Origin: a bacterium | GTDB lineage: Bacteria; Patescibacteriota; Saccharimonadia; Saccharimonadales; UBA4665 | Assembly: GCA_021783725.1 (NCBI GenBank) | Contig: JAJXTN010000003.1 | Coordinates: 1-64,000, forward strand | Length of the DNA: 64,000 bases | Direction of reading: 5' to 3' | Shown: positions 1 through 64,000 of the stretch, in pieces | Position numbering within the stretch: the first letter of the stretch is position 1 | Layout of the letters: every line of letters begins with the position of its first letter | Notes under the pieces: model-generated | Told to the model about the DNA's origin: nothing | Database searches by the model: none | Seen by the model: the letters and a program-made list of their open reading frames with translations, nothing else | Made by a program: the position numbers and the translations under genes

Positions 1-62
1 TTAATACTATTTAATCCTGGAACCAATACGCCAGTTCTGGCTTGAGCACCAGTATGTCTCAT
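1..62 (-). CDS. 5' end of a truncated gene (cut by window edge)
   Basis: An open frame starts with ATG at 62 and runs leftward out of the window; only about 20 residues (MRHTGAQARTGVLVPG...) are visible. A good ribosome-binding site, AGGAG with 8 nt spacing, precedes the ATG on the minus strand, which is the main reason to call it real. The N-terminus is too short to assign a function. It is divergent from the Nudix gene at 209, so 63-208 should hold promoters for both. Confidence 0.5.
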   Translation of the reverse strand, partial: MRHTGAQARTGVLVPGLNSI

Positions 63-208
63 TAGCTTGTCTCCTAGATCCTTAATTGTATTCTAGAAGT
101 GGCGCCTATCTATCTGAACCTGGTCATCAGTTGCCAATCGATTGATGTGAATTGGCTCAGTAGCCGAAGGTCGAATATATTGCCCGCGAGTAGGTTATTA
201 TTAATCAT

Positions 209-658
209 ATGTCCGCTAATGATCCACTCAGCCAAGTAGAGTTCGATTCAATTTATTCTAAAGTGCCTAGACTGACTGTTGAGATAGTCGTTAAAAATCC
301 TGGCGGTCGAATATATCTGACACAGCGAGCAATCCAACCTTGTGAGCGACAATGGCACTTGCCAGGTGGTACTGTTAGATTTGGCGAGCCTCTAACTGAT
401 GCCATCAAAAGAATTGCAGAAAGAGAGCTTGGCATAATTGTTAAACAAACTGAAAATATCGGCTACATCGAATACCCTAGTCATTATCTTCACGGTTTAG
501 ATTCACCAGTTGGAATTGTCTTTGTAATAACTGAATACTCAGGTGCTTTCAATATAAATCAAGAAGCTAAGAACAGTGGTTGGTTTACTAAACTACCAAA
601 ACCAATGCATGCCGACCAAGACAAGTTTCTTATCGATAAAAATATTTTACATAACTAA
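209..658 (+). CDS. Nudix hydrolase, GDP-mannose mannosyl hydrolase-like
   Basis: A 149-residue Nudix-fold protein. The Nudix box (GGTVRFGEPLTDAIKRIAE, continuing RELGI) has the Gx5E start but not the canonical REUxEE: it reads RIAERELG. This altered box, keeping only the last glutamate, is the pattern known from GDP-mannose mannosyl hydrolases (Gmm/WcaH), which hydrolyse GDP-sugars to GDP and free sugar. The substrate is inferred from that resemblance only. No strong ribosome-binding site precedes the ATG; the preceding bases are AT-rich and may hold a -10. The next gene follows 45 nt downstream on the same strand. Confidence 0.75.
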   Translation: MSANDPLSQVEFDSIYSKVPRLTVEIVVKNPGGRIYLTQRAIQPCERQWHLPGGTVRFGEPLTDAIKRIAERELGIIVKQTENIGYIEYPSHYLHGLDSPVGIVFVITEYSGAFNINQEAKNSGWFTKLPKPMHADQDKFLIDKNILHN

Positions 659-703
659 TTACTTAAGCTTGCAATAGATGGAAGCTTGTATATATTGTTG
701 AAT

Positions 704-1210
704 ATGAGGTCGCGAGATGTATTAGTTAATTTACGGGAACAGTACCCCGACCAACAGATTTGGGTTGGCGATGAAACGGCCATGCCGGTTAATGAATTTA
801 TAGATGTTCAAGATGCTTTTACATCTCTTGTGACAATAGGCTACGAAACGCTAGGCGAAAGAGTAGTACCTCCATGGAAAGCTCTGAGCGATGTGGCCAA
901 CGATATCGATATATATGCACTTTGTCGAAGCTTAAAAGACCCTGAAGATGCTGGTGAAGGCTTCTTTAAACGAACGCATCGACCTTATGTGAATGAATTT
1001 CTTCGCCAAGCCTTTGGTTTAGTTGAAGACTTCCATAGCCGTGGCTTACATATTGGCCGATTAACGGAGAAGATTGAAGCAGAAGTTCCTGACTTTATAA
1101 CTACCGCCAACAATATTCATAAGCGGATGACTGATGAAATATCCAAAAGCGCTTTCATTAAAACTGTCTGGCAAGAAGTTCTAATCCGAAGTATTAAATC
1201 TGATAAATAA
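704..1210 (+). CDS. Unknown protein, about 168 aa
   Basis: I do not recognise this protein. It is soluble, with no signal peptide or membrane segment, and looks largely alpha-helical with a mix of acidic and basic residues (for example RTHRPYVNEFLRQAFGLVED). Two starts are possible: TTG at 686 or ATG at 704; the ATG is preferred, although neither has a clear ribosome-binding site. It lies between the Nudix gene and the aminopeptidase on the same strand, with gaps of 45 and about 78 nt, so co-transcription is possible. Confidence 0.6.
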   Translation: MRSRDVLVNLREQYPDQQIWVGDETAMPVNEFIDVQDAFTSLVTIGYETLGERVVPPWKALSDVANDIDIYALCRSLKDPEDAGEGFFKRTHRPYVNEFLRQAFGLVEDFHSRGLHIGRLTEKIEAEVPDFITTANNIHKRMTDEISKSAFIKTVWQEVLIRSIKSDK

Positions 1211-1288
1211 TTGTAATCAGCGAGCAAGATGATTAAGTGTAGGTAATTTGTATGACGCGAACGCCAACAGATGTTAGACTATTTTAAT

Positions 1289-3847
1289 ATGTCTAAAAAA
1301 GTTACCCGTCTATACGAACAGTTCCAACCGGCAAGCTACGATTTAACAATTTTCCCTGATAAAGATGAGCTAACCTTCTCAGGCAGTGTCACGATTAAGG
1401 GCAAAAAAGTTGGTCGACCAGCTCAGCGCATCACTTTGCATCAAAAGGACTTGGACATTACTAATGTGTCGATTGTCAAACATGATAAGAAAGGCGATAT
1501 CCCACTAGAAATTGCTCGAGTCAACACCCACAAGAATTTCGATGAAGTCAGACTACATACTTCAACCATGGTTTATCCTGGCAACTACACGATTAAGTTA
1601 GATTTTTCAGGTAAAATCACCCGGCCGATGGACGGCATTTACCCGTGCTTTTTCAAACATGACGGTCAAGACAAAATCATTATTGCCACCCAATTTGAAA
1701 GCCACAGCGCCCGTGACGCTTTCCCGTGTATCGATGAACCGGAAGCCAAAGCTACTTTTGATTTGAAACTAGTAACACCCACGGAAGACGTAGTGCTATC
1801 AAATACACCCGTCAAACACCAACAGCCATACGTCGATAAACCCGGCTATCAACTATCCAGCTTTGAAACTACACCTGTCATGTCGACTTACTTATTAGCT
1901 TTTGCGTTCGGTGATTTAGAATACATACAAGCTACCACTGTCGACGGCGTAGTCGTCAGGACCTACGCCACGCCCGACAATATTGAGTTTACCGATTTCG
2001 CACTAAACACGGCGGTCAAATGTTTGGAATTTTATAATGAATATTTTGACATTCCCTACCCGTTAGCCAAGTGTGATCTTTTGGCCTTTCCAGACTTCGC
2101 CAGCGGAGCTATGGAGAACTGGGGTCTCATAACTTTCCGCGAACAAGCTTTGGTGGTCGACCCCGATAACACTAGCCTCAGTCTCAAGCAATATGTTGCC
2201 AACGTCGTTGCCCATGAATTAACCCACCAATGGTTTGGCAACTTGGTGACTATGCGTTGGTGGACTGATTTATGGCTAAATGAAAGCTTTGCCAGTTGGA
2301 TGAGCTACTTGGCGGTTGATCATTTGTACCCCGATTGGAAAGTCTGGACTCAATTCATCGTTGATGAGCAAGGCCTGGCTCTCAAACAAGACGCTCTTGA
2401 GCATACCCACCCAATCGAAGTAACTGTTAATCACCCCGACGAAATCCGGACAATCTTCGATGCTATTAGCTACGAAAAAGGCGCTAGTGTTATCTTGATG
2501 TTACATGATTATTTGGGTAGTGAAGATTTTCGTGACGGATTGAGACTTTACTTAAAGCGACACGCATATTCGAACACCGACACCACTGATCTTTGGGCAG
2601 CCTTGGAAGAAGTATCGGCCAAACCAGTCAAAGATTTTATGAACGCTTGGACTAGCCAAAGTGGCTATCCAATCGTTTTTGCTGACATCAATGGCCGAGA
2701 TTTATCTCTGCGACAAGAGCGATTTTATCTTAATCCGACGGCTGACAAACAGGTCAGCATTTGGCCCATACCTCTGTTGTCGACGATTGACATCCAAGCG
2801 ACTTCATTCGCTACTACCAATCAAACCGTTATAATGTCGACGACTGGTGACAATTTAATCTTAAACCATAATCGGACCAGTTTCTTTCGAACTATTTATG
2901 GGCCTGAGCACTTAAAGCGCTTAGCCGACTTGATTAGAGCTTCGGAGTTAAATGAGCTTGACCGATTGGGTATCCTTGGAGACGAAATCGAAGCCGCCAA
3001 AGCCGGTTACGGACAATCAGTCGATGTCTTAGACTTATTAGACTCATATAAACATGAAGATAACGCAGTGGTATGGGACATCATGGCTGGATTCATTGGT
3101 AGTATACGCACGGTAATGGATGATGATGTCGTCCGAAATGGTTTAAAGAAACTGTCCGTCGAACTATCCAAAATTCAACTACAACGCTTAGGCTGGAAAG
3201 AATTGGCTTCCGACAGTCACTTCGATCAATTACTCAGACCGACGATTCTCGGATTGGCGTCGTTCGGCGAAGAGCCGACAGTCGTCAAGGAAGCCATTAA
3301 ACAGTTCTCTTTGATGCAACGACCCGAAGATATACATCCTGATTTGCGTGGCGTTATCTATGGTACTGTCGCTCGTCATGGCGACACCGCCGACTTCGAT
3401 AAAATGCTTAAAATGCACAATTCTAGCAATAGTAGCGAAGAACGGATAACTCTAGCCGGAGCTTTAACCGGTTTTGATAAACCAGCTCTCATCCAACGAG
3501 CTCTAGACATGATTAATAGCGATCAAGTACGATTACAGGACGTCCCTTATTGGATTGCTTACAGTTTTTCTAATCGCCACGCCAAGCGCTTGACTTGGGA
3601 TTGGATGGTGGCCAATTGGTCTTGGTTGGACAGTAATCTGGGTGACGATTTAAGCTTTATTCGGTTACCGGTTTATGCCGCCCGCAGTTTCAGTGATACC
3701 GATTTCTTGCCAGAATATCGTGAATTTTTCACTAGTCACGTTAAGCCGGCTTTTGAACGGTCGGTTAATCAAGGCATCGAAACAATCGAATGGCAATCGG
3801 CCTGGAAAAATCGTGACCTAAAAGCTCTTCGCGAATATTTCAAATAG
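1289..3847 (+). CDS. M1-family zinc aminopeptidase
   Basis: A gluzincin aminopeptidase of 852 residues that removes N-terminal amino acids from peptides. The exopeptidase motif GAMENWG lies near residue 273, the zinc motif HELTH near 309 and the third zinc ligand (NESFA) near 332, giving the usual HExxH-18-E spacing. The C-terminal half is the helical ERAP1-like domain. The full length is typical of the family. I start at ATG 1289 (MSKKVTRLYEQF), which matches the usual CPR/Saccharibacteria start; an in-frame ATG at 1271 is also possible. In an organism without amino-acid biosynthesis its likely job is recycling scavenged peptides. A short hairpin (ATCGGC...GCCGAT) near 3886-3902 may end the transcript. 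Confidence 0.95.
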   Translation: MSKKVTRLYEQFQPASYDLTIFPDKDELTFSGSVTIKGKKVGRPAQRITLHQKDLDITNVSIVKHDKKGDIPLEIARVNTHKNFDEVRLHTSTMVYPGNYTIKLDFSGKITRPMDGIYPCFFKHDGQDKIIIATQFESHSARDAFPCIDEPEAKATFDLKLVTPTEDVVLSNTPVKHQQPYVDKPGYQLSSFETTPVMSTYLLAFAFGDLEYIQATTVDGVVVRTYATPDNIEFTDFALNTAVKCLEFYNEYFDIPYPLAKCDLLAFPDFASGAMENWGLITFREQALVVDPDNTSLSLKQYVANVVAHELTHQWFGNLVTMRWWTDLWLNESFASWMSYLAVDHLYPDWKVWTQFIVDEQGLALKQDALEHTHPIEVTVNHPDEIRTIFDAISYEKGASVILMLHDYLGSEDFRDGLRLYLKRHAYSNTDTTDLWAALEEVSAKPVKDFMNAWTSQSGYPIVFADINGRDLSLRQERFYLNPTADKQVSIWPIPLLSTIDIQATSFATTNQTVIMSTTGDNLILNHNRTSFFRTIYGPEHLKRLADLIRASELNELDRLGILGDEIEAAKAGYGQSVDVLDLLDSYKHEDNAVVWDIMAGFIGSIRTVMDDDVVRNGLKKLSVELSKIQLQRLGWKELASDSHFDQLLRPTILGLASFGEEPTVVKEAIKQFSLMQRPEDIHPDLRGVIYGTVARHGDTADFDKMLKMHNSSNSSEERITLAGALTGFDKPALIQRALDMINSDQVRLQDVPYWIAYSFSNRHAKRLTWDWMVANWSWLDSNLGDDLSFIRLPVYAARSFSDTDFLPEYREFFTSHVKPAFERSVNQGIETIEWQSAWKNRDLKALREYFK

Positions 3848-4104
3848 TAGTCGATGCTGGTTATTGAAAATAATAAAATCTGATTATCGGCCTTTGCCGA
3901 TTACAAGCATAGCCAAACCACGGCGAATTAATGACTGACACACAAAATAGGCTTCGTCTGACAAGCGAGACGGTTAGCAGGAACGTTACTAAAAATTACT
4001 ACTAGTTTCGCCGGCAGTCATGGCTACCGCCACATATAAAACCACGCCATAACCGTGTTTCTAGTAACTAGTTACGAATTTTGGTCAAAACTATTCTTTG
4101 ACAC
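3848..4104. other. Gene-free stretch after the aminopeptidase
   Basis: No convincing reading frame here. It holds a weak hairpin at about 3886-3902 (ATCGGC / GCCGAT, no T-run) and a short palindrome GTAACTAGTTAC near 4063-4074. I tested it for tRNA-like cloverleafs by eye and found none. Confidence 0.4.
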
Positions 4105-4278
4105 CTAATGCATGGTGGAACAATACTGCCATATGCCAACAGTTTGATCTGAATCTTGGGTGATGCCATCATAATCGAGTCGAGTCGCACCGGGGTGAAA
4201 CGGGTTGGACAATTCTAAGCGTAAAGGATTAGCCGTCAATAGAACATCAGTTAGTAGGTTAAATTCGGGCTGTGACAT
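4105..4278 (-). CDS. Possible small protein, 57 aa, unknown
   Basis: An ATG-to-TAG frame on the minus strand encodes 57 residues beginning MSQPEFNLLTDVLLTANPLR and ending in WQYCSTMH. It lies 38 nt downstream of yraN and could be the last gene of the rplS-rnhB-yraN block. The composition (W, Y, H, C present, balanced charge) is protein-like and no competing frame covers it, but there is no clear ribosome-binding site. I do not recognise it. It could be a chance frame. Confidence 0.35.
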   Translation of the reverse strand: MSQPEFNLLTDVLLTANPLRLELSNPFHPGATRLDYDGITQDSDQTVGIWQYCSTMH

Positions 4279-4315
4279 AAATATTAGCTTACATCCATAT
4301 TCATATAATTCAATA

Positions 4316-4660
4316 TTAAAATACGTTATCGATAAAGCCCATGACTATATAATCTGCGCCCGCAATCTCGACCGCCGATAAACAGTACTGCTTGGTCCAT
4401 TTATTCTCTTGAACCCAAGCTTCAGCGGCGAAATGCATCTGACGTAGTTTGGATTTTGTAATTGCCTCCAGTCCGCCGCCCTGGTCATCATTAAACCGGT
4501 ATTTAACTTCAACAAAATAGATGCAATTCGCTTTACTGGCGATAATATCTATCTCACAGTGTGGACGCCGCCAATTTTGCTCGATGATTCTATAGCCACG
4601 CATTTCGAGATAAACTCGCGCCGCGGCTTCGGCTCGTCGGCCGGATTCAGTCGAATTCAT
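4316..4660 (-). CDS. YraN/UPF0102 family endonuclease-like protein
   Basis: A 114-residue protein of the YraN family, which has the restriction-endonuclease-like fold. The core is visible: E19 in the first helix, CEID (E36, D38), and EVK (E51, K53), followed by KLRQMHFAAEAW. Members normally sit next to rnhB, as here: the start lies 4 nt beyond the rnhB stop. The last codons of rnhB (TTACAATGA) contain a TACAAT hexamer 6 nt before this ATG, so both translational coupling and a private leaderless promoter are possible. The biological role of the family is not firmly established. Confidence 0.9.
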   Translation of the reverse strand: MNSTESGRRAEAAARVYLEMRGYRIIEQNWRRPHCEIDIIASKANCIYFVEVKYRFNDDQGGGLEAITKSKLRQMHFAAEAWVQENKWTKQYCLSAVEIAGADYIVMGFIDNVF

Positions 4661-4664
4661 TTGG

Positions 4665-5222
4665 TCATTGTAACAGAGCTTTGATTGGTTTGTAGCTACG
4701 GCGATGCAAATTAATTACACCATTTAACTTTAGCGCTTGGAGATGGGTCGCTGTGCCATAACCGACATGATGAGCGAAGCCATAAGCTGGGTACTGACTG
4801 TCGATATCGGCCATGAAATTATCACGAGCTACCTTAGCAACGATACTGGCGGCGCTAACAGCCGGGACTAATGAGTCGGCTTTGATTAACTCTCGTGTTT
4901 TGGGCCGATCGGCTAGATAGTTTATATGACCATCAATGATGACTTCGTCATATGTATCAGCTATTTGATCCAGAGCTAGTTGCATGGCTAATTTAACGGC
5001 GGCATTAATACCGATGTCATCGATAACCGCTGGCTCAACCCAACCAATACCGATGGCCTCGGTATTAAGCCTGATTTCGACATCTAATCGTTGGCGCTGG
5101 AGTTTAGATAATAATTTAGAATCTTTTAGTCCGTTTATTGGTTTAGTCAAAATAACGGCTCCGGCCACAACCGGACCAGCCCAACATCCCCGTCCCACTT
5201 CATCAATTCCAACTGTAATCAT
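4665..5222 (-). CDS. rnhB: Ribonuclease HII
   Basis: Cleaves the RNA strand of RNA-DNA hybrids and nicks at embedded ribonucleotides. The N-terminal motif GIDEVGRGCWAGPVVAGAV gives the first metal ligands D7 and E8; a further conserved aspartate is in EVIIDGH, and SIVAKVARD is the typical type 2 helix. At 185 residues it is of normal core length. It lies between rplS (upstream) and yraN (downstream) on the minus strand, a very common bacterial order. It ends with TGA, which helps to show that TGA is a stop here. Confidence 0.95.
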   Translation of the reverse strand: MITVGIDEVGRGCWAGPVVAGAVILTKPINGLKDSKLLSKLQRQRLDVEIRLNTEAIGIGWVEPAVIDDIGINAAVKLAMQLALDQIADTYDEVIIDGHINYLADRPKTRELIKADSLVPAVSAASIVAKVARDNFMADIDSQYPAYGFAHHVGYGTATHLQALKLNGVINLHRRSYKPIKALLQ

Positions 5223-5256
5223 TATCTAATTCTATCAATAGCTGTTCATAACCAAT

Positions 5257-5281
5257 AAAAAACCCGCACTAGGCGGGTATA
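5257..5281 (-). terminator. Rho-independent terminator of rplS
   Basis: Read on the minus strand, ACCCGCC-TAGT-GCGGGT forms a GC-rich hairpin followed by TTTTTT. It lies just after the rplS stop and before rnhB, so rnhB and yraN probably receive read-through or have their own promoter. Confidence 0.8.
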
Positions 5282-5301
5282 AATTTCGCTTCACAGTCGA
5301 A

Positions 5302-5832
5302 CTAAGCTTTAGCGTCGTCACTAGCTCGTTGAGCTAAAGCGGCAGCGACTTTCGCTTCTTCAGCGGCGGCTTCGGCGGCCTTGGCCTCGGCTTTGGCGGC
5401 AGCTTCAGCGGCTTGCTGTTCGCGCAGTTTGACTTCTTCGGCTTCAGCGGCCTCGTCATGGATTGAGTTCACAGCTTCGCGATCAAATTCAACACCAGTC
5501 ATACGGGCTGATTTACCAGTACGCTTACGCATATAACTCAAGTAGTTGCGGCGAACTTTGCTACGTTTGGTGATTTCGACTTGGACTACTAGTGGACTGT
5601 GTAGCAAAAAACTTTTCTCAACACCAACACCACTAGCGATACGTCGTACAGTGATTCGGCTAGTGTGGCTACCTTTATTATCGGTACGGATAACAAGACC
5701 CTGAAATATCTGAATACGTTCTTTATTGCCTTCGCGGATTTTTTGGTGCACTTTAACCGTATCGCCACTTTTGACGTCGACGACGGCAGGCTTCTTGAAC
5801 TGTTCGCTAATCTCTCTAACCAAGTTTTGCAT
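5302..5832 (-). CDS. rplS: 50S ribosomal protein L19 with C-terminal extension
   Basis: The first ~115 residues are a full L19 (VHQKIREGNKERIQIFQGLV, SGVGVEKSFLLHSPLV, VRRNYLSYMRKRTGKSARM), which sits at the 30S-50S interface. L19 is usually about 115 residues; this one has about 60 more, an Ala/Glu/Lys-rich tail (AEAEEVKLREQQAAEAAAK and on) that should form a long helix or coiled coil. The gene has a very good promoter (TTGCAA, 17 nt, TACAAT) and its own terminator. The extension is discussed as a finding. Confidence 0.95.
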   Translation of the reverse strand: MQNLVREISEQFKKPAVVDVKSGDTVKVHQKIREGNKERIQIFQGLVIRTDNKGSHTSRITVRRIASGVGVEKSFLLHSPLVVQVEITKRSKVRRNYLSYMRKRTGKSARMTGVEFDREAVNSIHDEAAEAEEVKLREQQAAEAAAKAEAKAAEAAAEEAKVAAALAQRASDDAKA

Positions 5833-5842
5833 AATCCGGACT

Positions 5843-5871
5843 ATTGTACATCAATTCGCTATCTGTTGCAA
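5843..5871 (-). promoter_or_regulatory. rplS promoter
   Basis: On the minus strand TTGCAA (5866-5871) and TACAAT (5843-5848) are separated by exactly 17 nt, and the rplS ATG lies 10 nt after the -10. The predicted mRNA would have only a few untranslated bases. Confidence 0.7.
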
Positions 5872-5966
5872 GAGCCTAAGTAGCGATATTATTAAATATT
5901 GTAAGTTGCTGGGCACAATGACTCAGCTCACTGCCGATTTGTGATTGTCCGTTGTACAATATCTCA

Positions 5967-7103
5967 ATGAGCGATTATGACCAACAAGCCCTAAACAAAC
6001 ACCGACAGCTTAAAGGCAAGCTAAGCATTAGCCTGAAAGATGATTTAGACTCCAAGCAAAAGCTTAGTATTTATTACACCCCCGGTGTAGCAGCCGTAAG
6101 TGATTATGTCGCCAAGCACCCCGAACAAGTCGGTGATTATACCTGGACCAATAACCTGGTGGCTGTGATTAGCGACGGATCGGCAGTTTTGGGCTTAGGC
6201 AACATTGGACCCGAAGCTGCGTTACCTGTCATGGAAGGCAAAGCCATGCTTTTCAAGCATTTTGCCGACATTGATGCCGTACCAATCGTACTTAATGTTC
6301 ACTCGGCCGACGAGATTGTCACTGCTGTCGAGGCCATAGCACCTAGTTTCGGGGGCATTAACCTTGAAGATATCGCTGCTCCGATTTGTTTTGAAGTCGA
6401 AGACCGTTTGAAAGCCAGCCTAAAAATACCGGTTATGCACGACGATCAACATGGCACGGCAATCGTCGTTCTGGCTGGACTGATAAATGCTACCCGCTTA
6501 ACTAACCGACAACTCAAAAGTACCAAAGTGGTTCTGGTCGGAGCTGGAGCAGCCGGTGTGGCTATCGCCAAGCTACTAAATTTGTATGCGCCCGGAGTGA
6601 ATATTGTGGCCGTCGATAGCCAAGGTATTATTAGCCATCAACGTCAGGATTTGAACGACAGCAAATTAGCCCTGCTGGGATTTACCAATCATCACGACGA
6701 TCACGGTAGCTTGCGAGACGCTATCCAAACAGCCGACATCTTCATTGGTGTGTCCCAACCTGGTCTACTGTCAGCCGACATGGTCAAAACGATGGCCAAG
6801 GACCCCATCATTTTTGCCATGGCCAACCCCAATCCAGAAATATTACCTGATGTCGCCAAAGCGGCTGGCGCGGCGATAGTCGCTACCGGGCGCAGTGATT
6901 TCCCTAATCAAGTTAATAATGCTCTAGCTTTCCCGGGTATTTTCCGTGGCGCATTAGATAATAATGTCACCGCAATCACCGATGAACACAAAATCAAAAC
7001 CGCTGAAGTGATTGCCGGTCTAGCGGACACTAGTATCGGACAAATAGTCCCGCCGATTGGTGATCAACGCTTGGTCAAAGCTATCGCTAAAGTAATAATC
7101 TAA
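5967..7103 (+). CDS. NAD(P)-dependent malic enzyme
   Basis: Oxidatively decarboxylates malate to pyruvate with reduction of NAD(P). It has 378 residues, so it is the short form without the phosphotransacetylase domain found in MaeB. Visible motifs: catalytic Tyr in YYTPGVAAVSDYV (about residue 36), Lys in MEGKAMLFKHF (about 90), metal-binding EDIAAPICFEVEDRL and MHDDQHGTAIV, and the dinucleotide-binding VLVGAGAAGVAIAKLL (about 190). The start is ATG 5967, 6 nt after a TACAAT hexamer, rather than the upstream in-frame TTG at 5952. Malic enzyme is a recurrent enzyme of Saccharibacteria metabolism. It overlaps the convergent WhiB-like gene by 4 nt. Confidence 0.93.
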   Translation: MSDYDQQALNKHRQLKGKLSISLKDDLDSKQKLSIYYTPGVAAVSDYVAKHPEQVGDYTWTNNLVAVISDGSAVLGLGNIGPEAALPVMEGKAMLFKHFADIDAVPIVLNVHSADEIVTAVEAIAPSFGGINLEDIAAPICFEVEDRLKASLKIPVMHDDQHGTAIVVLAGLINATRLTNRQLKSTKVVLVGAGAAGVAIAKLLNLYAPGVNIVAVDSQGIISHQRQDLNDSKLALLGFTNHHDDHGSLRDAIQTADIFIGVSQPGLLSADMVKTMAKDPIIFAMANPNPEILPDVAKAAGAAIVATGRSDFPNQVNNALAFPGIFRGALDNNVTAITDEHKIKTAEVIAGLADTSIGQIVPPIGDQRLVKAIAKVII

Positions 7104-7390
7104 TCGACGCTGGGGACTTGCGGGGCTTCAACAACATTGACTAACAAAGATTTATTAATAGTATCATAAAGTCTTATTCGTTCAGATTGGCTACGCCCGG
7201 CTCTAATGCCTGGGGCCGCGCCACCAGTTTGATAGTCTTCCTTAAAACAGTCAGTTCTAACTGGGCAGTGCGAACATAATGTTCGGGCTGCTTGTTCAAA
7301 AGCCTTGTCTTCCATCACTTGCTCGTCATCTTTGCACAAACGATCAGCGTGCCAGTCGACTTCGTATTTATCGTCATTGTAAGGCATCAT
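7100..7390 (-). CDS. WhiB-like Fe-S cluster regulator
   Basis: A 96-residue protein with the four-cysteine arrangement of the WhiB (Wbl) family: C19, C39, C42, C48 in C-x19-C-x2-C-x5-C (LCSHCPVRTDC), where the cysteines hold a [4Fe-4S] cluster. The following APGIRAGRSQSERIRLY aligns with the Wbl G[IV]WGG turn and basic C-terminal tail, though the tryptophan is missing. Wbl proteins bind the primary sigma factor or DNA and are regarded as characteristic of Actinobacteria and their phages. ATG 7390 or 7387 is 6-9 nt after TATAAT. A regulatory role here is inference. Confidence 0.8.
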   Translation of the reverse strand: MMPYNDDKYEVDWHADRLCKDDEQVMEDKAFEQAARTLCSHCPVRTDCFKEDYQTGGAAPGIRAGRSQSERIRLYDTINKSLLVNVVEAPQVPSVD

Positions 7391-7448
7391 AACTATATTA
7401 TAATATTTTGCAATAAATGCTAAATTATATTTTTATATAGCAAACCGT

Positions 7449-9053
7449 TTAGCCGACGACTCGAAATATTTCTTCTAGGGTAGTTTCGCCAGCAATTACT
7501 TTCAAAACTGCGTCTTGAAGCATTGTGCGCATGCCACTTTTTACTGCCGCCTCATCGATGTCGTGAGTCGATAAGATTGATTTGCCTTGTTCCATGATAT
7601 TGCGGATTTCGCCGTTCATCGTGAACTGTTCACGAATAGCTATCTGGCCCTTGAAACCATACGGATTTTGAGATGATGAACCCGGTCTGAATAGCTGTAA
7701 GTTCTCAAGACTGGGTCGTTCTAGACCCTCAGGCAAACCATTGACGATATCACTGAGTCTTTTCCACTCAGCTTCAGTTGGTGAGTAAGGCTGTTTGAGT
7801 TCATCGTCCAATCGCCGCACCAACCGCTGGGCCATCACTAGCCGAATAGCCGAAACGAATAAAGGATTTTCACCAGTAATATCAGCCAACCGAGTTAGAG
7901 CCGCAGCCGCTGAACTAGCGTGAAAGGTTGATAATACCAGATGTCCAGTCAGAGCCGCTTGCAAAGCCGTCTTAGCCGTGTCCATATCACGAATCTCGCC
8001 GACCATCACGATATCTGGATCGAGCCTTAAGGTCGCTCGTAATTTATCAGCGAAACTAGTATCGATTCCGGCGTTGGCGCTAGTAACCGATATCTGAGTA
8101 ATCCCAGCGAATTGATATTCAACTGGGTCCTCTATCGTAATTATTTTACGCTCCTCAGTATTGAGCGAATTTAGCATCGAATATAAAGTCGTAGTTTTAC
8201 CCGAACCGGTCGGACCAACCACCAGTACCAGACCCGACGGTTTAGCGATAATTTCATCGACAACCTGCCTTTCAGAAGTAGATAAACCAAGTCGATCTAG
8301 TGTATACATCGACTGATCCATATTGAAAAGTCGCATCACAACATCCATGCCATTGATAGTTGGTACAGTTTCCAATCGAACATTAACGTCAACGGTCGTA
8401 TTGTCGGCCATGGTCACTTTTTGGGCGATATGACCTTGTTGAGCTTCATTGGCTGAAGTCGAAATATTACCGGCACTAGCAATAGCCAAGATTAATACCC
8501 GATATTTCTCCCGACTCAACCGTGCAATCGGGTGCAAAACGCCATCAATTCGAAATCTAATACGCACATCGTCGACTTCGGTTTCAATGTGAATATCCGA
8601 TGAATTCAGCTGATGAGCTTGGCTAACTAAATAGGCCAGCATATCATCGGCCCGGACTTTTTCTAATATTGCAGAGATCTGATTCACCTGATCTCCGCTG
8701 GCTGTATTATTCAATGCTATATCCCGATAGACAACTTGTTCGGGAGGATCGTACAAGCGCATATAGTCTCGATACCCAGTATCGGAGATAATGGCGAAAT
8801 CTATCCGTTGATCAATAAACCGCTGTCTAATACCGGCCATGGTTTGCTGAGATGTCGTGGTCGTTACACCAAATAGAATATGACTTTTCTCAACGTAGAC
8901 AGGGATGACCTTTAGCTGATAAAGTTCAGGTACAGTTAAGATGTCATATAACGGCTTGTCGGTTGATTGCGAAGTGTCATAATATTGCATACCCAGCACG
9001 CGGGCGCGACGCTGAGTTGCCTGTTCTTCGTCGAAGCGGGCATCTTGACTCAT
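7449..9053 (-). CDS. Type IV pilus / type II secretion assembly ATPase (PilB/GspE family)
   Basis: A 534-residue secretion ATPase that powers pilin polymerisation from the cytoplasmic face. The N-terminal MshEN-like region is followed by the ATPase core: LNSSDIHIETEVDDVRIRFR, Walker A GPTGSGKTTTLYSML near residue 279, Asp box ITIEDPVEYQ, Walker B MVGEIRDMDTAK, His box LSTFHASSAAAAL. The tetracysteine zinc finger present in many GspE/PilB proteins is absent; LFRPGSSSQNPYGFKGQIAI lies in its place. No pilC or pilT neighbour is visible here. TATAAT lies 8 nt before the ATG. Confidence 0.92.
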   Translation of the reverse strand: MSQDARFDEEQATQRRARVLGMQYYDTSQSTDKPLYDILTVPELYQLKVIPVYVEKSHILFGVTTTTSQQTMAGIRQRFIDQRIDFAIISDTGYRDYMRLYDPPEQVVYRDIALNNTASGDQVNQISAILEKVRADDMLAYLVSQAHQLNSSDIHIETEVDDVRIRFRIDGVLHPIARLSREKYRVLILAIASAGNISTSANEAQQGHIAQKVTMADNTTVDVNVRLETVPTINGMDVVMRLFNMDQSMYTLDRLGLSTSERQVVDEIIAKPSGLVLVVGPTGSGKTTTLYSMLNSLNTEERKIITIEDPVEYQFAGITQISVTSANAGIDTSFADKLRATLRLDPDIVMVGEIRDMDTAKTALQAALTGHLVLSTFHASSAAAALTRLADITGENPLFVSAIRLVMAQRLVRRLDDELKQPYSPTEAEWKRLSDIVNGLPEGLERPSLENLQLFRPGSSSQNPYGFKGQIAIREQFTMNGEIRNIMEQGKSILSTHDIDEAAVKSGMRTMLQDAVLKVIAGETTLEEIFRVVG

Positions 9054-9106
9054 ATCACTCTATTATAAATGGTAATGCTTAATTCCCTAGTCGGAAATCT
9101 AATCAA

Positions 9107-9619
9107 ATGAATCAAATAGATGACATCGTCTTAATCGCTCACAATCTGCGCAGTACCCATAACATCGGTTCGCTACTGCGGACAGCCGAAGGTTTGGGCG
9201 TGAAACGAGTATTTTTAACCGGCTACACGCCCTACCCACTGCAATCAAACGATCTACGTCTACCTCATTTAGCTGCCAAAATTGATAAACAAATAGCCAA
9301 AACCGCTCTCGGAGCAGAGTTGCTAGTTACTATCAAACAGTCAGAAACTATCGAACCAATATTGGCTAAACTTAAGGCTGAAAATTATGTGATAGTTGGT
9401 TTAGAGCAAAGCCCTAAAAGCCTACCCTTAGCTGGCTATCAACCACCAAACAAAATTGCTCTGATAGTTGGTCGCGAGGTCGAAGGCTTAGAACCAGAGG
9501 TAATCTCGGCTTGTGATCAGCTGTTGGAAATACCGATGCTTGGTCGCAAGGAGTCGTTTAATGTCGTTCAGGCGGCGGCAATGGCCCTATACCACTTGCG
9601 CTACCCTTCCTCCCTCTAA
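9107..9619 (+). CDS. SpoU/TrmH-family RNA 2'-O-methyltransferase
   Basis: A 170-residue SPOUT-fold methylase that transfers a methyl group from SAM to a ribose 2'-OH of tRNA or rRNA. Motif 1 is visible as HNLRSTHNIGSLLRTAEGLG, motif 2 as LIVGREVEGLEPEVISACD and motif 3 as EIPMLGRKESFNVVQAAAMALYHL. It lacks an N-terminal substrate-binding domain, as does TrmL, but the target RNA cannot be told from the sequence. It is divergent from the PilB-like gene with only 53 nt between start codons. Confidence 0.9.
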   Translation: MNQIDDIVLIAHNLRSTHNIGSLLRTAEGLGVKRVFLTGYTPYPLQSNDLRLPHLAAKIDKQIAKTALGAELLVTIKQSETIEPILAKLKAENYVIVGLEQSPKSLPLAGYQPPNKIALIVGREVEGLEPEVISACDQLLEIPMLGRKESFNVVQAAAMALYHLRYPSSL

Positions 9620-9736
9620 AGCATGCGTTTTCTGTTATCTGCTACCTGCCCTCTGTTCCCCGTTCCCCGTTAACTGCCCTCTGCCATCGACGACCTTTTT
9701 ATGCTATAATCGTCTCAATTAATCGAAACCAAACAT
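9620..9736. repeat. Spacer with C/T-rich direct repeats and promoter
   Basis: The spacer holds two copies of CTGCCCTCTG (within about 9646-9685) around a doubled TTCCCCG, a low-complexity intergenic repeat. It ends in an extended -10, TGCTATAAT (about 9702-9710), which should drive the next gene with a short leader. Confidence 0.5.
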
Positions 9737-10615
9737 ATGGCAATCGCCAGTCGACCAAAACCAGCCTCTCATATAAAAAAACGTCAAGCCGGACATCACC
9801 GTCAAGGTAAACATTACTTGAAGGCTTATTGGCCATACCTGCCAATGCTCATGACTGTTGCCATCGGCCTAATGATTAATAGTCTGTGGGGCAACCACCA
9901 ACACGTTCTAGGGACTACCAGTAATTTCACAGCTAGCTCCCTGCTTCAATCGACCAACAATTTCCGGATCAAAGCCAATCAACCGGCTTTGGCCTTAAAC
10001 GCCCAACTATCAGCCGCCGCTCAAGCCAAAGCTAACGATATGGTCAATCAGAATTATTGGGGTCACTTATCTCCGTCAGGGCATGCACCATGGGACTTCA
10101 TCACTACAGCCGGTTATAACTATCAACTGGCCGGCGAAAATCTAGCCTACGGCTTCAGCGATGCCAGTGCGACAATCACAGGCTGGATGAATAGCCCCGA
10201 ACACCGAGCTAACATACTGAATCCCAATTATCAAGAAGTTGGATTTGGCGTGGCGTCGATGGCTGAATATCTTGGAAAAGGTCCGGCGATAATTGTCGTA
10301 GCCGAATATGCCCAGCCGTTGAGCGCTAATCAAGGCTTACTTGGCTCTTCTCGAACTAACAATAATTTGGCCTCTAGTTCAATCGCTAGAATTCAACTCC
10401 TAACCGGTGGACACGCCATTTGGAGTGCTATAGCTCTGTCAGCTGTAGCTGGTGCAGCTTTCGCCCTATTTATCGCCCGTCATGGTCTGAAGCTTCGAAG
10501 AACGCTTAAACGCGGCGAGTCATACGTCGTCAGTCATCCATTATTCGATATTATTATAGTTATCGTTATCACCGCTGGCTATGTCTTGACTCGGTCAAGT
10601 GGCGTTATCCGTTAA
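9737..10615 (+). CDS. CAP/SCP-domain cell-surface membrane protein
   Basis: A 292-residue protein with a basic N-terminus, one membrane segment at about residues 34-48 (YLPMLMTVAIGLMINSL), then a cysteine-rich-secretory-protein (SCP/CAP) domain: NNFRIKANQPALALNAQLSA, AKANDMVNQNYWGHLSP, GYNYQLAGENLAYGF and WMNSPEHRANILNPNYQEVG, with the usual His and Glu residues. Two further membrane segments close the protein (SAIALSAVAGAAFALFIA and IIIVIVITAGYVL). The CAP domain should be outside the cell. The molecular function of bacterial CAP proteins is poorly known; binding to or cutting surface polymers has been proposed. Confidence 0.88.
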   Translation: MAIASRPKPASHIKKRQAGHHRQGKHYLKAYWPYLPMLMTVAIGLMINSLWGNHQHVLGTTSNFTASSLLQSTNNFRIKANQPALALNAQLSAAAQAKANDMVNQNYWGHLSPSGHAPWDFITTAGYNYQLAGENLAYGFSDASATITGWMNSPEHRANILNPNYQEVGFGVASMAEYLGKGPAIIVVAEYAQPLSANQGLLGSSRTNNNLASSSIARIQLLTGGHAIWSAIALSAVAGAAFALFIARHGLKLRRTLKRGESYVVSHPLFDIIIVIVITAGYVLTRSSGVIR

Positions 10616-10617
10616 GC

Positions 10618-13600
10618 TTATTGAATTTTCAAGTTATCGGCACCGACTAATTGCTCTAACAACATCAGACCCGGGCTATCTCGGTTGATCCCACCCGGCA
10701 ATTTTATCGCTTGCTTGGCGGCATCAGCTCCCAGTACCAAGACAACCTCAGTACTGCCTTGATGTTCATCTATCGTTTGTTTAAGGCTAATCAAGGTGTG
10801 TTCATTACTGCTGTCAGTAATCCGAATATATAATCTTTCGGGTTTAATAAATTCTTCATCAGAACGATTGGGGATTTTAACGGTATTTTTTACTTTGGCT
10901 CGGATTTTGGGGGTTTTCACTTTACGGCCAGTCGTTTGATATGCGGCCGCTTGTTCGGGAGTAATTTCGCGAGCATCGTCGACCATAACTTTAACCTCTG
11001 GTGTCGGATTGCCATCTTTATCATGGGCGTTAACTTTACCTCTAATCAACACAATACGGTCGCGTTCCCATAAACCTAAAGTTTGCTGATAAGCGCTCGG
11101 GAACAGGATGACTTCAATCTCACCGGTTTGATCTTCAAGTTTGATGAAAGCCATTTTTTGACCATTCTTGGTGGTTATCTCGCGAGCTTCAGCGATAGCT
11201 CCGCCAATTGTCACGGCTTTATTATCATGCTCCGGCTTCAAGCTGCTGATCGCTACGGTTTGTTCTTCGAGAAATGTTTTGAACATTTCTAACGGATGTT
11301 GGCTGAGATATAGACCCAGCAGTTCTCTTTCCCATTGTAATTGTTCGCGCGAGTTGACCACGGTCGGTGGTGCCTGTAACTCAAGTTTTGGTTTTTCGCT
11401 AACAACAATGTCCGAACTTCCAAAAATATCGGTCTGGCCACTAGATACTTGTTTTTGCATCCGGGCCGAAAAAGCCAGTACTAGTTCGATATTATGTAGC
11501 AAAGTGGTGCGCTCGACGAAGCGATCAAAAGCGCCAGCTTTGATTAAACTTTCCATGGCTTTGCGGTTGACGATATGATAATCAACTCGTGACAGATAAT
11601 CTTCCAGTGATTCAAATTGACCTTCGCTACGACAACGCAGAATTTCTTCTACGGCCGCCGTTCCTACATTCTTGATGGCCGCCATGCCAAACCTAATCGC
11701 TTTGGCTTTGGGCACGACTGCGAATTCCAAAAACGACTCATTGACATCTGGAGGCTGAACCGTAATTCCCATATGCTGACATTCGCTAATTTCGATAGCT
11801 AAGCGATCGGTGTCGTCGTAGTCACTGGTCATTAGTGCGGCCATGAAAGCTTCTGGATAATGAGCTTTTAAATAGGCCGTTTGATAAGATATGAGCGCAT
11901 AACAGGCAGCATGCGACTTGTTGAAACAATAGGCGGCGAAATCTTCTAACTGTTTCCAGAATTTTTCCATCAGTTTCTGATCAGCTTGGGAATGCGTAAT
12001 AGCTCCTTCTATGAATTCGACTTTCATTTTAGCCAAAACCGCCGGAATCTTTTTAGCGATACCTTTACGCAAAGTATCGGCTTGACCACCGGTAAAACCG
12101 CTTAAATCTTTAGATATCTGCATAACTTGTTCCTGATACACCAGCACGCCATAGGTGTTACTTAGAGCGTCTTCCATTTTAGGGTGAACGTATGAAATAT
12201 CTTTCAGGCCGTTTTTACGACTAATAAAATCATCTATGAACTGCATAGGACCCGGTCGATATAGTGCCACCATGGCGATTATGTCTTCAAAGGTCGTTGG
12301 CTTAAGTTCTTTGAGGTAGCGTTTCATGCCAGCCGATTCCAACTGAAAAACGCCTGTCGTATCACCGCGTTGAAACAACTCATACGTGTCGACATCGTCA
12401 AGTGGAATTTTATTGATGTCTATATCGACGCCGTTTACTCGTTTAATAATTCGTAAAGCATTCTTGATGGTCGTTAAGTTCGACAAGCCCAAGAAATCCA
12501 TTTTTAACAAGCCTAATTCCTCAATCGGATTCATCGAATATTGGGTGGCGATAACGCCCTTTTGAGCCATTTCGAGCGGGGTGTAGTAGACGATGTCTTC
12601 GGGTGCAATGACCACACCGGCGGCATGCACGCCATGGCTTCTAATAGTACCCTCCATTTGAACCGCTAGGTCGAAAACTCGCTTAGACGTCTCGTTAGCT
12701 TCATATTCAGCCTTCAGTTCGGGGTTGGTTACTAACGATTCTTTGAGAGGTGTGTGTCGGCCCTGAACTGGTGGTGGAATCATTTTGGCCAGACGATCGG
12801 CGTCAGCGTAAGGCACTTGTAGAACTCGAGCTACGTCACGTACCGCATTCCGGGCGGCCATTCGACCAAAAGTTACAATATTGGCTACTCGATCTTTGCC
12901 ATATTTACGGACACAGTAGTCGATAACTTCATTGCGACGAGTGTCTTGAATGTCAATATCAACATCCGGCATGCTAATTCGATCAGGATTTAGGAAGCGC
13001 TCAAACAGTAGATCATAGGTCAGGGGATCAATCTCAGTTATTCGCAATGCATAAGCAATAATCGACCCGGCTGCACTGCCCCGTCCCGGTCCAAACACAA
13101 TACCTTCGTTCTTACCCCAATTAATGAAATCTGAGATAATCAAAAAATAACCGTTAAAACCCATCTCACCAACCACGCCCAGTTCGTATTCACAGCGCTT
13201 CAAAACGTGTTCTGGTAAAGTTTTCTTGGCTTGGACGACGGTCATACTGGCCACCACTATTTCATCTATCTCCCGCCCTTTAGAGTCCCGACCGTATCGC
13301 CAAGCCAGCCCTTTATAAACTAATTTCTCTAAGTAAGATTTCTCTGTTTCGCCCTTGGGAACTGGGAATTTAGGAATTAATATTTTGCCAAGCGAGATAT
13401 TCACATTACAACGATCAGCAATTAGCCGACTGTTGGTGATAACTTCTGGATGTTCATCTCCCCAACGATCAATAAGTTCCCTCGGATCATTAACGTGTAG
13501 TTCAAAATTTTTGAGACTCATACGATTTTCATCAGTCAAGAATGAACCAGTTTGAACGCACAGAAGAATCTCGTGTGCTTCTTGATCTTCGTGTTTTAGA

Positions 13601-14274
13601 TAGTGAGCATCGCAGGTCACAACACAGGGGATATCAAGCTCGGCACCCAGTTTAAATATCTGATCATTGACTAGTTTCTGCTCCGACCAATGGCTTGGAT
13701 GCGCTGGATGACCATGATCTTGAACTTCTAGATAATAGCGATCACCAAAAGCTTGTTTATACCACAGGGCTGTCTGTTTGGCGGCTTCGTATTGACCTTG
13801 GCGGAGCTGGTCGCCGACTTCACCACCAATACAGCCACTGAGCGCTATCAAGCCTTCGTTGTGACTAGCTAGCAATTCATGATCAATTCTAGCTCGATAA
13901 TAAAAGCCTTCCAGGTTGGCAATCGTACTCAAGGCCATTAAATTCTGGTAGCCAACATTATTCATAGCCAATAAAATTAAATGATAATTCTGTTTGTCTT
14001 TGGCCGGATCTTTATCGTACAACGACCTAGCAGCTACATAAGTTTCGATGCCAATAATTGGCTTGACGTCACTAGCTTTAGCCTCTTTGTAAAATTCAAT
14101 CGCACCATTCAAATTGCCGTGATCGGTCATCGCCACAGCCTGCATGCCGGTTTGTTTGACGTAATCAATTAAGGCTGGGATTTTGGTCAAACCGTCGAGC
14201 AAACTATACTGCGTATGATTGTGCAGATGAACATAGTCACTAGCCTTTAATTGTTGGGTATTTATCTTAGCCAA
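10618..14274 (-). CDS. dnaE: DNA polymerase III alpha subunit
   Basis: The replicative polymerase, 1218 residues. Domains in order: PHP (HNHTQYSLLDG at residues 18-28, TDHGN), polymerase core with GPGRGSAAGS and the catalytic DVDIDIQDTRRNEVIDY near residue 436, HhH region, and an OB fold (VTIGGAIAEAREITTKNG...). The start is TTG at 14274, preceded by AGAGG; the first residues MAKINTQQLKASDYVHLHNH fit the family. It is of DnaE1 length. It converges on the CAP gene with 2 nt between stops. Confidence 0.97.
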   Translation of the reverse strand: MAKINTQQLKASDYVHLHNHTQYSLLDGLTKIPALIDYVKQTGMQAVAMTDHGNLNGAIEFYKEAKASDVKPIIGIETYVAARSLYDKDPAKDKQNYHLILLAMNNVGYQNLMALSTIANLEGFYYRARIDHELLASHNEGLIALSGCIGGEVGDQLRQGQYEAAKQTALWYKQAFGDRYYLEVQDHGHPAHPSHWSEQKLVNDQIFKLGAELDIPCVVTCDAHYLKHEDQEAHEILLCVQTGSFLTDENRMSLKNFELHVNDPRELIDRWGDEHPEVITNSRLIADRCNVNISLGKILIPKFPVPKGETEKSYLEKLVYKGLAWRYGRDSKGREIDEIVVASMTVVQAKKTLPEHVLKRCEYELGVVGEMGFNGYFLIISDFINWGKNEGIVFGPGRGSAAGSIIAYALRITEIDPLTYDLLFERFLNPDRISMPDVDIDIQDTRRNEVIDYCVRKYGKDRVANIVTFGRMAARNAVRDVARVLQVPYADADRLAKMIPPPVQGRHTPLKESLVTNPELKAEYEANETSKRVFDLAVQMEGTIRSHGVHAAGVVIAPEDIVYYTPLEMAQKGVIATQYSMNPIEELGLLKMDFLGLSNLTTIKNALRIIKRVNGVDIDINKIPLDDVDTYELFQRGDTTGVFQLESAGMKRYLKELKPTTFEDIIAMVALYRPGPMQFIDDFISRKNGLKDISYVHPKMEDALSNTYGVLVYQEQVMQISKDLSGFTGGQADTLRKGIAKKIPAVLAKMKVEFIEGAITHSQADQKLMEKFWKQLEDFAAYCFNKSHAACYALISYQTAYLKAHYPEAFMAALMTSDYDDTDRLAIEISECQHMGITVQPPDVNESFLEFAVVPKAKAIRFGMAAIKNVGTAAVEEILRCRSEGQFESLEDYLSRVDYHIVNRKAMESLIKAGAFDRFVERTTLLHNIELVLAFSARMQKQVSSGQTDIFGSSDIVVSEKPKLELQAPPTVVNSREQLQWERELLGLYLSQHPLEMFKTFLEEQTVAISSLKPEHDNKAVTIGGAIAEAREITTKNGQKMAFIKLEDQTGEIEVILFPSAYQQTLGLWERDRIVLIRGKVNAHDKDGNPTPEVKVMVDDAREITPEQAAAYQTTGRKVKTPKIRAKVKNTVKIPNRSDEEFIKPERLYIRITDSSNEHTLISLKQTIDEHQGSTEVVLVLGADAAKQAIKLPGGINRDSPGLMLLEQLVGADNLKIQ

Positions 14275-14324
14275 AACGCCTCTTGAGAATTAGATTATAA
14301 CTTAAATTATAGCCTATCAGACGG

Positions 14325-14435
14325 ATAGTTGGATAGTTAGATAGTATGATAGTCGAATAGCTCAATAGTTGGATAGTTGGCCGATGGCCAAGCTACTATA
14401 CAACTGTATAACTATCTAACTATACGACTATTGCT
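14325..14435. repeat. Octamer repeat array with inverted second half
   Basis: Seven perfect-register 8-nt units of consensus ATAGTTGG run from 14325 to 14380. They are followed by a small palindrome (TTGGCC-GAT-GGCCAA) and then by about five units of the reverse-complement type (CTATACAA, CTGTATAA, CTATCTAA, CTATACGA) up to the ytxH stop. The two halves can form a long imperfect hairpin. The same octamer occurs at 52220-52251. Confidence 0.85.
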
Positions 14436-14836
14436 TACTTTTTTAGGTATGTACGGATGTGGTCAAGCGCAGCATTGGCGTCACTAAGAGCGTTCTGCAG
14501 GTCTTCGTCTTCAGCATCACCTTCGTGGATAGCACTAAGCATTTCACGAACTTTTTCTTTGGAATCTTTAGTCTTAGCTAACAAATCGTTCAGTTCATCT
14601 TTAGCTTTACCGGTCAAATTATTGCCAGAAACTTTTAACTCGTCTACTTTTTTAGCTAATTCAGTATGGACGGTCTTAAGCTGTTTTTCGACTTCGACCC
14701 ATCCTTTATTAACGTTTTCTTTGATGTCTTGGCGGGTATCTTTACCACTTTTGGGAGCGGTTAATATGCCAGCCACGTAGCCTACGACTCCGGCTATTAG
14801 CGCACTGGCGGCAAGCTTACGGGTTGTTTTGCTCAT
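14435..14836 (-). CDS. YtxH-domain membrane-anchored protein
   Basis: A 133-residue protein with one N-terminal membrane segment (LAASALIAGVVGYVAGILTA) followed by the YtxH hallmark PKSGKDTRQDIKENV and a long charged helical region (KTVHTELAKKVDELKVSG... to the C-terminus), likely a coiled coil on the cytoplasmic side. YtxH proteins are linked with general stress in Firmicutes, but their function is unclear. The start is supported by AGGAGG 8 nt upstream. It follows the 87-residue membrane gene by 12 nt and is probably the last gene of the gatC-to-ytxH transcript. Confidence 0.8.
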   Translation of the reverse strand: MSKTTRKLAASALIAGVVGYVAGILTAPKSGKDTRQDIKENVNKGWVEVEKQLKTVHTELAKKVDELKVSGNNLTGKAKDELNDLLAKTKDSKEKVREMLSAIHEGDAEDEDLQNALSDANAALDHIRTYLKK

Positions 14837-14848
14837 ACTTCTAGCCTC

Positions 14849-15112
14849 CTACTTCTTACGTTGTGATAAATCAAGAATGTTCTTGATCAGCTTGAAGATG
14901 GTCAATCGACCACTAGCATCTTTAAAAGCCTCGGCGGCAGTTTCAACTGAATCAATGACGTTTTCGGCCTTATCGGCGACCCGACTGATGGATGATAATA
15001 TCCGGATGACAAAAATTACGGCAATCGTGCTGAGCAAAAAGAATAGACTCAATAATACAGTTAATATAATGAGTAGAGTGGTGTCAGTAGTAGATAACTG
15101 TAAGATGTTCAT
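14849..15112 (-). CDS. Small single-span membrane protein (DUF948-like)
   Basis: An 87-residue protein with one strong membrane helix near residues 12-37 (LLIILTVLLSLFFLLSTIAV...) and an amphipathic tail (ISRVADKAENVIDSVETAAE) that resembles the DUF948/YtxG type. YtxG and YtxH are neighbours in Bacillus, and here the same pair lies side by side, so a joint role at the membrane is likely. Its exact function is unknown. It lies between galU and ytxH. Confidence 0.7.
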   Translation of the reverse strand: MNILQLSTTDTTLLIILTVLLSLFFLLSTIAVIFVIRILSSISRVADKAENVIDSVETAAEAFKDASGRLTIFKLIKNILDLSQRKK

Positions 15113-15127
15113 AAGTTTAGCCTAACA

Positions 15128-16015
15128 CTATGTTAATCTTTTTCGCAAGTAAGCTTTTAACTCTGCCCCGGTATCGTCGCGTATTAACGCGAAATCAAAA
15201 ACTGTCTTAAGGTATTCCATCGGATTGCCAGTGTCATAAAACTTACCGTTTTGAATCTCGCAACCATAAACATGTAGCCCGTCATTCATCATTTGCTGGA
15301 GTGCCGTTTGCATTTGAAACTCATGGCTGTCGTCATGGGTCTCCAGCTGTTTAGCTAAATAGTCGAATATGCTCGGCTCCAACAAATAGCCACTTACCGA
15401 TGCTAAATCCGAAGGTGCTGAGTCACGACTTCCGGGCTTTTCGACAATTGTCTTAATGTCTACTAGCCCGGGGCTTAACTCTAGGCCACTGACGTAACCA
15501 TAACGACCGTAGTCAGCATCGTCATCGCGTCGCACGCAAGTCAGAACTGATCCTTGGTGCGCTTCAAAAGTAGTCACCAATTGGTTGAAGCGCGGTGGGC
15601 TAGCCACAACAAAGTCATCAGCGTAGGTGTAGATGAATGGCTCATTACCAATAAGATGGGCGGCGTTCATTAGTGGCGTGCCGGTACCATAAGGGCCTTT
15701 CTGACGAATATAAGCGAAGTTTGCTAGTCCCGATATTTTCTTGACTTCATTTAGCAATTGATCTTTGCCGGCTGTTTTCAAATTGTTACTCAAATCGGTG
15801 CTAGTCCGGTCGAAATGGTCTTCAATCGATCGCTTATGATAGCCGGTAACAATCACGATATCTTCAATGCCAGCGGCCACTAATTCTTCAACGATATGTT
15901 GAATAATTGGCTTATCGACTAACGGCAACATTTCTTTGGGCATAGCTTTGGTTTGAGGCAAAAACCTAGTACCGAAACCAGCCGCGGCAATCACCGCTTT
16001 ACGAACTTTAGACAT
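15128..16015 (-). CDS. galU: UTP--glucose-1-phosphate uridylyltransferase
   Basis: Makes UDP-glucose from UTP and glucose-1-phosphate for surface glycans. The 295 residues show the nucleotidyltransferase signature AAGFGTRFLPQTKAMPKEML at the N-terminus, VEELVAAGIEDIVIVTGYHK, the metal-binding DDFVV and EKPGS. The length is normal. It lies 12 nt after gatB in the same transcript. The ribosome-binding site is weak (GGGG). Confidence 0.94.
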   Translation of the reverse strand: MSKVRKAVIAAAGFGTRFLPQTKAMPKEMLPLVDKPIIQHIVEELVAAGIEDIVIVTGYHKRSIEDHFDRTSTDLSNNLKTAGKDQLLNEVKKISGLANFAYIRQKGPYGTGTPLMNAAHLIGNEPFIYTYADDFVVASPPRFNQLVTTFEAHQGSVLTCVRRDDDADYGRYGYVSGLELSPGLVDIKTIVEKPGSRDSAPSDLASVSGYLLEPSIFDYLAKQLETHDDSHEFQMQTALQQMMNDGLHVYGCEIQNGKFYDTGNPMEYLKTVFDFALIRDDTGAELKAYLRKRLT

Positions 16016-16027
16016 TGGCTACCCCGT

Positions 16028-17527
16028 TCATAAACCTAACTGTTTCTTGATTAATGTCTGGGCTAAACTTGGGTTAGCTTTGCCTTGGCTGAATTTCATG
16101 ACTTGGCCAACTAGGAAACCGATAGCTTTCAACTCTCCATTTTTAACATCTTCAGCAGCTTGAGCATTGTCGGCTATAACTTGCTCAACAATTTTGGCGA
16201 TTTCAGCCTCATCGGAATTTTGAACATAGCCCTGCTGTTCAGCGACGGTTTCAGGCTCAAAGCCTGCATCGTGGAATTTGCCACCTGAGCTTAAATCAAA
16301 TAGTAGTGAGTCAGCGCTGTTGGAGTTTATGGCTTTAGCTTGATTGAATAGCTGATAAACGGCCACAAATTGGTCTGGACTTGGCAAGTCACTATACGTC
16401 ACATGGGCTTCAGTATCTTTCTCAATAGACGTCTGGAAGGCCGCTAGATGACGATTCACCATCCAATTCGCCGCAAACCGAACAGCCTCTGAGTGATTTA
16501 TATCGTGCAGAACTTTGATGTAGGCTTGGCCAGAAGTTGGACTGTCAGCCTCGAGCAGGGTTTCGATGATCTGTTTATCCAGACCAACAGTTGTCAGTTT
16601 GGCGCGAATACCTGTCGGTAGGTCTGGCATTTCGGCACCAATATTAGCCACGTAGTCATCACTAAGCACAATTGGTGGAATGTCCGGATCGGGCATATAG
16701 CGATAGTCATCGGCATTTTCTTTACTACGTTGAGAGAAAGTCCGCTGTTTAGCGTCATCCCAACCGCGTGTCTCCTGAACGACTTTTTCACCTTTTTCTA
16801 ACAACTCTATCTGGCGATTAGTTTCGTATTCCACAGCTTTTTCAACAATTCGGAAACTGTTGAGATTCTTGGTTTCACTCCTAGTGCCGAGTTCGTCGGT
16901 CTGGCTGACGCTGACATTGACGTCAAACCGCATATTGCCGTAGTACAGATTGGCTTCCGACACGTCGGCATATTTCATGCGTAAGTACAGTTCGCGGGCG
17001 TAAGCCTTGGCTTCGGCGGCCGAATGCATATCAGGTTCGCTAACTATTTCCAGTAGTGGCGTGCCGGCCCGATTTAAATCGACTAGACTGTAGTCTTTAC
17101 CGGCCGGATGAGTGCTTTTACCAGCATCCTCTTCTAGATGTGCGCGTGTGATGCCGATGACTTTATCTTGACCGTCGACGTCGATTGTTATCGAACCTTG
17201 ACCAATTATCGGCTCGTCAAACTGACTAATTTGATAACCTTTGGGCAAATCTGGATAGAAATAATGTTTGCGATCAAACTTACTGAAACGTTGAGGTTCA
17301 GTTCCCAGCGCAAAAGCCGCACGGGTTGCTAAATGAACAGCCTCTTCGTTAAGTACTGGTAAAGCCCCCGGTAAGCCAAAACATATATGACTAACTAGAG
17401 TATTCGGTGGTGCCTCTCGGGCATCATTACCAACAGCGGCAAATAACTTGGTATTGGTTTTCAGTTGGACATGACATTCAATACCAATCGTCAACCGATA
17501 CTTACTGCGGACTTCATGGCTAATCAT
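16028..17527 (-). CDS. gatB: Asp/Glu-tRNA amidotransferase subunit B
   Basis: GatB phosphorylates and amidates the misacylated Glu-tRNA(Gln) or Asp-tRNA(Asn) using ammonia channelled from GatA. It has 499 residues; the signature IGIECHVQLKTNTKLF is at the N-terminus, the kinase motif LDLNRAGTPLLEIVSEPD follows, and the helical/YqeY tail ends in VGQVMKFSQGKANPSLAQTL. Its ATG overlaps the stop of the 147-residue gene by 4 nt, so translation is coupled. Confidence 0.97.
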   Translation of the reverse strand: MISHEVRSKYRLTIGIECHVQLKTNTKLFAAVGNDAREAPPNTLVSHICFGLPGALPVLNEEAVHLATRAAFALGTEPQRFSKFDRKHYFYPDLPKGYQISQFDEPIIGQGSITIDVDGQDKVIGITRAHLEEDAGKSTHPAGKDYSLVDLNRAGTPLLEIVSEPDMHSAAEAKAYARELYLRMKYADVSEANLYYGNMRFDVNVSVSQTDELGTRSETKNLNSFRIVEKAVEYETNRQIELLEKGEKVVQETRGWDDAKQRTFSQRSKENADDYRYMPDPDIPPIVLSDDYVANIGAEMPDLPTGIRAKLTTVGLDKQIIETLLEADSPTSGQAYIKVLHDINHSEAVRFAANWMVNRHLAAFQTSIEKDTEAHVTYSDLPSPDQFVAVYQLFNQAKAINSNSADSLLFDLSSGGKFHDAGFEPETVAEQQGYVQNSDEAEIAKIVEQVIADNAQAAEDVKNGELKAIGFLVGQVMKFSQGKANPSLAQTLIKKQLGL

Positions 17528-17967
17528 TTTTCTAATGCCCCCAAGTCTTTTAAAGCTTGGCGAAAACCAGCTAAGGCGTTCAAAATATCAGCTTTTTTGA
17601 GTGTTCGAACGTCTTGACCGACTATCTGATTACGCATTTTATGGCCGTACCAAACGCTATCGTTACTAGATATATCGTGCTGAGCGGCAACTAAGCGTTC
17701 ACCGGTAGTTTTACCTTTATAATGTAAACTTTTCAGCACATCATCTAATAGATTGTCGGCTTCGATAATGGCAATCGGCCAGGTCTTACGCGTAGCACAA
17801 TTTTTCTGTAGTGTTTGCCAGCGGTGAGCAATACGTTGAGTATTAACATTTTTGGTGAATCGGCGGCGTATCGATATTAATATGAACACCAAAACCGCAA
17901 TCACAACCAGACAAGCTGCTGTAATCTCATTAATCTGAGACTGACTAAGAGAGAAGATTAAATTCAT
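17524..17967 (-). CDS. Unknown membrane protein inserted between gatA and gatB
   Basis: A 147-residue protein with one membrane segment at about residues 14-34 (EITAACLVVIAVLVFILISI) and a basic then mixed cytoplasmic domain (ADNLLDDVLKSLHYKGKTTG, LKKADILNALAGFRQALKDL). I do not recognise the family. It overlaps gatA upstream and gatB downstream by 4 nt each (ATGA junctions), so its expression is tied to the amidotransferase although nothing in it suggests tRNA binding. Confidence 0.8.
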   Translation of the reverse strand: MNLIFSLSQSQINEITAACLVVIAVLVFILISIRRRFTKNVNTQRIAHRWQTLQKNCATRKTWPIAIIEADNLLDDVLKSLHYKGKTTGERLVAAQHDISSNDSVWYGHKMRNQIVGQDVRTLKKADILNALAGFRQALKDLGALEK

Positions 17968-19388
17968 TTGATAATTCCTTCAGCTAGCTTAGCAAAAGCT
18001 AGTAAATCGCGGTCATGTCGTTGTTTGGCCATAATTTGTAATCCAACTGGTAAGTTTTGGCTTTCAGCGGCCGGCAGACTGATTGATGGCACGCCGACTA
18101 AGTTAGCGGCCACGGTTAAGATATCGGCCAAATACATCTGCAACGGATCAGCGGTATTAGCACCGATTTTGAAAGCAACCGATGGGGCTGTCGGTCCTAT
18201 CAAAAAGTCCACCTCAGCCAATGCCGAGTCAAATTCGTTAATAAGTTTAGTGCGAACGGTCTGGGCTTTCTTGTAGTAAGCGTCGTAATAACCGCTACTC
18301 AATACATAAGTACCGATCATGATTCGACGCTTAGCCTCTTTGCCGAAACCAATCGACCGCGATTTACCATAACTGTCATCGAGTGATTTAGCTTCTTTAA
18401 ATGAGTAACCATAACGCTGGCCATCGTAGCGACTCAAATTACTGCTAACTTCAGCGGGGCAAATAATGTAATAAACCGCCAAAGCCGCAGGTAGACTCGG
18501 CAGACTAACTTCGATTATTTCAGCTCCAGCTCGTTTGAGTTGGTCAATCGCTTGCTCAATACTTTTTCGTACCCCAGGTTCCAGGCCTTCACCCATGTAT
18601 TCTTTGACCACCCCGACTTTACGACCTTTGATAGCACCACTAAAAGCAGAATAATCGGCTGTATCGCGTTCAATAGTTGTACCGTCGAGATCGTCTCGCC
18701 CAGCCATTACATCAAGCACTAGGGCGGCGTCTTCTACCGTTCGAGCCAGTGGACCAATCACATCGGTACTACTAGCCATCGCCACCACGCCGGAGCGACT
18801 TACTAAGCCATAGGTAGGTTTATAGCCAACAATACCAGTAAAACTAGCTGGTAAACGTATTGAGCCACCAGTATCGGTACCGAGAGCAAACGGTGCCATG
18901 GTTAGTGCTACAGCCGCCGCTGACCCACCAGAACTTCCACCCGGCACCCGAGTTGGGTCCCGAGGATTTAAGGTTGTGCCAAAATCGCTGTTTTCAGTCG
19001 ATGAACCGTGGGCAAAAGCGTCAAGATTGGCTTTAGCGACACATATCGCACCTTCGGCTTCCAAACGATTGATTGCTGTTGCCTGATAAGGCGCATTAAA
19101 GCCTTTCAAAATGTTACTGGCGGCCGTCGTCTCAGCACCAAACACCAAGAAATTGTCCTTGGCGATGAACGGTACACCGGCTAGGCGGCCAATCGCCTCA
19201 CCAGCTTTTACTCTGTCGTCGATTTGTTTTGCTCGTTCACGAGCTCGGTTAGCCAGCGTAGCAATAATAGCGTTAAATTGTTGGTTGGTTTCGATGGTCT
19301 CGAGAGCTTGGTTTACTAGTGATAAGGCCGATACCGCACCAGTTTGGACGTCATTAGCAATATCGTTGATAGATTTCCAAGCTGTCAT
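17964..19388 (-). CDS. gatA: Asp/Glu-tRNA amidotransferase subunit A
   Basis: The amidase-signature subunit that releases ammonia from glutamine. In 474 residues the Ser-cisSer-Lys machinery is visible: Lys in PFIAKDNFLVFG, the Gly/Ser-rich VPGGSSGGSAAAVA and TDTGGSIRLPASFTGIVGYK. It follows gatC by 2 nt. With GatB and GatC it makes the indirect Gln/Asn-tRNA route, which is common in CPR genomes. Confidence 0.97.
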   Translation of the reverse strand: MTAWKSINDIANDVQTGAVSALSLVNQALETIETNQQFNAIIATLANRARERAKQIDDRVKAGEAIGRLAGVPFIAKDNFLVFGAETTAASNILKGFNAPYQATAINRLEAEGAICVAKANLDAFAHGSSTENSDFGTTLNPRDPTRVPGGSSGGSAAAVALTMAPFALGTDTGGSIRLPASFTGIVGYKPTYGLVSRSGVVAMASSTDVIGPLARTVEDAALVLDVMAGRDDLDGTTIERDTADYSAFSGAIKGRKVGVVKEYMGEGLEPGVRKSIEQAIDQLKRAGAEIIEVSLPSLPAALAVYYIICPAEVSSNLSRYDGQRYGYSFKEAKSLDDSYGKSRSIGFGKEAKRRIMIGTYVLSSGYYDAYYKKAQTVRTKLINEFDSALAEVDFLIGPTAPSVAFKIGANTADPLQMYLADILTVAANLVGVPSISLPAAESQNLPVGLQIMAKQRHDRDLLAFAKLAEGIIK

Positions 19389-19390
19389 TG

Positions 19391-19684
19391 TTACCCCAAC
19401 ATCCGTTTGACTTTGATCTGATTGCCGAGTGTCTCAGGAACATTAGCCAATAAATCACTGGTTTTATAGCCATAGTCACGAATTTCATCTTGACGGGTTA
19501 CGTGGGTAAGGCCAGTGACTTGGTTGGTCGGCTGAAGACCGTCAACATCAATATTTTGGAGCATTTCGACATACTGCAGGATCTCGCTTAACTCGCCAGT
19601 AAACTCCGCAACTTCGGCTTCAGATAAATCCAAGCGGGCTAATCGAGCCAATTTTAAAACATCGTTTTTCGAAAGTTGTGCCAT
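19391..19684 (-). CDS. gatC: Asp/Glu-tRNA amidotransferase subunit C
   Basis: A 97-residue subunit that wraps and stabilises GatA. The N-terminal helix KLARLARLDLSEAEVAEF and the tail motif TGLTHVTRQDEIRDYGYKTS are typical. First gene of the gatCA-x-B-galU block. TATACT (19693-19698) lies 7 nt before the ATG on the minus strand, so the mRNA is probably leaderless. Confidence 0.95.
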   Translation of the reverse strand: MAQLSKNDVLKLARLARLDLSEAEVAEFTGELSEILQYVEMLQNIDVDGLQPTNQVTGLTHVTRQDEIRDYGYKTSDLLANVPETLGNQIKVKRMLG

Positions 19685-19988
19685 TTGCTTCAGTATAACA
19701 CCCTAGAGCGCCCCTGTGCCAGTTGTAAAATTATCGATATTAGTTTAATATTATTCTCAGGTGCGTAATAGTTAACCGAGCATTTTGGTTGTAAGCAACC
19801 ATCGATAACATAGCAGAACTGACAAGTAGCCCAAGTTCTCATAGATTCAAAATTAAATCTTGAGATTTTAGGCTTCATAAACAAGCTATAACCACCGCCA
19901 TATATTAATTTTGTCGTGCCGTCGAAAAAGCGGTGGCTACGGCATTTTAGGTGGAACCGCTGTTTCACACTTTAGAAAGGAGCCTCCT
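19685..19988. other. Divergent spacer between gatC and the Rpf-like gene; possible 62-aa minus frame
   Basis: The stretch carries the gatC -10 (19693-19698) and the leader of the Rpf-like gene. A minus-strand frame from ATG 19878 to 19690 (62 residues, containing WATCQFCYVIDGCLQPKC) has TATAGC 6 nt before its ATG and paired cysteines, but overlaps the gatC promoter; I regard it as uncertain. On the plus strand AGCGGT (about 19929) can pair with ACCGCT (about 19956) just before the ribosome-binding site, so the leader may be structured. Confidence 0.35.
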
Positions 19989-20585
19989 ATGGAAGGACTC
20001 GCTAAATATCAACTTAAATTGCCCGTGGCTGTGGTGTTGGGCGCCAGTTTACTGGCCTATACTGTCGAAAGCGGTACTGATCCTATGGCTTATGCGGCGG
20101 CGACCGTGGTGTCGCCAATCGACCAAGCGGCCCAACCAACGCCACCGTCTACTGAGGTAGTGCTCGACAGTTACGCTCAAGAGCTTGGCGCTGCCAAATT
20201 ATCCTCATTGGCAATGTCTAACAAAGTCGTGTTGATTAAAACTGCGTCACCATCAGCCAAAGACACCAAGCCTAATACTACTGCCAAATATTCCGCGGCT
20301 AGCCACTATAGTCCTCAACGGGCAAACTGGCTTTACAAACTTGGCCTATGCGAATCGGGCAATAATCCGAAAATTAACACTGGCAATGGCTATTCGGGGA
20401 CCTATCAATTCTCGCCACCAACTTGGAATAGCTTACATACCGGTTATAAATATGCCTACCTAGCACCACCCAGCGTCCAAGACGCGGCAATCATTGCCAA
20501 CACTCTCCGGTCTAGCGATGGTTTAGCTAGTCAGAATCCTGGCTGTTATGCCTCACAGCATCTCAGCAAATTTCCGCCAAAATAG
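19989..20585 (+). CDS. Resuscitation-promoting-factor-like / lysozyme-fold secreted protein
   Basis: A 198-residue protein: N-terminal hydrophobic segment (LPVAVVLGASLLAYTV, residues 12-27) acting as signal or anchor, a Pro/Ser/Thr-rich linker, and a C-terminal transglycosylase-like domain (WLYKLGLCESGNNPKINTGN, then YSGTYQFSPPTW) with the catalytic Glu in CESG and a partner Cys near the end. This matches the Rpf-like domain known mainly from Actinobacteria, which cuts peptidoglycan. The start at 19989 is fixed by GAAAGGAG upstream. It probably acts on the cell's own wall or on the host's. Confidence 0.85.
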   Translation: MEGLAKYQLKLPVAVVLGASLLAYTVESGTDPMAYAAATVVSPIDQAAQPTPPSTEVVLDSYAQELGAAKLSSLAMSNKVVLIKTASPSAKDTKPNTTAKYSAASHYSPQRANWLYKLGLCESGNNPKINTGNGYSGTYQFSPPTWNSLHTGYKYAYLAPPSVQDAAIIANTLRSSDGLASQNPGCYASQHLSKFPPK

Positions 20586-20587
20586 TT

Positions 20588-22558
20588 CTATTTGGCTTGT
20601 TTGGCTTTGATGTCAGCGATAATATCACGCAGTTCGGCGGCCGTTTCAAACTGTAAGTTGGCGGCGGCTAATTCCATTTGCGAGCTTAGATCTTTTATCA
20701 GACTGCCGTATTCGTCGGCTGGAATCTTCTTGAGATCGATTTTGACGCGTTTAGCTTCTTCCGATAGTTCCGGTCGCATACCGGCTTCAACTGCCCTAGA
20801 TATACCGGTCGGCGTGATATTGTGCTGTTGGTTGTAAGCTTGCTGGATTTCGCGGCGGCGATCGGTTTCGTCAATCGTTGCTCGCATGCTGTCAGTAATA
20901 TGATCAGCATACATGATGACATGACCTTCTTGGTGACGAGCAGCTCGTCCGACAGTTTGAATCAATGCCTGGCGGCTTCTTAAGAATCCTTCTTTATCAG
21001 CGTCGAGAATAGCCACTAGCGACACTTCTGGCAAATCCAAACCCTCACGCAGTAAATTAATTCCAACCAGGACGTCGTAGACGCCTAAACGTAAATCACG
21101 CAATATATCGGTTCGATCCAGAGTATCAACGTCGCTGTGTAAATATGCAACTTTGATATTCAATTCTTGTAAATACTCGGCTAGGTCTTCGCTCATGCGT
21201 TTAGTTAGAGTTGTTACTAGCACGCGTTGGTGCTTAATCACGGCTGATCTAATTTCGCCGATTAGGTCGTCTATCTGGCCTTCAACCGGCCGAATTTCAA
21301 TCGGCGGGTCAAGTAGGCCAGTCGGGCGAATAACCTGTTGAGCCGGCGGTGGCGAATGGCTCAACTCATATTCAGCCGGCGTGGCGCTAACATATACCAC
21401 TTGGTTGATGTGTCGCTCAAATTCGGTGAATGTCAGAGGTCGGTTATCGAGAGCACTCGGCAATCGAAATCCATGTTCAACTAGCACTTCTTTGCGGGCC
21501 CGGTCACCGTTATACATACCGCGAACTTGTGGAATCGACATATGTGACTCGTCAACCAGCAAAAGATAGTCGTCTGGGAAATAATCGAGGAGAGTTGCCG
21601 GTTGTTCACCTGGTTCACGATTAGTCAAATAGCGTGAATAATTCTCAATCCCCTTAACGAAGCCGGTTTCTTGGAGCATTTCTAGATCAAACCGGGTTCG
21701 TTGTTGTAGTCGCTGGATCTCCAATAACTTGCCTTCGGACTTAAACTGACTAATTCGCTGGTCTAATTCAGCCTCGATCTGACCTAAAGCCACTTTTAAC
21801 TTTTCCTGAGGAGTAACGTAGTGACTGCTAGGGTAAATCTTGAAGTCATTTAATTTAGCCAATATCTCACCGGTCAGCGGATCAATTTTGGTGATGCGGT
21901 CAATCTCATCGGCGTTAAATTCGATACGATAAGCTAGTTCTTCACCTGCCGGATAGACATCAACGACATCTCCCCTGACCCGAAAAGTACCTCGATGAAA
22001 ATCAATGTCATTACGTTGATACTGGATATCGGTTAATTGACGCAGGAATTTGTCGCGGACTCGGCGCTCGCCGGCAACTAGGCTAATCGAAAGACCATTG
22101 TAATCTTCGACCGAACCTATACCGTAAATACAACTAACACTGGCCACGATTATCACATCTTTGCGGCTTAGCAAAGAGTCGGTAGCCGCGTGTCGTAACC
22201 GATCAATTTCTTCATTAATCTGACTGTCTTTTTCAATATAAGTATCGCTACGCGGAATATAGGCTTCTGGCTGATAATAATCAAAGTAGCTGACGAAGTA
22301 ATGGACGGCGTTATCGGGAAAATAGTGTCGAAATTCATTATACAGCTGGGCGGCTAAGGTTTTGTTATGGCTTAATATCAACGTTGGTCGCTGAACATTC
22401 TGTATCAAATTGGCCATGGTAAATGTCTTGCCCGAACCAGTCACACCTAGTAAAGTTTGATGTTTTAAACCGGCTTGCAGTCCTTGAGTCAATTGAGCAA
22501 TCGCCGTCGGCTGATCGCCGGTAGGCGCATAATCACTCTGTAGCTTGAATTTATCCAC
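20588..22558 (-). CDS. uvrB: UvrABC excinuclease subunit B
   Basis: Damage-verifying helicase of nucleotide excision repair, 656 residues. Walker A ([17 protein letters not shown]) is near residue 36; the beta-hairpin region ([18 protein letters not shown]), DESH box ([18 protein letters not shown]), helicase motif VI ([20 protein letters not shown]) and the C-terminal UVR domain are all present. The start codon is GTG at 22558, 6 nt after TACAAT on the minus strand. It converges on the Rpf-like gene with 2 nt between stops. Confidence 0.97.
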
Positions 22559-22581
22559 CCCTTAATTGTAGCAAGTTTGCA

Positions 22582-23211
22582 TCAAGAACTAGGCACGGCT
22601 TCAAGAGTTTTCTCAGCGGTCACAAAGCCGGCCCGCGGCTGTTGAGCATTCATAATCTTTTGGGCGGCCGTATTCGAGCTGTCGAAACAGCCAGCTTGAG
22701 TGCCCAGAAAACCATAATGATATTTGCCAATTTTGATATTGCCCGGCGGATTGTCGCCGGACGAAGCTTGAGACGCCGCCTGGTATTCAGCTTCAGTTTG
22801 ACGATATATGGCCCCAATCGATGTTGCCAGTGGAGCACAACTAGGAGCGACAGCGACTAATGATTTGGTCGACAAATAAGCTGAAGTTGTTTCATTCGGA
22901 GCGAAAGCATAGTAGGCGTCAGCCAGCTCTGGACTCAGTTTCATGCGCACGCCCCATTCTTTTATGACCAGATATTGATCGGTCGAAGCAGTCGCTACTG
23001 GCTTCACCGTGGTGGCGGTAGTCGAAGATGTGGTTTTACGTTTGATCAATTGGTTCGTCGATGAGGCTACAGCCTTCAGGCTGTTATTGGTCTGGTTATA
23101 ACTGCGCCAAACGTAATAGCCAGTACCACCGATGATGCCAGCCATTAAAACTATTAGTAATAACTCGAGAATCCCGAAACCCGATTGGCTAGACTTAATC
23201 GATGTCGGCAT
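22582..23211 (-). CDS. Type IV prepilin-like protein
   Basis: A 209-residue protein with a short basic/polar leader and the prepilin motif G-FGILE (Gly-Phe cleavage site with Glu at +5) followed by a hydrophobic helix (LLLIVLMAGIIGGTGYYVW). The globular C-terminal domain has three cysteines (SCAPLA, AGCFDSS) that could form a disulfide outside. It is probably a pilin or pseudopilin for the PilB-type machine. The start is supported by AAAGGAG. It is last in a three-gene transcript with the LOG-like gene and the 414-residue unknown. Confidence 0.75.
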   Translation of the reverse strand: MPTSIKSSQSGFGILELLLIVLMAGIIGGTGYYVWRSYNQTNNSLKAVASSTNQLIKRKTTSSTTATTVKPVATASTDQYLVIKEWGVRMKLSPELADAYYAFAPNETTSAYLSTKSLVAVAPSCAPLATSIGAIYRQTEAEYQAASQASSGDNPPGNIKIGKYHYGFLGTQAGCFDSSNTAAQKIMNAQQPRAGFVTAEKTLEAVPSS

Positions 23212-23222
23212 ATTTACTCCTT

Positions 23223-23795
23223 TTATTGATATAAGCTAAGGTACTTAGCGTGTTCCTTGTCAAGATGTTTGACCATTTCGGCAATCAATTTATCAGGCGA
23301 ATCGTTAAATAGGACCGTTGTGCCCCGACGTAATGGCTGAGCCATATCAAGTAAAGTGTGAATCTCATCACCTATGCCACCAGCGCCGGACAAAAAACCG
23401 ATTGGTTTATCGGCTTCGATAGCGATGGTGAATTCGTGTAAGGTACCGATTCGGCCACCAATACTGATAACCGCGTCACTCGATGTTATCAACAGCGTAT
23501 CGCGACCAACGTAGTGCAGACCGGTATACAGTATGTTGTCGTAAGCCAAGGTCGGCAAACGGTATTTCATGACGTGTTCAATCTTACTACTAGCCGGGCT
23601 AAGCCCGACACTCATTTTTCCACCCGCCTGTTTGTAAGCTTCGGCAGCATAATTAGGTAAGCCGATAGTTGCGCCAGTCAGCAGACTGTGACCAGACCGA
23701 GCAATCGCCGCGCCCAACTCAGCGGCCAGTATTCGCCCTTCTTCGACGCTATCGCCTTTAGCGGCTCCGGATACACAAATTTGATACAATCCCAC
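23223..23795 (-). CDS. LOG/DprA-like Rossmann-fold nucleotide-binding protein
   Basis: About 190 residues with the lysine-decarboxylase-like (LOG/TIGR00725) fold: ICVSGAAKG at the N-terminus, GHSLLTGATIGLPNYAAEAY, then ISIGGRIGTLHEFTIAIEAD, which corresponds to the PGGxGTxxE nucleotide-binding motif. Proteins with PGGxGTxxE release cytokinin-type bases from nucleotides; whether this one is active is unclear because the motif is altered (IGGRIGTLHE). The start is GTG 23795 or TTG 23789, after AAGGGG; a longer frame would run into the upstream gene. Confidence 0.75.
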   Translation of the reverse strand: MGLYQICVSGAAKGDSVEEGRILAAELGAAIARSGHSLLTGATIGLPNYAAEAYKQAGGKMSVGLSPASSKIEHVMKYRLPTLAYDNILYTGLHYVGRDTLLITSSDAVISIGGRIGTLHEFTIAIEADKPIGFLSGAGGIGDEIHTLLDMAQPLRRGTTVLFNDSPDKLIAEMVKHLDKEHAKYLSLYQ

Positions 23796-23802
23796 CCCTT
23801 TT

Positions 23803-25047
23803 CTAGGCCTTAGCTGGCACTGCCAGCAGTTTAGGCTCAAGTTGTCTTAAAACCGTCTGTTCCACTGTATCATGATTTAAATATTCTAACAGTAGTTCAT
23901 GCCATAAAGATCGCTTGAATGCCTGAGTTAGGCGCTTTTCGAATGGTAGATTGTTGCAGACATTAAGCGCCGCATCAACTAGATTTAACGATACCGGCTG
24001 ATGTTTATGCATGAGGCCGAGATGTGAGCTATCTAGCCAGAACTCGAGGCTCGGTTCAATATTGATTAAGTCGTGTTCAATCGCTCGCCACGACATGTCT
24101 TCTTGGCGAACATGTGGCCCGAATATTTCTTCGCGGAACCGCTCACCAATCTGACCATAATAACGATGGATTAAATGCCACGGCACCGATTGATCGAGTA
24201 AAGCTGAACTTAATGAAGGTTCATCAACCACCACCGTCCGAACCATATTGCCAAAATCTGGTCGCACCTGACAGATTTTCAGAAAACTACTACAGGCCCG
24301 AATATCATTAATCTCGTGCAAGGCAAGACTTAAACTAGCCGTAACTACCCCTGCTGGAATCTGAGACGGTAAAGGCAACAAGATAATCGTCCCGAATTCT
24401 TTAAAACTGATCAAATTGTGTCGTTTTTGATCAACCGTCTTGTGGGCCAATGCTTGCCAACGTTTTGAATCAGCATGAATGACGGCGATTTTGCGGTCTT
24501 CGAAGTCTGAAGCTTTCAATTTCTTATAGCTATCAAGTAGTTGATGATGCCATGAACTATTTTCCGCCAACCAACTAGCGGCCAATATCAACGCCGGCTT
24601 TTCGTGCTTTAGAAACGACTCTAACGAACGATAGCCTAGGGCTTTCATAGTCTTTTTGGGTGGATTCTTTTTAATTAAACTTTTGAGGCTAGTGGCTTTG
24701 AGTGCAAAGCAATTCGTTTTGTCCGATAAATTGGCCAGAAAATGAGTCATACCGGCTACAACATCAGCTTCGGCAGATATATGCTTAGCGGCTGTAGTTC
24801 TGAGGGTTTTAACCAATCGCGCGTCATCAGCTTTAAGCTTTTCAGCCAACACATGGTACAGTTCTTCAGCCGTCGTGTCTTTAGGATCAAGCCCTAAGGC
24901 CTGCAGTTTTTGAGCCGTTTGGCGTTGAATACGTGACGATAGACGAATGTCATTGCTGGGATTACCATTAGCCCGTTCAAGGTTCTGTAAGCCCAGCCGA
25001 AATGCTGGTTCGGGCGCTTGGAGGGCTTCAGACAAAAATCGGGTCAC
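23803..25047 (-). CDS. Unknown protein, 414 aa
   Basis: I do not recognise this protein. It is soluble and mostly helical at the N-terminal third (TAQKLQALGLDPKDTTAEEL, resembling a helical-repeat or HhH segment), then an alpha/beta part with IAVIHADSKRWQALAHKT and LISFKEFGTIILLPLPS. The start is GTG 25047 with GAGGA seven bases upstream. It is first in a transcript with the LOG-like and prepilin genes (8 nt gap to the former). No catalytic motif is evident. Confidence 0.75.
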   Translation of the reverse strand: MTRFLSEALQAPEPAFRLGLQNLERANGNPSNDIRLSSRIQRQTAQKLQALGLDPKDTTAEELYHVLAEKLKADDARLVKTLRTTAAKHISAEADVVAGMTHFLANLSDKTNCFALKATSLKSLIKKNPPKKTMKALGYRSLESFLKHEKPALILAASWLAENSSWHHQLLDSYKKLKASDFEDRKIAVIHADSKRWQALAHKTVDQKRHNLISFKEFGTIILLPLPSQIPAGVVTASLSLALHEINDIRACSSFLKICQVRPDFGNMVRTVVVDEPSLSSALLDQSVPWHLIHRYYGQIGERFREEIFGPHVRQEDMSWRAIEHDLINIEPSLEFWLDSSHLGLMHKHQPVSLNLVDAALNVCNNLPFEKRLTQAFKRSLWHELLLEYLNHDTVEQTVLRQLEPKLLAVPAKA

Positions 25048-25164
25048 GTTCTTTTCCTCAAATTTTTATTACATAGCTAGCATTAACTACTTAAAGATTA
25101 CCATAAGCAGGTCCCTTTAATAAAGACTAGCTTTACTAGTGGCGATGTATCAGCCATCTGAAAC

Positions 25165-26178
25165 TTAATTTAAAGGTGTTGGCTTGTAGTAGTCGGGGGC
25201 TTGGCGTAGTAATTCGGCTATTTCCGGCTCGGTCAATAACCCGGCTTGAGCTCCAACTTTTTGGACAACATTCATCGAGTTAATCGGGGCCCACTGCAGT
25301 GCACCTTCAATGTTATTCCCTTTGATCAGAGCGGCCACGAACGTCGAAGCAAAAGCGTCGCCAGCTCCAGTCCGCTCAACCGGGGGTGCCGGATCAGGGT
25401 ATAGAGGCATGCGTAACCGAACATTACCGTCGGACGCATAAGCGCCGTCCGGTCCATCGGTTATGACAACTATTTTCGGGCCGAGTGCGTGCAAATGATC
25501 GAATAAATCGTTAAAATCTTCATGGTTACCGCCTCCAACTATCACGGCTTCTTCGCGGTTGACAATTACAACTTCGGTCCGAGCGTATATTCGTTTTAAG
25601 CGCTCAGCGCCGGCTTCCATTTGAAAAGTTCCCGGTTGAAAAGCTAATTTAACTTCTGGGTGCTCTTCGAGCCAGTCAGCGACTTGATCATGATAAGCTA
25701 TAGCGTGTTCGCTGATGGAGCTAAAATATACCCATTTGGGCACTTCGGTTGGGCGAAGATGTGGCCAATGATAGTCATATTCTTCATGTTTAATCAATAT
25801 TGTTCGTTCTTCTTTGTACCATAGTACGTAGTGATAATTGCTAACTTTACCGTGATTTATCCGAACAAATCGTGAATCAACCTTCTTTTTATCAAGCGCT
25901 TGAATCATATCACGACCCGGCTGATCGGCGCCGACGTTGGCCACTAAAGCGCTGTCGAGTCCAAGTTTAGCGAAAGCCACGGCAGCGTTCGCGGCATTAC
26001 CGACACCTTCAATAACTTCAGCGTGATCAAAAGGCAATTTGGTACCATACTGCATAGCTAACCATTTGCCATCATCATTTTGATAAGTTACCGCTTGATC
26101 ATCTAACAGTTTGATAAATGCGTCGGTGACTATGTCACCGATACTGACTACATCCGGTTGTTCTGCCACATTACCCAC
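25165..26178 (-). CDS. PfkB-family carbohydrate/nucleoside kinase
   Basis: A ribokinase-fold kinase of 337 residues. The C-terminal PfkB signature is present as PVERTGAGDAFASTFVAALI with the catalytic Asp in GAGD; the N-terminal glycine pair is EGVGNAANAAVAFAKLGL. It phosphorylates a sugar, sugar phosphate or nucleoside; the substrate cannot be read from sequence. Its place next to fba makes a sugar or sugar-phosphate substrate likely, including a possible 6-phosphofructokinase role, which is speculation. The start is GTG 26178, with GTG 26169 as alternative. Confidence 0.85.
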   Translation of the reverse strand: MGNVAEQPDVVSIGDIVTDAFIKLLDDQAVTYQNDDGKWLAMQYGTKLPFDHAEVIEGVGNAANAAVAFAKLGLDSALVANVGADQPGRDMIQALDKKKVDSRFVRINHGKVSNYHYVLWYKEERTILIKHEEYDYHWPHLRPTEVPKWVYFSSISEHAIAYHDQVADWLEEHPEVKLAFQPGTFQMEAGAERLKRIYARTEVVIVNREEAVIVGGGNHEDFNDLFDHLHALGPKIVVITDGPDGAYASDGNVRLRMPLYPDPAPPVERTGAGDAFASTFVAALIKGNNIEGALQWAPINSMNVVQKVGAQAGLLTEPEIAELLRQAPDYYKPTPLN

Positions 26179-26204
26179 CTATTATATTTATGTTGCTTAT
26201 GGTA

Positions 26205-27122
26205 TTAGTTTAGCACAGCCTTACCGCTAGAATTAAAGTCATCGATTTTGCTTTCGACAACGGCTTGGACGGCGGCCACGACATCTTTACTGATCAATTT
26301 AGAGACCGAATATTCGTTGGGGTTATCGGTTAAAATCTTCTCTAAAGTCGTGCGATAAGCGTAGCGCATGTCACTATTGATATTAACTTTAGTAACGCCG
26401 ATTCTGACGGCGTCACGGAAATAATGACCTGGTGTATCACTACCACCGTGCAAACTTATGTTGCAATCGATTGCGTCTCTAATGCGTTGTAGTAATTCTA
26501 AGTCGAGCACTTTAGGTACTGGGTACTTACCGTGCAGATTACCGATAGCGGCGGCAAATGTATCGATGCCGGTAGCCTCGACGAAAGCTTTAGCGCCTTC
26601 GGGTGTACTGAAAGTTTTCTTAATTTCTTCGTAATCAATATCTTCGGTATGGACGTTAGAACTACCGCCAAAGTAGTGTGGCTCACTCTCGACCAGCGCA
26701 CCAGTCAATTTAGCATATTCGACAACTTCACGGGTGGCATTGATGATATCTTCATCTGAAGCGTCATGATTAGCTTGAGAAATATCGATATGGATGAATT
26801 CGAAACCAGCTTCAATGCCGGCTTTAGCCGCTTCAACACTTGGGCTATGGTCTAGATTAACATATATTTCGACGCCAAATTGGGCTTTGAAGTTATCGAC
26901 TAAATCACGGACATTATCGAGACCGATGTCGTCGACTTCACCTTGGCTGACTTCAACTAGCACTGGGGCATTCTTGGCAACCGCCGCCCCAACAACAGCC
27001 TTGAGCGTGGCTTCATCATCAAGATTAAAAGCCCCAAAAGCCCAATGTTCGGCTCGCGCTTGAGCCATGCGTTTACGAGCTTGAGCGCAGTTAGCCCGTA
27101 TTTGATCTAAGGTTAAAGCCAT
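26205..27122 (-). CDS. fba: Class II fructose-bisphosphate aldolase
   Basis: Zinc-dependent aldol cleavage of fructose-1,6-bisphosphate or a related ketose bisphosphate, 305 residues. Visible: AFGAFNLDDEATLKAVV, the catalytic/zinc region VNLDHSPSVEAAKAGIEAGF, SEPHYFGG, NLHGKYP, and ISLHGGSDTPGHYFRDAVRIGVTKVNI with phosphate-binding GGS. TATACT (27130-27135) is 7 nt before the ATG and TTTGCG lies 17 nt further, so the mRNA should be leaderless. The pfkB gene follows 26 nt downstream. Confidence 0.92.
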   Translation of the reverse strand: MALTLDQIRANCAQARKRMAQARAEHWAFGAFNLDDEATLKAVVGAAVAKNAPVLVEVSQGEVDDIGLDNVRDLVDNFKAQFGVEIYVNLDHSPSVEAAKAGIEAGFEFIHIDISQANHDASDEDIINATREVVEYAKLTGALVESEPHYFGGSSNVHTEDIDYEEIKKTFSTPEGAKAFVEATGIDTFAAAIGNLHGKYPVPKVLDLELLQRIRDAIDCNISLHGGSDTPGHYFRDAVRIGVTKVNINSDMRYAYRTTLEKILTDNPNEYSVSKLISKDVVAAVQAVVESKIDDFNSSGKAVLN

Positions 27123-27129
27123 ACTTATC

Positions 27130-27175
27130 AGTATAACCGCTTAAGCTTGCACCGCAAAGCATTGAATACTATACT
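27130..27175. promoter_or_regulatory. Divergent overlapping promoters of fba and the receiver-like gene
   Basis: On the plus strand TTGCAC (27147-27152), 17 nt, TATACT (27170-27175) and then 6 nt to the ATG at 27182. On the minus strand TTTGCG, 17 nt, TATACT (27130-27135) and then 7 nt to the fba ATG. The two promoters share DNA, so their firing should be mutually exclusive or co-regulated. Confidence 0.65.
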
Positions 27176-27181
27176 TATTGC

Positions 27182-27616
27182 ATGAATTGTGCTGAAATAT
27201 ATCTTTTTGAAAACAATCCTGCTGACGTTAAAGACGTCGTCGATGCTTTTAAACCGACTACCCATAGCTTAAAAGCCGATCATATAGGCACGACTTTAAC
27301 GCGAGCATTAGACATTGTTGAAGGTATAGAAGTTATCGAGAATAAACCGATTGTGGTTTTTCTAGATGGTAATCTTAGCGAAGATTATAAAAATTTATCC
27401 GGCAGTGACGCTATAACCATCTATCATAAAATGAAAAGGCTCAATCTATTCGACTCCAAAGGCATCTTTGGCGTCAAAATCATCGACTTCAGTAGTAGTT
27501 CACTGGTTGATGTCGGTCTAAGAGTCCACGCCGCTCCAGGCAAAGGTAATCCAGCCGCCTTACCAAGAATTATCGATAACCTACAACTTACTTCTTCTTG
27601 GATGAAACGTGTATAG
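27182..27616 (+). CDS. Receiver-like (CheY-fold) protein without output domain
   Basis: A 144-residue protein that looks like a divergent response-regulator receiver: hydrophobic strand with acidic ending IYLFENNPADVKDVVDAF at the N-terminus, the likely phospho-Asp in PIVVFLDGNLSEDY (about residue 61), and KIIDFSSSSLVDVG in the position of the conserved Ser/Thr. A clear Lys switch is not visible. There is no DNA-binding domain and no adjacent kinase. Its 3' end overlaps the convergent transketolase gene by 29 nt. The assignment is tentative. Confidence 0.6.
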   Translation: MNCAEIYLFENNPADVKDVVDAFKPTTHSLKADHIGTTLTRALDIVEGIEVIENKPIVVFLDGNLSEDYKNLSGSDAITIYHKMKRLNLFDSKGIFGVKIIDFSSSSLVDVGLRVHAAPGKGNPAALPRIIDNLQLTSSWMKRV

Positions 27617-28562
27617 CGGCTAAGCGAATGTGTTTAGCGTCCAGACCAAAGTGTTCAAATAATTCCTCGGGTTTGCCAGATTCACCAAAGTGATCGCGCA
27701 TACCGATACGTTGTAGCGGTACTGGGTGATTTTCGCCAATTAGTTCAGCGATGGCCCCACCTAGACCGCCAGCAATTTGGGCTTCTTCAGCTATGACGAC
27801 GGCACCGGTTTTTCGAATACTCTTTAGGATAGTCTCAGTATCAAGCGGTTTAATAGTTGGTACATGTATAACTTCAGCCTCAATACCATCTTTAAACAAT
27901 TTATCGGCTGCCACCAAAGCTTGGTAGGTCATCGTGCCGGTAGCGATAATCGTTACGTCGGCTCCCGTTTCAAGGACATAAGCCGGACCAATTTTAAACG
28001 GTGTATCGGCGGTTGTGATTATTGGCGTAGCTTCACGAGCCAAACGTAAATAATTCGGTCTAGGGTCGGTAGCCATGGCTAGTGTGGCTTTTTCGGCTTC
28101 AATTGAATCAGCCGGTACGATGACTACCATGTTCGGTAAAACTCGCATCAAAGCAATATCTTCGAGCATTTGATGGGTGGCGCCGTCCGGACCAACACTG
28201 ACTCCAGCGTGACTACCAACAATTTTGACCGGCCGATCGTTCAAACAGATAGTCGTCCGAATTTGTTCCCAGTTGCGCCCAGGACTAAAAGCCGCGTAAC
28301 TACTGACGAACGGAACCTTATTCATCGCTGCCAGCCCAGCTCCAACTGTTACCAAATTTTGCTCAGCGATACCAATTTCGATAAATCGATCAGGGAATTC
28401 TGTTCTAAACAAATTCATTTGGGTGGACTCGGTCAAGTCGGCACAAGCCGCTACTACATTAATATCAAGTTTACCGGCGGCCAGCAGACCGCGTCCAAAG
28501 CCTTTACGAATCGGCTCCGACACAAGCTTGGAATTTATATCGACAAGGTGATGGTTACTCAT
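27588..28562 (-). CDS. Transketolase, C-terminal subunit
   Basis: About 324 residues covering the pyrimidine-binding and C-terminal domains of transketolase (SEPIRKGFGRGLLAAGKLD, IEIGIAEQNLVTVGAGLAAM with the TPP-activating Glu, then SHAGVSVGPDGATHQMLEDI). It pairs with the N-terminal subunit encoded just upstream to make a heteromeric enzyme. The start is ATG 28562, which overlaps the end of the N-terminal gene by 8 nt (ATGAGTAA); an in-frame upstream start at 28586 would overlap more. Confidence 0.92.
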   Translation of the reverse strand: MSNHHLVDINSKLVSEPIRKGFGRGLLAAGKLDINVVAACADLTESTQMNLFRTEFPDRFIEIGIAEQNLVTVGAGLAAMNKVPFVSSYAAFSPGRNWEQIRTTICLNDRPVKIVGSHAGVSVGPDGATHQMLEDIALMRVLPNMVVIVPADSIEAEKATLAMATDPRPNYLRLAREATPIITTADTPFKIGPAYVLETGADVTIIATGTMTYQALVAADKLFKDGIEAEVIHVPTIKPLDTETILKSIRKTGAVVIAEEAQIAGGLGGAIAELIGENHPVPLQRIGMRDHFGESGKPEELFEHFGLDAKHIRLAAIHVSSKKK

Positions 28563-29409
28563 GTTCGCTCTTGATCTTTCCTCCAAGCGTTCTCAGTTCG
28601 TGCAAAGCGATGATGGCTTGTTCGTGATTGGGTGGCGATCCATGCCATTGGAAGTTATATTCCATGAAATCGACGCCCTTACCGGGAATAGTGTGGGCGA
28701 TGATCATGACTGGTTTTTCTTGGATTGCCCGGGCCATGGCCGTGGCGTCAATCACGGCTTCGATATTGTTGCCATCAATCTCGATAACGTGCCAGCCAAA
28801 AGCTTCCCATTTACCACGCAAGTCCTCCAAGGGCATAACCGTTTCGGTTGGACCGTCGATTTGAATGTTGTTACGGTCAACGATCGCAATAATGTTATTT
28901 AGCTTGTACTTACCGGCTAACATCGCCGCTTCCCACACATTGCCTTCGTCAAGTTCACCGTCTCCCATGACCACATAAACCCAACGATGATTCTGCTTAT
29001 TCATGCGCAGTCCAAGAGCCATACCGCAAGCTTGGCTCAAACCCGAACCCAATGGACCACTAGTAGTTTCCATACCCGGTAAGCGCAGACGTTCAGGATG
29101 TCCCTGCAAACGGCTACCGAGACGTCTTAATGTCATCAACTCTTTCTTATCAAAATAGCCAGCATGGGCCATAGTGGCGTATCTAACAGGCACGCAATGT
29201 CCGTTGCTCAGGATCAATAGGTCACGGTCTTCCCAATCTGGCCTTTTGGGATCGTGTTTCAATATATCGAAATAAAGCGCCGTGAATATGTCTGCCAAAC
29301 CCAGCGGACCAGCACTGTGACCACTACCGGCGTGTTCCAACATCCGGATAATATCCTCGCGAATATTATTGGCGATAACCTCTAGTCGTTCGATGGGTAG
29401 TGTCTGCAT
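28555..29409 (-). CDS. Transketolase, N-terminal (TPP-binding) subunit
   Basis: A 284-residue half-transketolase with the diphosphate-binding domain: GSGHSAGPLGLADIFTALYF, HCVPVRYATMAHAGYF, GPLGSGLSQACGMALGLR and the TPP/Mg motif GDGELDEGNVWEAAMLAGKY...NNIIAIVDRNNIQIDG. Split transketolases are typical of archaea and several CPR lineages. It transfers C2 units among sugar phosphates in the non-oxidative pentose phosphate pathway. Placed between rpe and the C-terminal subunit. Confidence 0.93.
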   Translation of the reverse strand: MQTLPIERLEVIANNIREDIIRMLEHAGSGHSAGPLGLADIFTALYFDILKHDPKRPDWEDRDLLILSNGHCVPVRYATMAHAGYFDKKELMTLRRLGSRLQGHPERLRLPGMETTSGPLGSGLSQACGMALGLRMNKQNHRWVYVVMGDGELDEGNVWEAAMLAGKYKLNNIIAIVDRNNIQIDGPTETVMPLEDLRGKWEAFGWHVIEIDGNNIEAVIDATAMARAIQEKPVMIIAHTIPGKGVDFMEYNFQWHGSPPNHEQAIIALHELRTLGGKIKSEHE

Positions 29410-29410
29410 A

Positions 29411-30040
29411 TTATTTTTCGATTACTTCTTTCAGTTTAGCATAAGCGATGGCTGGATTAGAGGCATTTTGAATATAGCCACCGACATTTAAGACCTCAAC
29501 ACCCCCATCAATCAATTGGCGAGCATTTTCGAGGTTAATTCCACCATCCCAGCCGATTTCCACTTCCGGATGATGATGGCGGACTTTTTGAACTTTGTCG
29601 AGTAGGCCCAGATCGGCCGTGCCACCGTGGTAACCGAGTTTGCCGCTAAATATTAAGACATGGTCGAAACTGTGCATGATTTGATAGGCGTGCTCGATGG
29701 GCGTGTCGTGAAGGATCGCCAGACCGGCTAAAATACCTGCTTTATGTAATTCAGCGGCAAAATGCATATGATGGACGGTGGCTTCGTTATGAATCACCAC
29801 CATCCGTGGTTTTAATTGAATCAAGCGGTCTATATAATCCATCGGCTGTTGATACATTAGATGAATATCTGCCTGAGGTGATAAGGGTAGCCAAATATCA
29901 TTCAAGCTCGGGGATGTAGTCGGCGCCAATTGGCCATCCATTAAATCAATATGCAAGCGCTCGGCGAAATCAGCCACATTTTTAATTTGATCAGCATAAA
30001 CCTGCAGATCAAAGGCCGTAACGGTTGGACAGATAATCAT
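29411..30040 (-). CDS. rpe: Ribulose-phosphate 3-epimerase-like TIM barrel
   Basis: A 209-residue TIM-barrel protein; ICPTVTAFDLQVYADQI, LHIDLMDGQLAPTTS with metal-ligand His and Asp, then EIGWDGGINLENARQLIDGG and LNVGGYI match the epimerase family (D-ribulose-5-P to D-xylulose-5-P). The sequence is divergent: VHLMV is replaced by IHLMYQQP. It lies between rpiB and the transketolase halves with 1-nt gaps, which supports the function. Confidence 0.85.
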   Translation of the reverse strand: MIICPTVTAFDLQVYADQIKNVADFAERLHIDLMDGQLAPTTSPSLNDIWLPLSPQADIHLMYQQPMDYIDRLIQLKPRMVVIHNEATVHHMHFAAELHKAGILAGLAILHDTPIEHAYQIMHSFDHVLIFSGKLGYHGGTADLGLLDKVQKVRHHHPEVEIGWDGGINLENARQLIDGGVEVLNVGGYIQNASNPAIAYAKLKEVIEK

Positions 30041-30041
30041 C

Positions 30042-30488
30042 TCAACCCAACTTGTCTAGTTCTTGTAATCGTCGAATGAACCTAGGAGCACCAGCAAAAG
30101 AAGTGTTGAGCCAGACGTTAACAATCTCCTCGGCATCAGTTAATGACGTATAGCGTGATGATATACACAAGACGTTGCTGTCGTCGTCGTTGCGAGCCGA
30201 TTTGGCTTCATCGACATTCCAACACAACGAAGCTCTAATGCCTTTATAACGATTAGCCGCCATACACATGCCTTGACCACTGCCACAGATCAGAATCCCC
30301 CTCGACGACTCATCGCTATCACTCAATATGGCCGTCACGACTTTACCGGCGAATTGCGGAAAGTCATCATCAGGGTTGAGTTTGGCGTCACCTTCGTCGA
30401 CGACTTGATAGCCGGCTTTAACCAGCACTTGGGTTAACTGCTGTTTGAAGTTAAAGCCGTTATGATCAGCGCCGATATAAATCTTCAT
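30042..30488 (-). CDS. rpiB: Ribose-5-phosphate isomerase B (RpiB/LacAB family)
   Basis: Interconverts ribose-5-P and ribulose-5-P. The 148 residues begin with IYIGADHNGFNFKQQL and include YQVVDEGD, GILICGSGQGMCMAANRYKGIRA (catalytic Cys-type loop) and DDSNVLCISSRY. Slightly larger than the E. coli type because of an insert around residues 36-44. It lies 12 nt after gap. Confidence 0.93.
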   Translation of the reverse strand: MKIYIGADHNGFNFKQQLTQVLVKAGYQVVDEGDAKLNPDDDFPQFAGKVVTAILSDSDESSRGILICGSGQGMCMAANRYKGIRASLCWNVDEAKSARNDDDSNVLCISSRYTSLTDAEEIVNVWLNTSFAGAPRFIRRLQELDKLG

Positions 30489-30500
30489 CCAGCAATCTCC

Positions 30501-31538
30501 TTAATTGTGTTTGTGGCCGTGATCGCCTTTGTGCAGTAAGCGACCGGTGTCAGCCACGACTTCTACTAAACGATTACTATAACCCCATTCGTTGTCATAC
30601 CAGGCCACCACTTTCAGCATATTGCCAGCAATCACGGATGTCAATTTCAAGTCAACAATAGCTGAGTGACTATTACCAATGAAGTCACTGCTGACCAATT
30701 CTTCGTCGGTGACATCCAAAATACCTTGATAGTATGGCTCTTTAGCAGCTTTCTGGAAAACAGCATTTACTTCTTCAACGGTTACATCGCGTTTAGTAAT
30801 GATTACAAAATCGCTTAATGACACGACTGGCGTTGGTACGCGAACACTTAGACCACCAAAAACGCCCTCTAGGCTTGGCAAGGCTTGAGCGGCGGCTTTA
30901 CTGGCACCGGTAGTGGTCGGAACAATATTTTCGGCGGCATTGCGGGCTTCGCGCAAATCTTTAGCTGGAGCATCCTGTAGTTTCTGACTAGCAGTATAAC
31001 TGTGGATGGTAGTCATCATGGCTTTTTCGATCCCAAAATTACTTTCAATAATGGCCGCAACTGGTGTAATACAGTTAGTCGTACACGAAGCGTTACTGAT
31101 AATATCGCTAGATCCGTCTAACTTATCTTCATTGACCCCCAATACGACGGTAGTCGCACCGTCACCTTTGGATGGCGCACTTAGGACGACTTTCTGGGCG
31201 CCGGCTTTGATATGGTCCTGAGCTTTAGCTGGATCTACAAAGAATCCGGTAGATTCAATCACGACATCAACTTTTAGATCAGCCCATGGTAATTTAGCTG
31301 GTTCAAGGATCGCTAAGACAGGGATATGCTGACCGTTAACGATTATGCCGTTATCGTCATGGTCTACTTGGTTATGATAAGTTCCGTAATTACTGTCGTG
31401 TTTGAGTAAATGAGCCAGTGTTTTGGTATCGGTAATGTCGTTGACGGCGACGATTTCAATATCGCTTCTTTCGAAAGCTACCTTGAAAGCGTTACGCCCA
31501 ATACGGCCAAAACCATTAATTGCCACCCTTGTTTTCAT
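30501..31538 (-). CDS. gap: Glyceraldehyde-3-phosphate dehydrogenase
   Basis: The 345 residues show the NAD-binding start (VAINGFGRIGRNAFKVAF), the catalytic SNASCTTNCITPVAAII with Cys near residue 150, and the C-terminal WYDNEWGYSNRLVEVV. The C-terminus carries a short His-rich tail (GDHGHKHN). First gene of the gap-rpiB-rpe-tktN-tktC transcript; GAGGA at good distance precedes the ATG. Converts glyceraldehyde-3-P to 1,3-bisphosphoglycerate. Confidence 0.97.
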   Translation of the reverse strand: MKTRVAINGFGRIGRNAFKVAFERSDIEIVAVNDITDTKTLAHLLKHDSNYGTYHNQVDHDDNGIIVNGQHIPVLAILEPAKLPWADLKVDVVIESTGFFVDPAKAQDHIKAGAQKVVLSAPSKGDGATTVVLGVNEDKLDGSSDIISNASCTTNCITPVAAIIESNFGIEKAMMTTIHSYTASQKLQDAPAKDLREARNAAENIVPTTTGASKAAAQALPSLEGVFGGLSVRVPTPVVSLSDFVIITKRDVTVEEVNAVFQKAAKEPYYQGILDVTDEELVSSDFIGNSHSAIVDLKLTSVIAGNMLKVVAWYDNEWGYSNRLVEVVADTGRLLHKGDHGHKHN

Positions 31539-31600
31539 GCGTATTTCCTCGTTTATATCTTTATCTTACTGCTTATGTTTGGAATTGTGAAAATATCCAA

Positions 31601-32095
31601 CTAAACATTAGTATATACGACTGCTGGCTGAAAACTAACCGTGCTAGTCGATTCCAAAAACCGGCCGACTAATTCCTGCTGGAATGGATGACTGATGACC
31701 CGCTCGGCTTGAACTGGACTTCGCCACTCGTAAGCTTGAGCCTCATTAGGATCAAATAGGATGGTCGGTTGATGCAACGCCAACCGCAAAACATAGCCCG
31801 TTCTAAGATTGTTATGAGGGCCACAAGAACTAGGTATAGGGGCATTGTTTTCGAGTAATTTTTGAAACATAAACGTCGGAAGCCACAGATTTGTTTCTTC
31901 ACCGGTTTCCCGCCGAGCACACTCTATATCTGATTCGCCGATTAGGGCTCCGCCACCAGGCAGGTCCCAGCTTCGAGGCCGACGATCTTGATCGGTCCGC
32001 AATAAGGTTAGTATCGACCCACCCGCATCGACCACTACAACCTTGGAACTGTGGCGGATGTCTCCTGATTTGAAATGCTCTGCTTGACCTATCAT
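31601..32095 (-). CDS. Nudix hydrolase
   Basis: A 164-residue protein with a full Nudix box: GGGALIGESDIECARRETGE followed by ETNL, i.e. Gx5Ex7RExxEE with Asn replacing the usual Gly. The flanking PRSWDLPGGG fits the family. The substrate (nucleoside diphosphate derivative) is unknown. It lies 62 nt upstream of gap on the same strand but has its own AT-rich start region. Confidence 0.85.
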   Translation of the reverse strand: MIGQAEHFKSGDIRHSSKVVVVDAGGSILTLLRTDQDRRPRSWDLPGGGALIGESDIECARRETGEETNLWLPTFMFQKLLENNAPIPSSCGPHNNLRTGYVLRLALHQPTILFDPNEAQAYEWRSPVQAERVISHPFQQELVGRFLESTSTVSFQPAVVYTNV

Positions 32096-32219
32096 ATTGT
32101 TTAATAGCTGAACTATTTATCTTTATATGTGATGTTAATTATTCTACGACTTATATCACCAACGTCAATGATAAATCGCACTCTCGTGTACTGCTGGCTA
32201 TTTTTAGTTGATATAACTA

Positions 32220-32747
32220 CTAGTCTTTGTAGCGTTCAATAGACTCAGCAATTATGGCTTTAGCGGCCTCAACGTCGCCCCAACCTAGAACTTTGGTACT
32301 ACCTGGTTTCTTGAGATCTTTGTAATGAGTGAAGTGTTCGACAATCTGTTGTTGCCACCTCTCGCCGAGGTCAGCCAAGCTATTTATGCTATCGCCGGTA
32401 TCACGATCATCGGCGGGCACGACTACCACCTTGTGGTCAGCTTCATCATCATCTTCGAAGTTTAAGACACCTATGACTTTGGCTTCTAGCCAAACACCAC
32501 TTGGGATTGGTTCACTACAAACGACCAATGTATCAAGCTCATCGCCGTCTTCATCGCGAGTCTGAGGAATAAAACCGTAATTAACTGGTTTAGCATAGAT
32601 GCTTGGTTCAACCCGATCGAGCATGAAAGCCGCCCGCTGACGGTCCCATTCAATCTTTAGAATACTACCTTTGGGAATCTCCACAACAGTGTTAACGATG
32701 CCATTCCGGTAATCACCGGGGGTTAGTACTTGATTAAAATCAGCCAT
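32220..32747 (-). CDS. ppa: Inorganic pyrophosphatase (family I)
   Basis: Hydrolyses pyrophosphate to drive biosynthetic reactions. The 175 residues contain VVEIPKGSILKIEWD, VNYGFIPQTRDEDGDELDTL with the metal-binding aspartates, and DDRDTGDSINSLADL. The start has AGGAGATAAC before it. Divergent from the GDPD gene, with a shared AT-rich spacer of 48 nt. Confidence 0.95.
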   Translation of the reverse strand: MADFNQVLTPGDYRNGIVNTVVEIPKGSILKIEWDRQRAAFMLDRVEPSIYAKPVNYGFIPQTRDEDGDELDTLVVCSEPIPSGVWLEAKVIGVLNFEDDDEADHKVVVVPADDRDTGDSINSLADLGERWQQQIVEHFTHYKDLKKPGSTKVLGWGDVEAAKAIIAESIERYKD

Positions 32748-32795
32748 GTTATCTCCTCTATTGATTTCTGTAAATTATTGTACACTATCTACTAG

Positions 32796-33464
32796 ATGAT
32801 AATTATCGGACATCGCGGTGCTCGTGGCCTAGCCGCTGAAAATACTATTGCCTCGATTGATGCCGCCATCGACCATAAAGTCAACGCTGTCGAATTCGAC
32901 GTTCATGTTACTAAAGACCTAGTGCCGGTGTTGAATCACGACGACACAATTGTCAGCATAGACGGCCACAAACTAGTAATAGCAAACTCTAGCTTGGTCG
33001 AGTTACGAGCCCAAAAACCAGATATAGCCACCCTAGATGAGGTGTTTATCAACGTTAACCATCGGGCTAACTTAATGATTGAAATCAAGTCTAGCACCAA
33101 CATTGACTCAATCGTTGCGCTGACTAGGAAATTCCTCAAAAACGGTTGGACGACCGACGAATTATGTTTTTGCTCTAAAAACCAGTCAACATTAGTAGCT
33201 TTATATAAATCAGCACCAGAAATTCCGCGCGTCGTGATCGAACGCTGGAGTGGCGTCAAAGCTCATTTTCGAGTTCGACAAGTCCATGCCAAAGGCGCCA
33301 GCATGAATCAAGTATGGCTATGGTGGGGTTTCGTACGATCGGTTAAAACTAGTGGCTATGAACTATATGCCTACACCCTCAATGATCCCAAAAAAGCCCG
33401 ACGTTGGGCTAAATATGGCCTAACCGCTGTAATCACCGACTTCCCCGATCGTTTCGAAGAATAA
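32796..33464 (+). CDS. Glycerophosphodiester phosphodiesterase family protein
   Basis: A 222-residue TIM-barrel protein with the family motifs IIGHRGARGLAAENT, VEFDVHVTKDLVPVLNHDDT (metal-binding Glu/Asp and catalytic His) and MIEIKS. No signal peptide, so it should act in the cytoplasm on glycerophosphodiesters, perhaps from scavenged lipids. The ATG has no ribosome-binding site; TACACT lies 9 nt upstream. Confidence 0.9.
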   Translation: MIIIGHRGARGLAAENTIASIDAAIDHKVNAVEFDVHVTKDLVPVLNHDDTIVSIDGHKLVIANSSLVELRAQKPDIATLDEVFINVNHRANLMIEIKSSTNIDSIVALTRKFLKNGWTTDELCFCSKNQSTLVALYKSAPEIPRVVIERWSGVKAHFRVRQVHAKGASMNQVWLWWGFVRSVKTSGYELYAYTLNDPKKARRWAKYGLTAVITDFPDRFEE

Positions 33465-33499
33465 TTGCGTATTTGTATAAATTATTACACACTGTATAT

Positions 33500-33937
33500 A
33501 TGTCCAGATTGAATTATGAGCTGGTTGGTGGCACTAAATTTATTGGTGCTCTTGCTGGGGATATCAAAATTGATACATTACCCGCCAGAACTTTGACGCT
33601 GGCTCAAGCCGTCTCTAGGGCCGCCAAAATTGGCGATCTAGTCTTTAATCAACCCTTCTACACATTCTCCAGACAATTAGACGATGCACCTCACATTACA
33701 GCTGAAGTTAATACCACCTATTTACCAATTCGTGGCTTATATATGCTCGACCAAGTGTATTTACGAGATGAAGACGACGACTACCTTTTCGTACGCGATG
33801 ACAAATCTTCAGTATTCATGAGCACTCCCACAGCCGAGATCGAAATACCGATAGCTCTCGGCCAAAAAATGCTCGATGCTCGAGAGCTGATAGCTAATGC
33901 CGCCGAACTGCTAATCAACGGCTCGTTGGATCTATAA
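33500..33937 (+). CDS. Unknown protein, 145 aa
   Basis: I do not recognise it. It seems to be a soluble alpha/beta protein (YELVGGTKFIGALAGDIKID, then DQVYLRDEDDDYLFVRDDKS) with an acidic middle. The frame is open from TTG 33473, but ATG 33500 (MSRLNYEL) gives the better start. It lies between GDPD (35 nt upstream) and the FNR-like gene (49 nt downstream) on the same strand. Confidence 0.65.
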   Translation: MSRLNYELVGGTKFIGALAGDIKIDTLPARTLTLAQAVSRAAKIGDLVFNQPFYTFSRQLDDAPHITAEVNTTYLPIRGLYMLDQVYLRDEDDDYLFVRDDKSSVFMSTPTAEIEIPIALGQKMLDARELIANAAELLINGSLDL

Positions 33938-33986
33938 CTAACCAGATTGGGCTCAATAGATGGTAAACGCGGTATAATAGACTTAG

Positions 33987-34691
33987 ATGAGAGTAACTTT
34001 CGACCATAGCCAAGCTGAAGCTGGCAATATCTGGACATTCTTCTTTAAACCTGCCAAACCAATTCAGTACACGGCTGGACAATACATTGAGCTGACTATT
34101 GACCACGATCAACCAGACGATCGAGGCGATCATCGCTGGTTCACACTGTCTTCATCGCCTAACGAGTCTTTACTCAGTATCACAACTAAATTTGCTGCCA
34201 AAGATGGTAGTAGTTTTAAGACCGCTCTCAAACAATTAGTTAGTGGCACTGAAGTAGTTATGAGCGACCCAATGGGCGATTTCGTATTACCGAAACTTGT
34301 CCAAACACCTTTAATATTTGTGGCCGGAGGTATTGGCATTACGCCCTTTCATAGCATATTTAGCTGGTTAGCTGAAACCCACGAAACTCGGCCAATTCGA
34401 TTTATTTACGGCGTCAACAACGAAGATGAAATCATATTCCAAACAACTATGGCCAAGGCCGGCGTCCACGCCACGATAGTTGTCAGCCAACCGACTGACG
34501 CTTGGGGTGGCGAGCGTGGCAAAATCACCGCGGAATTAGTTCTAGGCCTTCAGCCGCCGACTGACGACAGCTTAATCTACATCAGTGGCCCTGAGGCGAT
34601 GGTCATGTCGTTAGCCAAAGATTTACGTAAATCTGGAATCGAACGCCGCCAAATCGTATCTGACGAGTTCACTGGCTATTCTGCTCTATAA
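33987..34691 (+). CDS. Ferredoxin-NADP reductase-like flavoprotein
   Basis: A 234-residue FNR-fold oxidoreductase without a fused 2Fe-2S domain. The FAD part has YTAGQYIELTIDHD and HRWFTLSSSPNESLLSI; the NAD(P) part has LIFVAGGIGITPFHSIFSW and ends IYISGPEAMVMSLAKDLRKS. Moves electrons between NAD(P)H and an unknown carrier. TATAAT (33973-33978) is 8 nt before the ATG, so the mRNA is probably leaderless. Confidence 0.87.
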   Translation: MRVTFDHSQAEAGNIWTFFFKPAKPIQYTAGQYIELTIDHDQPDDRGDHRWFTLSSSPNESLLSITTKFAAKDGSSFKTALKQLVSGTEVVMSDPMGDFVLPKLVQTPLIFVAGGIGITPFHSIFSWLAETHETRPIRFIYGVNNEDEIIFQTTMAKAGVHATIVVSQPTDAWGGERGKITAELVLGLQPPTDDSLIYISGPEAMVMSLAKDLRKSGIERRQIVSDEFTGYSAL

Positions 34692-34768
34692 AGCCCGCAC
34701 TTATGCCGTCAACCAACTATGACACGATTGATCGGTGAATCATCGATTCAAATAAAATCATTAACTAG

Positions 34769-34793
34769 ACGACCGCCAATTAGGTCGTCTAAA
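34769..34793. terminator. Hairpin between convergent FNR-like and trxB genes
   Basis: AGACGACC and GGTCGTCT form an 8-bp stem around a 7-nt loop between the two convergent stops. T-runs on either side are weak, so this is a probable bidirectional terminator. Confidence 0.55.
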
Positions 34794-34795
34794 GA

Positions 34796-35995
34796 TTAGT
34801 TTTGAGCGGGGTGTGGACGATTTTCGAGATATTCACGAATTTTCAAAGCAGCCGTCGCACCTTCACCAGCAGCTGAAGCGATTTGCATGGTGGCTCCCGA
34901 ACGAATATCACCAGCGGCAAATACGCCGGGGATAGACGTTTGAAGATTATCATCAGTCTTGATGAAGCCAATCTCATCAAGCTCTAAACTATCTTTTACG
35001 AACTGTGAGTTGGGCAGTAGGCCAGCGAAAACAAACACTCCGTCTAAAGCGATTTCAACTGGTTTGCCTTGATGGGTGCCCTTAAGCGCCGTCACTGAAT
35101 TATTAACGCCGACAATTTCGTCAGTCGATGTTTCAAGGTGAACCGTAATCTTGCCATCATCAACATACTTCTTAAGTTCAGTTTGTAATACATCGCTGGC
35201 TTTAATCGTCGAACGCACCATCAGGTCGATATGTGAAGCAAAGCGAGTTAGAAAAATCGCCTCTTGAACGGCTGAGTTACCACCGCCAATCACAGCGATA
35301 CGCTTGTCGCGGTAGAAAGCGCCGTCACAAGTAGCGCAGTAGTGCACGCCACGAGCGTAGTATTCTTGTTCGCCAGGAACACCAATTTTTTTATAATCAC
35401 TGCCGGTAGCGATCAATACAGCTTTGGCCAACATATCACCACTGGTTGTTTCTAGGCGCTTATATTTACCTTCATCATGAATCGCCGTAACCTCGCCTAA
35501 TTCAATAACTGCACCGAAACGTTCAGCTTGTTTGCGCAAATCATCGGCTAGAGTTAAACCAGCCACGCCTTCTGGAAAGCCGGGGTAATTATCGATCATA
35601 TCGGTGACCGCCGCCAATCCACCGACGACACCGCGTTCAAACAACAAGGTGTCAATATCCTCACGAGTGGTATAGATAGCGGCTGTCAAAGCAGCTGGCC
35701 CGGCACCGACGATAATTACATCGTGGGTGACAGTTTCAGGTTCAGGTTGTTTCAAATCTAGCATAGTTAATAACTCGTCATTAGTTGGTTCCTGAACTAT
35801 TCTATCACCTATCTTGATGGTCGGGATAACGTTTTGGCCATTAGTTAGAGCCAACATCTCGGCTTTAAGCTTAGGATCTGAATCGATATCGTAATAGTCG
35901 TAAGCCACTTTATGCTCATTGAGCAACTGTCTAGACTGATGACAATCAGCGCACCACTCCGCCCCATAAACCACCACCCTATCCCGACTTTTCAT
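34796..35995 (-). CDS. Glutaredoxin-thioredoxin reductase fusion
   Basis: About 399 residues. Residues 1-80 are a glutaredoxin-like domain with a CADC redox pair (VVVYGAEWCADCHQSRQLL) and the cis-Pro VIPTIKI; the rest is a complete low-molecular-weight thioredoxin reductase: FAD motif DVIIVGAGPAALTAA, redox CATC (YCATCDGAFY), NADP motif IAVIGGGNSAVQEAIFL and C-terminal GVFAAGDIRSG. The fusion could let NADPH electrons pass straight to the glutaredoxin domain. Start ATG 35995 is fixed by AGGAG 7 nt upstream, which drops eight residues from the longest frame. Confidence 0.92.
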   Translation of the reverse strand: MKSRDRVVVYGAEWCADCHQSRQLLNEHKVAYDYYDIDSDPKLKAEMLALTNGQNVIPTIKIGDRIVQEPTNDELLTMLDLKQPEPETVTHDVIIVGAGPAALTAAIYTTREDIDTLLFERGVVGGLAAVTDMIDNYPGFPEGVAGLTLADDLRKQAERFGAVIELGEVTAIHDEGKYKRLETTSGDMLAKAVLIATGSDYKKIGVPGEQEYYARGVHYCATCDGAFYRDKRIAVIGGGNSAVQEAIFLTRFASHIDLMVRSTIKASDVLQTELKKYVDDGKITVHLETSTDEIVGVNNSVTALKGTHQGKPVEIALDGVFVFAGLLPNSQFVKDSLELDEIGFIKTDDNLQTSIPGVFAAGDIRSGATMQIASAAGEGATAALKIREYLENRPHPAQN

Positions 35996-36023
35996 ATCCC
36001 AACTCCTGGTTTTATACATCCTT

Positions 36024-36150
36024 GATTAAGAGGTGGTTGTGATGAGTGCAGTGCTAGGCGACAGCGAAGCGCGGACGCAGCCGTACTATTCGGTACGGCG
36101 TAGGAGCACTGGAACTGTCAACACCGCAAAGCGCCATCACAATCGCCTCA
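36024..36150 (+). ncRNA. Candidate structured RNA between trxB fusion and glutaredoxin gene
   Basis: Three nested stems: outer 36031-36044 with 36135-36148 (14 bp, two G-U pairs), middle CAGTGCT (36049-36055) with AGCACTG (36105-36111), and apical GCCGTAC (36080-36086) with GTACGGC (36093-36099). The G-U pairs are valid only for a plus-strand transcript (they would be A-C on the other strand). A plausible promoter, TTTTCA, 18 nt, TATACA (about 36013-36018), would start RNA near the outer stem. No terminator is evident. It could instead be a repeat copy. Confidence 0.4.
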
Positions 36151-36159
36151 ATAAACTAT

Positions 36160-36408
36160 CTAGGCTACGGCGGGAGCTAAGCGGGCTAGATTATACCCAA
36201 CAATCACTTCCTGCGAATCATCGTGCTTAGTAACTACCGTAACTGGCACGGTCATCGCACCGGATAATTGCAAAGCTTCTGCTTGACGGTGAGGGTGCTC
36301 GTCGAGATTCACTTCCTCGTAATCCATGCCCTTGGCACCTAGGTATTTTTTGACCATTTGGCAGTAGCCGCAGGTGTTGGTAGTGAAGATAGTGATGTTT
36401 TTGACCAT
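36160..36408 (-). CDS. Glutaredoxin-like protein
   Basis: An 82-residue glutaredoxin/NrdH-type protein: IFTTNTCGYCQMVKKYL with the CGYC redox pair near residue 13, EVNLDEHP, and cis-Pro in MTVPVTVV. Reduces disulfides in the cytoplasm, and its position upstream of the glutaredoxin-TrxB fusion (about 165 nt away) suggests that the fusion recycles it. Confidence 0.9.
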   Translation of the reverse strand: MVKNITIFTTNTCGYCQMVKKYLGAKGMDYEEVNLDEHPHRQAEALQLSGAMTVPVTVVTKHDDSQEVIVGYNLARLAPAVA

Positions 36409-36628
36409 ATCTGATTCCCTCTTTTTAGTTAATTATTTGTTATGTTGGTGGGCCAGCAACCTCGCCCGTCTCTCAGGTGGACTTCAGTCGCATTTCTGGC
36501 AGTTATTTTTGTTTTAACTGTGCTCGGACAGAATAATTCTGACTGTATTAAAGATTATATATAGCGTTTCAAGCAAAAGCAATACGCTATATATTGTGCT
36601 TTTTACCCCATTTGTTCGTCAATTGATC
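36409..36628. other. Spacer upstream of glutaredoxin gene, with hairpins
   Basis: Holds a hairpin of ATATAGCGT (about 36557) with ACGCTATAT (about 36589), which could terminate the FKBP transcript on the minus strand, and nearer the glutaredoxin gene a GC-rich segment (about 36447-36490) in which ACCT and AGGT, and GGGC and GCCC, can pair on the minus strand. The latter may be a structured leader; I could not match it to a known riboswitch. Confidence 0.35.
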
Positions 36629-37162
36629 TCAGTCTATCTTGGTCAAAGTAATGTCAAATACTAAGTCAGCATTGGCTGGGATGCCCGATCCGGCCGGTGG
36701 GTTCGCTCCGTAGGCCATAGCCGCCGGTATCAATAAGCGTCGAGTGCCGCCGACTTTCATGCCAGGCACGCCCAAGGTCCAACCTTGGATAACGCCAGAT
36801 AGTGGAAAAGTAGCTGGTCCACCGTGCTTTGATGAAGCGTCGAAAATAACGCCATCGCTCATCGTGGCACCAGTGTAATCAGCCGTAATCGTAGCCCCAG
36901 GCTTAACTACCGCCCCAGTGCCGACGACAGTGTCAATGATTTCTAGTTTGGTCAATGGGGTTGTTGTCGGTGTGAAATTTTGCATAGTAGCTCCTGCCTG
37001 TGTATTAGTGCTAGCTGGAGTGCTGGCCGCCCCTAGACTAGCTTTATTAGCGTTGTGTTGTTGAATCAAAAGCACGATGACGATGATCGTCAGGGCTGAT
37101 GAGGTTATTAAGAATAATGATGCGCCAAATGCTGCAAAAAACCGATCACGTTTACGAGCCAT
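36629..37162 (-). CDS. FKBP-type peptidyl-prolyl isomerase, membrane-anchored
   Basis: A 177-residue protein: basic N-terminus, membrane segment at about residues 12-33 (ASLFLITSSALTIIVIVLLI), a Thr/Ala-rich linker, then an FKBP domain (GAVVKPGATITADYTGATMS, FDASSKHGGPATFPLSGVI, QGWTLGVPGMKVGGTRRLLI, PAAMAYG). It should assist folding of exported proteins outside the membrane. Confidence 0.92.
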   Translation of the reverse strand: MARKRDRFFAAFGASLFLITSSALTIIVIVLLIQQHNANKASLGAASTPASTNTQAGATMQNFTPTTTPLTKLEIIDTVVGTGAVVKPGATITADYTGATMSDGVIFDASSKHGGPATFPLSGVIQGWTLGVPGMKVGGTRRLLIPAAMAYGANPPAGSGIPANADLVFDITLTKID

Positions 37163-37215
37163 AGGCTATTACCTTCCCCTAATGTTGTTTTGACTTGATA
37201 TTAATTATAGCGGAT

Positions 37216-37665
37216 TTAGTCTTCGATAGTAAGCTCAATTGGCTCAATTGGCCAACCACTGACTATGTGATCAATTAACACCTGCTTTAACTCTTTGGGC
37301 AGAAAATTAGTCGTCGGCAGATCAGCAATTGGTAGCCATTTAGGAGTGTAGAGGTTTTGGCCGAGGGCGTTGATTGCATATTCTTCAGACTCAGGGCTAA
37401 GCATCGGTTCACCACCGACATATTGGCACAAGTAGATATATTGCATACCGTAGATTTGGCCAGCGTCCTCGACTATCACTACTCGCGACTCACCAACCGT
37501 CAAACTTGTTTCCTCGCTTAATTCGCGCATCAAAGCCTGCTCAGCCGTTTCTCCAGGGTCGATTCCACCACCGACCAAAGCACAATATTTAACGCCAAAT
37601 TTATCCCGATCCATGACTAGCAGTTGGTCGTCTTTGACTATGATTGCTCGAACGGCATGTCTCAT
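37216..37665 (-). CDS. Nudix hydrolase
   Basis: A 149-residue protein with Nudix box GGGIDPGETAEQALMRELSE then ETSL (Gx5Ex7RExxEE intact, the late Gly replaced by Ser). Substrate unknown; the box resembles the MutT/ADP-ribose type. It lies between the ABC exporter and the FKBP gene on the same strand with gaps of 18 and 53 nt. Confidence 0.87.
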   Translation of the reverse strand: MRHAVRAIIVKDDQLLVMDRDKFGVKYCALVGGGIDPGETAEQALMRELSEETSLTVGESRVVIVEDAGQIYGMQYIYLCQYVGGEPMLSPESEEYAINALGQNLYTPKWLPIADLPTTNFLPKELKQVLIDHIVSGWPIEPIELTIED

Positions 37666-37683
37666 AGCTATATCATACCCATC

Positions 37684-39465
37684 TTAAGCATTAATTTCAT
37701 AGTCTTTAAGTTTCTGTTTGGTGATTTCGGTGTGCTGTTTCTGTAATTTCAGTAATTGTTCGTAAATTCCACCACTGCTAGCGAGTTTCTTCGGACTACC
37801 GACTTCGTCGACTTTGCCGGCTCGAATAGTTACAATTTGGTCGACCGCCTGGATAGTGCTCAAACGGTGCGCAATGATTAGGGTCGTACGGTCTTGCATT
37901 AACCTTTCTAGAGCTTCTTGAACCATGCGCTCACTCTTGTTGTCTAGGCTACTCGTGGCTTCATCGAGGATAAGGATCGGGGCATCTTTGAGCAGTGCTC
38001 GGGCGATAGCGATACGTTGCTTCTGGCCACCACTGAGCTTCAAGCCTTTTTCGCCAATCTCGCTATCATAGGCTTTATCAAATTTTCTAATAAACTCGTC
38101 GGCGTTGGCGGCTATCGCTGCCGCCTTAATTTGCTCGTCACTGGCCTCAGGCAAACCGTAGGCAATATTTTCCTTGATTGTGCCGCTAAATAGGGCCGGT
38201 TCTTGGAAAACCACGGCGATTGACTGACGCAAGGATACTTGGGTAACTTTACTAATATCCAGGCCGTCAATCAGTATCTTGCCGGACTGCGGTTCGTACA
38301 AGCGCAGTAACAGATTAGTGATGGTTGTTTTGCCTTCGCCACTTTCGCCAACTAAGGCCGTTTTGCTACCGGCGGGCAGTTCAAAACTAACACCCTTTAA
38401 CACTGGTGCACCACTATCGTAACCAAACACGACCTTTTGGAAGACAACCAGACCTTTATTGATGGCCAGTTTATCGGCGTCAGTTTCATCAATGATGGCC
38501 GGCTCGATATCCATAGCATCGAAATAATCTTTAGTATTAGTCAGGGCTCTTTGGGTCTGATCAACCAAGAAACTGATGCTAAATAGTGGTATCCGAATAA
38601 GTGTGGCGTACTGGATCAAAAGCACCATAGTGCCGATGGTATAAGCGCCCCGAGCGGTTTCAACGAATATATATGCATAGATGGCAAAAAAGATTAGATT
38701 CAGCACTAGCCGACGCCAGACATCACGAGTATGCCAAAAACGGCTTTGAGGACGAGTAGTAGCGATAGTTTTTGCGAAGTGACGGCTAAATATTGAAAGT
38801 TCTCGACTCTCTTGGAGATAGCTTTTGACAACTTTGACTTGACTTATGGCTTCGGCGAACCGACCACTAGCTTTGTCTTGTTCGAGATTGATGTCATTTT
38901 GATATCCTCGCCATCGGGCACTCGACAGTGACGTAAGCCAGATAAATATTGGATAAAGTAGTGACAACATCAGCCCTACTTGCCATGAATAATAGAACAC
39001 GATAACAAGTGAGAATATCGTACTGAAAATGAATTGCAAGAAGTTGTTGCTTAGCATGTTCATGTAGTCGGATATTTGGACGATTCCACGGCTCATGCGA
39101 TTGATGATTGTACCAGTCAATTCATTATCAAAGTAGCTTTGTGGCAGAGTCATCAAGTGCTGATAATATCGTTCGCTCATAACCCGTCGCAATTTGGCGC
39201 CCAGCACATCACCCAAATAGCCGGCAATATTACTAAATAACGTCGTGCCCAAATCGGTCAGGAAGATTAAAACCGCAAAAATGGCCACCTGTTTAATGTC
39301 AGCTTGGCCGCCACTCAACATTTTGGTAATTTGATCAATTGCTCCCTTAGTAAATAGCGGTACCAACTGGGACATCAAAGATAGGATTATCGTGAATGCC
39401 CCTATCGCCGCATAGTAAGGCCATAGTTCACTAGTGAACTTAATGATTCTCCAAATCTGTTTCAT
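37684..39465 (-). CDS. ABC exporter, fused transmembrane and ATPase domains
   Basis: About 593 residues. Six membrane helices in the first ~310 residues (type IV/MsbA-like fold) are followed by the ATPase: Walker A ALVGESGEGKTTITNLLL, Q-loop VFQEPALFSGTI, signature LSGGQKQRIAIARALL, Walker B PILILDEATSSLD and switch His IAHRLST. It acts as a homodimer exporting a lipid, peptide or drug; the substrate is unknown. TACAAT is 8 nt before ATG 39465, which I prefer over TTG 39471. Confidence 0.93.
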   Translation of the reverse strand: MKQIWRIIKFTSELWPYYAAIGAFTIILSLMSQLVPLFTKGAIDQITKMLSGGQADIKQVAIFAVLIFLTDLGTTLFSNIAGYLGDVLGAKLRRVMSERYYQHLMTLPQSYFDNELTGTIINRMSRGIVQISDYMNMLSNNFLQFIFSTIFSLVIVFYYSWQVGLMLSLLYPIFIWLTSLSSARWRGYQNDINLEQDKASGRFAEAISQVKVVKSYLQESRELSIFSRHFAKTIATTRPQSRFWHTRDVWRRLVLNLIFFAIYAYIFVETARGAYTIGTMVLLIQYATLIRIPLFSISFLVDQTQRALTNTKDYFDAMDIEPAIIDETDADKLAINKGLVVFQKVVFGYDSGAPVLKGVSFELPAGSKTALVGESGEGKTTITNLLLRLYEPQSGKILIDGLDISKVTQVSLRQSIAVVFQEPALFSGTIKENIAYGLPEASDEQIKAAAIAANADEFIRKFDKAYDSEIGEKGLKLSGGQKQRIAIARALLKDAPILILDEATSSLDNKSERMVQEALERLMQDRTTLIIAHRLSTIQAVDQIVTIRAGKVDEVGSPKKLASSGGIYEQLLKLQKQHTEITKQKLKDYEINA

Positions 39466-39658
39466 TACCAATTATTGTAGCTGACTAATCGCCTATCAAC
39501 CAGTTTTGACCGCCAATCATACCCCCGCGGCTTTCATTTATCATCCCGCACCTGTTGGCTAATGTGTCCCGTCATTCCTAACTCCGCTCGTCGTCCCCAG
39601 GCTCTTCTACGTCATCCCAGGCTGAGTACAGAGTGATTGCACCATAGGTGTTCCTATC

Positions 39659-39754
39659 GTCACCCCAGCGAAAGCTGGGGCTGGGATCCAATCAAATGTA
39701 GCAGATGCATTTCACGCCAATATTGATTAGATTCCAGATCGAGTCTGGGATGAC
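39659..39754. repeat. Paired-hairpin element, copy 1
   Basis: A 96-bp copy that starts GTCACCCCAGCG...CTGGGG and ends with ATTCCAGA-TCGAG-TCTGGGATGAC. Termini GTCA/TGAC are inverted. A degenerate half-copy (GTCATCCCAGG at 39611) precedes it. Confidence 0.8.
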
Positions 39755-39787
39755 CGGACAGTCTGGGATGACAAACATCTTCTCAGT

Positions 39788-39936
39788 GTCATCCCAGGCT
39801 CGACCTGGGATCCAATCAGTAGTGATTTCCATAATCACAAACTACATTCAAGATTAGATTCCAGATCAAGTCTGGAATGACGGGACAGTCTGGAATGACG
39901 GGACAGTCTGGAATGACAACGGGCGTCTGGAATGAC
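39788..39936. repeat. Paired-hairpin element, copy 2, with laddered end repeats
   Basis: A 94-bp full copy (39788-39881): left hairpin ATCCCAGG-CTCGA-CCTGGGAT, 40-nt middle with AACTACAT, right hairpin ATTCCAGA-TCAAG-TCTGGAAT, ends GTCAT and ATGAC. Two exact 18-nt repeats of GGGACAGTCTGGAATGAC follow (39882-39899, 39900-39917) and then a variant (39918-39936). Confidence 0.88.
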
Positions 39937-39983
39937 AAACAAGGGGCAAAATGACCTCGGGAGGTTGACGTAGTTAAAGTCCG

Positions 39984-42524
39984 TTAAAGGCGTTCGGCGC
40001 CGAATTTAGCTTTGGCGGCTACGGCTACCGACTCAAGCATCTGGTTAACTTCATTGTCCGTCATAGTACGGTCATAGCTGGCTAGTGAAAGGCGCAAACT
40101 AATTTGTTTGTGCTCGAGATCGTCGGGACGTTGAAATATATCAATTGGGCTAAGAACTGGAAGCGTGTGTTCGGGTTGAACTTTGGCTAGCTCCGACCAC
40201 ACAAAATCAAATAATTCTTGATAGCCTAAGTCGGCTGGAACTTTCAGCGTAATATCTTGGGTGACCTTCGGGAATCTTGGTATCGTGACGTATTTGGACC
40301 GCTGTTTTAAAGCGTTGCCTAGGACTACAGTGTCAACTTCAAAGCCAGCACAATATTTAGGAAGCTTGAGTTGCCGGGCAACGTTCGGCTTAAATTCGCC
40401 GATAATGCCCAAGAATTCTCCGCCCTTGACACTTACCAGTGCCGACCGATTTAAGTCATACGGCTGGACTAAGGCAAAGCTTTGCATGGCTTTACCAACC
40501 GTGACGAATTCCAACTCAGTCCCGACTAGATTAGTTAGGAATTTACGGGCTTGGTAATAAGCCGCGCCAGTTTGCCGCAATTTATCATTAGCAGCCACGA
40601 CTAAAGACGTTATATCATATTCGGCCGGCAAGCCTTCGGCATCAACCGGTTGTTCGAGGCCATGGGTCTTGCCTAGCTCGAACAGTGCGAATTGATCATA
40701 ACCGGCTTTTAGATTGGCGTGAACTTTGTCGAGCAAGCTCGGCATCAAACTCATGCGATAATATTGCAGATCTGGGCTAAGCGCATTACTCAAAGCGTAG
40801 GCTTTATCTTTGGCTTGGCCGACCTTATCAAGTAAATTACCGTGGACGAAACTATAAGTCAGCGCCTCATTAGCTCCCGATCGAGCTAAGCGATCGCGAA
40901 TTTCGGCCTTGATAGTTAGTACTGGGTCTTTGCTGGTCGGTGTCAGGTCTCGGGTCGGCAGATTAAGTGGGACTTCATCGTAACCATATAATCGTCCGAC
41001 TTCCTCGACTACGTCTTCGCGCAGTTCAATATCGGTGCGCCAGAACGGTGCACTAACAATTAAGTCTCGATCGTCAATGTCGACTTTGAATTCGACATTA
41101 TTTAATAGTGTTTTGATATCAGTTTGTGACAACTCCAGACCAAGACGATCGTTGATGTAGGCGGCGGTTATTTTCACCGGCACATACAGCGATTGACGGT
41201 CAAACGAACTCTGCTCAACATGATTGTCATCAATGATTTCACCAGTCATCTCAGCGCCGCTTAGTAGGCTAAGCTCCTCGGCGGCTTTGACAGCAATTGT
41301 TAGATTCTGCAGCGGGCTTTGGCCTTTATTGAATCGGCTGACAGCATCGCTAAATACGCCACTAGCCATACTCGTGCGACGAATGGAATACATATCGAAA
41401 TTGGCGACTTCTAGGATAATGTTCTTGGTCGAGTCATCGACTTCGGTATCGCTACCACCCATAATGCCGCCGATACCAATCAATTGCTTGTCGGTGGCGA
41501 TCATGATTGCTTCGGACCGTGGTTCAATGGTTTTGCCGTTCAATAAACTAATTTTTTCTCCAGAACGAGGATTACGCACAACTATACTTGCTCCATCGCC
41601 ACCACTTAAGGCACTAACTTTGTCGTAGTCGTATGCGTGCAGAGGTTGACCAGTCAAAATCATGTAGTAGTTGGTGATGTCGACAACATTGTTGATTGGT
41701 CGAACGCCATGGCGTGACAACAAGCTTTGAAGCCAGACGGGGCTCGGTTTAACGTTGACATTCTTCATAGTCAGCAAAACGAACCGCCGAACGGCTTCAG
41801 GTAATTCATTATTAAAATTAAGTTTTAGGTCATTAGTTGATGGTGTGGGTAGTTTGGGCTTTAGACTATACCACTCCGGGCTAGTAAATTTAATGCCCTG
41901 AATACCGGCAATTTCTCGGCCAACCCCCAATAGACCAAAGCAATCCGGACGATGGGTGAACATTTTATTCTCGATGTCTAAAATATAGTCGTCTAAGTCA
42001 TACAGTCGCTTGAATTCGGTGCCTGGCTTGGACAGCTCCGGCCCAACCTCTTCGGGTACAATTTCTAGCAAACCGTCGTGATTATCGGTAATCGCTAATT
42101 CGCTGGGGCTGGCTAACATGCCATTACTTACCACGCCACGCAGTTCACGAGCTTCAAGCACGAATGGGTCTTTGCCAACACTACTTGGCACGGTGCTACC
42201 GGGCGGCAACCAGGCGACAGTCATACCAGCCTTAACGTTTGGCGCGCCACAAACCACTTGGACTAGACCTTCGTTATTACGCTCAACGTCGTTGGCGACT
42301 CCGCCATCGTCAATCATGCAGACGTGTAAACGATCGGCATCGGGGTGATCTTCGCAGCTAACCACTCTAACAACCAAGATACCTTCATACAATCCACCCA
42401 AATAAAATGGTTCTTTCTCGAGTCCTCCAAGTTGGGTACCAATCTTGTCAGCCAGTTCATCGATCGGTGATTTGAATATTTCATCATAGCCATAACGCTT
42501 GATGGTGTTCAGACTTATTTTCAT
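39984..42524 (-). CDS. pheT: Phenylalanyl-tRNA synthetase beta subunit
   Basis: 846 residues. N-terminal tRNA-binding/EMAP domain (VVRVVSCEDHPDADRLHVCM), B3/4 editing domain, B5 domain (PVKITAAYINDRLGLELSQ), the catalytic-like core (FALFELGKTH) and the C-terminal FDX-ACB domain (IPRFPKVTQDITLKVPADL). I start at ATG 42524 (MKISLNTIKRYGYDEIF), which is the family start; the open frame extends 63 codons upstream but through repeat DNA. It is separated from pheS by the S23-type gene. Confidence 0.96.
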   Translation of the reverse strand: MKISLNTIKRYGYDEIFKSPIDELADKIGTQLGGLEKEPFYLGGLYEGILVVRVVSCEDHPDADRLHVCMIDDGGVANDVERNNEGLVQVVCGAPNVKAGMTVAWLPPGSTVPSSVGKDPFVLEARELRGVVSNGMLASPSELAITDNHDGLLEIVPEEVGPELSKPGTEFKRLYDLDDYILDIENKMFTHRPDCFGLLGVGREIAGIQGIKFTSPEWYSLKPKLPTPSTNDLKLNFNNELPEAVRRFVLLTMKNVNVKPSPVWLQSLLSRHGVRPINNVVDITNYYMILTGQPLHAYDYDKVSALSGGDGASIVVRNPRSGEKISLLNGKTIEPRSEAIMIATDKQLIGIGGIMGGSDTEVDDSTKNIILEVANFDMYSIRRTSMASGVFSDAVSRFNKGQSPLQNLTIAVKAAEELSLLSGAEMTGEIIDDNHVEQSSFDRQSLYVPVKITAAYINDRLGLELSQTDIKTLLNNVEFKVDIDDRDLIVSAPFWRTDIELREDVVEEVGRLYGYDEVPLNLPTRDLTPTSKDPVLTIKAEIRDRLARSGANEALTYSFVHGNLLDKVGQAKDKAYALSNALSPDLQYYRMSLMPSLLDKVHANLKAGYDQFALFELGKTHGLEQPVDAEGLPAEYDITSLVVAANDKLRQTGAAYYQARKFLTNLVGTELEFVTVGKAMQSFALVQPYDLNRSALVSVKGGEFLGIIGEFKPNVARQLKLPKYCAGFEVDTVVLGNALKQRSKYVTIPRFPKVTQDITLKVPADLGYQELFDFVWSELAKVQPEHTLPVLSPIDIFQRPDDLEHKQISLRLSLASYDRTMTDNEVNQMLESVAVAAKAKFGAERL

Positions 42525-42536
42525 ACTGAAATCCTG

Positions 42537-42570
42537 AATAGGGAATGATGAATGGGGAATGATGAATGAG
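42537..42570. repeat. GAATGATGAAT repeats at the 3' side of the S23-type gene
   Basis: Tandem GGGAATGATGAAT units lie directly after the S23-type stop. Related units in inverted orientation (CTTCATCATTCTTC, about 42952-42984) form the first codons of that gene, so the gene is bracketed by inverted short repeats. Confidence 0.75.
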
Positions 42571-42984
42571 TCATCGCAGACGCTCCTTCGATGCACGAAT
42601 AAATCCGGAAAGCAATCGATCAACAATTTCAGTTTGTCGATAGGCCTTTTCGAAGGAATCAACATCAACATATTGAACATCTCGGGCAACATATAGCTGA
42701 TTTTGAACTTCACTTAACGAACCATGGGCAATAATGTAAAAATGAAGCTTATCTTTCATAGTGTCTCGTTTAAATCCTTCAGCGATATTTGACGTTATAG
42801 AGACGACTGCACGTTTAATCTGACTACTTAGTCCGTACTGCTCTTGGGCTGGAAAAAGCTTTGATAGCAAATACACTTCGAGAACCAAGGCATGCCCTGC
42901 CTGCCAAACATCTAGGTCGGTAAAAAATTTTATAGTTGGCCTTACTTCTTCCTTCATCATTCTTCCTTCATCATTCTTCCTCAT
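42571..42984 (-). CDS. Four-helix-bundle protein, S23/IVS family
   Basis: A 137-residue all-helical protein of the family known from intervening sequences in 23S rRNA genes and from diversity-generating retroelement accessory proteins (PF05635): DLDVWQAGHALVLEVYLLSK, LSSQIKRAVVSITSNIAEGF and ARDVQYVDVDSFEKAYRQTE. Its first dozen residues (RKNDEGRMMKEE) are encoded by repeat DNA. It sits between pheS and pheT, overlapping the pheS stop by 4 nt, where no gene is normally found. Function of the family is unclear; association with mobile DNA is known. Confidence 0.88.
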   Translation of the reverse strand: MRKNDEGRMMKEEVRPTIKFFTDLDVWQAGHALVLEVYLLSKLFPAQEQYGLSSQIKRAVVSITSNIAEGFKRDTMKDKLHFYIIAHGSLSEVQNQLYVARDVQYVDVDSFEKAYRQTEIVDRLLSGFIRASKERLR

Positions 42985-44033
42985 GAGAATTGCCTCAAGA
43001 AATCTAGACGGGCGCTTTCGAAGTAGCGGACATCTTCAATGCCGTATTTCATCATTACCAAGCGGTCGATACCACCACCCCAAGCAAAGCCGGTATAGAT
43101 GTTAGTGTCGATGCCTGCGGCGTGCAAAACATTCGGGTGAATCATGCCACAACCAAGTAATTCAATCCAGCCAGATTGCGAACAAATGTTACAGCCTTGC
43201 TTATCACAGAACGGACAACTCAAAGTGAATTCAAATGACGGTTCGGTGAATGGGAAATAAAACGGCTGAGTTTTGACTTCCAACTGTTTGCCATAATATT
43301 CCTGCAAAAAGGTTTTGAGTGTCGCAATCAAATGGCCAACGTTGATACCTTTATCGACATACACCCCTTCCAGCTGATAGAAAGTATGCTCGTGTCGAGC
43401 GTCAAGATCCTCGTTACGAAATACTCGGCCAGGAATAATAACCGAAATCGGCTTACCAGCTTCAAGATTAGCTCGATACTTAAGTAGCGCCCGATGTTGC
43501 ATGGTTGATGTATGAGCTGGTGCGATGAACGGTTTGCTATTGGCATCAGTTTGAGTCGTCATGAAAGTGTCGTAGTCATCACGTGCCGGATGGTCTTCGG
43601 CAAAGTTCAGTGACCCGAACATGTGAAAATCATCATCAATTTCGCGTGACTCAACGGCCGCAAAACCCATTCGGTAAAAAATATCCAGAATGTAATTGAG
43701 CTCGAACATCAGGGGATGCTGACTGCCGGTTTCACTCGGCAATAACTGTGGTCGACCATCTTTGGAATTAATATCAAACGGTGCGGTAATGTCGATAGGC
43801 GTAGTGTCTGTAGATTCAGCCTGAACCGAACGAACCAGCTGTTCTAGCTCGCCACGCAAAGCATTTACTTCAGCCCCAAAAGCGGCTTTCTGATCAGCCG
43901 GTAAAACTTTGAGCTCATCGTATAGCGCCTTTAATTCGATAGCCTTCAATATATCGGCTTTAGACGACAGCTCCGGCAGGCGAGCTTTGAGGATTGAGGC
44001 GGTGTCGACCACCCGTGGATTCTGGTAATTCAT
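42981..44033 (-). CDS. pheS: Phenylalanyl-tRNA synthetase alpha subunit
   Basis: 350 residues: N-terminal coiled coil (about 1-90), then class II catalytic core with motif 2 (VFRNEDLDARHEHTFYQLEG), ATP-binding PFTEPSFEFTLSCPFC and motif 3 (FAWGGGIDRLVMMKYGIEDV). A pair of cysteines (CPFCDKQGCNIC) suggests a zinc knuckle, seen in some bacterial PheS. Charges tRNA(Phe) together with PheT. Confidence 0.96.
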   Translation of the reverse strand: MNYQNPRVVDTASILKARLPELSSKADILKAIELKALYDELKVLPADQKAAFGAEVNALRGELEQLVRSVQAESTDTTPIDITAPFDINSKDGRPQLLPSETGSQHPLMFELNYILDIFYRMGFAAVESREIDDDFHMFGSLNFAEDHPARDDYDTFMTTQTDANSKPFIAPAHTSTMQHRALLKYRANLEAGKPISVIIPGRVFRNEDLDARHEHTFYQLEGVYVDKGINVGHLIATLKTFLQEYYGKQLEVKTQPFYFPFTEPSFEFTLSCPFCDKQGCNICSQSGWIELLGCGMIHPNVLHAAGIDTNIYTGFAWGGGIDRLVMMKYGIEDVRYFESARLDFLRQFS

Positions 44034-44090
44034 AGCTTAGACATTAGTATATAGGACTTTGACTGATTTTTGCAGGTGTGATGGTTGGCG

Positions 44091-44119
44091 TTGCAATAAG
44101 CTTATGCCGGGCGTAAACT
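44091..44119 (+). promoter_or_regulatory. Promoter of the 75-aa gene
   Basis: TTGCAA (44091-44096), exactly 17 nt, TAAACT (44114-44119). Start of RNA near 44126, leaving a leader of about 30 nt that contains AAGGAGG, so this gene has a normal leader unlike many neighbours. Confidence 0.6.
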
Positions 44120-44157
44120 GCGACTAAGTGGGGAGTGCAAAACATAAGGAGGTTTTT

Positions 44158-44385
44158 ATGTGGGACGAGTATGAACGAGTTGTGGCTTTACCATTGGCTC
44201 TCGGCTTAGACAGTCAGACGACTTTCGATGGAGCTCGAGTTCCAACTCTAGACACAGCTCCAACACATGAACGCTTACACGTGATTAACTGTGTTGTTAG
44301 CTTAGGTCTGCCGGAAGTTCCCAGGGTACACGGCGATCAGCAACTACTGGATATTGGCGACAGCCAGCTAGCTTTAGAGGTATAA
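44158..44385 (+). CDS. Small unknown protein, 75 aa
   Basis: Starts at ATG 44158 (MWDEYERVVALPLALGL) with a very strong ribosome-binding site (AAGGAGG, 6 nt spacing). Soluble, with two histidines and one cysteine (HERLHVINCVVSLGLPEV). I do not recognise it. The strong promoter and ribosome-binding site suggest high expression. yajQ follows within 10 nt but appears to have its own -10 inside the end of this gene. Confidence 0.75.
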   Translation: MWDEYERVVALPLALGLDSQTTFDGARVPTLDTAPTHERLHVINCVVSLGLPEVPRVHGDQQLLDIGDSQLALEV

Positions 44386-44394
44386 TTAGCTGAT

Positions 44395-44892
44395 ATGGCT
44401 AATTTTTCATTTGATATTGTAAGTGATTATGACAAAGCCGAGATGAATAACGTTCTCGACCAAACTCAGCGTGAGCTAGCGAATCGCTATGATTTTAAGG
44501 GTACACCGGCCGAAATCGATTGGCTCAATGCCGATAAAACTGGTTTCAAAATTACCGGTAGCGGCGAATGGCAGATCGATACCATATTGGATATCGTGCG
44601 CAAGAAACTGGCCGCCCGCAATCAAAGTCAAAAAGTTTTGGATACGACTAGTGAGGTCGTCGAGTCAAACATGAAAGCTACCAAGGAAGTAGTTTTCAAA
44701 CAAGGTCTGGACCAAGAAAAAGCTAAAAAAGTAACTAGCCTCATACGTGACCATTTTCCGAAAGCTAAACCACAAATTCAAGGTGATGAAGTTCGAGTTA
44801 TGAGCAATAGCAAGGATGATTTGCAAGCCATCATGCAACTGCTACGAACTGCCGACTTCGATTTCCCACTGAATTTTACTAACTTCCGCTAG
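44395..44892 (+). CDS. YajQ/UPF0234 family nucleotide-binding protein
   Basis: 165 residues with two ferredoxin-like halves: SFDIVSDYDKAEMNNVLDQT, LANRYDFKGTPAEIDW and VSNMKATKEVVFKQGLDQEK region. In proteobacteria YajQ binds c-di-GMP or RNA; the role here is unknown. TATAAT lies 8 nt before the ATG. Confidence 0.93.
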   Translation: MANFSFDIVSDYDKAEMNNVLDQTQRELANRYDFKGTPAEIDWLNADKTGFKITGSGEWQIDTILDIVRKKLAARNQSQKVLDTTSEVVESNMKATKEVVFKQGLDQEKAKKVTSLIRDHFPKAKPQIQGDEVRVMSNSKDDLQAIMQLLRTADFDFPLNFTNFR

Positions 44893-45102
44893 TTAAAGCC
44901 CCGGTACGGTAGGTGAGGTCATCGATTCTGGTAAATTAAAAATAGAACTTTGAACGATAGTATCGGCTAGTCTAGTGCCGGCGATCCAACCAGCTACACT
45001 TGCTACACCGGCCAAGGCCAGCGTGGCATAAGGATGCTCTCGGGCGAAGTCGATGATTTCTTTTTTAGCTGGCATTATTGGATACGGATACTGTTCGCCC
45101 AT
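44893..45102 (-). CDS. Small membrane protein, 69 aa
   Basis: One predicted membrane helix (HPYATLALAGVASVAGWIAG, residues 23-42) after an amphipathic N-terminal part (KKEIIDFAREHP), a layout like the C-terminal end of ElaB/YqjD-type proteins, though too short to be sure. AAGGAGGG with 7 nt spacing supports the start. It abuts the yajQ stop and is divergent from the glycosidase gene. Confidence 0.72.
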   Translation of the reverse strand: MGEQYPYPIMPAKKEIIDFAREHPYATLALAGVASVAGWIAGTRLADTIVQSSIFNLPESMTSPTVPGL

Positions 45103-45187
45103 TTGAGACCCTCCTTACAGAAGTTATATTAACTATAATTAATACCCCCTTTATGCTTTGTGGTCAAATTTGACTATACTATTTAAC

Positions 45188-46510
45188 ATGAGCGGAAATT
45201 CCGATTTACTCGACCAGGCTAAAGCCGTTCTCGACATGAACGATCGTGGCCATTATACTCAGCCAGCTCACGGCCTATATCCACATCAGTGGCTATGGGA
45301 CAGCTGTTTTGTCGCCATTGGTTTGCGACATTTGGATATCGAACGAGCTAAAGCCGAATTACTTAGTCTATTGCGCGGCCAATGGTCCAACGGGATGTTC
45401 CCGAACATTATTTTTCGCGACGATCCTCAATATCGAGCCGACCGCAATGTTTGGCGCACTTGGGTCAATCCCTACGCTCCAGCTGATGTAATGACTACCG
45501 GCATCACTCAGCCGCCAGTATTCGCTGAAGCGGTCGTCCAAGTTGGCGCCAAAATGGCCTGGCCAGAAAGACGCTTATGGTATCGTTTGATGTATCCGAA
45601 AATATTAGCTTATCACCAATGGCTATACCAGGATCGTGACCCACACAAAGAAGGTTTAGTCCTACAAATACACCCCTGGGAAACTGGCCTAGACAATACT
45701 CCGCCGTGGATGAGCGAAATGCACGAGCACCAATTACCTTTATGGATTAGAATTATCGAGAAGACGCATTTAAACAGCGTGATTAATTTATTTCGCCGTG
45801 ATACACGTTCGGTTCCGATCGATCAACGATTTTCGACGATTGAAGCTCTAGCCTTATTTGATATGCAACGCCGTTTGCGCCGCAAAGCTTATAATATCAA
45901 TAAAATCCTTGATCATTCACTGTTTGCCATTGAGGATTTGGCATTTAATAGTATGTTTATTCGGGCCAACAGTCACTTGCGCGACATTGCAAAAAGCTTG
46001 CGCGAAGATTTGCCCGATGATCTAGAAACGATGATGACCAAAACTGAGAAAACTTTTGAAGAACTTTGGGACCAATATTCGGGCCAGTACTATTCGCGTG
46101 ATTTCATCACACATCGGCTACTCAAAACTCCCAGTATCGCCACTCTTTTGCCATTGTATGCCGGTTCTATCAGTCAGGAACGCGCCGATCAACTGGTTAA
46201 TATGCTCGAGAACGACCATGTTTTCGGACCAGCATATCCAGTGCCCAGCGTACCGCTTGATTCATTCTGGTTTCAACCCAAGCTATATTGGCAAGGTCCG
46301 TCATGGGTCAATATGAACTGGTTAATTATTGACGGTCTGAAACGTTATGGTTTCGATGACCACGCCAAAGCCTTGACTGAATCTACTCTAGAGATGGTTG
46401 CCGAAGGTGGTTGTTTTGAGTACTTCGACCCCTTGACTGGCGAACCGGCTGGCGCCGCCAACTTTTCATGGACGGCCGCCCTAACTATCGACCTGCTTAA
46501 ATCAAAATAG
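45188..46510 (+). CDS. GH63-like glycoside hydrolase (glucosylglycerate/mannosylglycerate hydrolase type)
   Basis: About 440 residues with an (alpha/alpha)6-barrel sequence pattern: LYPHQWLWDSCFVAIGLRHL with the Asp found in this clan, SNGMFPNIIFRDD, then WQGPSWVNMNWLIIDGLKRY and EYFDPLTGEPAGAANFSWTA near the C-terminus. These match GH63-type enzymes and mannosyl/glucosylglycerate hydrolases; the exact substrate is not certain. No signal peptide, so probably an intracellular enzyme using a compatible solute or scavenged oligosaccharide. Start ATG 45188 is 7 nt after TATACT. Confidence 0.82.
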   Translation: MSGNSDLLDQAKAVLDMNDRGHYTQPAHGLYPHQWLWDSCFVAIGLRHLDIERAKAELLSLLRGQWSNGMFPNIIFRDDPQYRADRNVWRTWVNPYAPADVMTTGITQPPVFAEAVVQVGAKMAWPERRLWYRLMYPKILAYHQWLYQDRDPHKEGLVLQIHPWETGLDNTPPWMSEMHEHQLPLWIRIIEKTHLNSVINLFRRDTRSVPIDQRFSTIEALALFDMQRRLRRKAYNINKILDHSLFAIEDLAFNSMFIRANSHLRDIAKSLREDLPDDLETMMTKTEKTFEELWDQYSGQYYSRDFITHRLLKTPSIATLLPLYAGSISQERADQLVNMLENDHVFGPAYPVPSVPLDSFWFQPKLYWQGPSWVNMNWLIIDGLKRYGFDDHAKALTESTLEMVAEGGCFEYFDPLTGEPAGAANFSWTAALTIDLLKSK

Positions 46511-46535
46511 ATTCCTCCACTGAGGACGGAATGAC
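46510..46535. repeat. Right-end hairpin of the GIY-YIG repeat family
   Basis: GATTCCTCCACTGAGG... ending CGGAATGAC directly at the stop of the glycosidase gene; same layout as the right end at 48695-48720 (GATCCCTCCACTACGG...CGGGATGAC). No matching left end is seen nearby. Confidence 0.65.
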
Positions 46536-46540
46536 AATTA

Positions 46541-47149
46541 TTATTCGATATGAGTTTTGGCGGCCGAATTGTGAAACAAATGACCAAATTGTTGGGCCAC
46601 GACCACACTATAGTTTGCCAGAGCCAGATATAACGGATATATCAGCAGTCCGTAGTCTAATTTGCCCACTGATAGCACACCGAACAATGAGGCGGTACCG
46701 ACGAATAGCCAAGTAATCGTCGTCTCGGTTTCTGGTGCCAGAAATGTTTTGCGGACCGTCAAAACTGCTCCAGACAAGTCGGCCAAAACGACGCCCAATA
46801 AGGCAATAATTGGTGCGTGAGCCAAGAATGAAAAGATAATGCCGGCTGTGGCGATGACAAGCGCCAGTTTGTCCAAACGCGTCCAGCCACCAACACCATA
46901 TTTCAGCGATAAACTAAAAACCATAAGTGATCCAAAAGCATCAAGACCGACAAATACAATCGACCAATGTCCGTGCAAGTTAATCTGCGATATTAAAGCG
47001 ATCATACCCAACACGCTCCAGATAAACCAAGTAGCCCGTTCTGGCTTTGTTTTGCCTTTTAGGATATCTACTAGGTAAGGTGGCGCCCCAGCTAGTAGCA
47101 TCAGGCCGGCTATTACAGCAAAAATCTCCGTCGCAGGTACGTTAATCAT
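46541..47149 (-). CDS. Multi-spanning membrane protein, PQ-loop/SWEET-like
   Basis: 202 residues with about six or seven membrane helices. AGAPPYLVDILKGKTKPERA followed by TWFIWSVLGMIAL resembles the PQ-loop repeat of SemiSWEET-type transporters, and a second half (DLSGAVLTVRKTFLAPETET then WLFVG) may repeat it. Substrate unknown; annotation is tentative. It overlaps rmuC by 8 nt. Confidence 0.65.
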   Translation of the reverse strand: MINVPATEIFAVIAGLMLLAGAPPYLVDILKGKTKPERATWFIWSVLGMIALISQINLHGHWSIVFVGLDAFGSLMVFSLSLKYGVGGWTRLDKLALVIATAGIIFSFLAHAPIIALLGVVLADLSGAVLTVRKTFLAPETETTITWLFVGTASLFGVLSVGKLDYGLLIYPLYLALANYSVVVAQQFGHLFHNSAAKTHIE

Positions 47150-48224
47150 CTTCGGCTAGTGGCTTGTCAATCAGTAATGGCTCAACAGACTCATCACCAC
47201 CGGCGATTTTGACAACATCCTTATCGATTTTCTTAAGCTCTTTGTGGGCGTTGTTGAAATGGCCAACCGTCGTGCCCAAACTATTGCCGAGTTTCTGCAT
47301 GAAGGTCTCATGGGCGCCAATGTGCTTACCGAGCTCGCCGACCCGTTTCTGAATATCTTTAGCTTGTTCCTCGATTTTCAAGCTTCTTAGACCATGCAAA
47401 ACGGTCTGCAAATAAGCCAGTAAGGTTGTCGGACTAACGATAATGACATGTTTGTCACGGAAGGCGTATTCAATCAGGTCCCGCGAACTTGTATTGGCGC
47501 TACCAACTTTATTGACCAGTAAATCATAATATATCGCTTCGCTGGGAATAAACATAAAAGCATAATCGAGAGTGTCCTCGTTGGGCCGAATATATTTGCT
47601 AGTTTCGTCGATGCGCTTTTTCAAATCTTCTTTGAATTTGCGGGCCAGCTGTTCTTTTTGAACTTTATCGGTGGCTTCGACAAAGCGATTGTAGTTCTCT
47701 AGGGTAAATTTGCTATCGATCGGCAGGATGCGCTGTTTATCAAGCTTGATGACAGCATCGACGATTTCGCCATCTTTGAAAGCATACTGTAATTCATAGC
47801 CATTGGGTGGCAGAACATTGCCGAGCACGGTATCTAGATAGAACTCACCGAGACCACCGCGTTGTTTAGGGTTTTGCAGGATATTTTGGAGCATTTTGAG
47901 CTCATCAGTTATGCCCATAACCTGTTTATTTGACTCCTTGAGTTCGGTCAAATTCTTGGTCACTTCAGCGATGATTTTGCTACTTTCGCTGAATTGCTTT
48001 TGAAGACTACCCATCATCATCGCTTGATTCTTCTCGAACCGCTCACCTAGCTGAGTCTGTAAACCATCCTTGAGCTTAGTGATGTCTTCGCTCAAACCTT
48101 TCAAATCTTCCTTGAGCATCAAAGCATTGCCAGTGTCCGGTCCCGGCCGTCGAGTCAGCAATACTACAACAACCGCCAGTAAAGCGACTGCTACTACCCC
48201 CAAGACTATCAATCCAATTAACAT
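47142..48224 (-). CDS. rmuC: DNA recombination protein RmuC-like
   Basis: 360 residues: N-terminal membrane anchor (LIVLGVVAVALLAVVVVLL), a coiled coil (about 35-115) and the RmuC nuclease-fold domain (GGLGEFYLDTVLGNVLPPNG, LPIDSKFTLENYNRF, FMFIPSEAIYYDLL, VIIVSPTTLLAYLQTVLHGL). RmuC limits inversion at short inverted repeats in E. coli, interesting given the repeats nearby. TAGAAT is 6 nt before the ATG. Confidence 0.93.
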   Translation of the reverse strand: MLIGLIVLGVVAVALLAVVVVLLTRRPGPDTGNALMLKEDLKGLSEDITKLKDGLQTQLGERFEKNQAMMMGSLQKQFSESSKIIAEVTKNLTELKESNKQVMGITDELKMLQNILQNPKQRGGLGEFYLDTVLGNVLPPNGYELQYAFKDGEIVDAVIKLDKQRILPIDSKFTLENYNRFVEATDKVQKEQLARKFKEDLKKRIDETSKYIRPNEDTLDYAFMFIPSEAIYYDLLVNKVGSANTSSRDLIEYAFRDKHVIIVSPTTLLAYLQTVLHGLRSLKIEEQAKDIQKRVGELGKHIGAHETFMQKLGNSLGTTVGHFNNAHKELKKIDKDVVKIAGGDESVEPLLIDKPLAEDD

Positions 48225-48347
48225 ACCCTTATTCTACCAAACCCCTCATATAAATCCTCACCCCAAGTCATCCCAGCGACCATTTTCTGTGCGATAAATT
48301 TCAGCTATAACCCTAAATTGCACCGCCATATTCAGATACAGCTTTCA

Positions 48348-48641
48348 CTATGTCATCTCGAGCGAAGTCGAGAGATTCTTTAGACCTGGGTTTAAGCTCA
48401 GTATAAGAACGTCCTTCTTGACTCGGCTCCAACGTTTAAGCTGTTTTTCGCGATTGATTGCTTCGATTATCGAATTGGTATCTTCAAAATAAATCAACTC
48501 TGTGCATAGATAACGATGCGTGAAACCTGGAATCAACAATGAATGATGTTCCTGAACGCGACGTTCTAAATTGTTCGTTACTCCAATGTAAAGCACCGAT
48601 CTACTGATGTTGCTCATAATATATACGAAGTAGGTTTTCAC
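48348..48641 (-). CDS. GIY-YIG single-domain nuclease
   Basis: A 97-residue URI-type GIY-YIG protein: YFVYIMSNISRSVLYIGVTN contains the two half-motifs (VYI and YIG), LERRVQEH the catalytic Arg, and IEAINREKQLKRW the conserved metal-binding Glu with the REKQLKxW end typical of these small proteins. The last codons (LSTSLEMT) and the stop are supplied by a palindromic repeat (48352-48378), and a partner repeat lies upstream (48695-48720), so the gene is bracketed by GTCAT...ATGAC ends. Likely the enzyme of a small mobile element. Confidence 0.92.
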   Translation of the reverse strand: MKTYFVYIMSNISRSVLYIGVTNNLERRVQEHHSLLIPGFTHRYLCTELIYFEDTNSIIEAINREKQLKRWSRVKKDVLILSLNPGLKNLSTSLEMT

Positions 48642-48720
48642 AATCTATATATTAGTTGATAGGTATTAACTAATAATTGAATCTTGAATATATAGATCCC
48701 TCCACTACGGTCGGGATGAC
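48352..48720. mobile_element. Putative GIY-YIG-carrying palindromic element
   Basis: 369 bp. Left end 48352-48378: GTCATCTCGAGCGAAG then TCGAGAGATTC (stem TCTCGA/TCGAGA). Right end 48695-48720: GATCCCTCCACTACGG then TCGGGATGAC (stem ATCCC/GGGAT). The outermost GTCAT and ATGAC are inverted repeats. The only gene inside is the GIY-YIG nuclease. A gene-less version with the same two ends is at 52289-52349. Mobility is inferred, not shown. Confidence 0.6.
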
Positions 48721-48780
48721 ATTGAGGCACGGTCGGGATGACATTGAGGCACGGTCGGGATGACATTGAGGCATGGTCGG
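48707..48780. repeat. Three-and-a-half 22-nt tandem repeats
   Basis: The 22-nt unit ACGGTCGGGATGACATTGAG+GC is repeated exactly three times (48707, 48729, 48751) and then decays. It looks like duplication of the right end of the adjacent GIY-YIG element. No coding frame here is credible. Confidence 0.85.
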
Positions 48781-48934
48781 GCATGACAGGCGATACGTTG
48801 GCAGGGATAACATGTGACTTGGAAGATTCAATCCTAAACACTGTCAGGACGGCGAAAGTATAAATATCGGCAGGCATATATTACGTATCGCCAAACTATT
48901 CACGGTAGTGGATAACCCTGTATAATTGATGGGC

Positions 48935-49696
48935 ATGAAGAAAATCATAATTATTGCCCTTATTGTAACTGTAGCCGTCGGTCTAGGCGTAAAATTCTGG
49001 CCTAAGCACCCAACCACATTTAACGTAGCCAACAAAACCCAAGGCCAGGCATCAAACAAAACAAACACCCCGGCCTCAACTTTCGATAAAACTCAGTACT
49101 CAACCACCGACCCGAGCAGTATCTGGGTAGTCGTCAACAAACAACACCCGCTTATACCGAAGAATTATGTCCCTGCCGACCTGGTAGTCCCAGCCGTTCC
49201 ACTGCGCGTTCCCGGCAATGAATCAATGCAAGTCCGCCAAGTAACAGCCATCGCCTTGCAAACAATGTTCGCCGCCGCCAAAGCCCAAGGTATCAATTTG
49301 ATGTTGTCGAGTGGCTATCGATCATTCGCCTATCAAACAGCGCTTTATAACGGCTACGTCAAAACCCAAGGCCAGGCCGTTGCCGACACTCAAAGCGCCC
49401 GCCCAGGTTTCAGTGAGCACCAAACCGGTCTAGCCGCCGACATCGAACCAACATCCGAACAATGTGACGTCGACCCCTGCTTCGGCAACCTACCTGAAGG
49501 TAAATGGCTAGCCGCCAACGCTTATAAATACGGTTTCATTATCCGCTACACTCCTGGTAATCAAGCTATCACCGGCTACGTAGCTGAGGCCTGGCATGTC
49601 CGATATGTTGGCACTGCCCTGTCTAATGAAATGCGGTCAACCGGGATTGAAACTCTTGAGCAATTCTTCAATATCAGTGGTGGACCGAACTACTAG
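48935..49696 (+). CDS. VanY-type D-alanyl-D-alanine carboxypeptidase (M15)
   Basis: About 253 residues: N-terminal membrane anchor/signal (IIIIALIVTVAVGLGVKFW), linker, then the LAS-family zinc peptidase domain with LMLSSGYRSFAYQTALYNGY, RPGFSEHQTGLAADIEP (SxHxxGxAxD zinc motif) and EAWHVRYVG (third ligand). Cuts the terminal D-Ala of peptidoglycan peptides outside the cell. ATG 48935 lies 8 nt after TATAAT; 48929 is an alternative. Confidence 0.92.
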   Translation: MKKIIIIALIVTVAVGLGVKFWPKHPTTFNVANKTQGQASNKTNTPASTFDKTQYSTTDPSSIWVVVNKQHPLIPKNYVPADLVVPAVPLRVPGNESMQVRQVTAIALQTMFAAAKAQGINLMLSSGYRSFAYQTALYNGYVKTQGQAVADTQSARPGFSEHQTGLAADIEPTSEQCDVDPCFGNLPEGKWLAANAYKYGFIIRYTPGNQAITGYVAEAWHVRYVGTALSNEMRSTGIETLEQFFNISGGPNY

Positions 49697-49699
49697 AAT

Positions 49700-50974
49700 T
49701 TATTTCAGTTGACTAGAGGTGATGAGCGGAATGTTGAGTCCGTCGGCGTTCAGTGCAGTCTGCAAGCGCTGTTTTTGAGCGGCAATCGTCGTCTTCAATT
49801 GTTGGGCGTCAATCATCGCTTGAGTGGCGTCTTCAAGCTTATAAAGGTGGATATTATGACGACTAGGCAAGTTTTGGACTGCGGCTTGGGAGGCAGTCCA
49901 CTCATAGTGCATATATAGAGGCAGGAATTGCATACTAGTAACTTTCAAGGTCTTGGGGTCAAAATTCATAATTGCCACGCCGTTGAATACTGTTTCGGCC
50001 GGTATCTGCGTTTGCAAGAAATTGCCCAACGAATACCAGACGATGGTTTGATTGCCATTAACTCCAGTTAATTGAGCGACTGGCTCCAGTACGTGCGAGC
50101 CGTGACCGAGCAGCACATTGACTCCTTGGTCGGCCAAGAATTGTGCGATTTGTTTCTGTTCAGATGTCACATTTGGCGAATATTCAACCCCCCAACGGAT
50201 ACTGACAATTATCATTCTGGCGCCATTAGCTTTGGCAGTGGAGATTTGACTTGCGGCAAATGCATTTGAATAGTAATTGGCTCCGTAATCATTCTGTGCC
50301 GGCGCATCGAGATTAAAGTAAGTCGTATAGGCTAAAAATGCACATTTAACACCTTTGACGGTGAAGTAATGTACGGTATCGCGTTCTGCTGGCGACTTGT
50401 TCTCACCGACAACCGCCAACATATTTGGCACTTTAGCCCACGCATCAACCGAAGCATCGATAGCGGCTTGAGTTTTGTCGTAACTGTGATTGGTCGTGGT
50501 GTTAACGATGTTACAGCCGACCGCGCCCATACTATTAGTAAATTCGGTGGGTGAATTGAATTTCGGGTAACCGATGATGCCGAAAGCTGGTCCGCCGTTG
50601 AGATTAGCGTCATTACAAAAACGAATATCAGCTTTATGGAAAATCGGCACAAAATCACTCATCATCGGTAAGTAGTTATAGGTCCCATCGGCTTGTTTGG
50701 CGGCCGAATTTAGCGAATCGTGAGCGATAAAATCGCCGGCGGCTAGAAGTCGCAGATTGGTAGGCTGAGCATTGACCGTTGGTTTGGGGCTAGTCTGTTT
50801 GTAAGTATTCGGCGCTAGGGCGTGATTGGGAAAAATAAAAATATAAATGGCGATAATGATTAGAATGATGCCGACAGCCATTAGGAATAATTTAATCCGC
50901 CGATGACGCTCTGGTGACGGAGACGGTAGCGGTGGCTGAAATCGTGGTTGATACATCGGACTATTGCTAAGCAT
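49700..50974 (-). CDS. CapA/PgsA-family metallophosphatase-like membrane protein
   Basis: 424 residues: Pro-rich cytoplasmic N-terminus, one membrane helix (about 28-48, LFLMAVGIILIIIAIYIFIF), then a CapA domain outside: LRLLAAGDFIAHDSL, ADIRFCNDANLNGG, TTTNHSYDKTQAAIDASVDA, and VNVLLGHGSHVLEPVAQLTG. CapA proteins take part in poly-gamma-glutamate export, but many are of unknown role; no capB/capC is adjacent. TATAAT lies 6 nt before the ATG. Tail-to-tail with the VanY gene, 3 nt apart. Confidence 0.88.
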   Translation of the reverse strand: MLSNSPMYQPRFQPPLPSPSPERHRRIKLFLMAVGIILIIIAIYIFIFPNHALAPNTYKQTSPKPTVNAQPTNLRLLAAGDFIAHDSLNSAAKQADGTYNYLPMMSDFVPIFHKADIRFCNDANLNGGPAFGIIGYPKFNSPTEFTNSMGAVGCNIVNTTTNHSYDKTQAAIDASVDAWAKVPNMLAVVGENKSPAERDTVHYFTVKGVKCAFLAYTTYFNLDAPAQNDYGANYYSNAFAASQISTAKANGARMIIVSIRWGVEYSPNVTSEQKQIAQFLADQGVNVLLGHGSHVLEPVAQLTGVNGNQTIVWYSLGNFLQTQIPAETVFNGVAIMNFDPKTLKVTSMQFLPLYMHYEWTASQAAVQNLPSRHNIHLYKLEDATQAMIDAQQLKTTIAAQKQRLQTALNADGLNIPLITSSQLK

Positions 50975-51003
50975 TGGCTAATTATACTATCTTTTGGACC
51001 ATA

Positions 51004-51729
51004 TCAAGCGAACCGAGAGATAACAAACATCGCCGACACGCCGACAACCGTTAAGCCAATCGTCGCGTATGATGAGTGCTTACTATGAGCTTCTGGCAAT
51101 ATTTCGCTAGCCCCGATGTACAACAAGAAACCCGCGAAAAAGCCTAAATACAGTACCAGTGTCGTGTCCGACAAGGTAAACAAGAATGTACTTAGGACGC
51201 CTAGAACCGGCGCAATGGCATCTAGTAATAGAAACATCAGAGCACGGCGATCACGGCTCTTGTTGACCAGCATAAGATTTACGGTATTCAGTCCATCTGA
51301 GAAATCATGAGCAATAACGGCAATGGCGACAGTTATACCAATCCCAGTGCCGGCTTGAAACCCCAAACCGATACCGACACCGTCTAGGAAACTGTGAGCG
51401 CTAAGCGCCAGAGCGCTAGCGATGCCGACGTGCGGATGATGATGAACTTCGTATTCTTCTTCTTGGGTGTGATGAATAAGAATGCTCTTTTCGATGATAT
51501 GGAACAGCAGGAACCCACCTACAAGGGCAATCATTGCTCCGACTGGGCTACGATTCTGCTCGTTCAAAAGCTTGAAAATCTCTGGTAATATTTCGAAAGC
51601 CACCACGCCGAGTAGCACCCCAGCGGTGAAGCCTAGGAAACGGTGTAAATTATCGCGATTTTTGAGGCCAACCAGACCTCCCATCATCGTCGAGACGAAA
51701 GTTGCAAACGTTAAAATCACTGGAATCAT
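51004..51729 (-). CDS. ZIP-family metal transporter
   Basis: 241 residues and about eight membrane helices. The His-rich loop (HHTQEEEYEVHHHPHVG) and the metal-path helices (ALALSAHSFLDGVGIGLGFQ and VIAHDFSDGLNTVNLML) are those of ZIP transporters moving Zn or other divalent metals into the cytoplasm. Divergent from a Fur-family regulator 67 nt away, which probably controls it. Confidence 0.92.
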   Translation of the reverse strand: MIPVILTFATFVSTMMGGLVGLKNRDNLHRFLGFTAGVLLGVVAFEILPEIFKLLNEQNRSPVGAMIALVGGFLLFHIIEKSILIHHTQEEEYEVHHHPHVGIASALALSAHSFLDGVGIGLGFQAGTGIGITVAIAVIAHDFSDGLNTVNLMLVNKSRDRRALMFLLLDAIAPVLGVLSTFLFTLSDTTLVLYLGFFAGFLLYIGASEILPEAHSKHSSYATIGLTVVGVSAMFVISRFA

Positions 51730-51756
51730 TAGTCTATATTAGCCAGCCGTGTTTAT

Positions 51757-51780
51757 TTATTGCAAATCTGTCGCAATTAA
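51757..51780. promoter_or_regulatory. Candidate Fur/Zur operator
   Basis: TTATTGC-AAATCTGTC-GCAATTAA (51757-51780) is an inverted repeat (ATTGC at 51759-51763, GCAAT at 51773-51777) in the short spacer between the divergent ZIP and Fur-family genes, just upstream of the regulator -10 (TATAAT, 51784-51789). Position and symmetry suggest an operator. Confidence 0.45.
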
Positions 51781-51796
51781 TCGTATAATTGCCTGA

Positions 51797-52231
51797 ATGA
51801 CATTATCCGAATTTCAACTCCAACAACAGCTAAAAAGCCGAGGTTATAGCATCACCCATCCGCGGACGATCGTCTTTAAGGCTCTAGAGGACAAAGAAGC
51901 GCTAACTATGGCCGAGCTGGTCGCCATTTGTGGACAGCAACTCGACCGAGCGACTGTCTATCGTACGGTCGGACTTTTTGAAGATTTGGGTATTATCCGC
52001 CGAGTCCAAATTGGTTGGAAATACAAGCTTGAACTGACCGACAGTTTTAGCCACCACCATCACCATCTGACGTGCACTAACTGTGGCAAAGTGACGCCAA
52101 TCATCGAAGACGATGCTCTAGAGGATCGGATTAATAGCTTAGCAAAAGCCTATCACTTCACACCCAGTGATCACCAGATTGAAATCCGCGGGCTTTGCTA
52201 CGCTTGTCAACTTAGTTCGATAGTAGAATAG
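51797..52231 (+). CDS. Fur-family metal-responsive repressor (Zur-like)
   Basis: 144 residues: winged-helix DNA-binding domain (ITHPRTIVFKALEDKEAL, LDRATVYRTVGLFEDLGII) and dimer/metal domain with SHHHHHLTCTNCGKV and a C-terminal CYAC, so the two CxxC pairs for structural zinc are present. Facing a ZIP transporter, it may be a zinc sensor (Zur). TATAAT lies 7 nt before the ATG. The final codons (SIVE, stop) lie in an octamer repeat. Confidence 0.92.
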   Translation: MTLSEFQLQQQLKSRGYSITHPRTIVFKALEDKEALTMAELVAICGQQLDRATVYRTVGLFEDLGIIRRVQIGWKYKLELTDSFSHHHHHLTCTNCGKVTPIIEDDALEDRINSLAKAYHFTPSDHQIEIRGLCYACQLSSIVE

Positions 52232-52251
52232 TTGGATAGTTAGATAAGTTT
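52220..52251. repeat. ATAGTTGG octamer repeat, second locus
   Basis: Four units in 8-nt register (ATAGTAGA, ATAGTTGG, ATAGTTAG, ATAAGTTT) overlap the end of the Fur-family gene. Same consensus as 14325-14380. Confidence 0.75.
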
Positions 52252-52288
52252 TAAAGTTGAAAGTTATAAAGTTTTTAAAGTTAGTGAT

Positions 52289-52349
52289 GTCATCTCGAGC
52301 GTAGTCGAAAGTCTGTTTGAATAGATCCCTCCACTGCGGTCGGGATGAG
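52289..52349. mobile_element. Gene-less derivative of the GIY-YIG element
   Basis: 61 bp with left end GTCATCTCGAGCGTAGTCGA and right end GATCCCTCCACTGCGG...CGGGATGAG, matching the two ends of the 48352-48720 element with about one mismatch on the left and about three on the right, and only about 8 nt between. Looks like an internal deletion (MITE-like). Confidence 0.6.
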
Positions 52350-52390
52350 AGTGGGAAAGTTGGGGTGTCGTAAATGCAGTCTTGCTTTGA

Positions 52391-53197
52391 TTACTTGGCA
52401 ACTTCTACGAAACGCGAGTACTTAGCAAGTGTCCGAGCTATAAACAATCTATCAAACCCTAGAAGCGCGGTGGCCGGCATCTCACTTCTATGTGTGCCAT
52501 ACGTTTTTTCATTTTTTCTAGCAATCACTTCGGTAGTCAATAAGCTACTTATAGGTATAAATAAGCATTCAAGTAGCGATGCTCTTGGCAAGCCGAACTG
52601 AGCTTGAAGAGCAACCAGGCCAAAACCCCAACTGCCTAATGTTGCCATCTCTGCAAGGTGTGCTGGATCGGATTGGCGATGACGTATTTTTACGGCATCG
52701 CTTAAACCTTCGCTCAATAAGACATTCAACGTATCGGCGTGACCTAATGGATCGAGTAGCCCTTTGGTGTATTTCTTGGATTCTCGAAGTCGCTTGTCAC
52801 GTTCGTTAGTGTTCATGACGATAATCGTCGGTGCCCGATGATAGTACTCGCCAGTGTTTGGGTCAACTTCAGCTTCAGAGCAACCTTGGCAATTCTTCGC
52901 TGATATCACCGCAACGCCTTCTCCCAGAGGCTGTTTGTGTTTAACCCCCACAAGTGAAGCAAAAGCATTGCCATTCTGATCCATCCCATTAATCTCCGGC
53001 GTCAAGTCAGCCGTCTTGCCGACTACACCGGCTACAGTAATACCGCCTAGGTTGCCGAACATCGCCACCTTATTGACCCTTCCGACATGAACCTTGATAC
53101 GGTCTTCATCTATGCCCTGCGGGAAAACATTGACGAAATTCAAGCCATGAACTTCGGGATTCAATTGAGATATTGGTATAGTCTCAGCTTTGGACAT
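52391..53197 (-). CDS. Unknown protein, 268 aa
   Basis: I do not recognise it. Soluble, with a beta-rich first half (VHVGRVNKVAMFGNLGGITV, ASLVGVKHKQPLGEGVAVIS) containing a CQGC pair near residue 102, and a helical second half (KKYTKGLLDPLGHADTLNVL, LGFDRLFIARTLAKYSRFVE). No signal peptide. TATAGT lies about 11 nt before the ATG on the minus strand. Monocistronic. Confidence 0.75.
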   Translation of the reverse strand: MSKAETIPISQLNPEVHGLNFVNVFPQGIDEDRIKVHVGRVNKVAMFGNLGGITVAGVVGKTADLTPEINGMDQNGNAFASLVGVKHKQPLGEGVAVISAKNCQGCSEAEVDPNTGEYYHRAPTIIVMNTNERDKRLRESKKYTKGLLDPLGHADTLNVLLSEGLSDAVKIRHRQSDPAHLAEMATLGSWGFGLVALQAQFGLPRASLLECLFIPISSLLTTEVIARKNEKTYGTHRSEMPATALLGFDRLFIARTLAKYSRFVEVAK

Positions 53198-53247
53198 AAT
53201 AGACCAATACTATAACGTAATTCTGGAATTTTTCAATTACAATCTAA

Positions 53248-53293
53248 AGACCCGGCGCGAAGCCGGGTCTGTTAGGAAGCCTCACACTTCCTA
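53248..53293 (-). terminator. Double hairpin, terminator of the upstream membrane gene
   Basis: AGACCCGGC (53248-53256) pairs with GCCGGGTCT (53262-53270), and TAGGAAG (53273-53279) with CTTCCTA (53287-53293). On the minus strand the GC-rich hairpin is second and is followed by TTTAGATT, so it may end the 53359-53637 transcript. Confidence 0.65.
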
Positions 53294-53358
53294 CTTATAG
53301 CTTAAGCTTTTCGTAAGACATTTGCAAGTCGGCTTAACAGATACAGAACAGATATAAT

Positions 53359-53637
53359 CTACAGAAAACGGCTAGCTATAATCAGCATCAATACACAAAC
53401 CCCGAGTAGCCGTCGAAAGTAATTCACGCCGCTGTATATTTCCATTATTGACCAAATAATGATGGCGATACCGCCAATAAATACCATGAAACGTTCGACG
53501 GCATTGGTATTCATGATAATGCTCATAACCGTCGCTACAATCCATATCCACAAAAATAGGTTGGGCTTTTGCCAGACCACGAATTTGCCGTTTTTATCGT
53601 GCCAGAACTTATCAGAGAAACTTCTTTTTCTTACCAT
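53359..53637 (-). CDS. Small membrane protein, about 92 aa
   Basis: Basic, aromatic-rich N-terminus (FWHDKNGKFVVWQKPNLFLW) followed by about three membrane helices (LWIWIVATVMSIIM, FMVFIGGIAIIIWSIMEI, LLGVCVLMLIIASRFL). No recognised family. Start at ATG 53637 (MVRKRSFSD), 9 nt after TACAAT; a longer frame begins at 53658. Confidence 0.7.
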   Translation of the reverse strand: MVRKRSFSDKFWHDKNGKFVVWQKPNLFLWIWIVATVMSIIMNTNAVERFMVFIGGIAIIIWSIMEIYSGVNYFRRLLGVCVLMLIIASRFL

Positions 53638-53809
53638 CGACTTATAATTGTAAACCACTTATGCTCAGTTGTTAAATATAAGTGTAACCAATCACTGATT
53701 TTATTTGTTATATAGTATAAAAACTTGTTATTGTGAACTAGAAGTTGCCTTACCTTATTGGTAATTGATACCGAAGCGCCCCTCTTAAGACCACATCCTT
53801 TCATTTAAT
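53638..53809. other. AT-rich spacer
   Basis: I see no gene and no clear structure here apart from AT-rich stretches; a paired-hairpin repeat follows. Confidence 0.4.
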
Positions 53810-53901
53810 GTCATCCCAGGCTTGACCTGGGATCCAATCAGTCATCGACTTCAGCGCTCTAACTACATAAAGACTAGATTCCAGATCGAGTCTGGAATGA
53901 C
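53810..53901. repeat. Paired-hairpin element, copy 3
   Basis: 92-bp copy: GTCATCCCAGG-CTTGA-CCTGGGATCC at the left, AACTACATAAAGACTAGATT before the right hairpin ATTCCAGA-TCGAG-TCTGGAATGAC. Isolated copy between two minus-strand genes. Confidence 0.88.
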
Positions 53902-53936
53902 GACTCTCACGAAAAGGACCGATTTGAAATTATATT

Positions 53937-54515
53937 CTAACTAATGTGTCGCTTAAGCATATCAAGCAACTCTTGATAATGACTATATACCCAGACAATA
54001 TTGAAAATAATAAGTGCTGGGAAAACCCCAAACGTTTCCATAGCTTTGCCGGTCGTGATCCGCATGGATTTTAGCGGCGGAAAGCCCAGTTTGGCCGGAA
54101 TGGGTAATAGCCACGGCACACCTTCTTTAGTCAGGGTGTCCATGACTAAATGGCTAAACATGCCAATCATGAAAGCCCACCAGACATAACCGCTGTTTAC
54201 GTGTGGCATTATGGGTTGCAAGAAAATTAATAACCAGTGAAAAGCCAAACCGAAGATTGCCATGCCGAGAATAGAGTGGGTCAAGAATCGATGCCCGCCA
54301 CTCAAATCGTCAAATAGGCGCCCGAAATATTTACCGACTGGCAGATTGCGCCAAAACGGCGCTGTCGGCTGATCGATATCCGGCGTGATGCCGCCGACTA
54401 GATTCATCAGCACGCACAATATTGCCGTCGACAAATTAACCGTTGGTAGAGGCTGGGCCAATACCACTATCCCGAGTAAAGTGATTGCCGCCAAATCATG
54501 AGTTCGAGCTGTCAT
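53937..54515 (-). CDS. YdjM-like membrane-bound metal-dependent hydrolase
   Basis: 192 residues, about five membrane helices, with conserved polar residues at membrane edges: ARTHDLAAI, GGITPDIDQPTAPFWR, GGHRFLTHSILGMAIF and FSHLVMDTLTKEGVPWL. This is the YdjM/DUF457 pattern (LexA-regulated, membrane-bound hydrolase family in E. coli), with His/Asp likely binding metal. Function unknown. Its leader may start at the 54.64 kb promoter and pass a terminator-like hairpin, see the ncRNA entry. Confidence 0.85.
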   Translation of the reverse strand: MTARTHDLAAITLLGIVVLAQPLPTVNLSTAILCVLMNLVGGITPDIDQPTAPFWRNLPVGKYFGRLFDDLSGGHRFLTHSILGMAIFGLAFHWLLIFLQPIMPHVNSGYVWWAFMIGMFSHLVMDTLTKEGVPWLLPIPAKLGFPPLKSMRITTGKAMETFGVFPALIIFNIVWVYSHYQELLDMLKRHIS

Positions 54516-54554
54516 CCCTATATTCTACAAGATTTATCATAAGCAGTTTAGGAC

Positions 54555-54642
54555 AAAACAAAAGGAGCCTTTTGACGGGCTCCTTCTGCTCGTAACATTA
54601 CTATTGCTAGTAACATTGCTGGGTCACCTCACAGTGGCTTAA
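54555..54642 (-). ncRNA. Candidate small RNA or attenuator upstream of ydjM-like gene
   Basis: About 87 nt on the minus strand from near 54642 to a strong intrinsic terminator: AAGGAGCC-CGTCAAAA-GGCTCCTT (54562-54585) followed by TTGTTTTG. Upstream part contains a stem ending in a GCAA tetraloop (GTTACTA-GCAA-TAGTAAT) and two copies of AATGTTAC. The stem contains GGAG, which could bind other RNAs. It may be a free sRNA or a leader that controls the gene starting at 54515, 40 nt past the terminator. Confidence 0.55.
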
Positions 54643-54647
54643 CCTTC

Positions 54648-54675
54648 ACTATACGCTCCGATTTATCATTGTCAA
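54648..54675 (-). promoter_or_regulatory. Near-consensus promoter of the small RNA
   Basis: Minus strand TTGACA (54670-54675), 16 nt, TATAGT (54648-54653). The -35 is a perfect consensus; RNA start is expected near 54641-54642. Confidence 0.7.
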
Positions 54676-54917
54676 TACATTAATTATATTTTTTAATTCT
54701 AGTGCTTATTTTGCTGAAGACATATCCTTACTATTGTTTAAAAATGTGTCGCCTAGCTACTAGGTATAAGCGTTTTGTATCAACATTAGAGGAATATATA
54801 TTCAAAATATTGGCTTGAGGGTGTGAAGAATTCGACTGACGGGGTGGATTGATTAGAGGTAGGATGAGGGTGTGTCGGGAGACCGATGCCGAGAACAACT
54901 AAACGGAGGAGGGTGTT
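54676..54917. other. Spacer upstream of hsp20
   Basis: No gene seen. It must hold the hsp20 promoter and a G-rich leader (about 54820-54910) ending in GGAGGAGGG. One CTTGAG half-site (about 54813) resembles half of a HAIR (HspR) box but the second half is missing, and no CIRCE element is present. Confidence 0.4.
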
Positions 54918-55361
54918 ATGGCAAACATCATGCGGTTTGATCCGTTTGTAGAGCTATTAGCCCTGCAAAAACAACTATTTAATGACAGCTGGTTGACATT
55001 GCCGACATCAAGGATGATGCCAACCACTGACGTTTACACCAAAGAAAACAAATTGGTAGTCGAAGCTCACGTGCCCGACTTTGATGAAAAAGATATATCG
55101 ATTGATATCGATAATGGCCTGCTCGAGATTCAGGGCCAGAAAGACCAAACCGAAGACAGCAAAGGTCGAAAATATGTGGTTCGTGAAACCAGCAGTATGT
55201 TCTACCGCAGTATTCGCCTGCCCGATGAGGCTGATATCAGCCACGTCGAAGCCAGCTTCGACAAAGGCGTACTAACGGTCAGTGTGCCGTTCAAAAAGCT
55301 ACCAGCCGCCAAAAAAATAGCCATCAAACATAGCAAAGATACCAAGAAATTAAATAAGTAA
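54918..55361 (+). CDS. Hsp20-family small heat shock protein
   Basis: 147 residues with an alpha-crystallin domain (about 35-130): PTTDVYTKENKLVVEAHVPD, FDEKDISIDIDNGLLEIQGQ, FYRSIRLPDEADISHVEASF, DKGVLTVSVPFKK (GVLxVxxP motif). ATP-independent holdase for unfolding proteins. GGAGGAGGG with about 6 nt spacing gives a very strong start. Followed by micro-ORFs with the same kind of ribosome-binding site. Confidence 0.95.
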   Translation: MANIMRFDPFVELLALQKQLFNDSWLTLPTSRMMPTTDVYTKENKLVVEAHVPDFDEKDISIDIDNGLLEIQGQKDQTEDSKGRKYVVRETSSMFYRSIRLPDEADISHVEASFDKGVLTVSVPFKKLPAAKKIAIKHSKDTKKLNK

Positions 55362-55377
55362 GTTAAAGATACTGGCT

Positions 55378-55470
55378 ATGAAGTCCAATTGGACATACAT
55401 CCGCATGAAGCGCATGGGTATCGACTTTACGGCCGATCCCAACCAGTCTTGGGATGATGACTGGTGCTAG
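55378..55470 (+). CDS. Micro-ORF 1, 30 aa
   Basis: ATG 55378 to TAG 55470. Begins MKSNWTYIRMKRMGID and ends in an acidic Trp-rich QSWDDDWC. It starts 17 nt after the hsp20 stop. No clear ribosome-binding site, so translation may depend on coupling to hsp20. Confidence 0.4.
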   Translation: MKSNWTYIRMKRMGIDFTADPNQSWDDDWC

Positions 55471-55507
55471 CTAGATAGTCAGTCGACATCAGTAGGAGGG
55501 TAAAGCT

Positions 55508-55558
55508 ATGGATGTAGATGATGAGGTTAGAAACTGGTACGAAATGGATGAAGATTAA
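55508..55558 (+). CDS. Micro-ORF 2, 16 aa
   Basis: ATG 55508 to TAA 55558 encodes the acidic peptide MDVDDEVRNWYEMDED. AGGAGGG lies 7 nt upstream, an excellent ribosome-binding site that has no other gene to serve. Confidence 0.45.
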   Translation: MDVDDEVRNWYEMDED

Positions 55559-55584
55559 ATTTAATGACTAGGATGGAGGGGGAA

Positions 55585-55692
55585 ATGTTATGGAGCCCGA
55601 AGATGAAGTCACCGCCGAACTACCTATCTAAGCACATCAGTCAGTGGACGCGCTGGCGCAATGGTTTGCCGCACCAAGGCTTGAAACGATAA
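55585..55692 (+). CDS. Micro-ORF 3, 35 aa
   Basis: ATG 55585 to TAA 55692, basic, beginning MLWSPKMKSPPNYLSK and ending RNGLPHQGLKR. GGAGG lies 5 nt upstream. An overlapping alternative from ATG 55590 would give only 13 acidic residues (MEPEDEVTAELPI). Only one of them is likely to be used. Confidence 0.45.
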   Translation: MLWSPKMKSPPNYLSKHISQWTRWRNGLPHQGLKR

Positions 55693-55701
55693 GTGGTGAT
55701 A

Positions 55702-55751
55702 AACAGACCGTGATCAGTAATTTACACACCTTTTACTGATCACGGTCTGTT
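55702..55751. repeat. Perfect 19-bp inverted repeat with 12-nt loop
   Basis: AACAGACCGTGATCAGTAA (55702-55720) and its exact complement at 55733-55751. No T-run follows on the plus strand, so it is either a strong terminator of the hsp20 transcript without a U-tract, a protein-binding site, or a mobile-element end. Confidence 0.85.
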
Positions 55752-55845
55752 GGTAGCACCAAGCAATGTAGCATTTTTCAATTCGCATTTATCAATATAT
55801 TAAACGATTATCATTTAATCAATTTTAGACCGTCCCCAATTATTG

Positions 55846-55873
55846 GGTCTCAGGTCGAGCCTGGGACGACATG
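55846..55873. repeat. Isolated half of the paired-hairpin family
   Basis: GGGTCTCAGG-TCGAG-CCTGGGACGAC, one hairpin only, degraded relative to the full copies. Confidence 0.6.
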
Positions 55874-55974
55874 ATGAAGTGATTTAACAGATGGCGTGCA
55901 ATCAAACGGTGACAAATAACACTGCGCGAGTTTGGATTAATCTATAAACTTAGTATGTTAAGGAGGGTGTGCAG

Positions 55975-56103
55975 ATGACTTCAACTAAATGGACTAAAGT
56001 CGCTTCCCAGGAATTTGATTCACTAGACATAGAATCCCAGAAGGACTGGGCCGATTTGCGTGATCGAGTTAATCGCCATGTGTTTAGTAAACACCTCAAC
56101 TGA
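55975..56103 (+). CDS. Small protein, 42 aa
   Basis: ATG 55975 to TGA 56103, starting MTSTKWTKVASQEFDSLD and ending VNRHVFSKHLN; helical and charged. AAGGAGGG 7 nt upstream is a very good ribosome-binding site and TATAAACT lies further up (about 55942). Unknown function; separate transcript from hsp20 because the 19-bp hairpin lies between. Confidence 0.6.
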   Translation: MTSTKWTKVASQEFDSLDIESQKDWADLRDRVNRHVFSKHLN

Positions 56104-56200
56104 TCAACTTTACTAAGTAACCGAATTAGGCCGTGATAGTAGACTGCACTTAGTAGCAATACTTAGTTGCAGACTACCGTCTACAGTCTATTTGATTGGG

Positions 56201-58027
56201 CTATTTGGCGGCGCGTTTGCGCTTGGTCGGGTCAAGTTCGCGTTTGCGCAGTCGCAGAGCTTTAGGCGTAACCTCTAGGAGTTCGTCGTTTTCGATGAAA
56301 TCGAGACATTGTTCGAGACTAAAAATGACAGGCGGTACCAACTGAACAACACCATCACTCGATGAACTACGCATGTTAGTTAAGTGTTTGGCTTTACAGA
56401 CATTGATTTCCATATCTTCTTGGCGGCTGTTCAAACCAATAATCTGTCCGGCATAGACTTTCTCGGCCGGACCGACGAAAGTTGTACCGCGGGCTTCAGC
56501 ATTTTGCAAAGCATAAGGTGTAGTAACGCCAGCTTCATAAGATATCAACACGCCACTACGCAATTGTTGCAAATTGGCACCTAGGGGCTGGTAACCAATC
56601 ATTAGCGAGTTCATGACAATCGTGCCTTTGGTATTGGTCAGTAGAATGTTACGCATACCCAATAAGGCGCGAGTCGGCATTTCGTAAATCAGTTTCGTAA
56701 CACCTTTGGGACTAGCGAACTGTTCTTTGAGATTGGCTCGGCGCTGACCGAGTTCCATCTGAACGGTACCAACGTGTTCGGCTGGGACTTCGATGATAAC
56801 TTCTTCTAATGGCTCGACGGTTTGACCGTTTTCTTCGTGAGTCACAACTTGTGGACGACCGACTTCGAATTCATAACCTTCACGGCGCATAGTTTCGATC
56901 AAGACGCCCAAGTGAAGTTCACCTCGACCAGCAACGGTGAATCCGATACCGTCATCTTCAACTCGTAAACCAACATTGGTTTCCAGCTCTTTATTAAGAC
57001 GCTCAGCGATTTGACGCGAGGTACTAAATTCACCTTCTTGGCCTTTAAAAGGCGAAGTGTTCGGACCGAGATATATGCGTAGGGTCGGCGCTTCGACTTC
57101 GATAGTCGGCAGAGCTTCTGGTTCGACAGCGTCAGCGATAGTTTCACCAATTTTGGCATCGGCAATACCGGTTAGTTGAACGATGTCACCGGCCACACCA
57201 CCAGCCACTTCGAATCGACTTACACCATGACTCATGAACACCATATCGACTTTGGACTTAACGAAACTGCCATCTTTTTTGCATAAAGTCACTGGGTCGC
57301 CGGCTTTGACATGACCACGGGTGATGCGACCGATGGCGTATTTGCCTTTGAACGTATCGTGAGCTAAAGCGGTGACTAGCATCTGGAAAGGCTTATCAAC
57401 TTCGACGCTAGGGGCAGGAATTTCGGCAATTACTGCATCAAAAATGGCGTCGAGATCGCCCGGCAAGCTCGGATCATCAGGCATGTCAGTCCAAGCCTTA
57501 CCCTCACGGGCAATCGCGTAGTGGACTTTGTAGTGTAATTGATCTTCGTGAACAGCTAATTCCAGGAACAAATCGGCTAATTCATCTTCAACTTCTTTAA
57601 CTCGAGCGGCCGGCTTGTCGATTTTATTGATAATAACGATTGGTTTGAGGTTCGATTCGAGAGCTTTTTCTAGTACGAATTTGGTCTGGGGCATTGGACC
57701 TTCCTGAGCGTCAACGATCAGCAAGCAACCATCGGCCATATTCAAAGTCCGCTCGACTTCACCCGAGAAATCAGCGTGCCCAGGCGTATCGATGATATTG
57801 ATGCGATAATCGTCGTGTTGAACAGCAGTAATTTTAGCGGTAATCGTGATTCCCCGCTCTTTTTCCTGATCACCACTGTCCATAATCAATGTTTGACTCA
57901 TTTCGGCTTGATTATCACGAAAGGTTTTGGACTGCTTGAGCAGGCCATCGACTAGAGTAGTTTTGCCATGGTCGACGTGAGCGATGATGGCAATATTGCG
58001 AATTTTGGTTGGGTCTTGAAGGCTCAT
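56201..58027 (-). CDS. typA: GTPase TypA/BipA
   Basis: A ribosome-binding translational GTPase of 608 residues. G1 AIIAHVDHGKTTLVDGLL near residue 14, switch GITITAKITA, G3 DTPGHADFSGEVER, G4 INKIDKPAARV, then domains II, III and V with LHLGVLIETMRREGYEFEVG and the BipA-specific C-terminal domain (KVYAGQIIGLNSRQEDMEIN, SSSDGVVQLVPP). Involved in ribosome assembly under stress or cold. Confidence 0.97.
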   Translation of the reverse strand: MSLQDPTKIRNIAIIAHVDHGKTTLVDGLLKQSKTFRDNQAEMSQTLIMDSGDQEKERGITITAKITAVQHDDYRINIIDTPGHADFSGEVERTLNMADGCLLIVDAQEGPMPQTKFVLEKALESNLKPIVIINKIDKPAARVKEVEDELADLFLELAVHEDQLHYKVHYAIAREGKAWTDMPDDPSLPGDLDAIFDAVIAEIPAPSVEVDKPFQMLVTALAHDTFKGKYAIGRITRGHVKAGDPVTLCKKDGSFVKSKVDMVFMSHGVSRFEVAGGVAGDIVQLTGIADAKIGETIADAVEPEALPTIEVEAPTLRIYLGPNTSPFKGQEGEFSTSRQIAERLNKELETNVGLRVEDDGIGFTVAGRGELHLGVLIETMRREGYEFEVGRPQVVTHEENGQTVEPLEEVIIEVPAEHVGTVQMELGQRRANLKEQFASPKGVTKLIYEMPTRALLGMRNILLTNTKGTIVMNSLMIGYQPLGANLQQLRSGVLISYEAGVTTPYALQNAEARGTTFVGPAEKVYAGQIIGLNSRQEDMEINVCKAKHLTNMRSSSSDGVVQLVPPVIFSLEQCLDFIENDELLEVTPKALRLRKRELDPTKRKRAAK

Positions 58028-58165
58028 AACAATAAAAAAGACGCCTATAGATAGCGCCCGGCTTTCTTATCTATAATTATAGCATAAGCTAGTCAGTTAA
58101 GCAACCACCCCGTGCCACGATACGCCAACCCAACTTAGTACACGTTATTCCTCGCCTACACGCAA

Positions 58166-58262
58166 CACTGTCATCCCAATCTATATTTGGAATCTAGGCA
58201 CCTGCATTGTCATCTCAGGGGCTGTTGTCATCCCAAACGCTGTTGTCATTCCAGACCCTGTT
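58166..58262. repeat. Ladder of partial repeat ends
   Basis: Several partial left ends in a row; the last three are 18-nt units (GCTGTTGTCATCCCAAAC, GCTGTTGTCATTCCAGAC, CCTGTTGTCATTCC...). Mirror image of the ladder at 39882-39936. Confidence 0.75.
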
Positions 58263-58353
58263 GTCATTCCAGGCTTGATCTGGAATCTAATATTATGTAG
58301 CTGGAGCGCCAGACGCCATAACCGATTGGATCCCAGGTCGAGCCTGGGATGAC
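58263..58353. repeat. Paired-hairpin element, copy 4 (opposite orientation)
   Basis: 91 bp, GTCATTCCAGG-CTTGA-TCTGGAAT at the left and ATCCCAGG-TCGAG-CCTGGGATGAC at the right, i.e. inverted relative to copies 2 and 3. Confidence 0.88.
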
Positions 58354-58368
58354 AGTGAGATAGTGTCT

Positions 58369-58478
58369 GTCATTTCAGACTTGATCTGGAATCTAATCTT
58401 TATGTAGTTTAGGTGCAGGGCACCACAATTGATTGGATCCCAGGTCGAGCCTGGGATGAGACAAAAGCCTGGGATGAC
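58369..58478. repeat. Paired-hairpin element, copy 5, with one 18-nt end unit
   Basis: GTCATTTCAGA-CTTGA-TCTGGAAT (58369) to ATCCCAGG-TCGAG-CCTGGGATGAG (58460), then an 18-nt end unit ACAAAAGCCTGGGATGAC (58461-58478). Confidence 0.88.
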
Positions 58479-58586
58479 GATAGGAACACCTACGATGCGA
58501 ACAGTTTGTACTTTCGCTGGAGTAACCTGATAGTGGGTGAACCGTATTGTCTTCTAGGCTAATCTGTTAGGAGCAGATACAATAGC

Positions 58587-60248
58587 ATGATGCTAATCAG
58601 CGTCGACATCACCGAAAAGTCGTTCGGGCACAAAGTGCTGTATACCGACCTGCAGTTCGAAATCCAAGAAGGCGAAAAAGTCGGATTGATCGGTCGTAAT
58701 GGTACTGGTAAATCTACCTTATTTAATTTAATCACTGGCGATGACCGCGATTATCAAGGTGAAATTGTTATCAAAAAAGGTAGTATCGTCATTTCCAGTC
58801 GCCAGGAACACCACGACCATAACCACAAAACCGTTCTCGACTACATCCAAGGCGATTTGCCAGAGTTCAGCCGCTTGCATCACATCATCACCCATTATCC
58901 AGCCGATATGGCCGAGCACCCCCGCAAAATGGAAGTTTACTCCGAGGCCGTCGAACGTTTCAGCCAGCTTGGTTATTATCAGATTGAGGATGAATTATCT
59001 CAAGCTTTTACAGCTTATCAGCTTGATCCCGATTTGATCGATAAACCACTCAGCGAACTAAGTGGTGGCCAGAAACGAATGGTTGAACTAATCAAAGTTC
59101 AACGGGCTCGGGGTAATGTCGCTCTGATCGACGAGCCGACCAACCACATGGACTACGTCGCCAAACAGACTTTCCTCAAATGGTTCAATTCAACTCCAGA
59201 ATCGGTAGTGGTCATCACTCACGACCGTGACGTTCTACAAACGGTTGATCGGATTATCGAAATTCGCGACGGCCGGGCTTTCGCTTTCAAAGGCAATTAC
59301 CGTGATTACTTACGAATCAATAAAACTCAAATTACGTCCCAAGTTAATGAATACGACCTGACTCAGCGTCGAATCGAAAATCTCAAAGCTGATGTCATTC
59401 GTTTCCGTCGACTGAAAGAAAAGTCACGCGATCCGGGCACCATCAAACGCTTCAAATCCCAAGAACAACACGCCGTCGCCGAACTAAATCGTCTATCGAC
59501 AGCCGAGATACCGTCATTCTGGATTGACCAAGACTCGGTCGAAGATCTTAATACCAAATTAACTGAAGCTTACGGCAAATATAAAGCCAAAAATATTAAA
59601 GTTAGCACCAGCCGTTCAGAGTCTAAATCGTCACGTCTACTATTAGAGATTAAAGATGTCAGCCTTGGTTATGATGGCCAACCGCTGTTCGAATCAGTCA
59701 ACATCCAACTCCATGAAGGCGAGCGCTTCCGATTGCACGGCCGCAATGGTGCCGGCAAGACCACCCTAGTCAAAGCCATACTTGCCAAAGTCGACGGTTC
59801 AACACCAGCCGCCGAACAGTTCCATGGGCACATTATCGTCGAGAACGATTTGCGTATAGGAGTTTATGAGCAAGAAATCGCTGAGCAATACTTATCAATG
59901 ACCCTGTATGAAGCCATTGAACAGGTTTTCCGTGATAAGCAGCTGCCAATTAGCGACCAGCGAATCAAACAGCTCCTGAGTGATTACTTATTCAATCCGC
60001 AAACCGACGGTGATATGCCAGTCGAAAAGCTTAGTGGTGGCCAAAAAGCCCGTTTCCAACTAATCAATATGTTAGCCGACGACCCCCAACTATTAATCCT
60101 CGACGAACCGACCAACCACCTTGATTTACCGAGTATCGAAGAATTAGAAAATGCCCTTAAAGCGTATACTGGAGCAATCCTGTATATCTCACACGATAGT
60201 TTCTTCGCTGAAGCCCTAGCCGGCACAACCATCGCCATCGGCCACTAG
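58587..60248 (+). CDS. ABC-F family ATPase (ribosome-associated)
   Basis: 553 residues with two ATPase domains and no membrane part. Walker A GLIGRNGTGKSTLFNLI (about 36) and RLHGRNGAGKTTLVKAI (about 388), signatures LSGGQKRMVELIKVQ and LSGGQKARFQLINML, Walker B NVALIDEPTNHMD and LLILDEPTNHLD; the linker (about 230-330) has the charged P-site tRNA interaction helices (RRIENLKADVIRFRRLKEKS). ABC-F proteins act on stalled ribosomes. TACAAT (58578-58583) is 3 nt before the first ATG and 6 nt before the second (58590), so the latter may be the true start. Confidence 0.93.
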   Translation: MMLISVDITEKSFGHKVLYTDLQFEIQEGEKVGLIGRNGTGKSTLFNLITGDDRDYQGEIVIKKGSIVISSRQEHHDHNHKTVLDYIQGDLPEFSRLHHIITHYPADMAEHPRKMEVYSEAVERFSQLGYYQIEDELSQAFTAYQLDPDLIDKPLSELSGGQKRMVELIKVQRARGNVALIDEPTNHMDYVAKQTFLKWFNSTPESVVVITHDRDVLQTVDRIIEIRDGRAFAFKGNYRDYLRINKTQITSQVNEYDLTQRRIENLKADVIRFRRLKEKSRDPGTIKRFKSQEQHAVAELNRLSTAEIPSFWIDQDSVEDLNTKLTEAYGKYKAKNIKVSTSRSESKSSRLLLEIKDVSLGYDGQPLFESVNIQLHEGERFRLHGRNGAGKTTLVKAILAKVDGSTPAAEQFHGHIIVENDLRIGVYEQEIAEQYLSMTLYEAIEQVFRDKQLPISDQRIKQLLSDYLFNPQTDGDMPVEKLSGGQKARFQLINMLADDPQLLILDEPTNHLDLPSIEELENALKAYTGAILYISHDSFFAEALAGTTIAIGH

Positions 60249-60269
60249 ACCAATTATCTTGATGGCCTC

Positions 60270-60401
60270 GTCATCGCAGGCTAGACCTAGGATCCAATCA
60301 ATGGTGGCGTCCTACGCTCCAAACTACATTTAGATTAGATTCCAGATCAAGTCTGGAATGACAAGGCGAGTGATTAGATTCCAGATCAAGTCTGGAATGA
60401 C
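60270..60401. repeat. Paired-hairpin element, copy 6, plus half-copy
   Basis: 93-bp copy (60270-60362) with a slightly degraded left hairpin (GTCATCGCAGG), then a spacer AAGGCGAGTGATTAG and another right hairpin (60363-60401). Confidence 0.87.
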
Positions 60402-60416
60402 AAACACTATCTCACG

Positions 60417-60565
60417 GTCATCCCAGGCTTGACCTGGGATCCAATCGGTTGTGGCGCTCTGCGCTCTAAACTACATAAGATTAGATCCAGATCAGGTCTG
60501 GAATGACAAGGCGAGTGATTAGATTCCAGATCAAGTCTGGAATGACAACAGGCGCCTGGAATGAC
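60417..60565. repeat. Paired-hairpin element, copy 7, plus half-copies
   Basis: 91-bp copy (60417-60507) followed by the same AAGGCGAGTGATTAG plus right hairpin unit (60508-60546) and an end unit (60547-60565). The repeated 39-nt unit in copies 6 and 7 shows tandem amplification of right ends. Confidence 0.87.
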
Positions 60566-60598
60566 AAGCACAAACACATTGACGTTCCATAGTCTCGT

Positions 60599-60687
60599 GT
60601 CATCCCAGGCTCGACCTGGGATCTAATCAGAAGTGTTTCACCGCGTATAGCTACATTAGATTAGATTCCAGCTTTCGCTGGAATGAC
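60599..60687. repeat. Paired-hairpin element, copy 8, with altered right loop
   Basis: 89 bp; left hairpin ATCCCAGG-CTCGA-CCTGGGAT, right hairpin ATTCCAGC-TTTC-GCTGGAATGAC. The right stem has changed on both sides (AGA/TCT to AGC/GCT), a compensated change that keeps pairing. Confidence 0.87.
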
Positions 60688-60800
60688 ACGAGAGTTAGGG
60701 ATGTTTGGTAGGGCGTGGTGGGTGTAATTTTTTAATGACAAAGTTGAGTAGTTGAGTGACTATAGCTTTAATAGTTATAGAGGTGGGGTACAATGAGGGG

Positions 60801-61988
60801 ATGGATAATCGACCACTCGCCGAACGCCAACGCCCCACCAAGCTTAGCCAAGTGATTGGTCAAGCCCATCTTGTCAGTGCCGGTAAAATCATTCATGAAA
60901 TTATCGCTAACAAACAACCGACTAGTTTAATTCTCTGGGGGCCACCCGGTAGCGGCAAGACCACGCTGGCCCGAATCATCGCCCAAGAAGTTGGCGCCGA
61001 GTTCATTGAACTAAGTGCCGTCACTTCTGGCAAAGCCGATGTCGTCAAAGTCATTGCCCACGCCGAACAGAACCAACGACTAGCCATTCAAACCGTACTA
61101 TTTGTTGATGAGATCCACCGCTTCAATAAAGCCCAGCAAGACGCTTTCCTACCCCATGTCGAGGCCGGAACGATCACCTTGATTGGCGCTACGACCGAGA
61201 ATCCCAGTTTCGAAATCATTAATCCGCTATTGTCGCGATCACGCGTCTTAGTACTCGAACCGCTGACCAAGTCCGAAATCACGACCATATTGAAAACGGC
61301 CGCCAAAACCGAGAAATTGACGGCCAAACAGTTACCGAAGGCTAGTATTGAATTGCTAGCCGAGCTATCAGGTGGCGATGCTCGAGTCGCCCTCGGCAAT
61401 CTAGAATTAGCCCACCAACTGGCTGGTTTCAAACCAATCACCCCACAAATCGTCGAAACCGCCGCCCAAACCCGAGTTCCCGGTTATGACAAAAAAGGAG
61501 AGTACCACTACAACGTCATCAGTGCTTTCATTAAATCAATGCGGGGCTCAGACGCGACTGCAACGCTGTACTATCTAGCCCGGATGTTGCAGGCCGGCGA
61601 AGACCCGAAATTCATCGCCCGACGGATGGTCATATTCGCCTCTGAGGATATCGGCCTAGTCGCTCCAGCGGCCCTCAACTTAGCGGTATCGACCTTCCTA
61701 GCCGTCGAACGGATTGGATTACCGGAAGCTGAATATAATCTCTACCACTGTGCTACGGTGCTAGCCAAAGCCCAAAAATCCCGAGTTGTGGCCGACGCTA
61801 TGGTCCAAGCCCGCCAGACCGCTAGTCAATATCCAGATTTGCCTGTTCCCTTGCACTTACGCAATGCGCCCACCAATTTAATGAAAGACCTCGGCTATGG
61901 TAAGGGCACAAAGTGGCAAGCCAACTTCAAACATCCCAAAGGTTTCTTGCCCGACGACCTAGCGACGCTTAATTTTTTCGATAGTTAG
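60801..61988 (+). CDS. rarA: Replication-associated recombination protein A (RarA/MgsA)
   Basis: About 395 residues of clamp-loader-like AAA+ ATPase: PTKLSQVIGQAHLVSAGKII, Walker A LWGPPGSGKTTLARIIAQEV, Walker B TVLFVDEIHRFNKAQQDAFL, sensor GATTENPSFEIINPLLSRSR, and the C-terminal MgsA domain (GEYHYNVISAFIKSMRGSD, DPKFIARRMVIFASEDIGLV). Acts at stalled forks. Start ATG 60801 (MDNRPLAERQRP), 6 nt after TACAAT; the frame is open from 60756. Confidence 0.96.
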   Translation: MDNRPLAERQRPTKLSQVIGQAHLVSAGKIIHEIIANKQPTSLILWGPPGSGKTTLARIIAQEVGAEFIELSAVTSGKADVVKVIAHAEQNQRLAIQTVLFVDEIHRFNKAQQDAFLPHVEAGTITLIGATTENPSFEIINPLLSRSRVLVLEPLTKSEITTILKTAAKTEKLTAKQLPKASIELLAELSGGDARVALGNLELAHQLAGFKPITPQIVETAAQTRVPGYDKKGEYHYNVISAFIKSMRGSDATATLYYLARMLQAGEDPKFIARRMVIFASEDIGLVAPAALNLAVSTFLAVERIGLPEAEYNLYHCATVLAKAQKSRVVADAMVQARQTASQYPDLPVPLHLRNAPTNLMKDLGYGKGTKWQANFKHPKGFLPDDLATLNFFDS

Positions 61989-62690
61989 TTCTTGATCGCC
62001 GTCGATTGACAATTCTACTGGCGGTTTAACTTTTAGTACTTGCCAAATGTAATACGGCAAAGCCACGAGCCATAAACTACACAAAATAATGAACACGTGT
62101 TGTGACAGAGTGCTAGATTGGTCACGGACGACCAGCACCAACGTCCCAACGCCGAAACACAGCCAGATGACCAGCAACCCATGCAGTAACCAACGACTTG
62201 CCTGAAAGAATCGATTGTCTTTGGCGACTAGCCACCAGAAAACGACAATGCTCATCGTCAGACCGAATATCGACATAATGCTAACAAAGCCATGCACTAC
62301 ATAGTAGGGATTCTGCAACGGTGGCAAACAGTTATGCGTACCTTCGATACAATTCAGGGGCAATATCGCGTCAAGCGCCGTGAACAAACCGAACATTGCT
62401 ACCCCGACGATGCCGGCTTCCAGCCACCAATGTTTACGTCCACCGTTGTGATGGCGGACAAACCGCAGTAGCCACCAAGTAACTACCACGACCAATGCCC
62501 CACTGGCGATATCAAGTCCGATGAACAACCAATTATAGGGTTGGTTCGAAGCTTCAAGATTACTGGCTAGACCTCGATTACCGCCGGGATTCAGCCAATA
62601 ACCAAGTGGCCAAGATGAATACAAGGCTCCGGCCAACAGCATCACTAGCGACACCCGGACTAGTGGTTTGGACCAAAATTTAACAAGCAT
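61959..62690 (-). CDS. Polytopic membrane protein (DUF998-like)
   Basis: 243 residues with about six membrane helices; Trp-rich, with an outside loop containing two cysteines (PLNCIEGTHNCLPPLQNPYY). This resembles the DUF998 type, for which no function is established. Its 3' end overlaps the convergent rarA by 30 nt. It lies 17 nt after metK on the same strand and may be co-transcribed. Confidence 0.75.
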   Translation of the reverse strand: MLVKFWSKPLVRVSLVMLLAGALYSSWPLGYWLNPGGNRGLASNLEASNQPYNWLFIGLDIASGALVVVVTWWLLRFVRHHNGGRKHWWLEAGIVGVAMFGLFTALDAILPLNCIEGTHNCLPPLQNPYYVVHGFVSIMSIFGLTMSIVVFWWLVAKDNRFFQASRWLLHGLLVIWLCFGVGTLVLVVRDQSSTLSQHVFIILCSLWLVALPYYIWQVLKVKPPVELSIDGDQELTIEKIKRR

Positions 62691-62707
62691 TAAGCCTATT
62701 ATAACGC

Positions 62708-63826
62708 TTAAACTTTAGTGACTATCTGCTCCCACGGCAGACCGGCCTTACCGAAGTGGCCATAGGCAGAAGTTTGGAGGTAGATTGGTCGGCGCAAATC
62801 GAGACTTTCGATGATATTTTTGACAGAGGGTTGCAGAAGTTTATAGGCATACTTCTCGATGGCTTCTTGAGATTTTTTGGCCGTGCCGAAAGTATCAATC
62901 GTAAAGTTAACTGGTAACTTGGCGCCAATGTAGTAAGCCAGTGCCACTTCAACCGAATCGGCTAAACCGGCAGCCACGATATTCTTGGCAATATAACGAG
63001 CGGCATAAGCGCCGGAACGATCAACTTTACTGGGATCTTTGCCGCTAAATGCGCCACCGCCAACTCGAGCATAGCCACCATAACCGTCAACGACGATTTT
63101 GCGCCCAGTCAGACCGGCGTCCGAGGCTGGCCCGGGCTGATGCCAGACGCCGGTACCATTTACGACTATGTCTTTGCGGGCTACATGGTAGCCATAAGTT
63201 TCTAATACCGGGGTAATGATTTGGGTGTAGATATCTTCACGGATGCGGTCTAACGATATTAGTTCATCGTGCGGCACGGCCACAGTGACATGTTCGACAG
63301 CCACTGGTTGACCGTCTTCGTAACGGATCACGACTTGAGCTTTGCCATCTGGACGCAAATGTGGCAATAATCCAGTTTCGCGGGCCGCATCGATAGCTCG
63401 GGTCAAGGCATGCGCAATGGCTATCGGCGTTGGCAAATATTCCGGCGTCTCATTGGTGGCGTAGCCGAACATCAGGCCTTGGTCACCGGCCCCAAAATCA
63501 TCGACTCCAACGGCAATTTCTGGTGATTGTTGATGCAGAAGATTAATAATCGGCGATCTGTGGCTAAAACCCCAGTCTGGATTGGAGTAACCCAAACGTT
63601 TAATCTGGGCTCTAACAATCGCATCTACATCAATCACGGCGTTAGTATTGATTTCACCGGCAATGACGACCTTGTCGTGGGCTACCAGCGTTTCGACAGC
63701 GGTACGACCATTAGCATCTTGAGCCAGAACGGAGTCGACAATAGCATCACTGATGGCGTCAGCAACTTTGTCGGGGTGGCCAGCACAGACTGACTCACTA
63801 GCGAATCGAGTTATTGTTTTTGACAT
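62708..63826 (-). CDS. metK: S-adenosylmethionine synthetase
   Basis: Makes SAM from ATP and methionine. 372 residues: FASESVCAGHPDKVADAISD with ATP-binding His, VGVDDFGAGDQGLMFGYATN, VVNGTGVWHQPGPASDAGLT, GGGAFSGKDPSKVDRSGAYA. The RTGRK-type loop is intact. The start (ATG 63826) is preceded by GAAAGGA inside a strong hairpin, described separately. Confidence 0.97.
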   Translation of the reverse strand: MSKTITRFASESVCAGHPDKVADAISDAIVDSVLAQDANGRTAVETLVAHDKVVIAGEINTNAVIDVDAIVRAQIKRLGYSNPDWGFSHRSPIINLLHQQSPEIAVGVDDFGAGDQGLMFGYATNETPEYLPTPIAIAHALTRAIDAARETGLLPHLRPDGKAQVVIRYEDGQPVAVEHVTVAVPHDELISLDRIREDIYTQIITPVLETYGYHVARKDIVVNGTGVWHQPGPASDAGLTGRKIVVDGYGGYARVGGGAFSGKDPSKVDRSGAYAARYIAKNIVAAGLADSVEVALAYYIGAKLPVNFTIDTFGTAKKSQEAIEKYAYKLLQPSVKNIIESLDLRRPIYLQTSAYGHFGKAGLPWEQIVTKV

Positions 63827-63940
63827 TTTAAAATATCCTTTCTGCCTGATATTAGCCGGAAAGGATATTGGAGACTCGGATAGTCAAACATCTTCCCCGC
63901 TAATCGGCGGGCTAGACGGAGCACCTTATCAATTAGAATG
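63827..63940 (-). promoter_or_regulatory. metK leader with ribosome-binding-site-sequestering hairpin (riboswitch candidate)
   Basis: Upstream of metK on the minus strand, AATATCCTTTC and GAAAGGATATT form a perfect 11-bp stem (63832-63842 with 63859-63869), and the second arm is the ribosome-binding site. Further upstream CCCGC pairs with GCGGG (63896-63900 / 63907-63911), and UAGCC near that stem can pair with GGCUA in the loop of the sequestering hairpin. This layout fits a translational SAM sensor, but it does not match the SAM riboswitch classes I can recall. Confidence 0.55.
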
Positions 63941-64000
63941 ATGAATAGTGAATGGTGAATAAACGGAAAACATTATGCTTCCCCATTCATCATACCCACT
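63935..64000. repeat. GAATGATGAAT-type inverted repeats at window end
   Basis: GAATGATGAATAGTGAATGG then, in inverse sense, CCCCATTCATCAT. Same short repeat family as that bracketing the S23-type gene at 42.5-43.0 kb; continues past the window. Confidence 0.6.

Follow-up and report, generated by a model that had tools for sequence, protein, structure and literature searches.

The 64,000-nucleotide stretch of DNA analyzed here (the window) is likely to carry a minimal autonomous mobile element, in which two inverted GTC-hairpin ends that differ slightly enclose a single-domain GIY-YIG nuclease gene; neither biochemistry nor an observed transposition stands behind this reading. Comparison among genomes shows that orthologous sites either carry the complete unit or lack it entirely, that homology stops at its ends and that ends and nuclease co-segregate. 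As part of the same whole-element reading, gene-less copies of both ends, about 60-170 bp in length, are likely its non-autonomous offspring. A bolder reading, which we favor by a narrow margin, is that this is a new class of DNA transposable element, found in many phyla, with a stand-alone GIY-YIG nuclease as its only mobility protein, and that many abundant GTC-hairpin repeats, including neisserial dRS3/NIME, derive from it. Phyla with the element include Proteobacteria, Bacteroidota, Cyanobacteria, Chloroflexi, Planctomycetes and Patescibacteria, among others.

It is the enzyme that defines a class of transposons, and to our knowledge there is no DNA element whose only protein is a stand-alone GIY-YIG nuclease. 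The open-access literature searched, which did not include preprints, yielded no publication that connects GIY-YIG with REP-like repeats, and a 2006 survey of GIY-YIG does not mention palindromes. If true, the reading would name a mobilizing enzyme for some of the commonest bacterial intergenic palindromes, so far catalogued as repeats of unknown origin, would open repeat spread to direct tests that use a 97-aa protein and a 25-nt hairpin, and would imply at least two origins of the REPIN/RAYT arrangement, with unrelated enzymes.

The element and its copies in the source genome

The whole element, running from A end through gene to B end, spans 48352..48720 on the minus strand (369 bp). Its nuclease gene (48348..48641, minus strand; 97 aa, GTG start, PF01541) is the only gene in the element, from which both a DDE transposase and a Y1 protein are absent. 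The A end, GTCATCCCGACCGTAGTGGAGGGATC (48695..48720, minus strand), is located upstream, on the 5' side of the gene, and the B end, GTCATCTCGAGCGAAGTCGAGAGATT (48352..48377, plus strand), is located on the 3' side, where it overlaps the last codons. These ends are inverted and 81% complementary over 27 nt, and neither was matched in 100 shuffles of the window.

An initial annotation, made from sequence alone, had described a GIY-YIG gene bracketed by inverted palindromic ends, which held, and had called these two different palindromes, which is corrected here, as A and B are two variants of one GTC-hairpin repeat (a pyrimidine, GTC, a hairpin with AT at its start and AT at its end, then usually C). 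It had also claimed that the left palindrome supplies the last codons and the stop of the gene. The C-terminal LSTSLEMT is indeed encoded by the left hairpin, but the TAG stop lies just beyond the GTCAT boundary and not in the hairpin; in the second genomic copy of the gene, a TGA stop is supplied by the hairpin. The claim that the same pair of ends occurs without the gene at 52289..52349 (61 bp; B end, then inverted A end) held with one outermost base changed, the right one reading CTCAT for GTCAT, and the claimed lone right end at 46510..46535 (minus strand) was confirmed as a diverged A end with 5 mismatches. The further claim that gene-less, MITE-like offspring exist is supported by the source genome (G000; 843 kb, rebuilt from stretches), where 32 A/B ends were found, compared to 0 in a Markov random genome. 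All 11 convergent pairs of less than 500 bp join A to B; two of these, of 369 and 383 bp, bear the gene and read A-gene-B, and the other nine are gene-less (61-88 bp). The second gene copy, on contig C3, is embedded in an array of A/B pairs and encodes a protein of the same subfamily that is 74% identical to that of the window over 93 residues.

A larger paired-hairpin family, GTCATTCCAGACTTGATCTGGAATC with GTCATCCCAGGCTTGACCTGGGATC, comprises 45 hairpins in the source genome and is found in the window at 39788-39881, 53810-53901, 58263-58353, 60417-60546 and 60599-60687. That the window gene drives this family in trans, as had been suggested, is not supported. No cognate GIY-YIG gene for the family was seen in the source genome; the hairpins of the larger GTCATTCCAGAC family are different, and in other genomes each nuclease subfamily goes together with ends of its own. 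GIY-YIG genes bracketed by related GTCATCCCAGCGAAAGCTGGGAC ends are present in genome G084 (L073, L077). Other small GIY-YIG genes of the source genome, on contigs C19 and C17 (L001, L002), adjoin different palindromic repeats of the TCCTACTTCGCCAAGGCTTCGTAGGA type, and one of these two genes is broken by TGA stops.

Directly outside the A end of the window lies a ladder of truncated A ends (GTCATCCCGACC plus 10 nt; 48721..48788, minus strand). Such ladders directly outside complete ends were listed in 43 cases, a few of which are one place that was seen in two loci, compared to 0 for the reversed motif, and they occur in Saccharibacteria, Planktothrix and Proteobacteria (e.g., L063 1398-1490, L167 2698-2745 and 3339-3385, and L138). 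Ladder units are 18-27 bp long and consist of 10-14 nt of end and about 7-13 nt of filler. Repeated cutting followed by fill-in could possibly have left these ladders, which is offered only as a lead; truncation near the hairpin apex in 15/21 cases is uninformative because the selection window was 9-17 nt.

Association of the ends with the nuclease gene

Ends were evaluated at 80 loci from GTDB genomes, which are best matches rather than a random sample and some of which are mutually related; 75 of these, from many phyla, had sufficient flank for end tests. Strict GTCAT hairpins were found on both sides of the gene at 33/75 loci (44%), compared to 0.19% of random intervals and to 7/798 control ORFs taken from the same loci, with another GIY-YIG gene among these seven. 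A motif-free test, in which the two 250-bp flanks were compared in inverted orientation (similarity score ≥30), identified inverted ends at 64/75 loci and at 26/779 control ORFs. Loci missed by the strict motif often carried variants such as GTCGTCCC or TCGTGTCCC, and about 8-15% of family members were without clear ends. The base before GTCAT was a pyrimidine in all 69 bracketing ends, and short convergent hairpin pairs numbered 62 across the 80 loci, compared to 8-31 for the other orientations. Among relatives in the source family, nearly every well-preserved gene copy has inverted palindromes nearby, the sequence of which varies between genomes. No such palindromic ends were found at eight more distant small GIY-YIG genes of the same clade.

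Hairpins that flank a short gene can act as terminators, and the locus could therefore be an ordinary gene with terminator-like flanking hairpins and no mobility. This explanation is all but excluded, as the control genes are without such hairpins and as it leaves the A/B asymmetry, the gene-less pairs, the empty sites and the homology boundaries unexplained; terminators or local context as the origin of the pattern were ruled out by the ORF controls.

The ends are also matched to the nuclease they bracket. Left and right ends resemble each other within a locus beyond their resemblance to ends of other loci (0/20000 permutations), and end similarity rises with nuclease similarity (Mantel r 0.40, 0/5000). 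Within one Bradyrhizobium genome, GIY-YIG paralogs have differing ends, and the same subfamily elsewhere has the same ends, which argues against a host effect. In the taxonomic family of the source genome, the nuclease gene is sporadic (7/93 genomes); its seven carriers contain 1, 1, 5, 14, 26, 54 and 90 GTCAT hairpins (mean 27), compared to a mean of 0.49 and a maximum of 5 in the 86 genomes without the gene (p=5e-6). In the two carriers with a single hairpin, the nuclease gene is interrupted by a stop codon.

An alternative explanation is that the hairpin pairs are moved by a RAYT or an unknown transposase and that the GIY-YIG gene is a passenger. RAYT systems are known movers of REPINs (PMC3116915), and the source genome has three Y1_Tnp (RAYT-like) genes (C11:33989, C12:35836 and C17:32137; L162-L164). 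However, each of these is bracketed by its own distinct palindrome, none of which is GTCAT, so that the genome hosts two unrelated enzyme-palindrome systems. Moreover, hairpin numbers track GIY-YIG rather than Y1_Tnp. Genomes with Y1_Tnp only were not significantly enriched in hairpins (p = 0.08), whereas genome G084, with 90 hairpins and five GIY-YIG matches, has no Y1_Tnp, and neither have three further carriers (G094, G099 and G100). As the ends co-vary with GIY-YIG subfamily as well, the passenger explanation is regarded as very unlikely, and a RAYT as the mover is rejected in view of palindrome identity and of the co-occurrence of hairpins with GIY-YIG.

Empty sites, boundaries and turnover

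Further evidence that the element moves as a unit comes from orthologous sites. In three close relatives within Bosea, glcD and glcE overlap (GCGGCCTGATGCTC), and four other genomes carry a complete 416-bp insertion at this site, with a TGA-containing pentamer on both sides. The ruvA-ruvB junction of Sphingobium is compact in most genomes compared and holds the element (about +440 bp) in three. In Azospirillum lipoferum the element is found between sufB and sufC, where the gap in relatives is 130 bp or less, and in Shinella PSBB067 an element of another subfamily has entered this gap independently. The hairpin pair is absent too from the empty Bosea and Sphingobium sites, indicating that gene and ends arrived together. 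At filled sites, the ends are separated from the host genes by about 5-20 additional bases, and because of these extra bases no exact target-site duplication could be established; a duplication of 5-6 bp is suggested at Bosea glcD-glcE only and is not uniform. The boundaries are also apparent within a single genome of the source family, in which an alignment of two dispersed copies covers 412 bp at 82%, with homology starting exactly at TGTCAT and stopping at ATGACA.

The initial annotation had proposed a search for empty orthologous sites and a comparison of the ends of small GIY-YIG genes with those of control genes; the first were found in Bosea, Sphingobium and Azospirillum, and the second came out in favor of enrichment for this GIY-YIG family. 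Neither outcome that was held to refute the reading, namely orthologous loci that always contain the gene with diverged flanks or palindromes equally common beside all genes, was met.

Turnover is seen in the dnaN-recF gap of Bradyrhizobium, which in some species holds the full element and in others short derivatives, remnants or different elements, and where the gene copy appears long-lived and vertically inherited. In 27 genomes, this gap contains a gene for DUF559 (PF04480, a Vsr-like endonuclease) flanked by CCCTCTCCCCTTGTGGGAGAGGG hairpins (L210, L214-L217, L223, L224 and others). DUF559 with its hairpins is possibly a third type of enzyme-palindrome element and, if this case holds, the REPIN/RAYT arrangement may have had three origins. 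In the same gap, GTAGGGTGGGCAAAGC...GCGTGCCCACC palindromes with a RAYT-like foot are inserted in apparent remains of GIY-YIG elements (L221, L222, L228, L235).

Composites, in which complete hairpin pairs lie on both sides of a GIY-YIG gene (L170 2886-3394; L301), were also observed; these are inserted as one unit at sufB-sufC and glcD-glcE and have the structure REPIN-gene-REPIN rather than end-gene-end. At glcD-glcE such a composite, different from and larger than the 416-bp insertion, occupies the site in a further genome. In Flavivirga, three near-identical copies of the GIY-YIG gene stand in tandem at a spacing of about 505 bp (L195, L208).

It could be argued that a homing endonuclease invaded pre-existing hairpin pairs that have a separate history. 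In favor of this view, the gene is found inside a pair, pairs with and without the gene alternate at Bradyrhizobium dnaN-recF, and GIY-YIG is a classic homing fold. Against it, the empty Bosea and Sphingobium sites are without any pair, gene-less hairpins are nearly absent where a genome lacks the gene, and the nuclease has no DNA-binding extension. Invasion by a homing endonuclease is thus considered unlikely, and a mobile element comprising gene and ends is preferred.

The nuclease, its putative action and known systems

The window protein has a full GIY-YIG domain (Pfam PF01541, E 1.3e-14) and no other. Its catalytic residues are conserved: among 21 family members, Y7, Y18, G20, H32 and E65 are invariant and R28 is nearly so. 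The predicted fold (pLDDT 93) lacks a separate DNA-binding domain, and the solved structure nearest to it is the UPF0213 protein 1zg2, followed by the structure-specific Slx1. By model prediction only, without biochemistry, a Slx1-like fold would fit an enzyme of branched or hairpin DNA. The window protein had no match in NCBIfam, where the sole match of family members was TIGR01453, a group I intron endonuclease model, in 11/21; in addition, PADLOC gave no match, tblastn gave no match in phages to the query used, and the hairpins matched no family in Rfam.

A host or domesticated nuclease might process cruciforms or hairpins, so that the repeats persist thereby and spread by other means. The nuclease gene at Bradyrhizobium dnaN-recF is under strong purifying selection (median dN/dS about 0.06), and this selection, together with long retention at that site and a fold near the structure-specific Slx1 nucleases, speaks for such a role. 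On the other hand, the gene is not only sporadic (7/93) but also multi-copy (up to 16 matches per genome, in Flavivirga) and occasionally broken, and its flanking ends are those of the repeats. We therefore consider domestication very unlikely and retain the mobile element reading.

For this element, it is inferred, without binding data, that the nuclease would recognize its own hairpins, either extruded or on single-stranded DNA and, without cleavage data, that it would cut at or near the hairpin feet, where GTCAT follows a pyrimidine. GIY-YIG enzymes hydrolyze DNA and do not join it; for this reason host repair is assumed to finish insertion, and host replication and repair would probably complete it at the new site, mostly between genes. 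The scheme would work like RAYT/REPIN with an unrelated enzyme. The earlier proposal of an autonomous element with MITE-like offspring, in which GIY-YIG takes the role of RAYT, is supported by comparison, while the DNA transactions assigned to GIY-YIG remain an inference.

The element resembles REP/REPIN-RAYT systems (PMC3116915) in having short palindromes in inverted pairs between genes with many gene-less copies, one dedicated enzyme gene flanked by cognate palindromes, and distinct enzyme-palindrome pairs within one genome. It differs from them in its enzyme, which is GIY-YIG (PF01541) and not HUH/Y1 (PF01797), in its gene, which is often multi-copy and inside the pair, and in its strict ends, which have a YGTC-AT foot; the foot of RAYT/REPIN hairpins is a tetranucleotide of the GTAG/GGAG type. 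Hairpins are shared with IS200/IS605, but the element is without Y1 TnpA, and unlike IS/MITE systems of the DDE type it is without a DDE transposase. With GIY-YIG homing endonucleases of the I-TevI and I-BmoI type, the element shares a GIY-YIG catalytic domain tied to selfish spread; in contrast to these, it is free-standing, has no intron or intein, lacks NUMOD and any other DNA-binding extension, carries hairpin ends of its own and inserts at non-homologous intergenic sites. Penelope-like retroelements are also mobile elements that use GIY-YIG for target cleavage (PMC1564403), whereas the present element has no reverse transcriptase, has DNA hairpin ends and is mostly under 550 bp. The nearest solved structures by sequence and fold belong to UPF0213 (YhbQ/YazA; PDB 1zg2, 1ywl), but the nuclease of the element forms a separate family.

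The neisserial dRS3/NIME repeats have been described as repeats and as target sites of phage Nf1, with no mobilizing enzyme named in the sections bearing on it (PMC3898611). The ends of the window element do not themselves fit the dRS3 pattern, ATTCCC(N8)GGGAAT (PMC3898611), but this is the pattern formed by the hairpin of GTC-ATTCCCGCGCAGGCGGGAAT-C, and in N. gonorrhoeae a homologous GIY-YIG gene (L169) sits inside a dRS3-type array, where it is flanked by the same hairpin.
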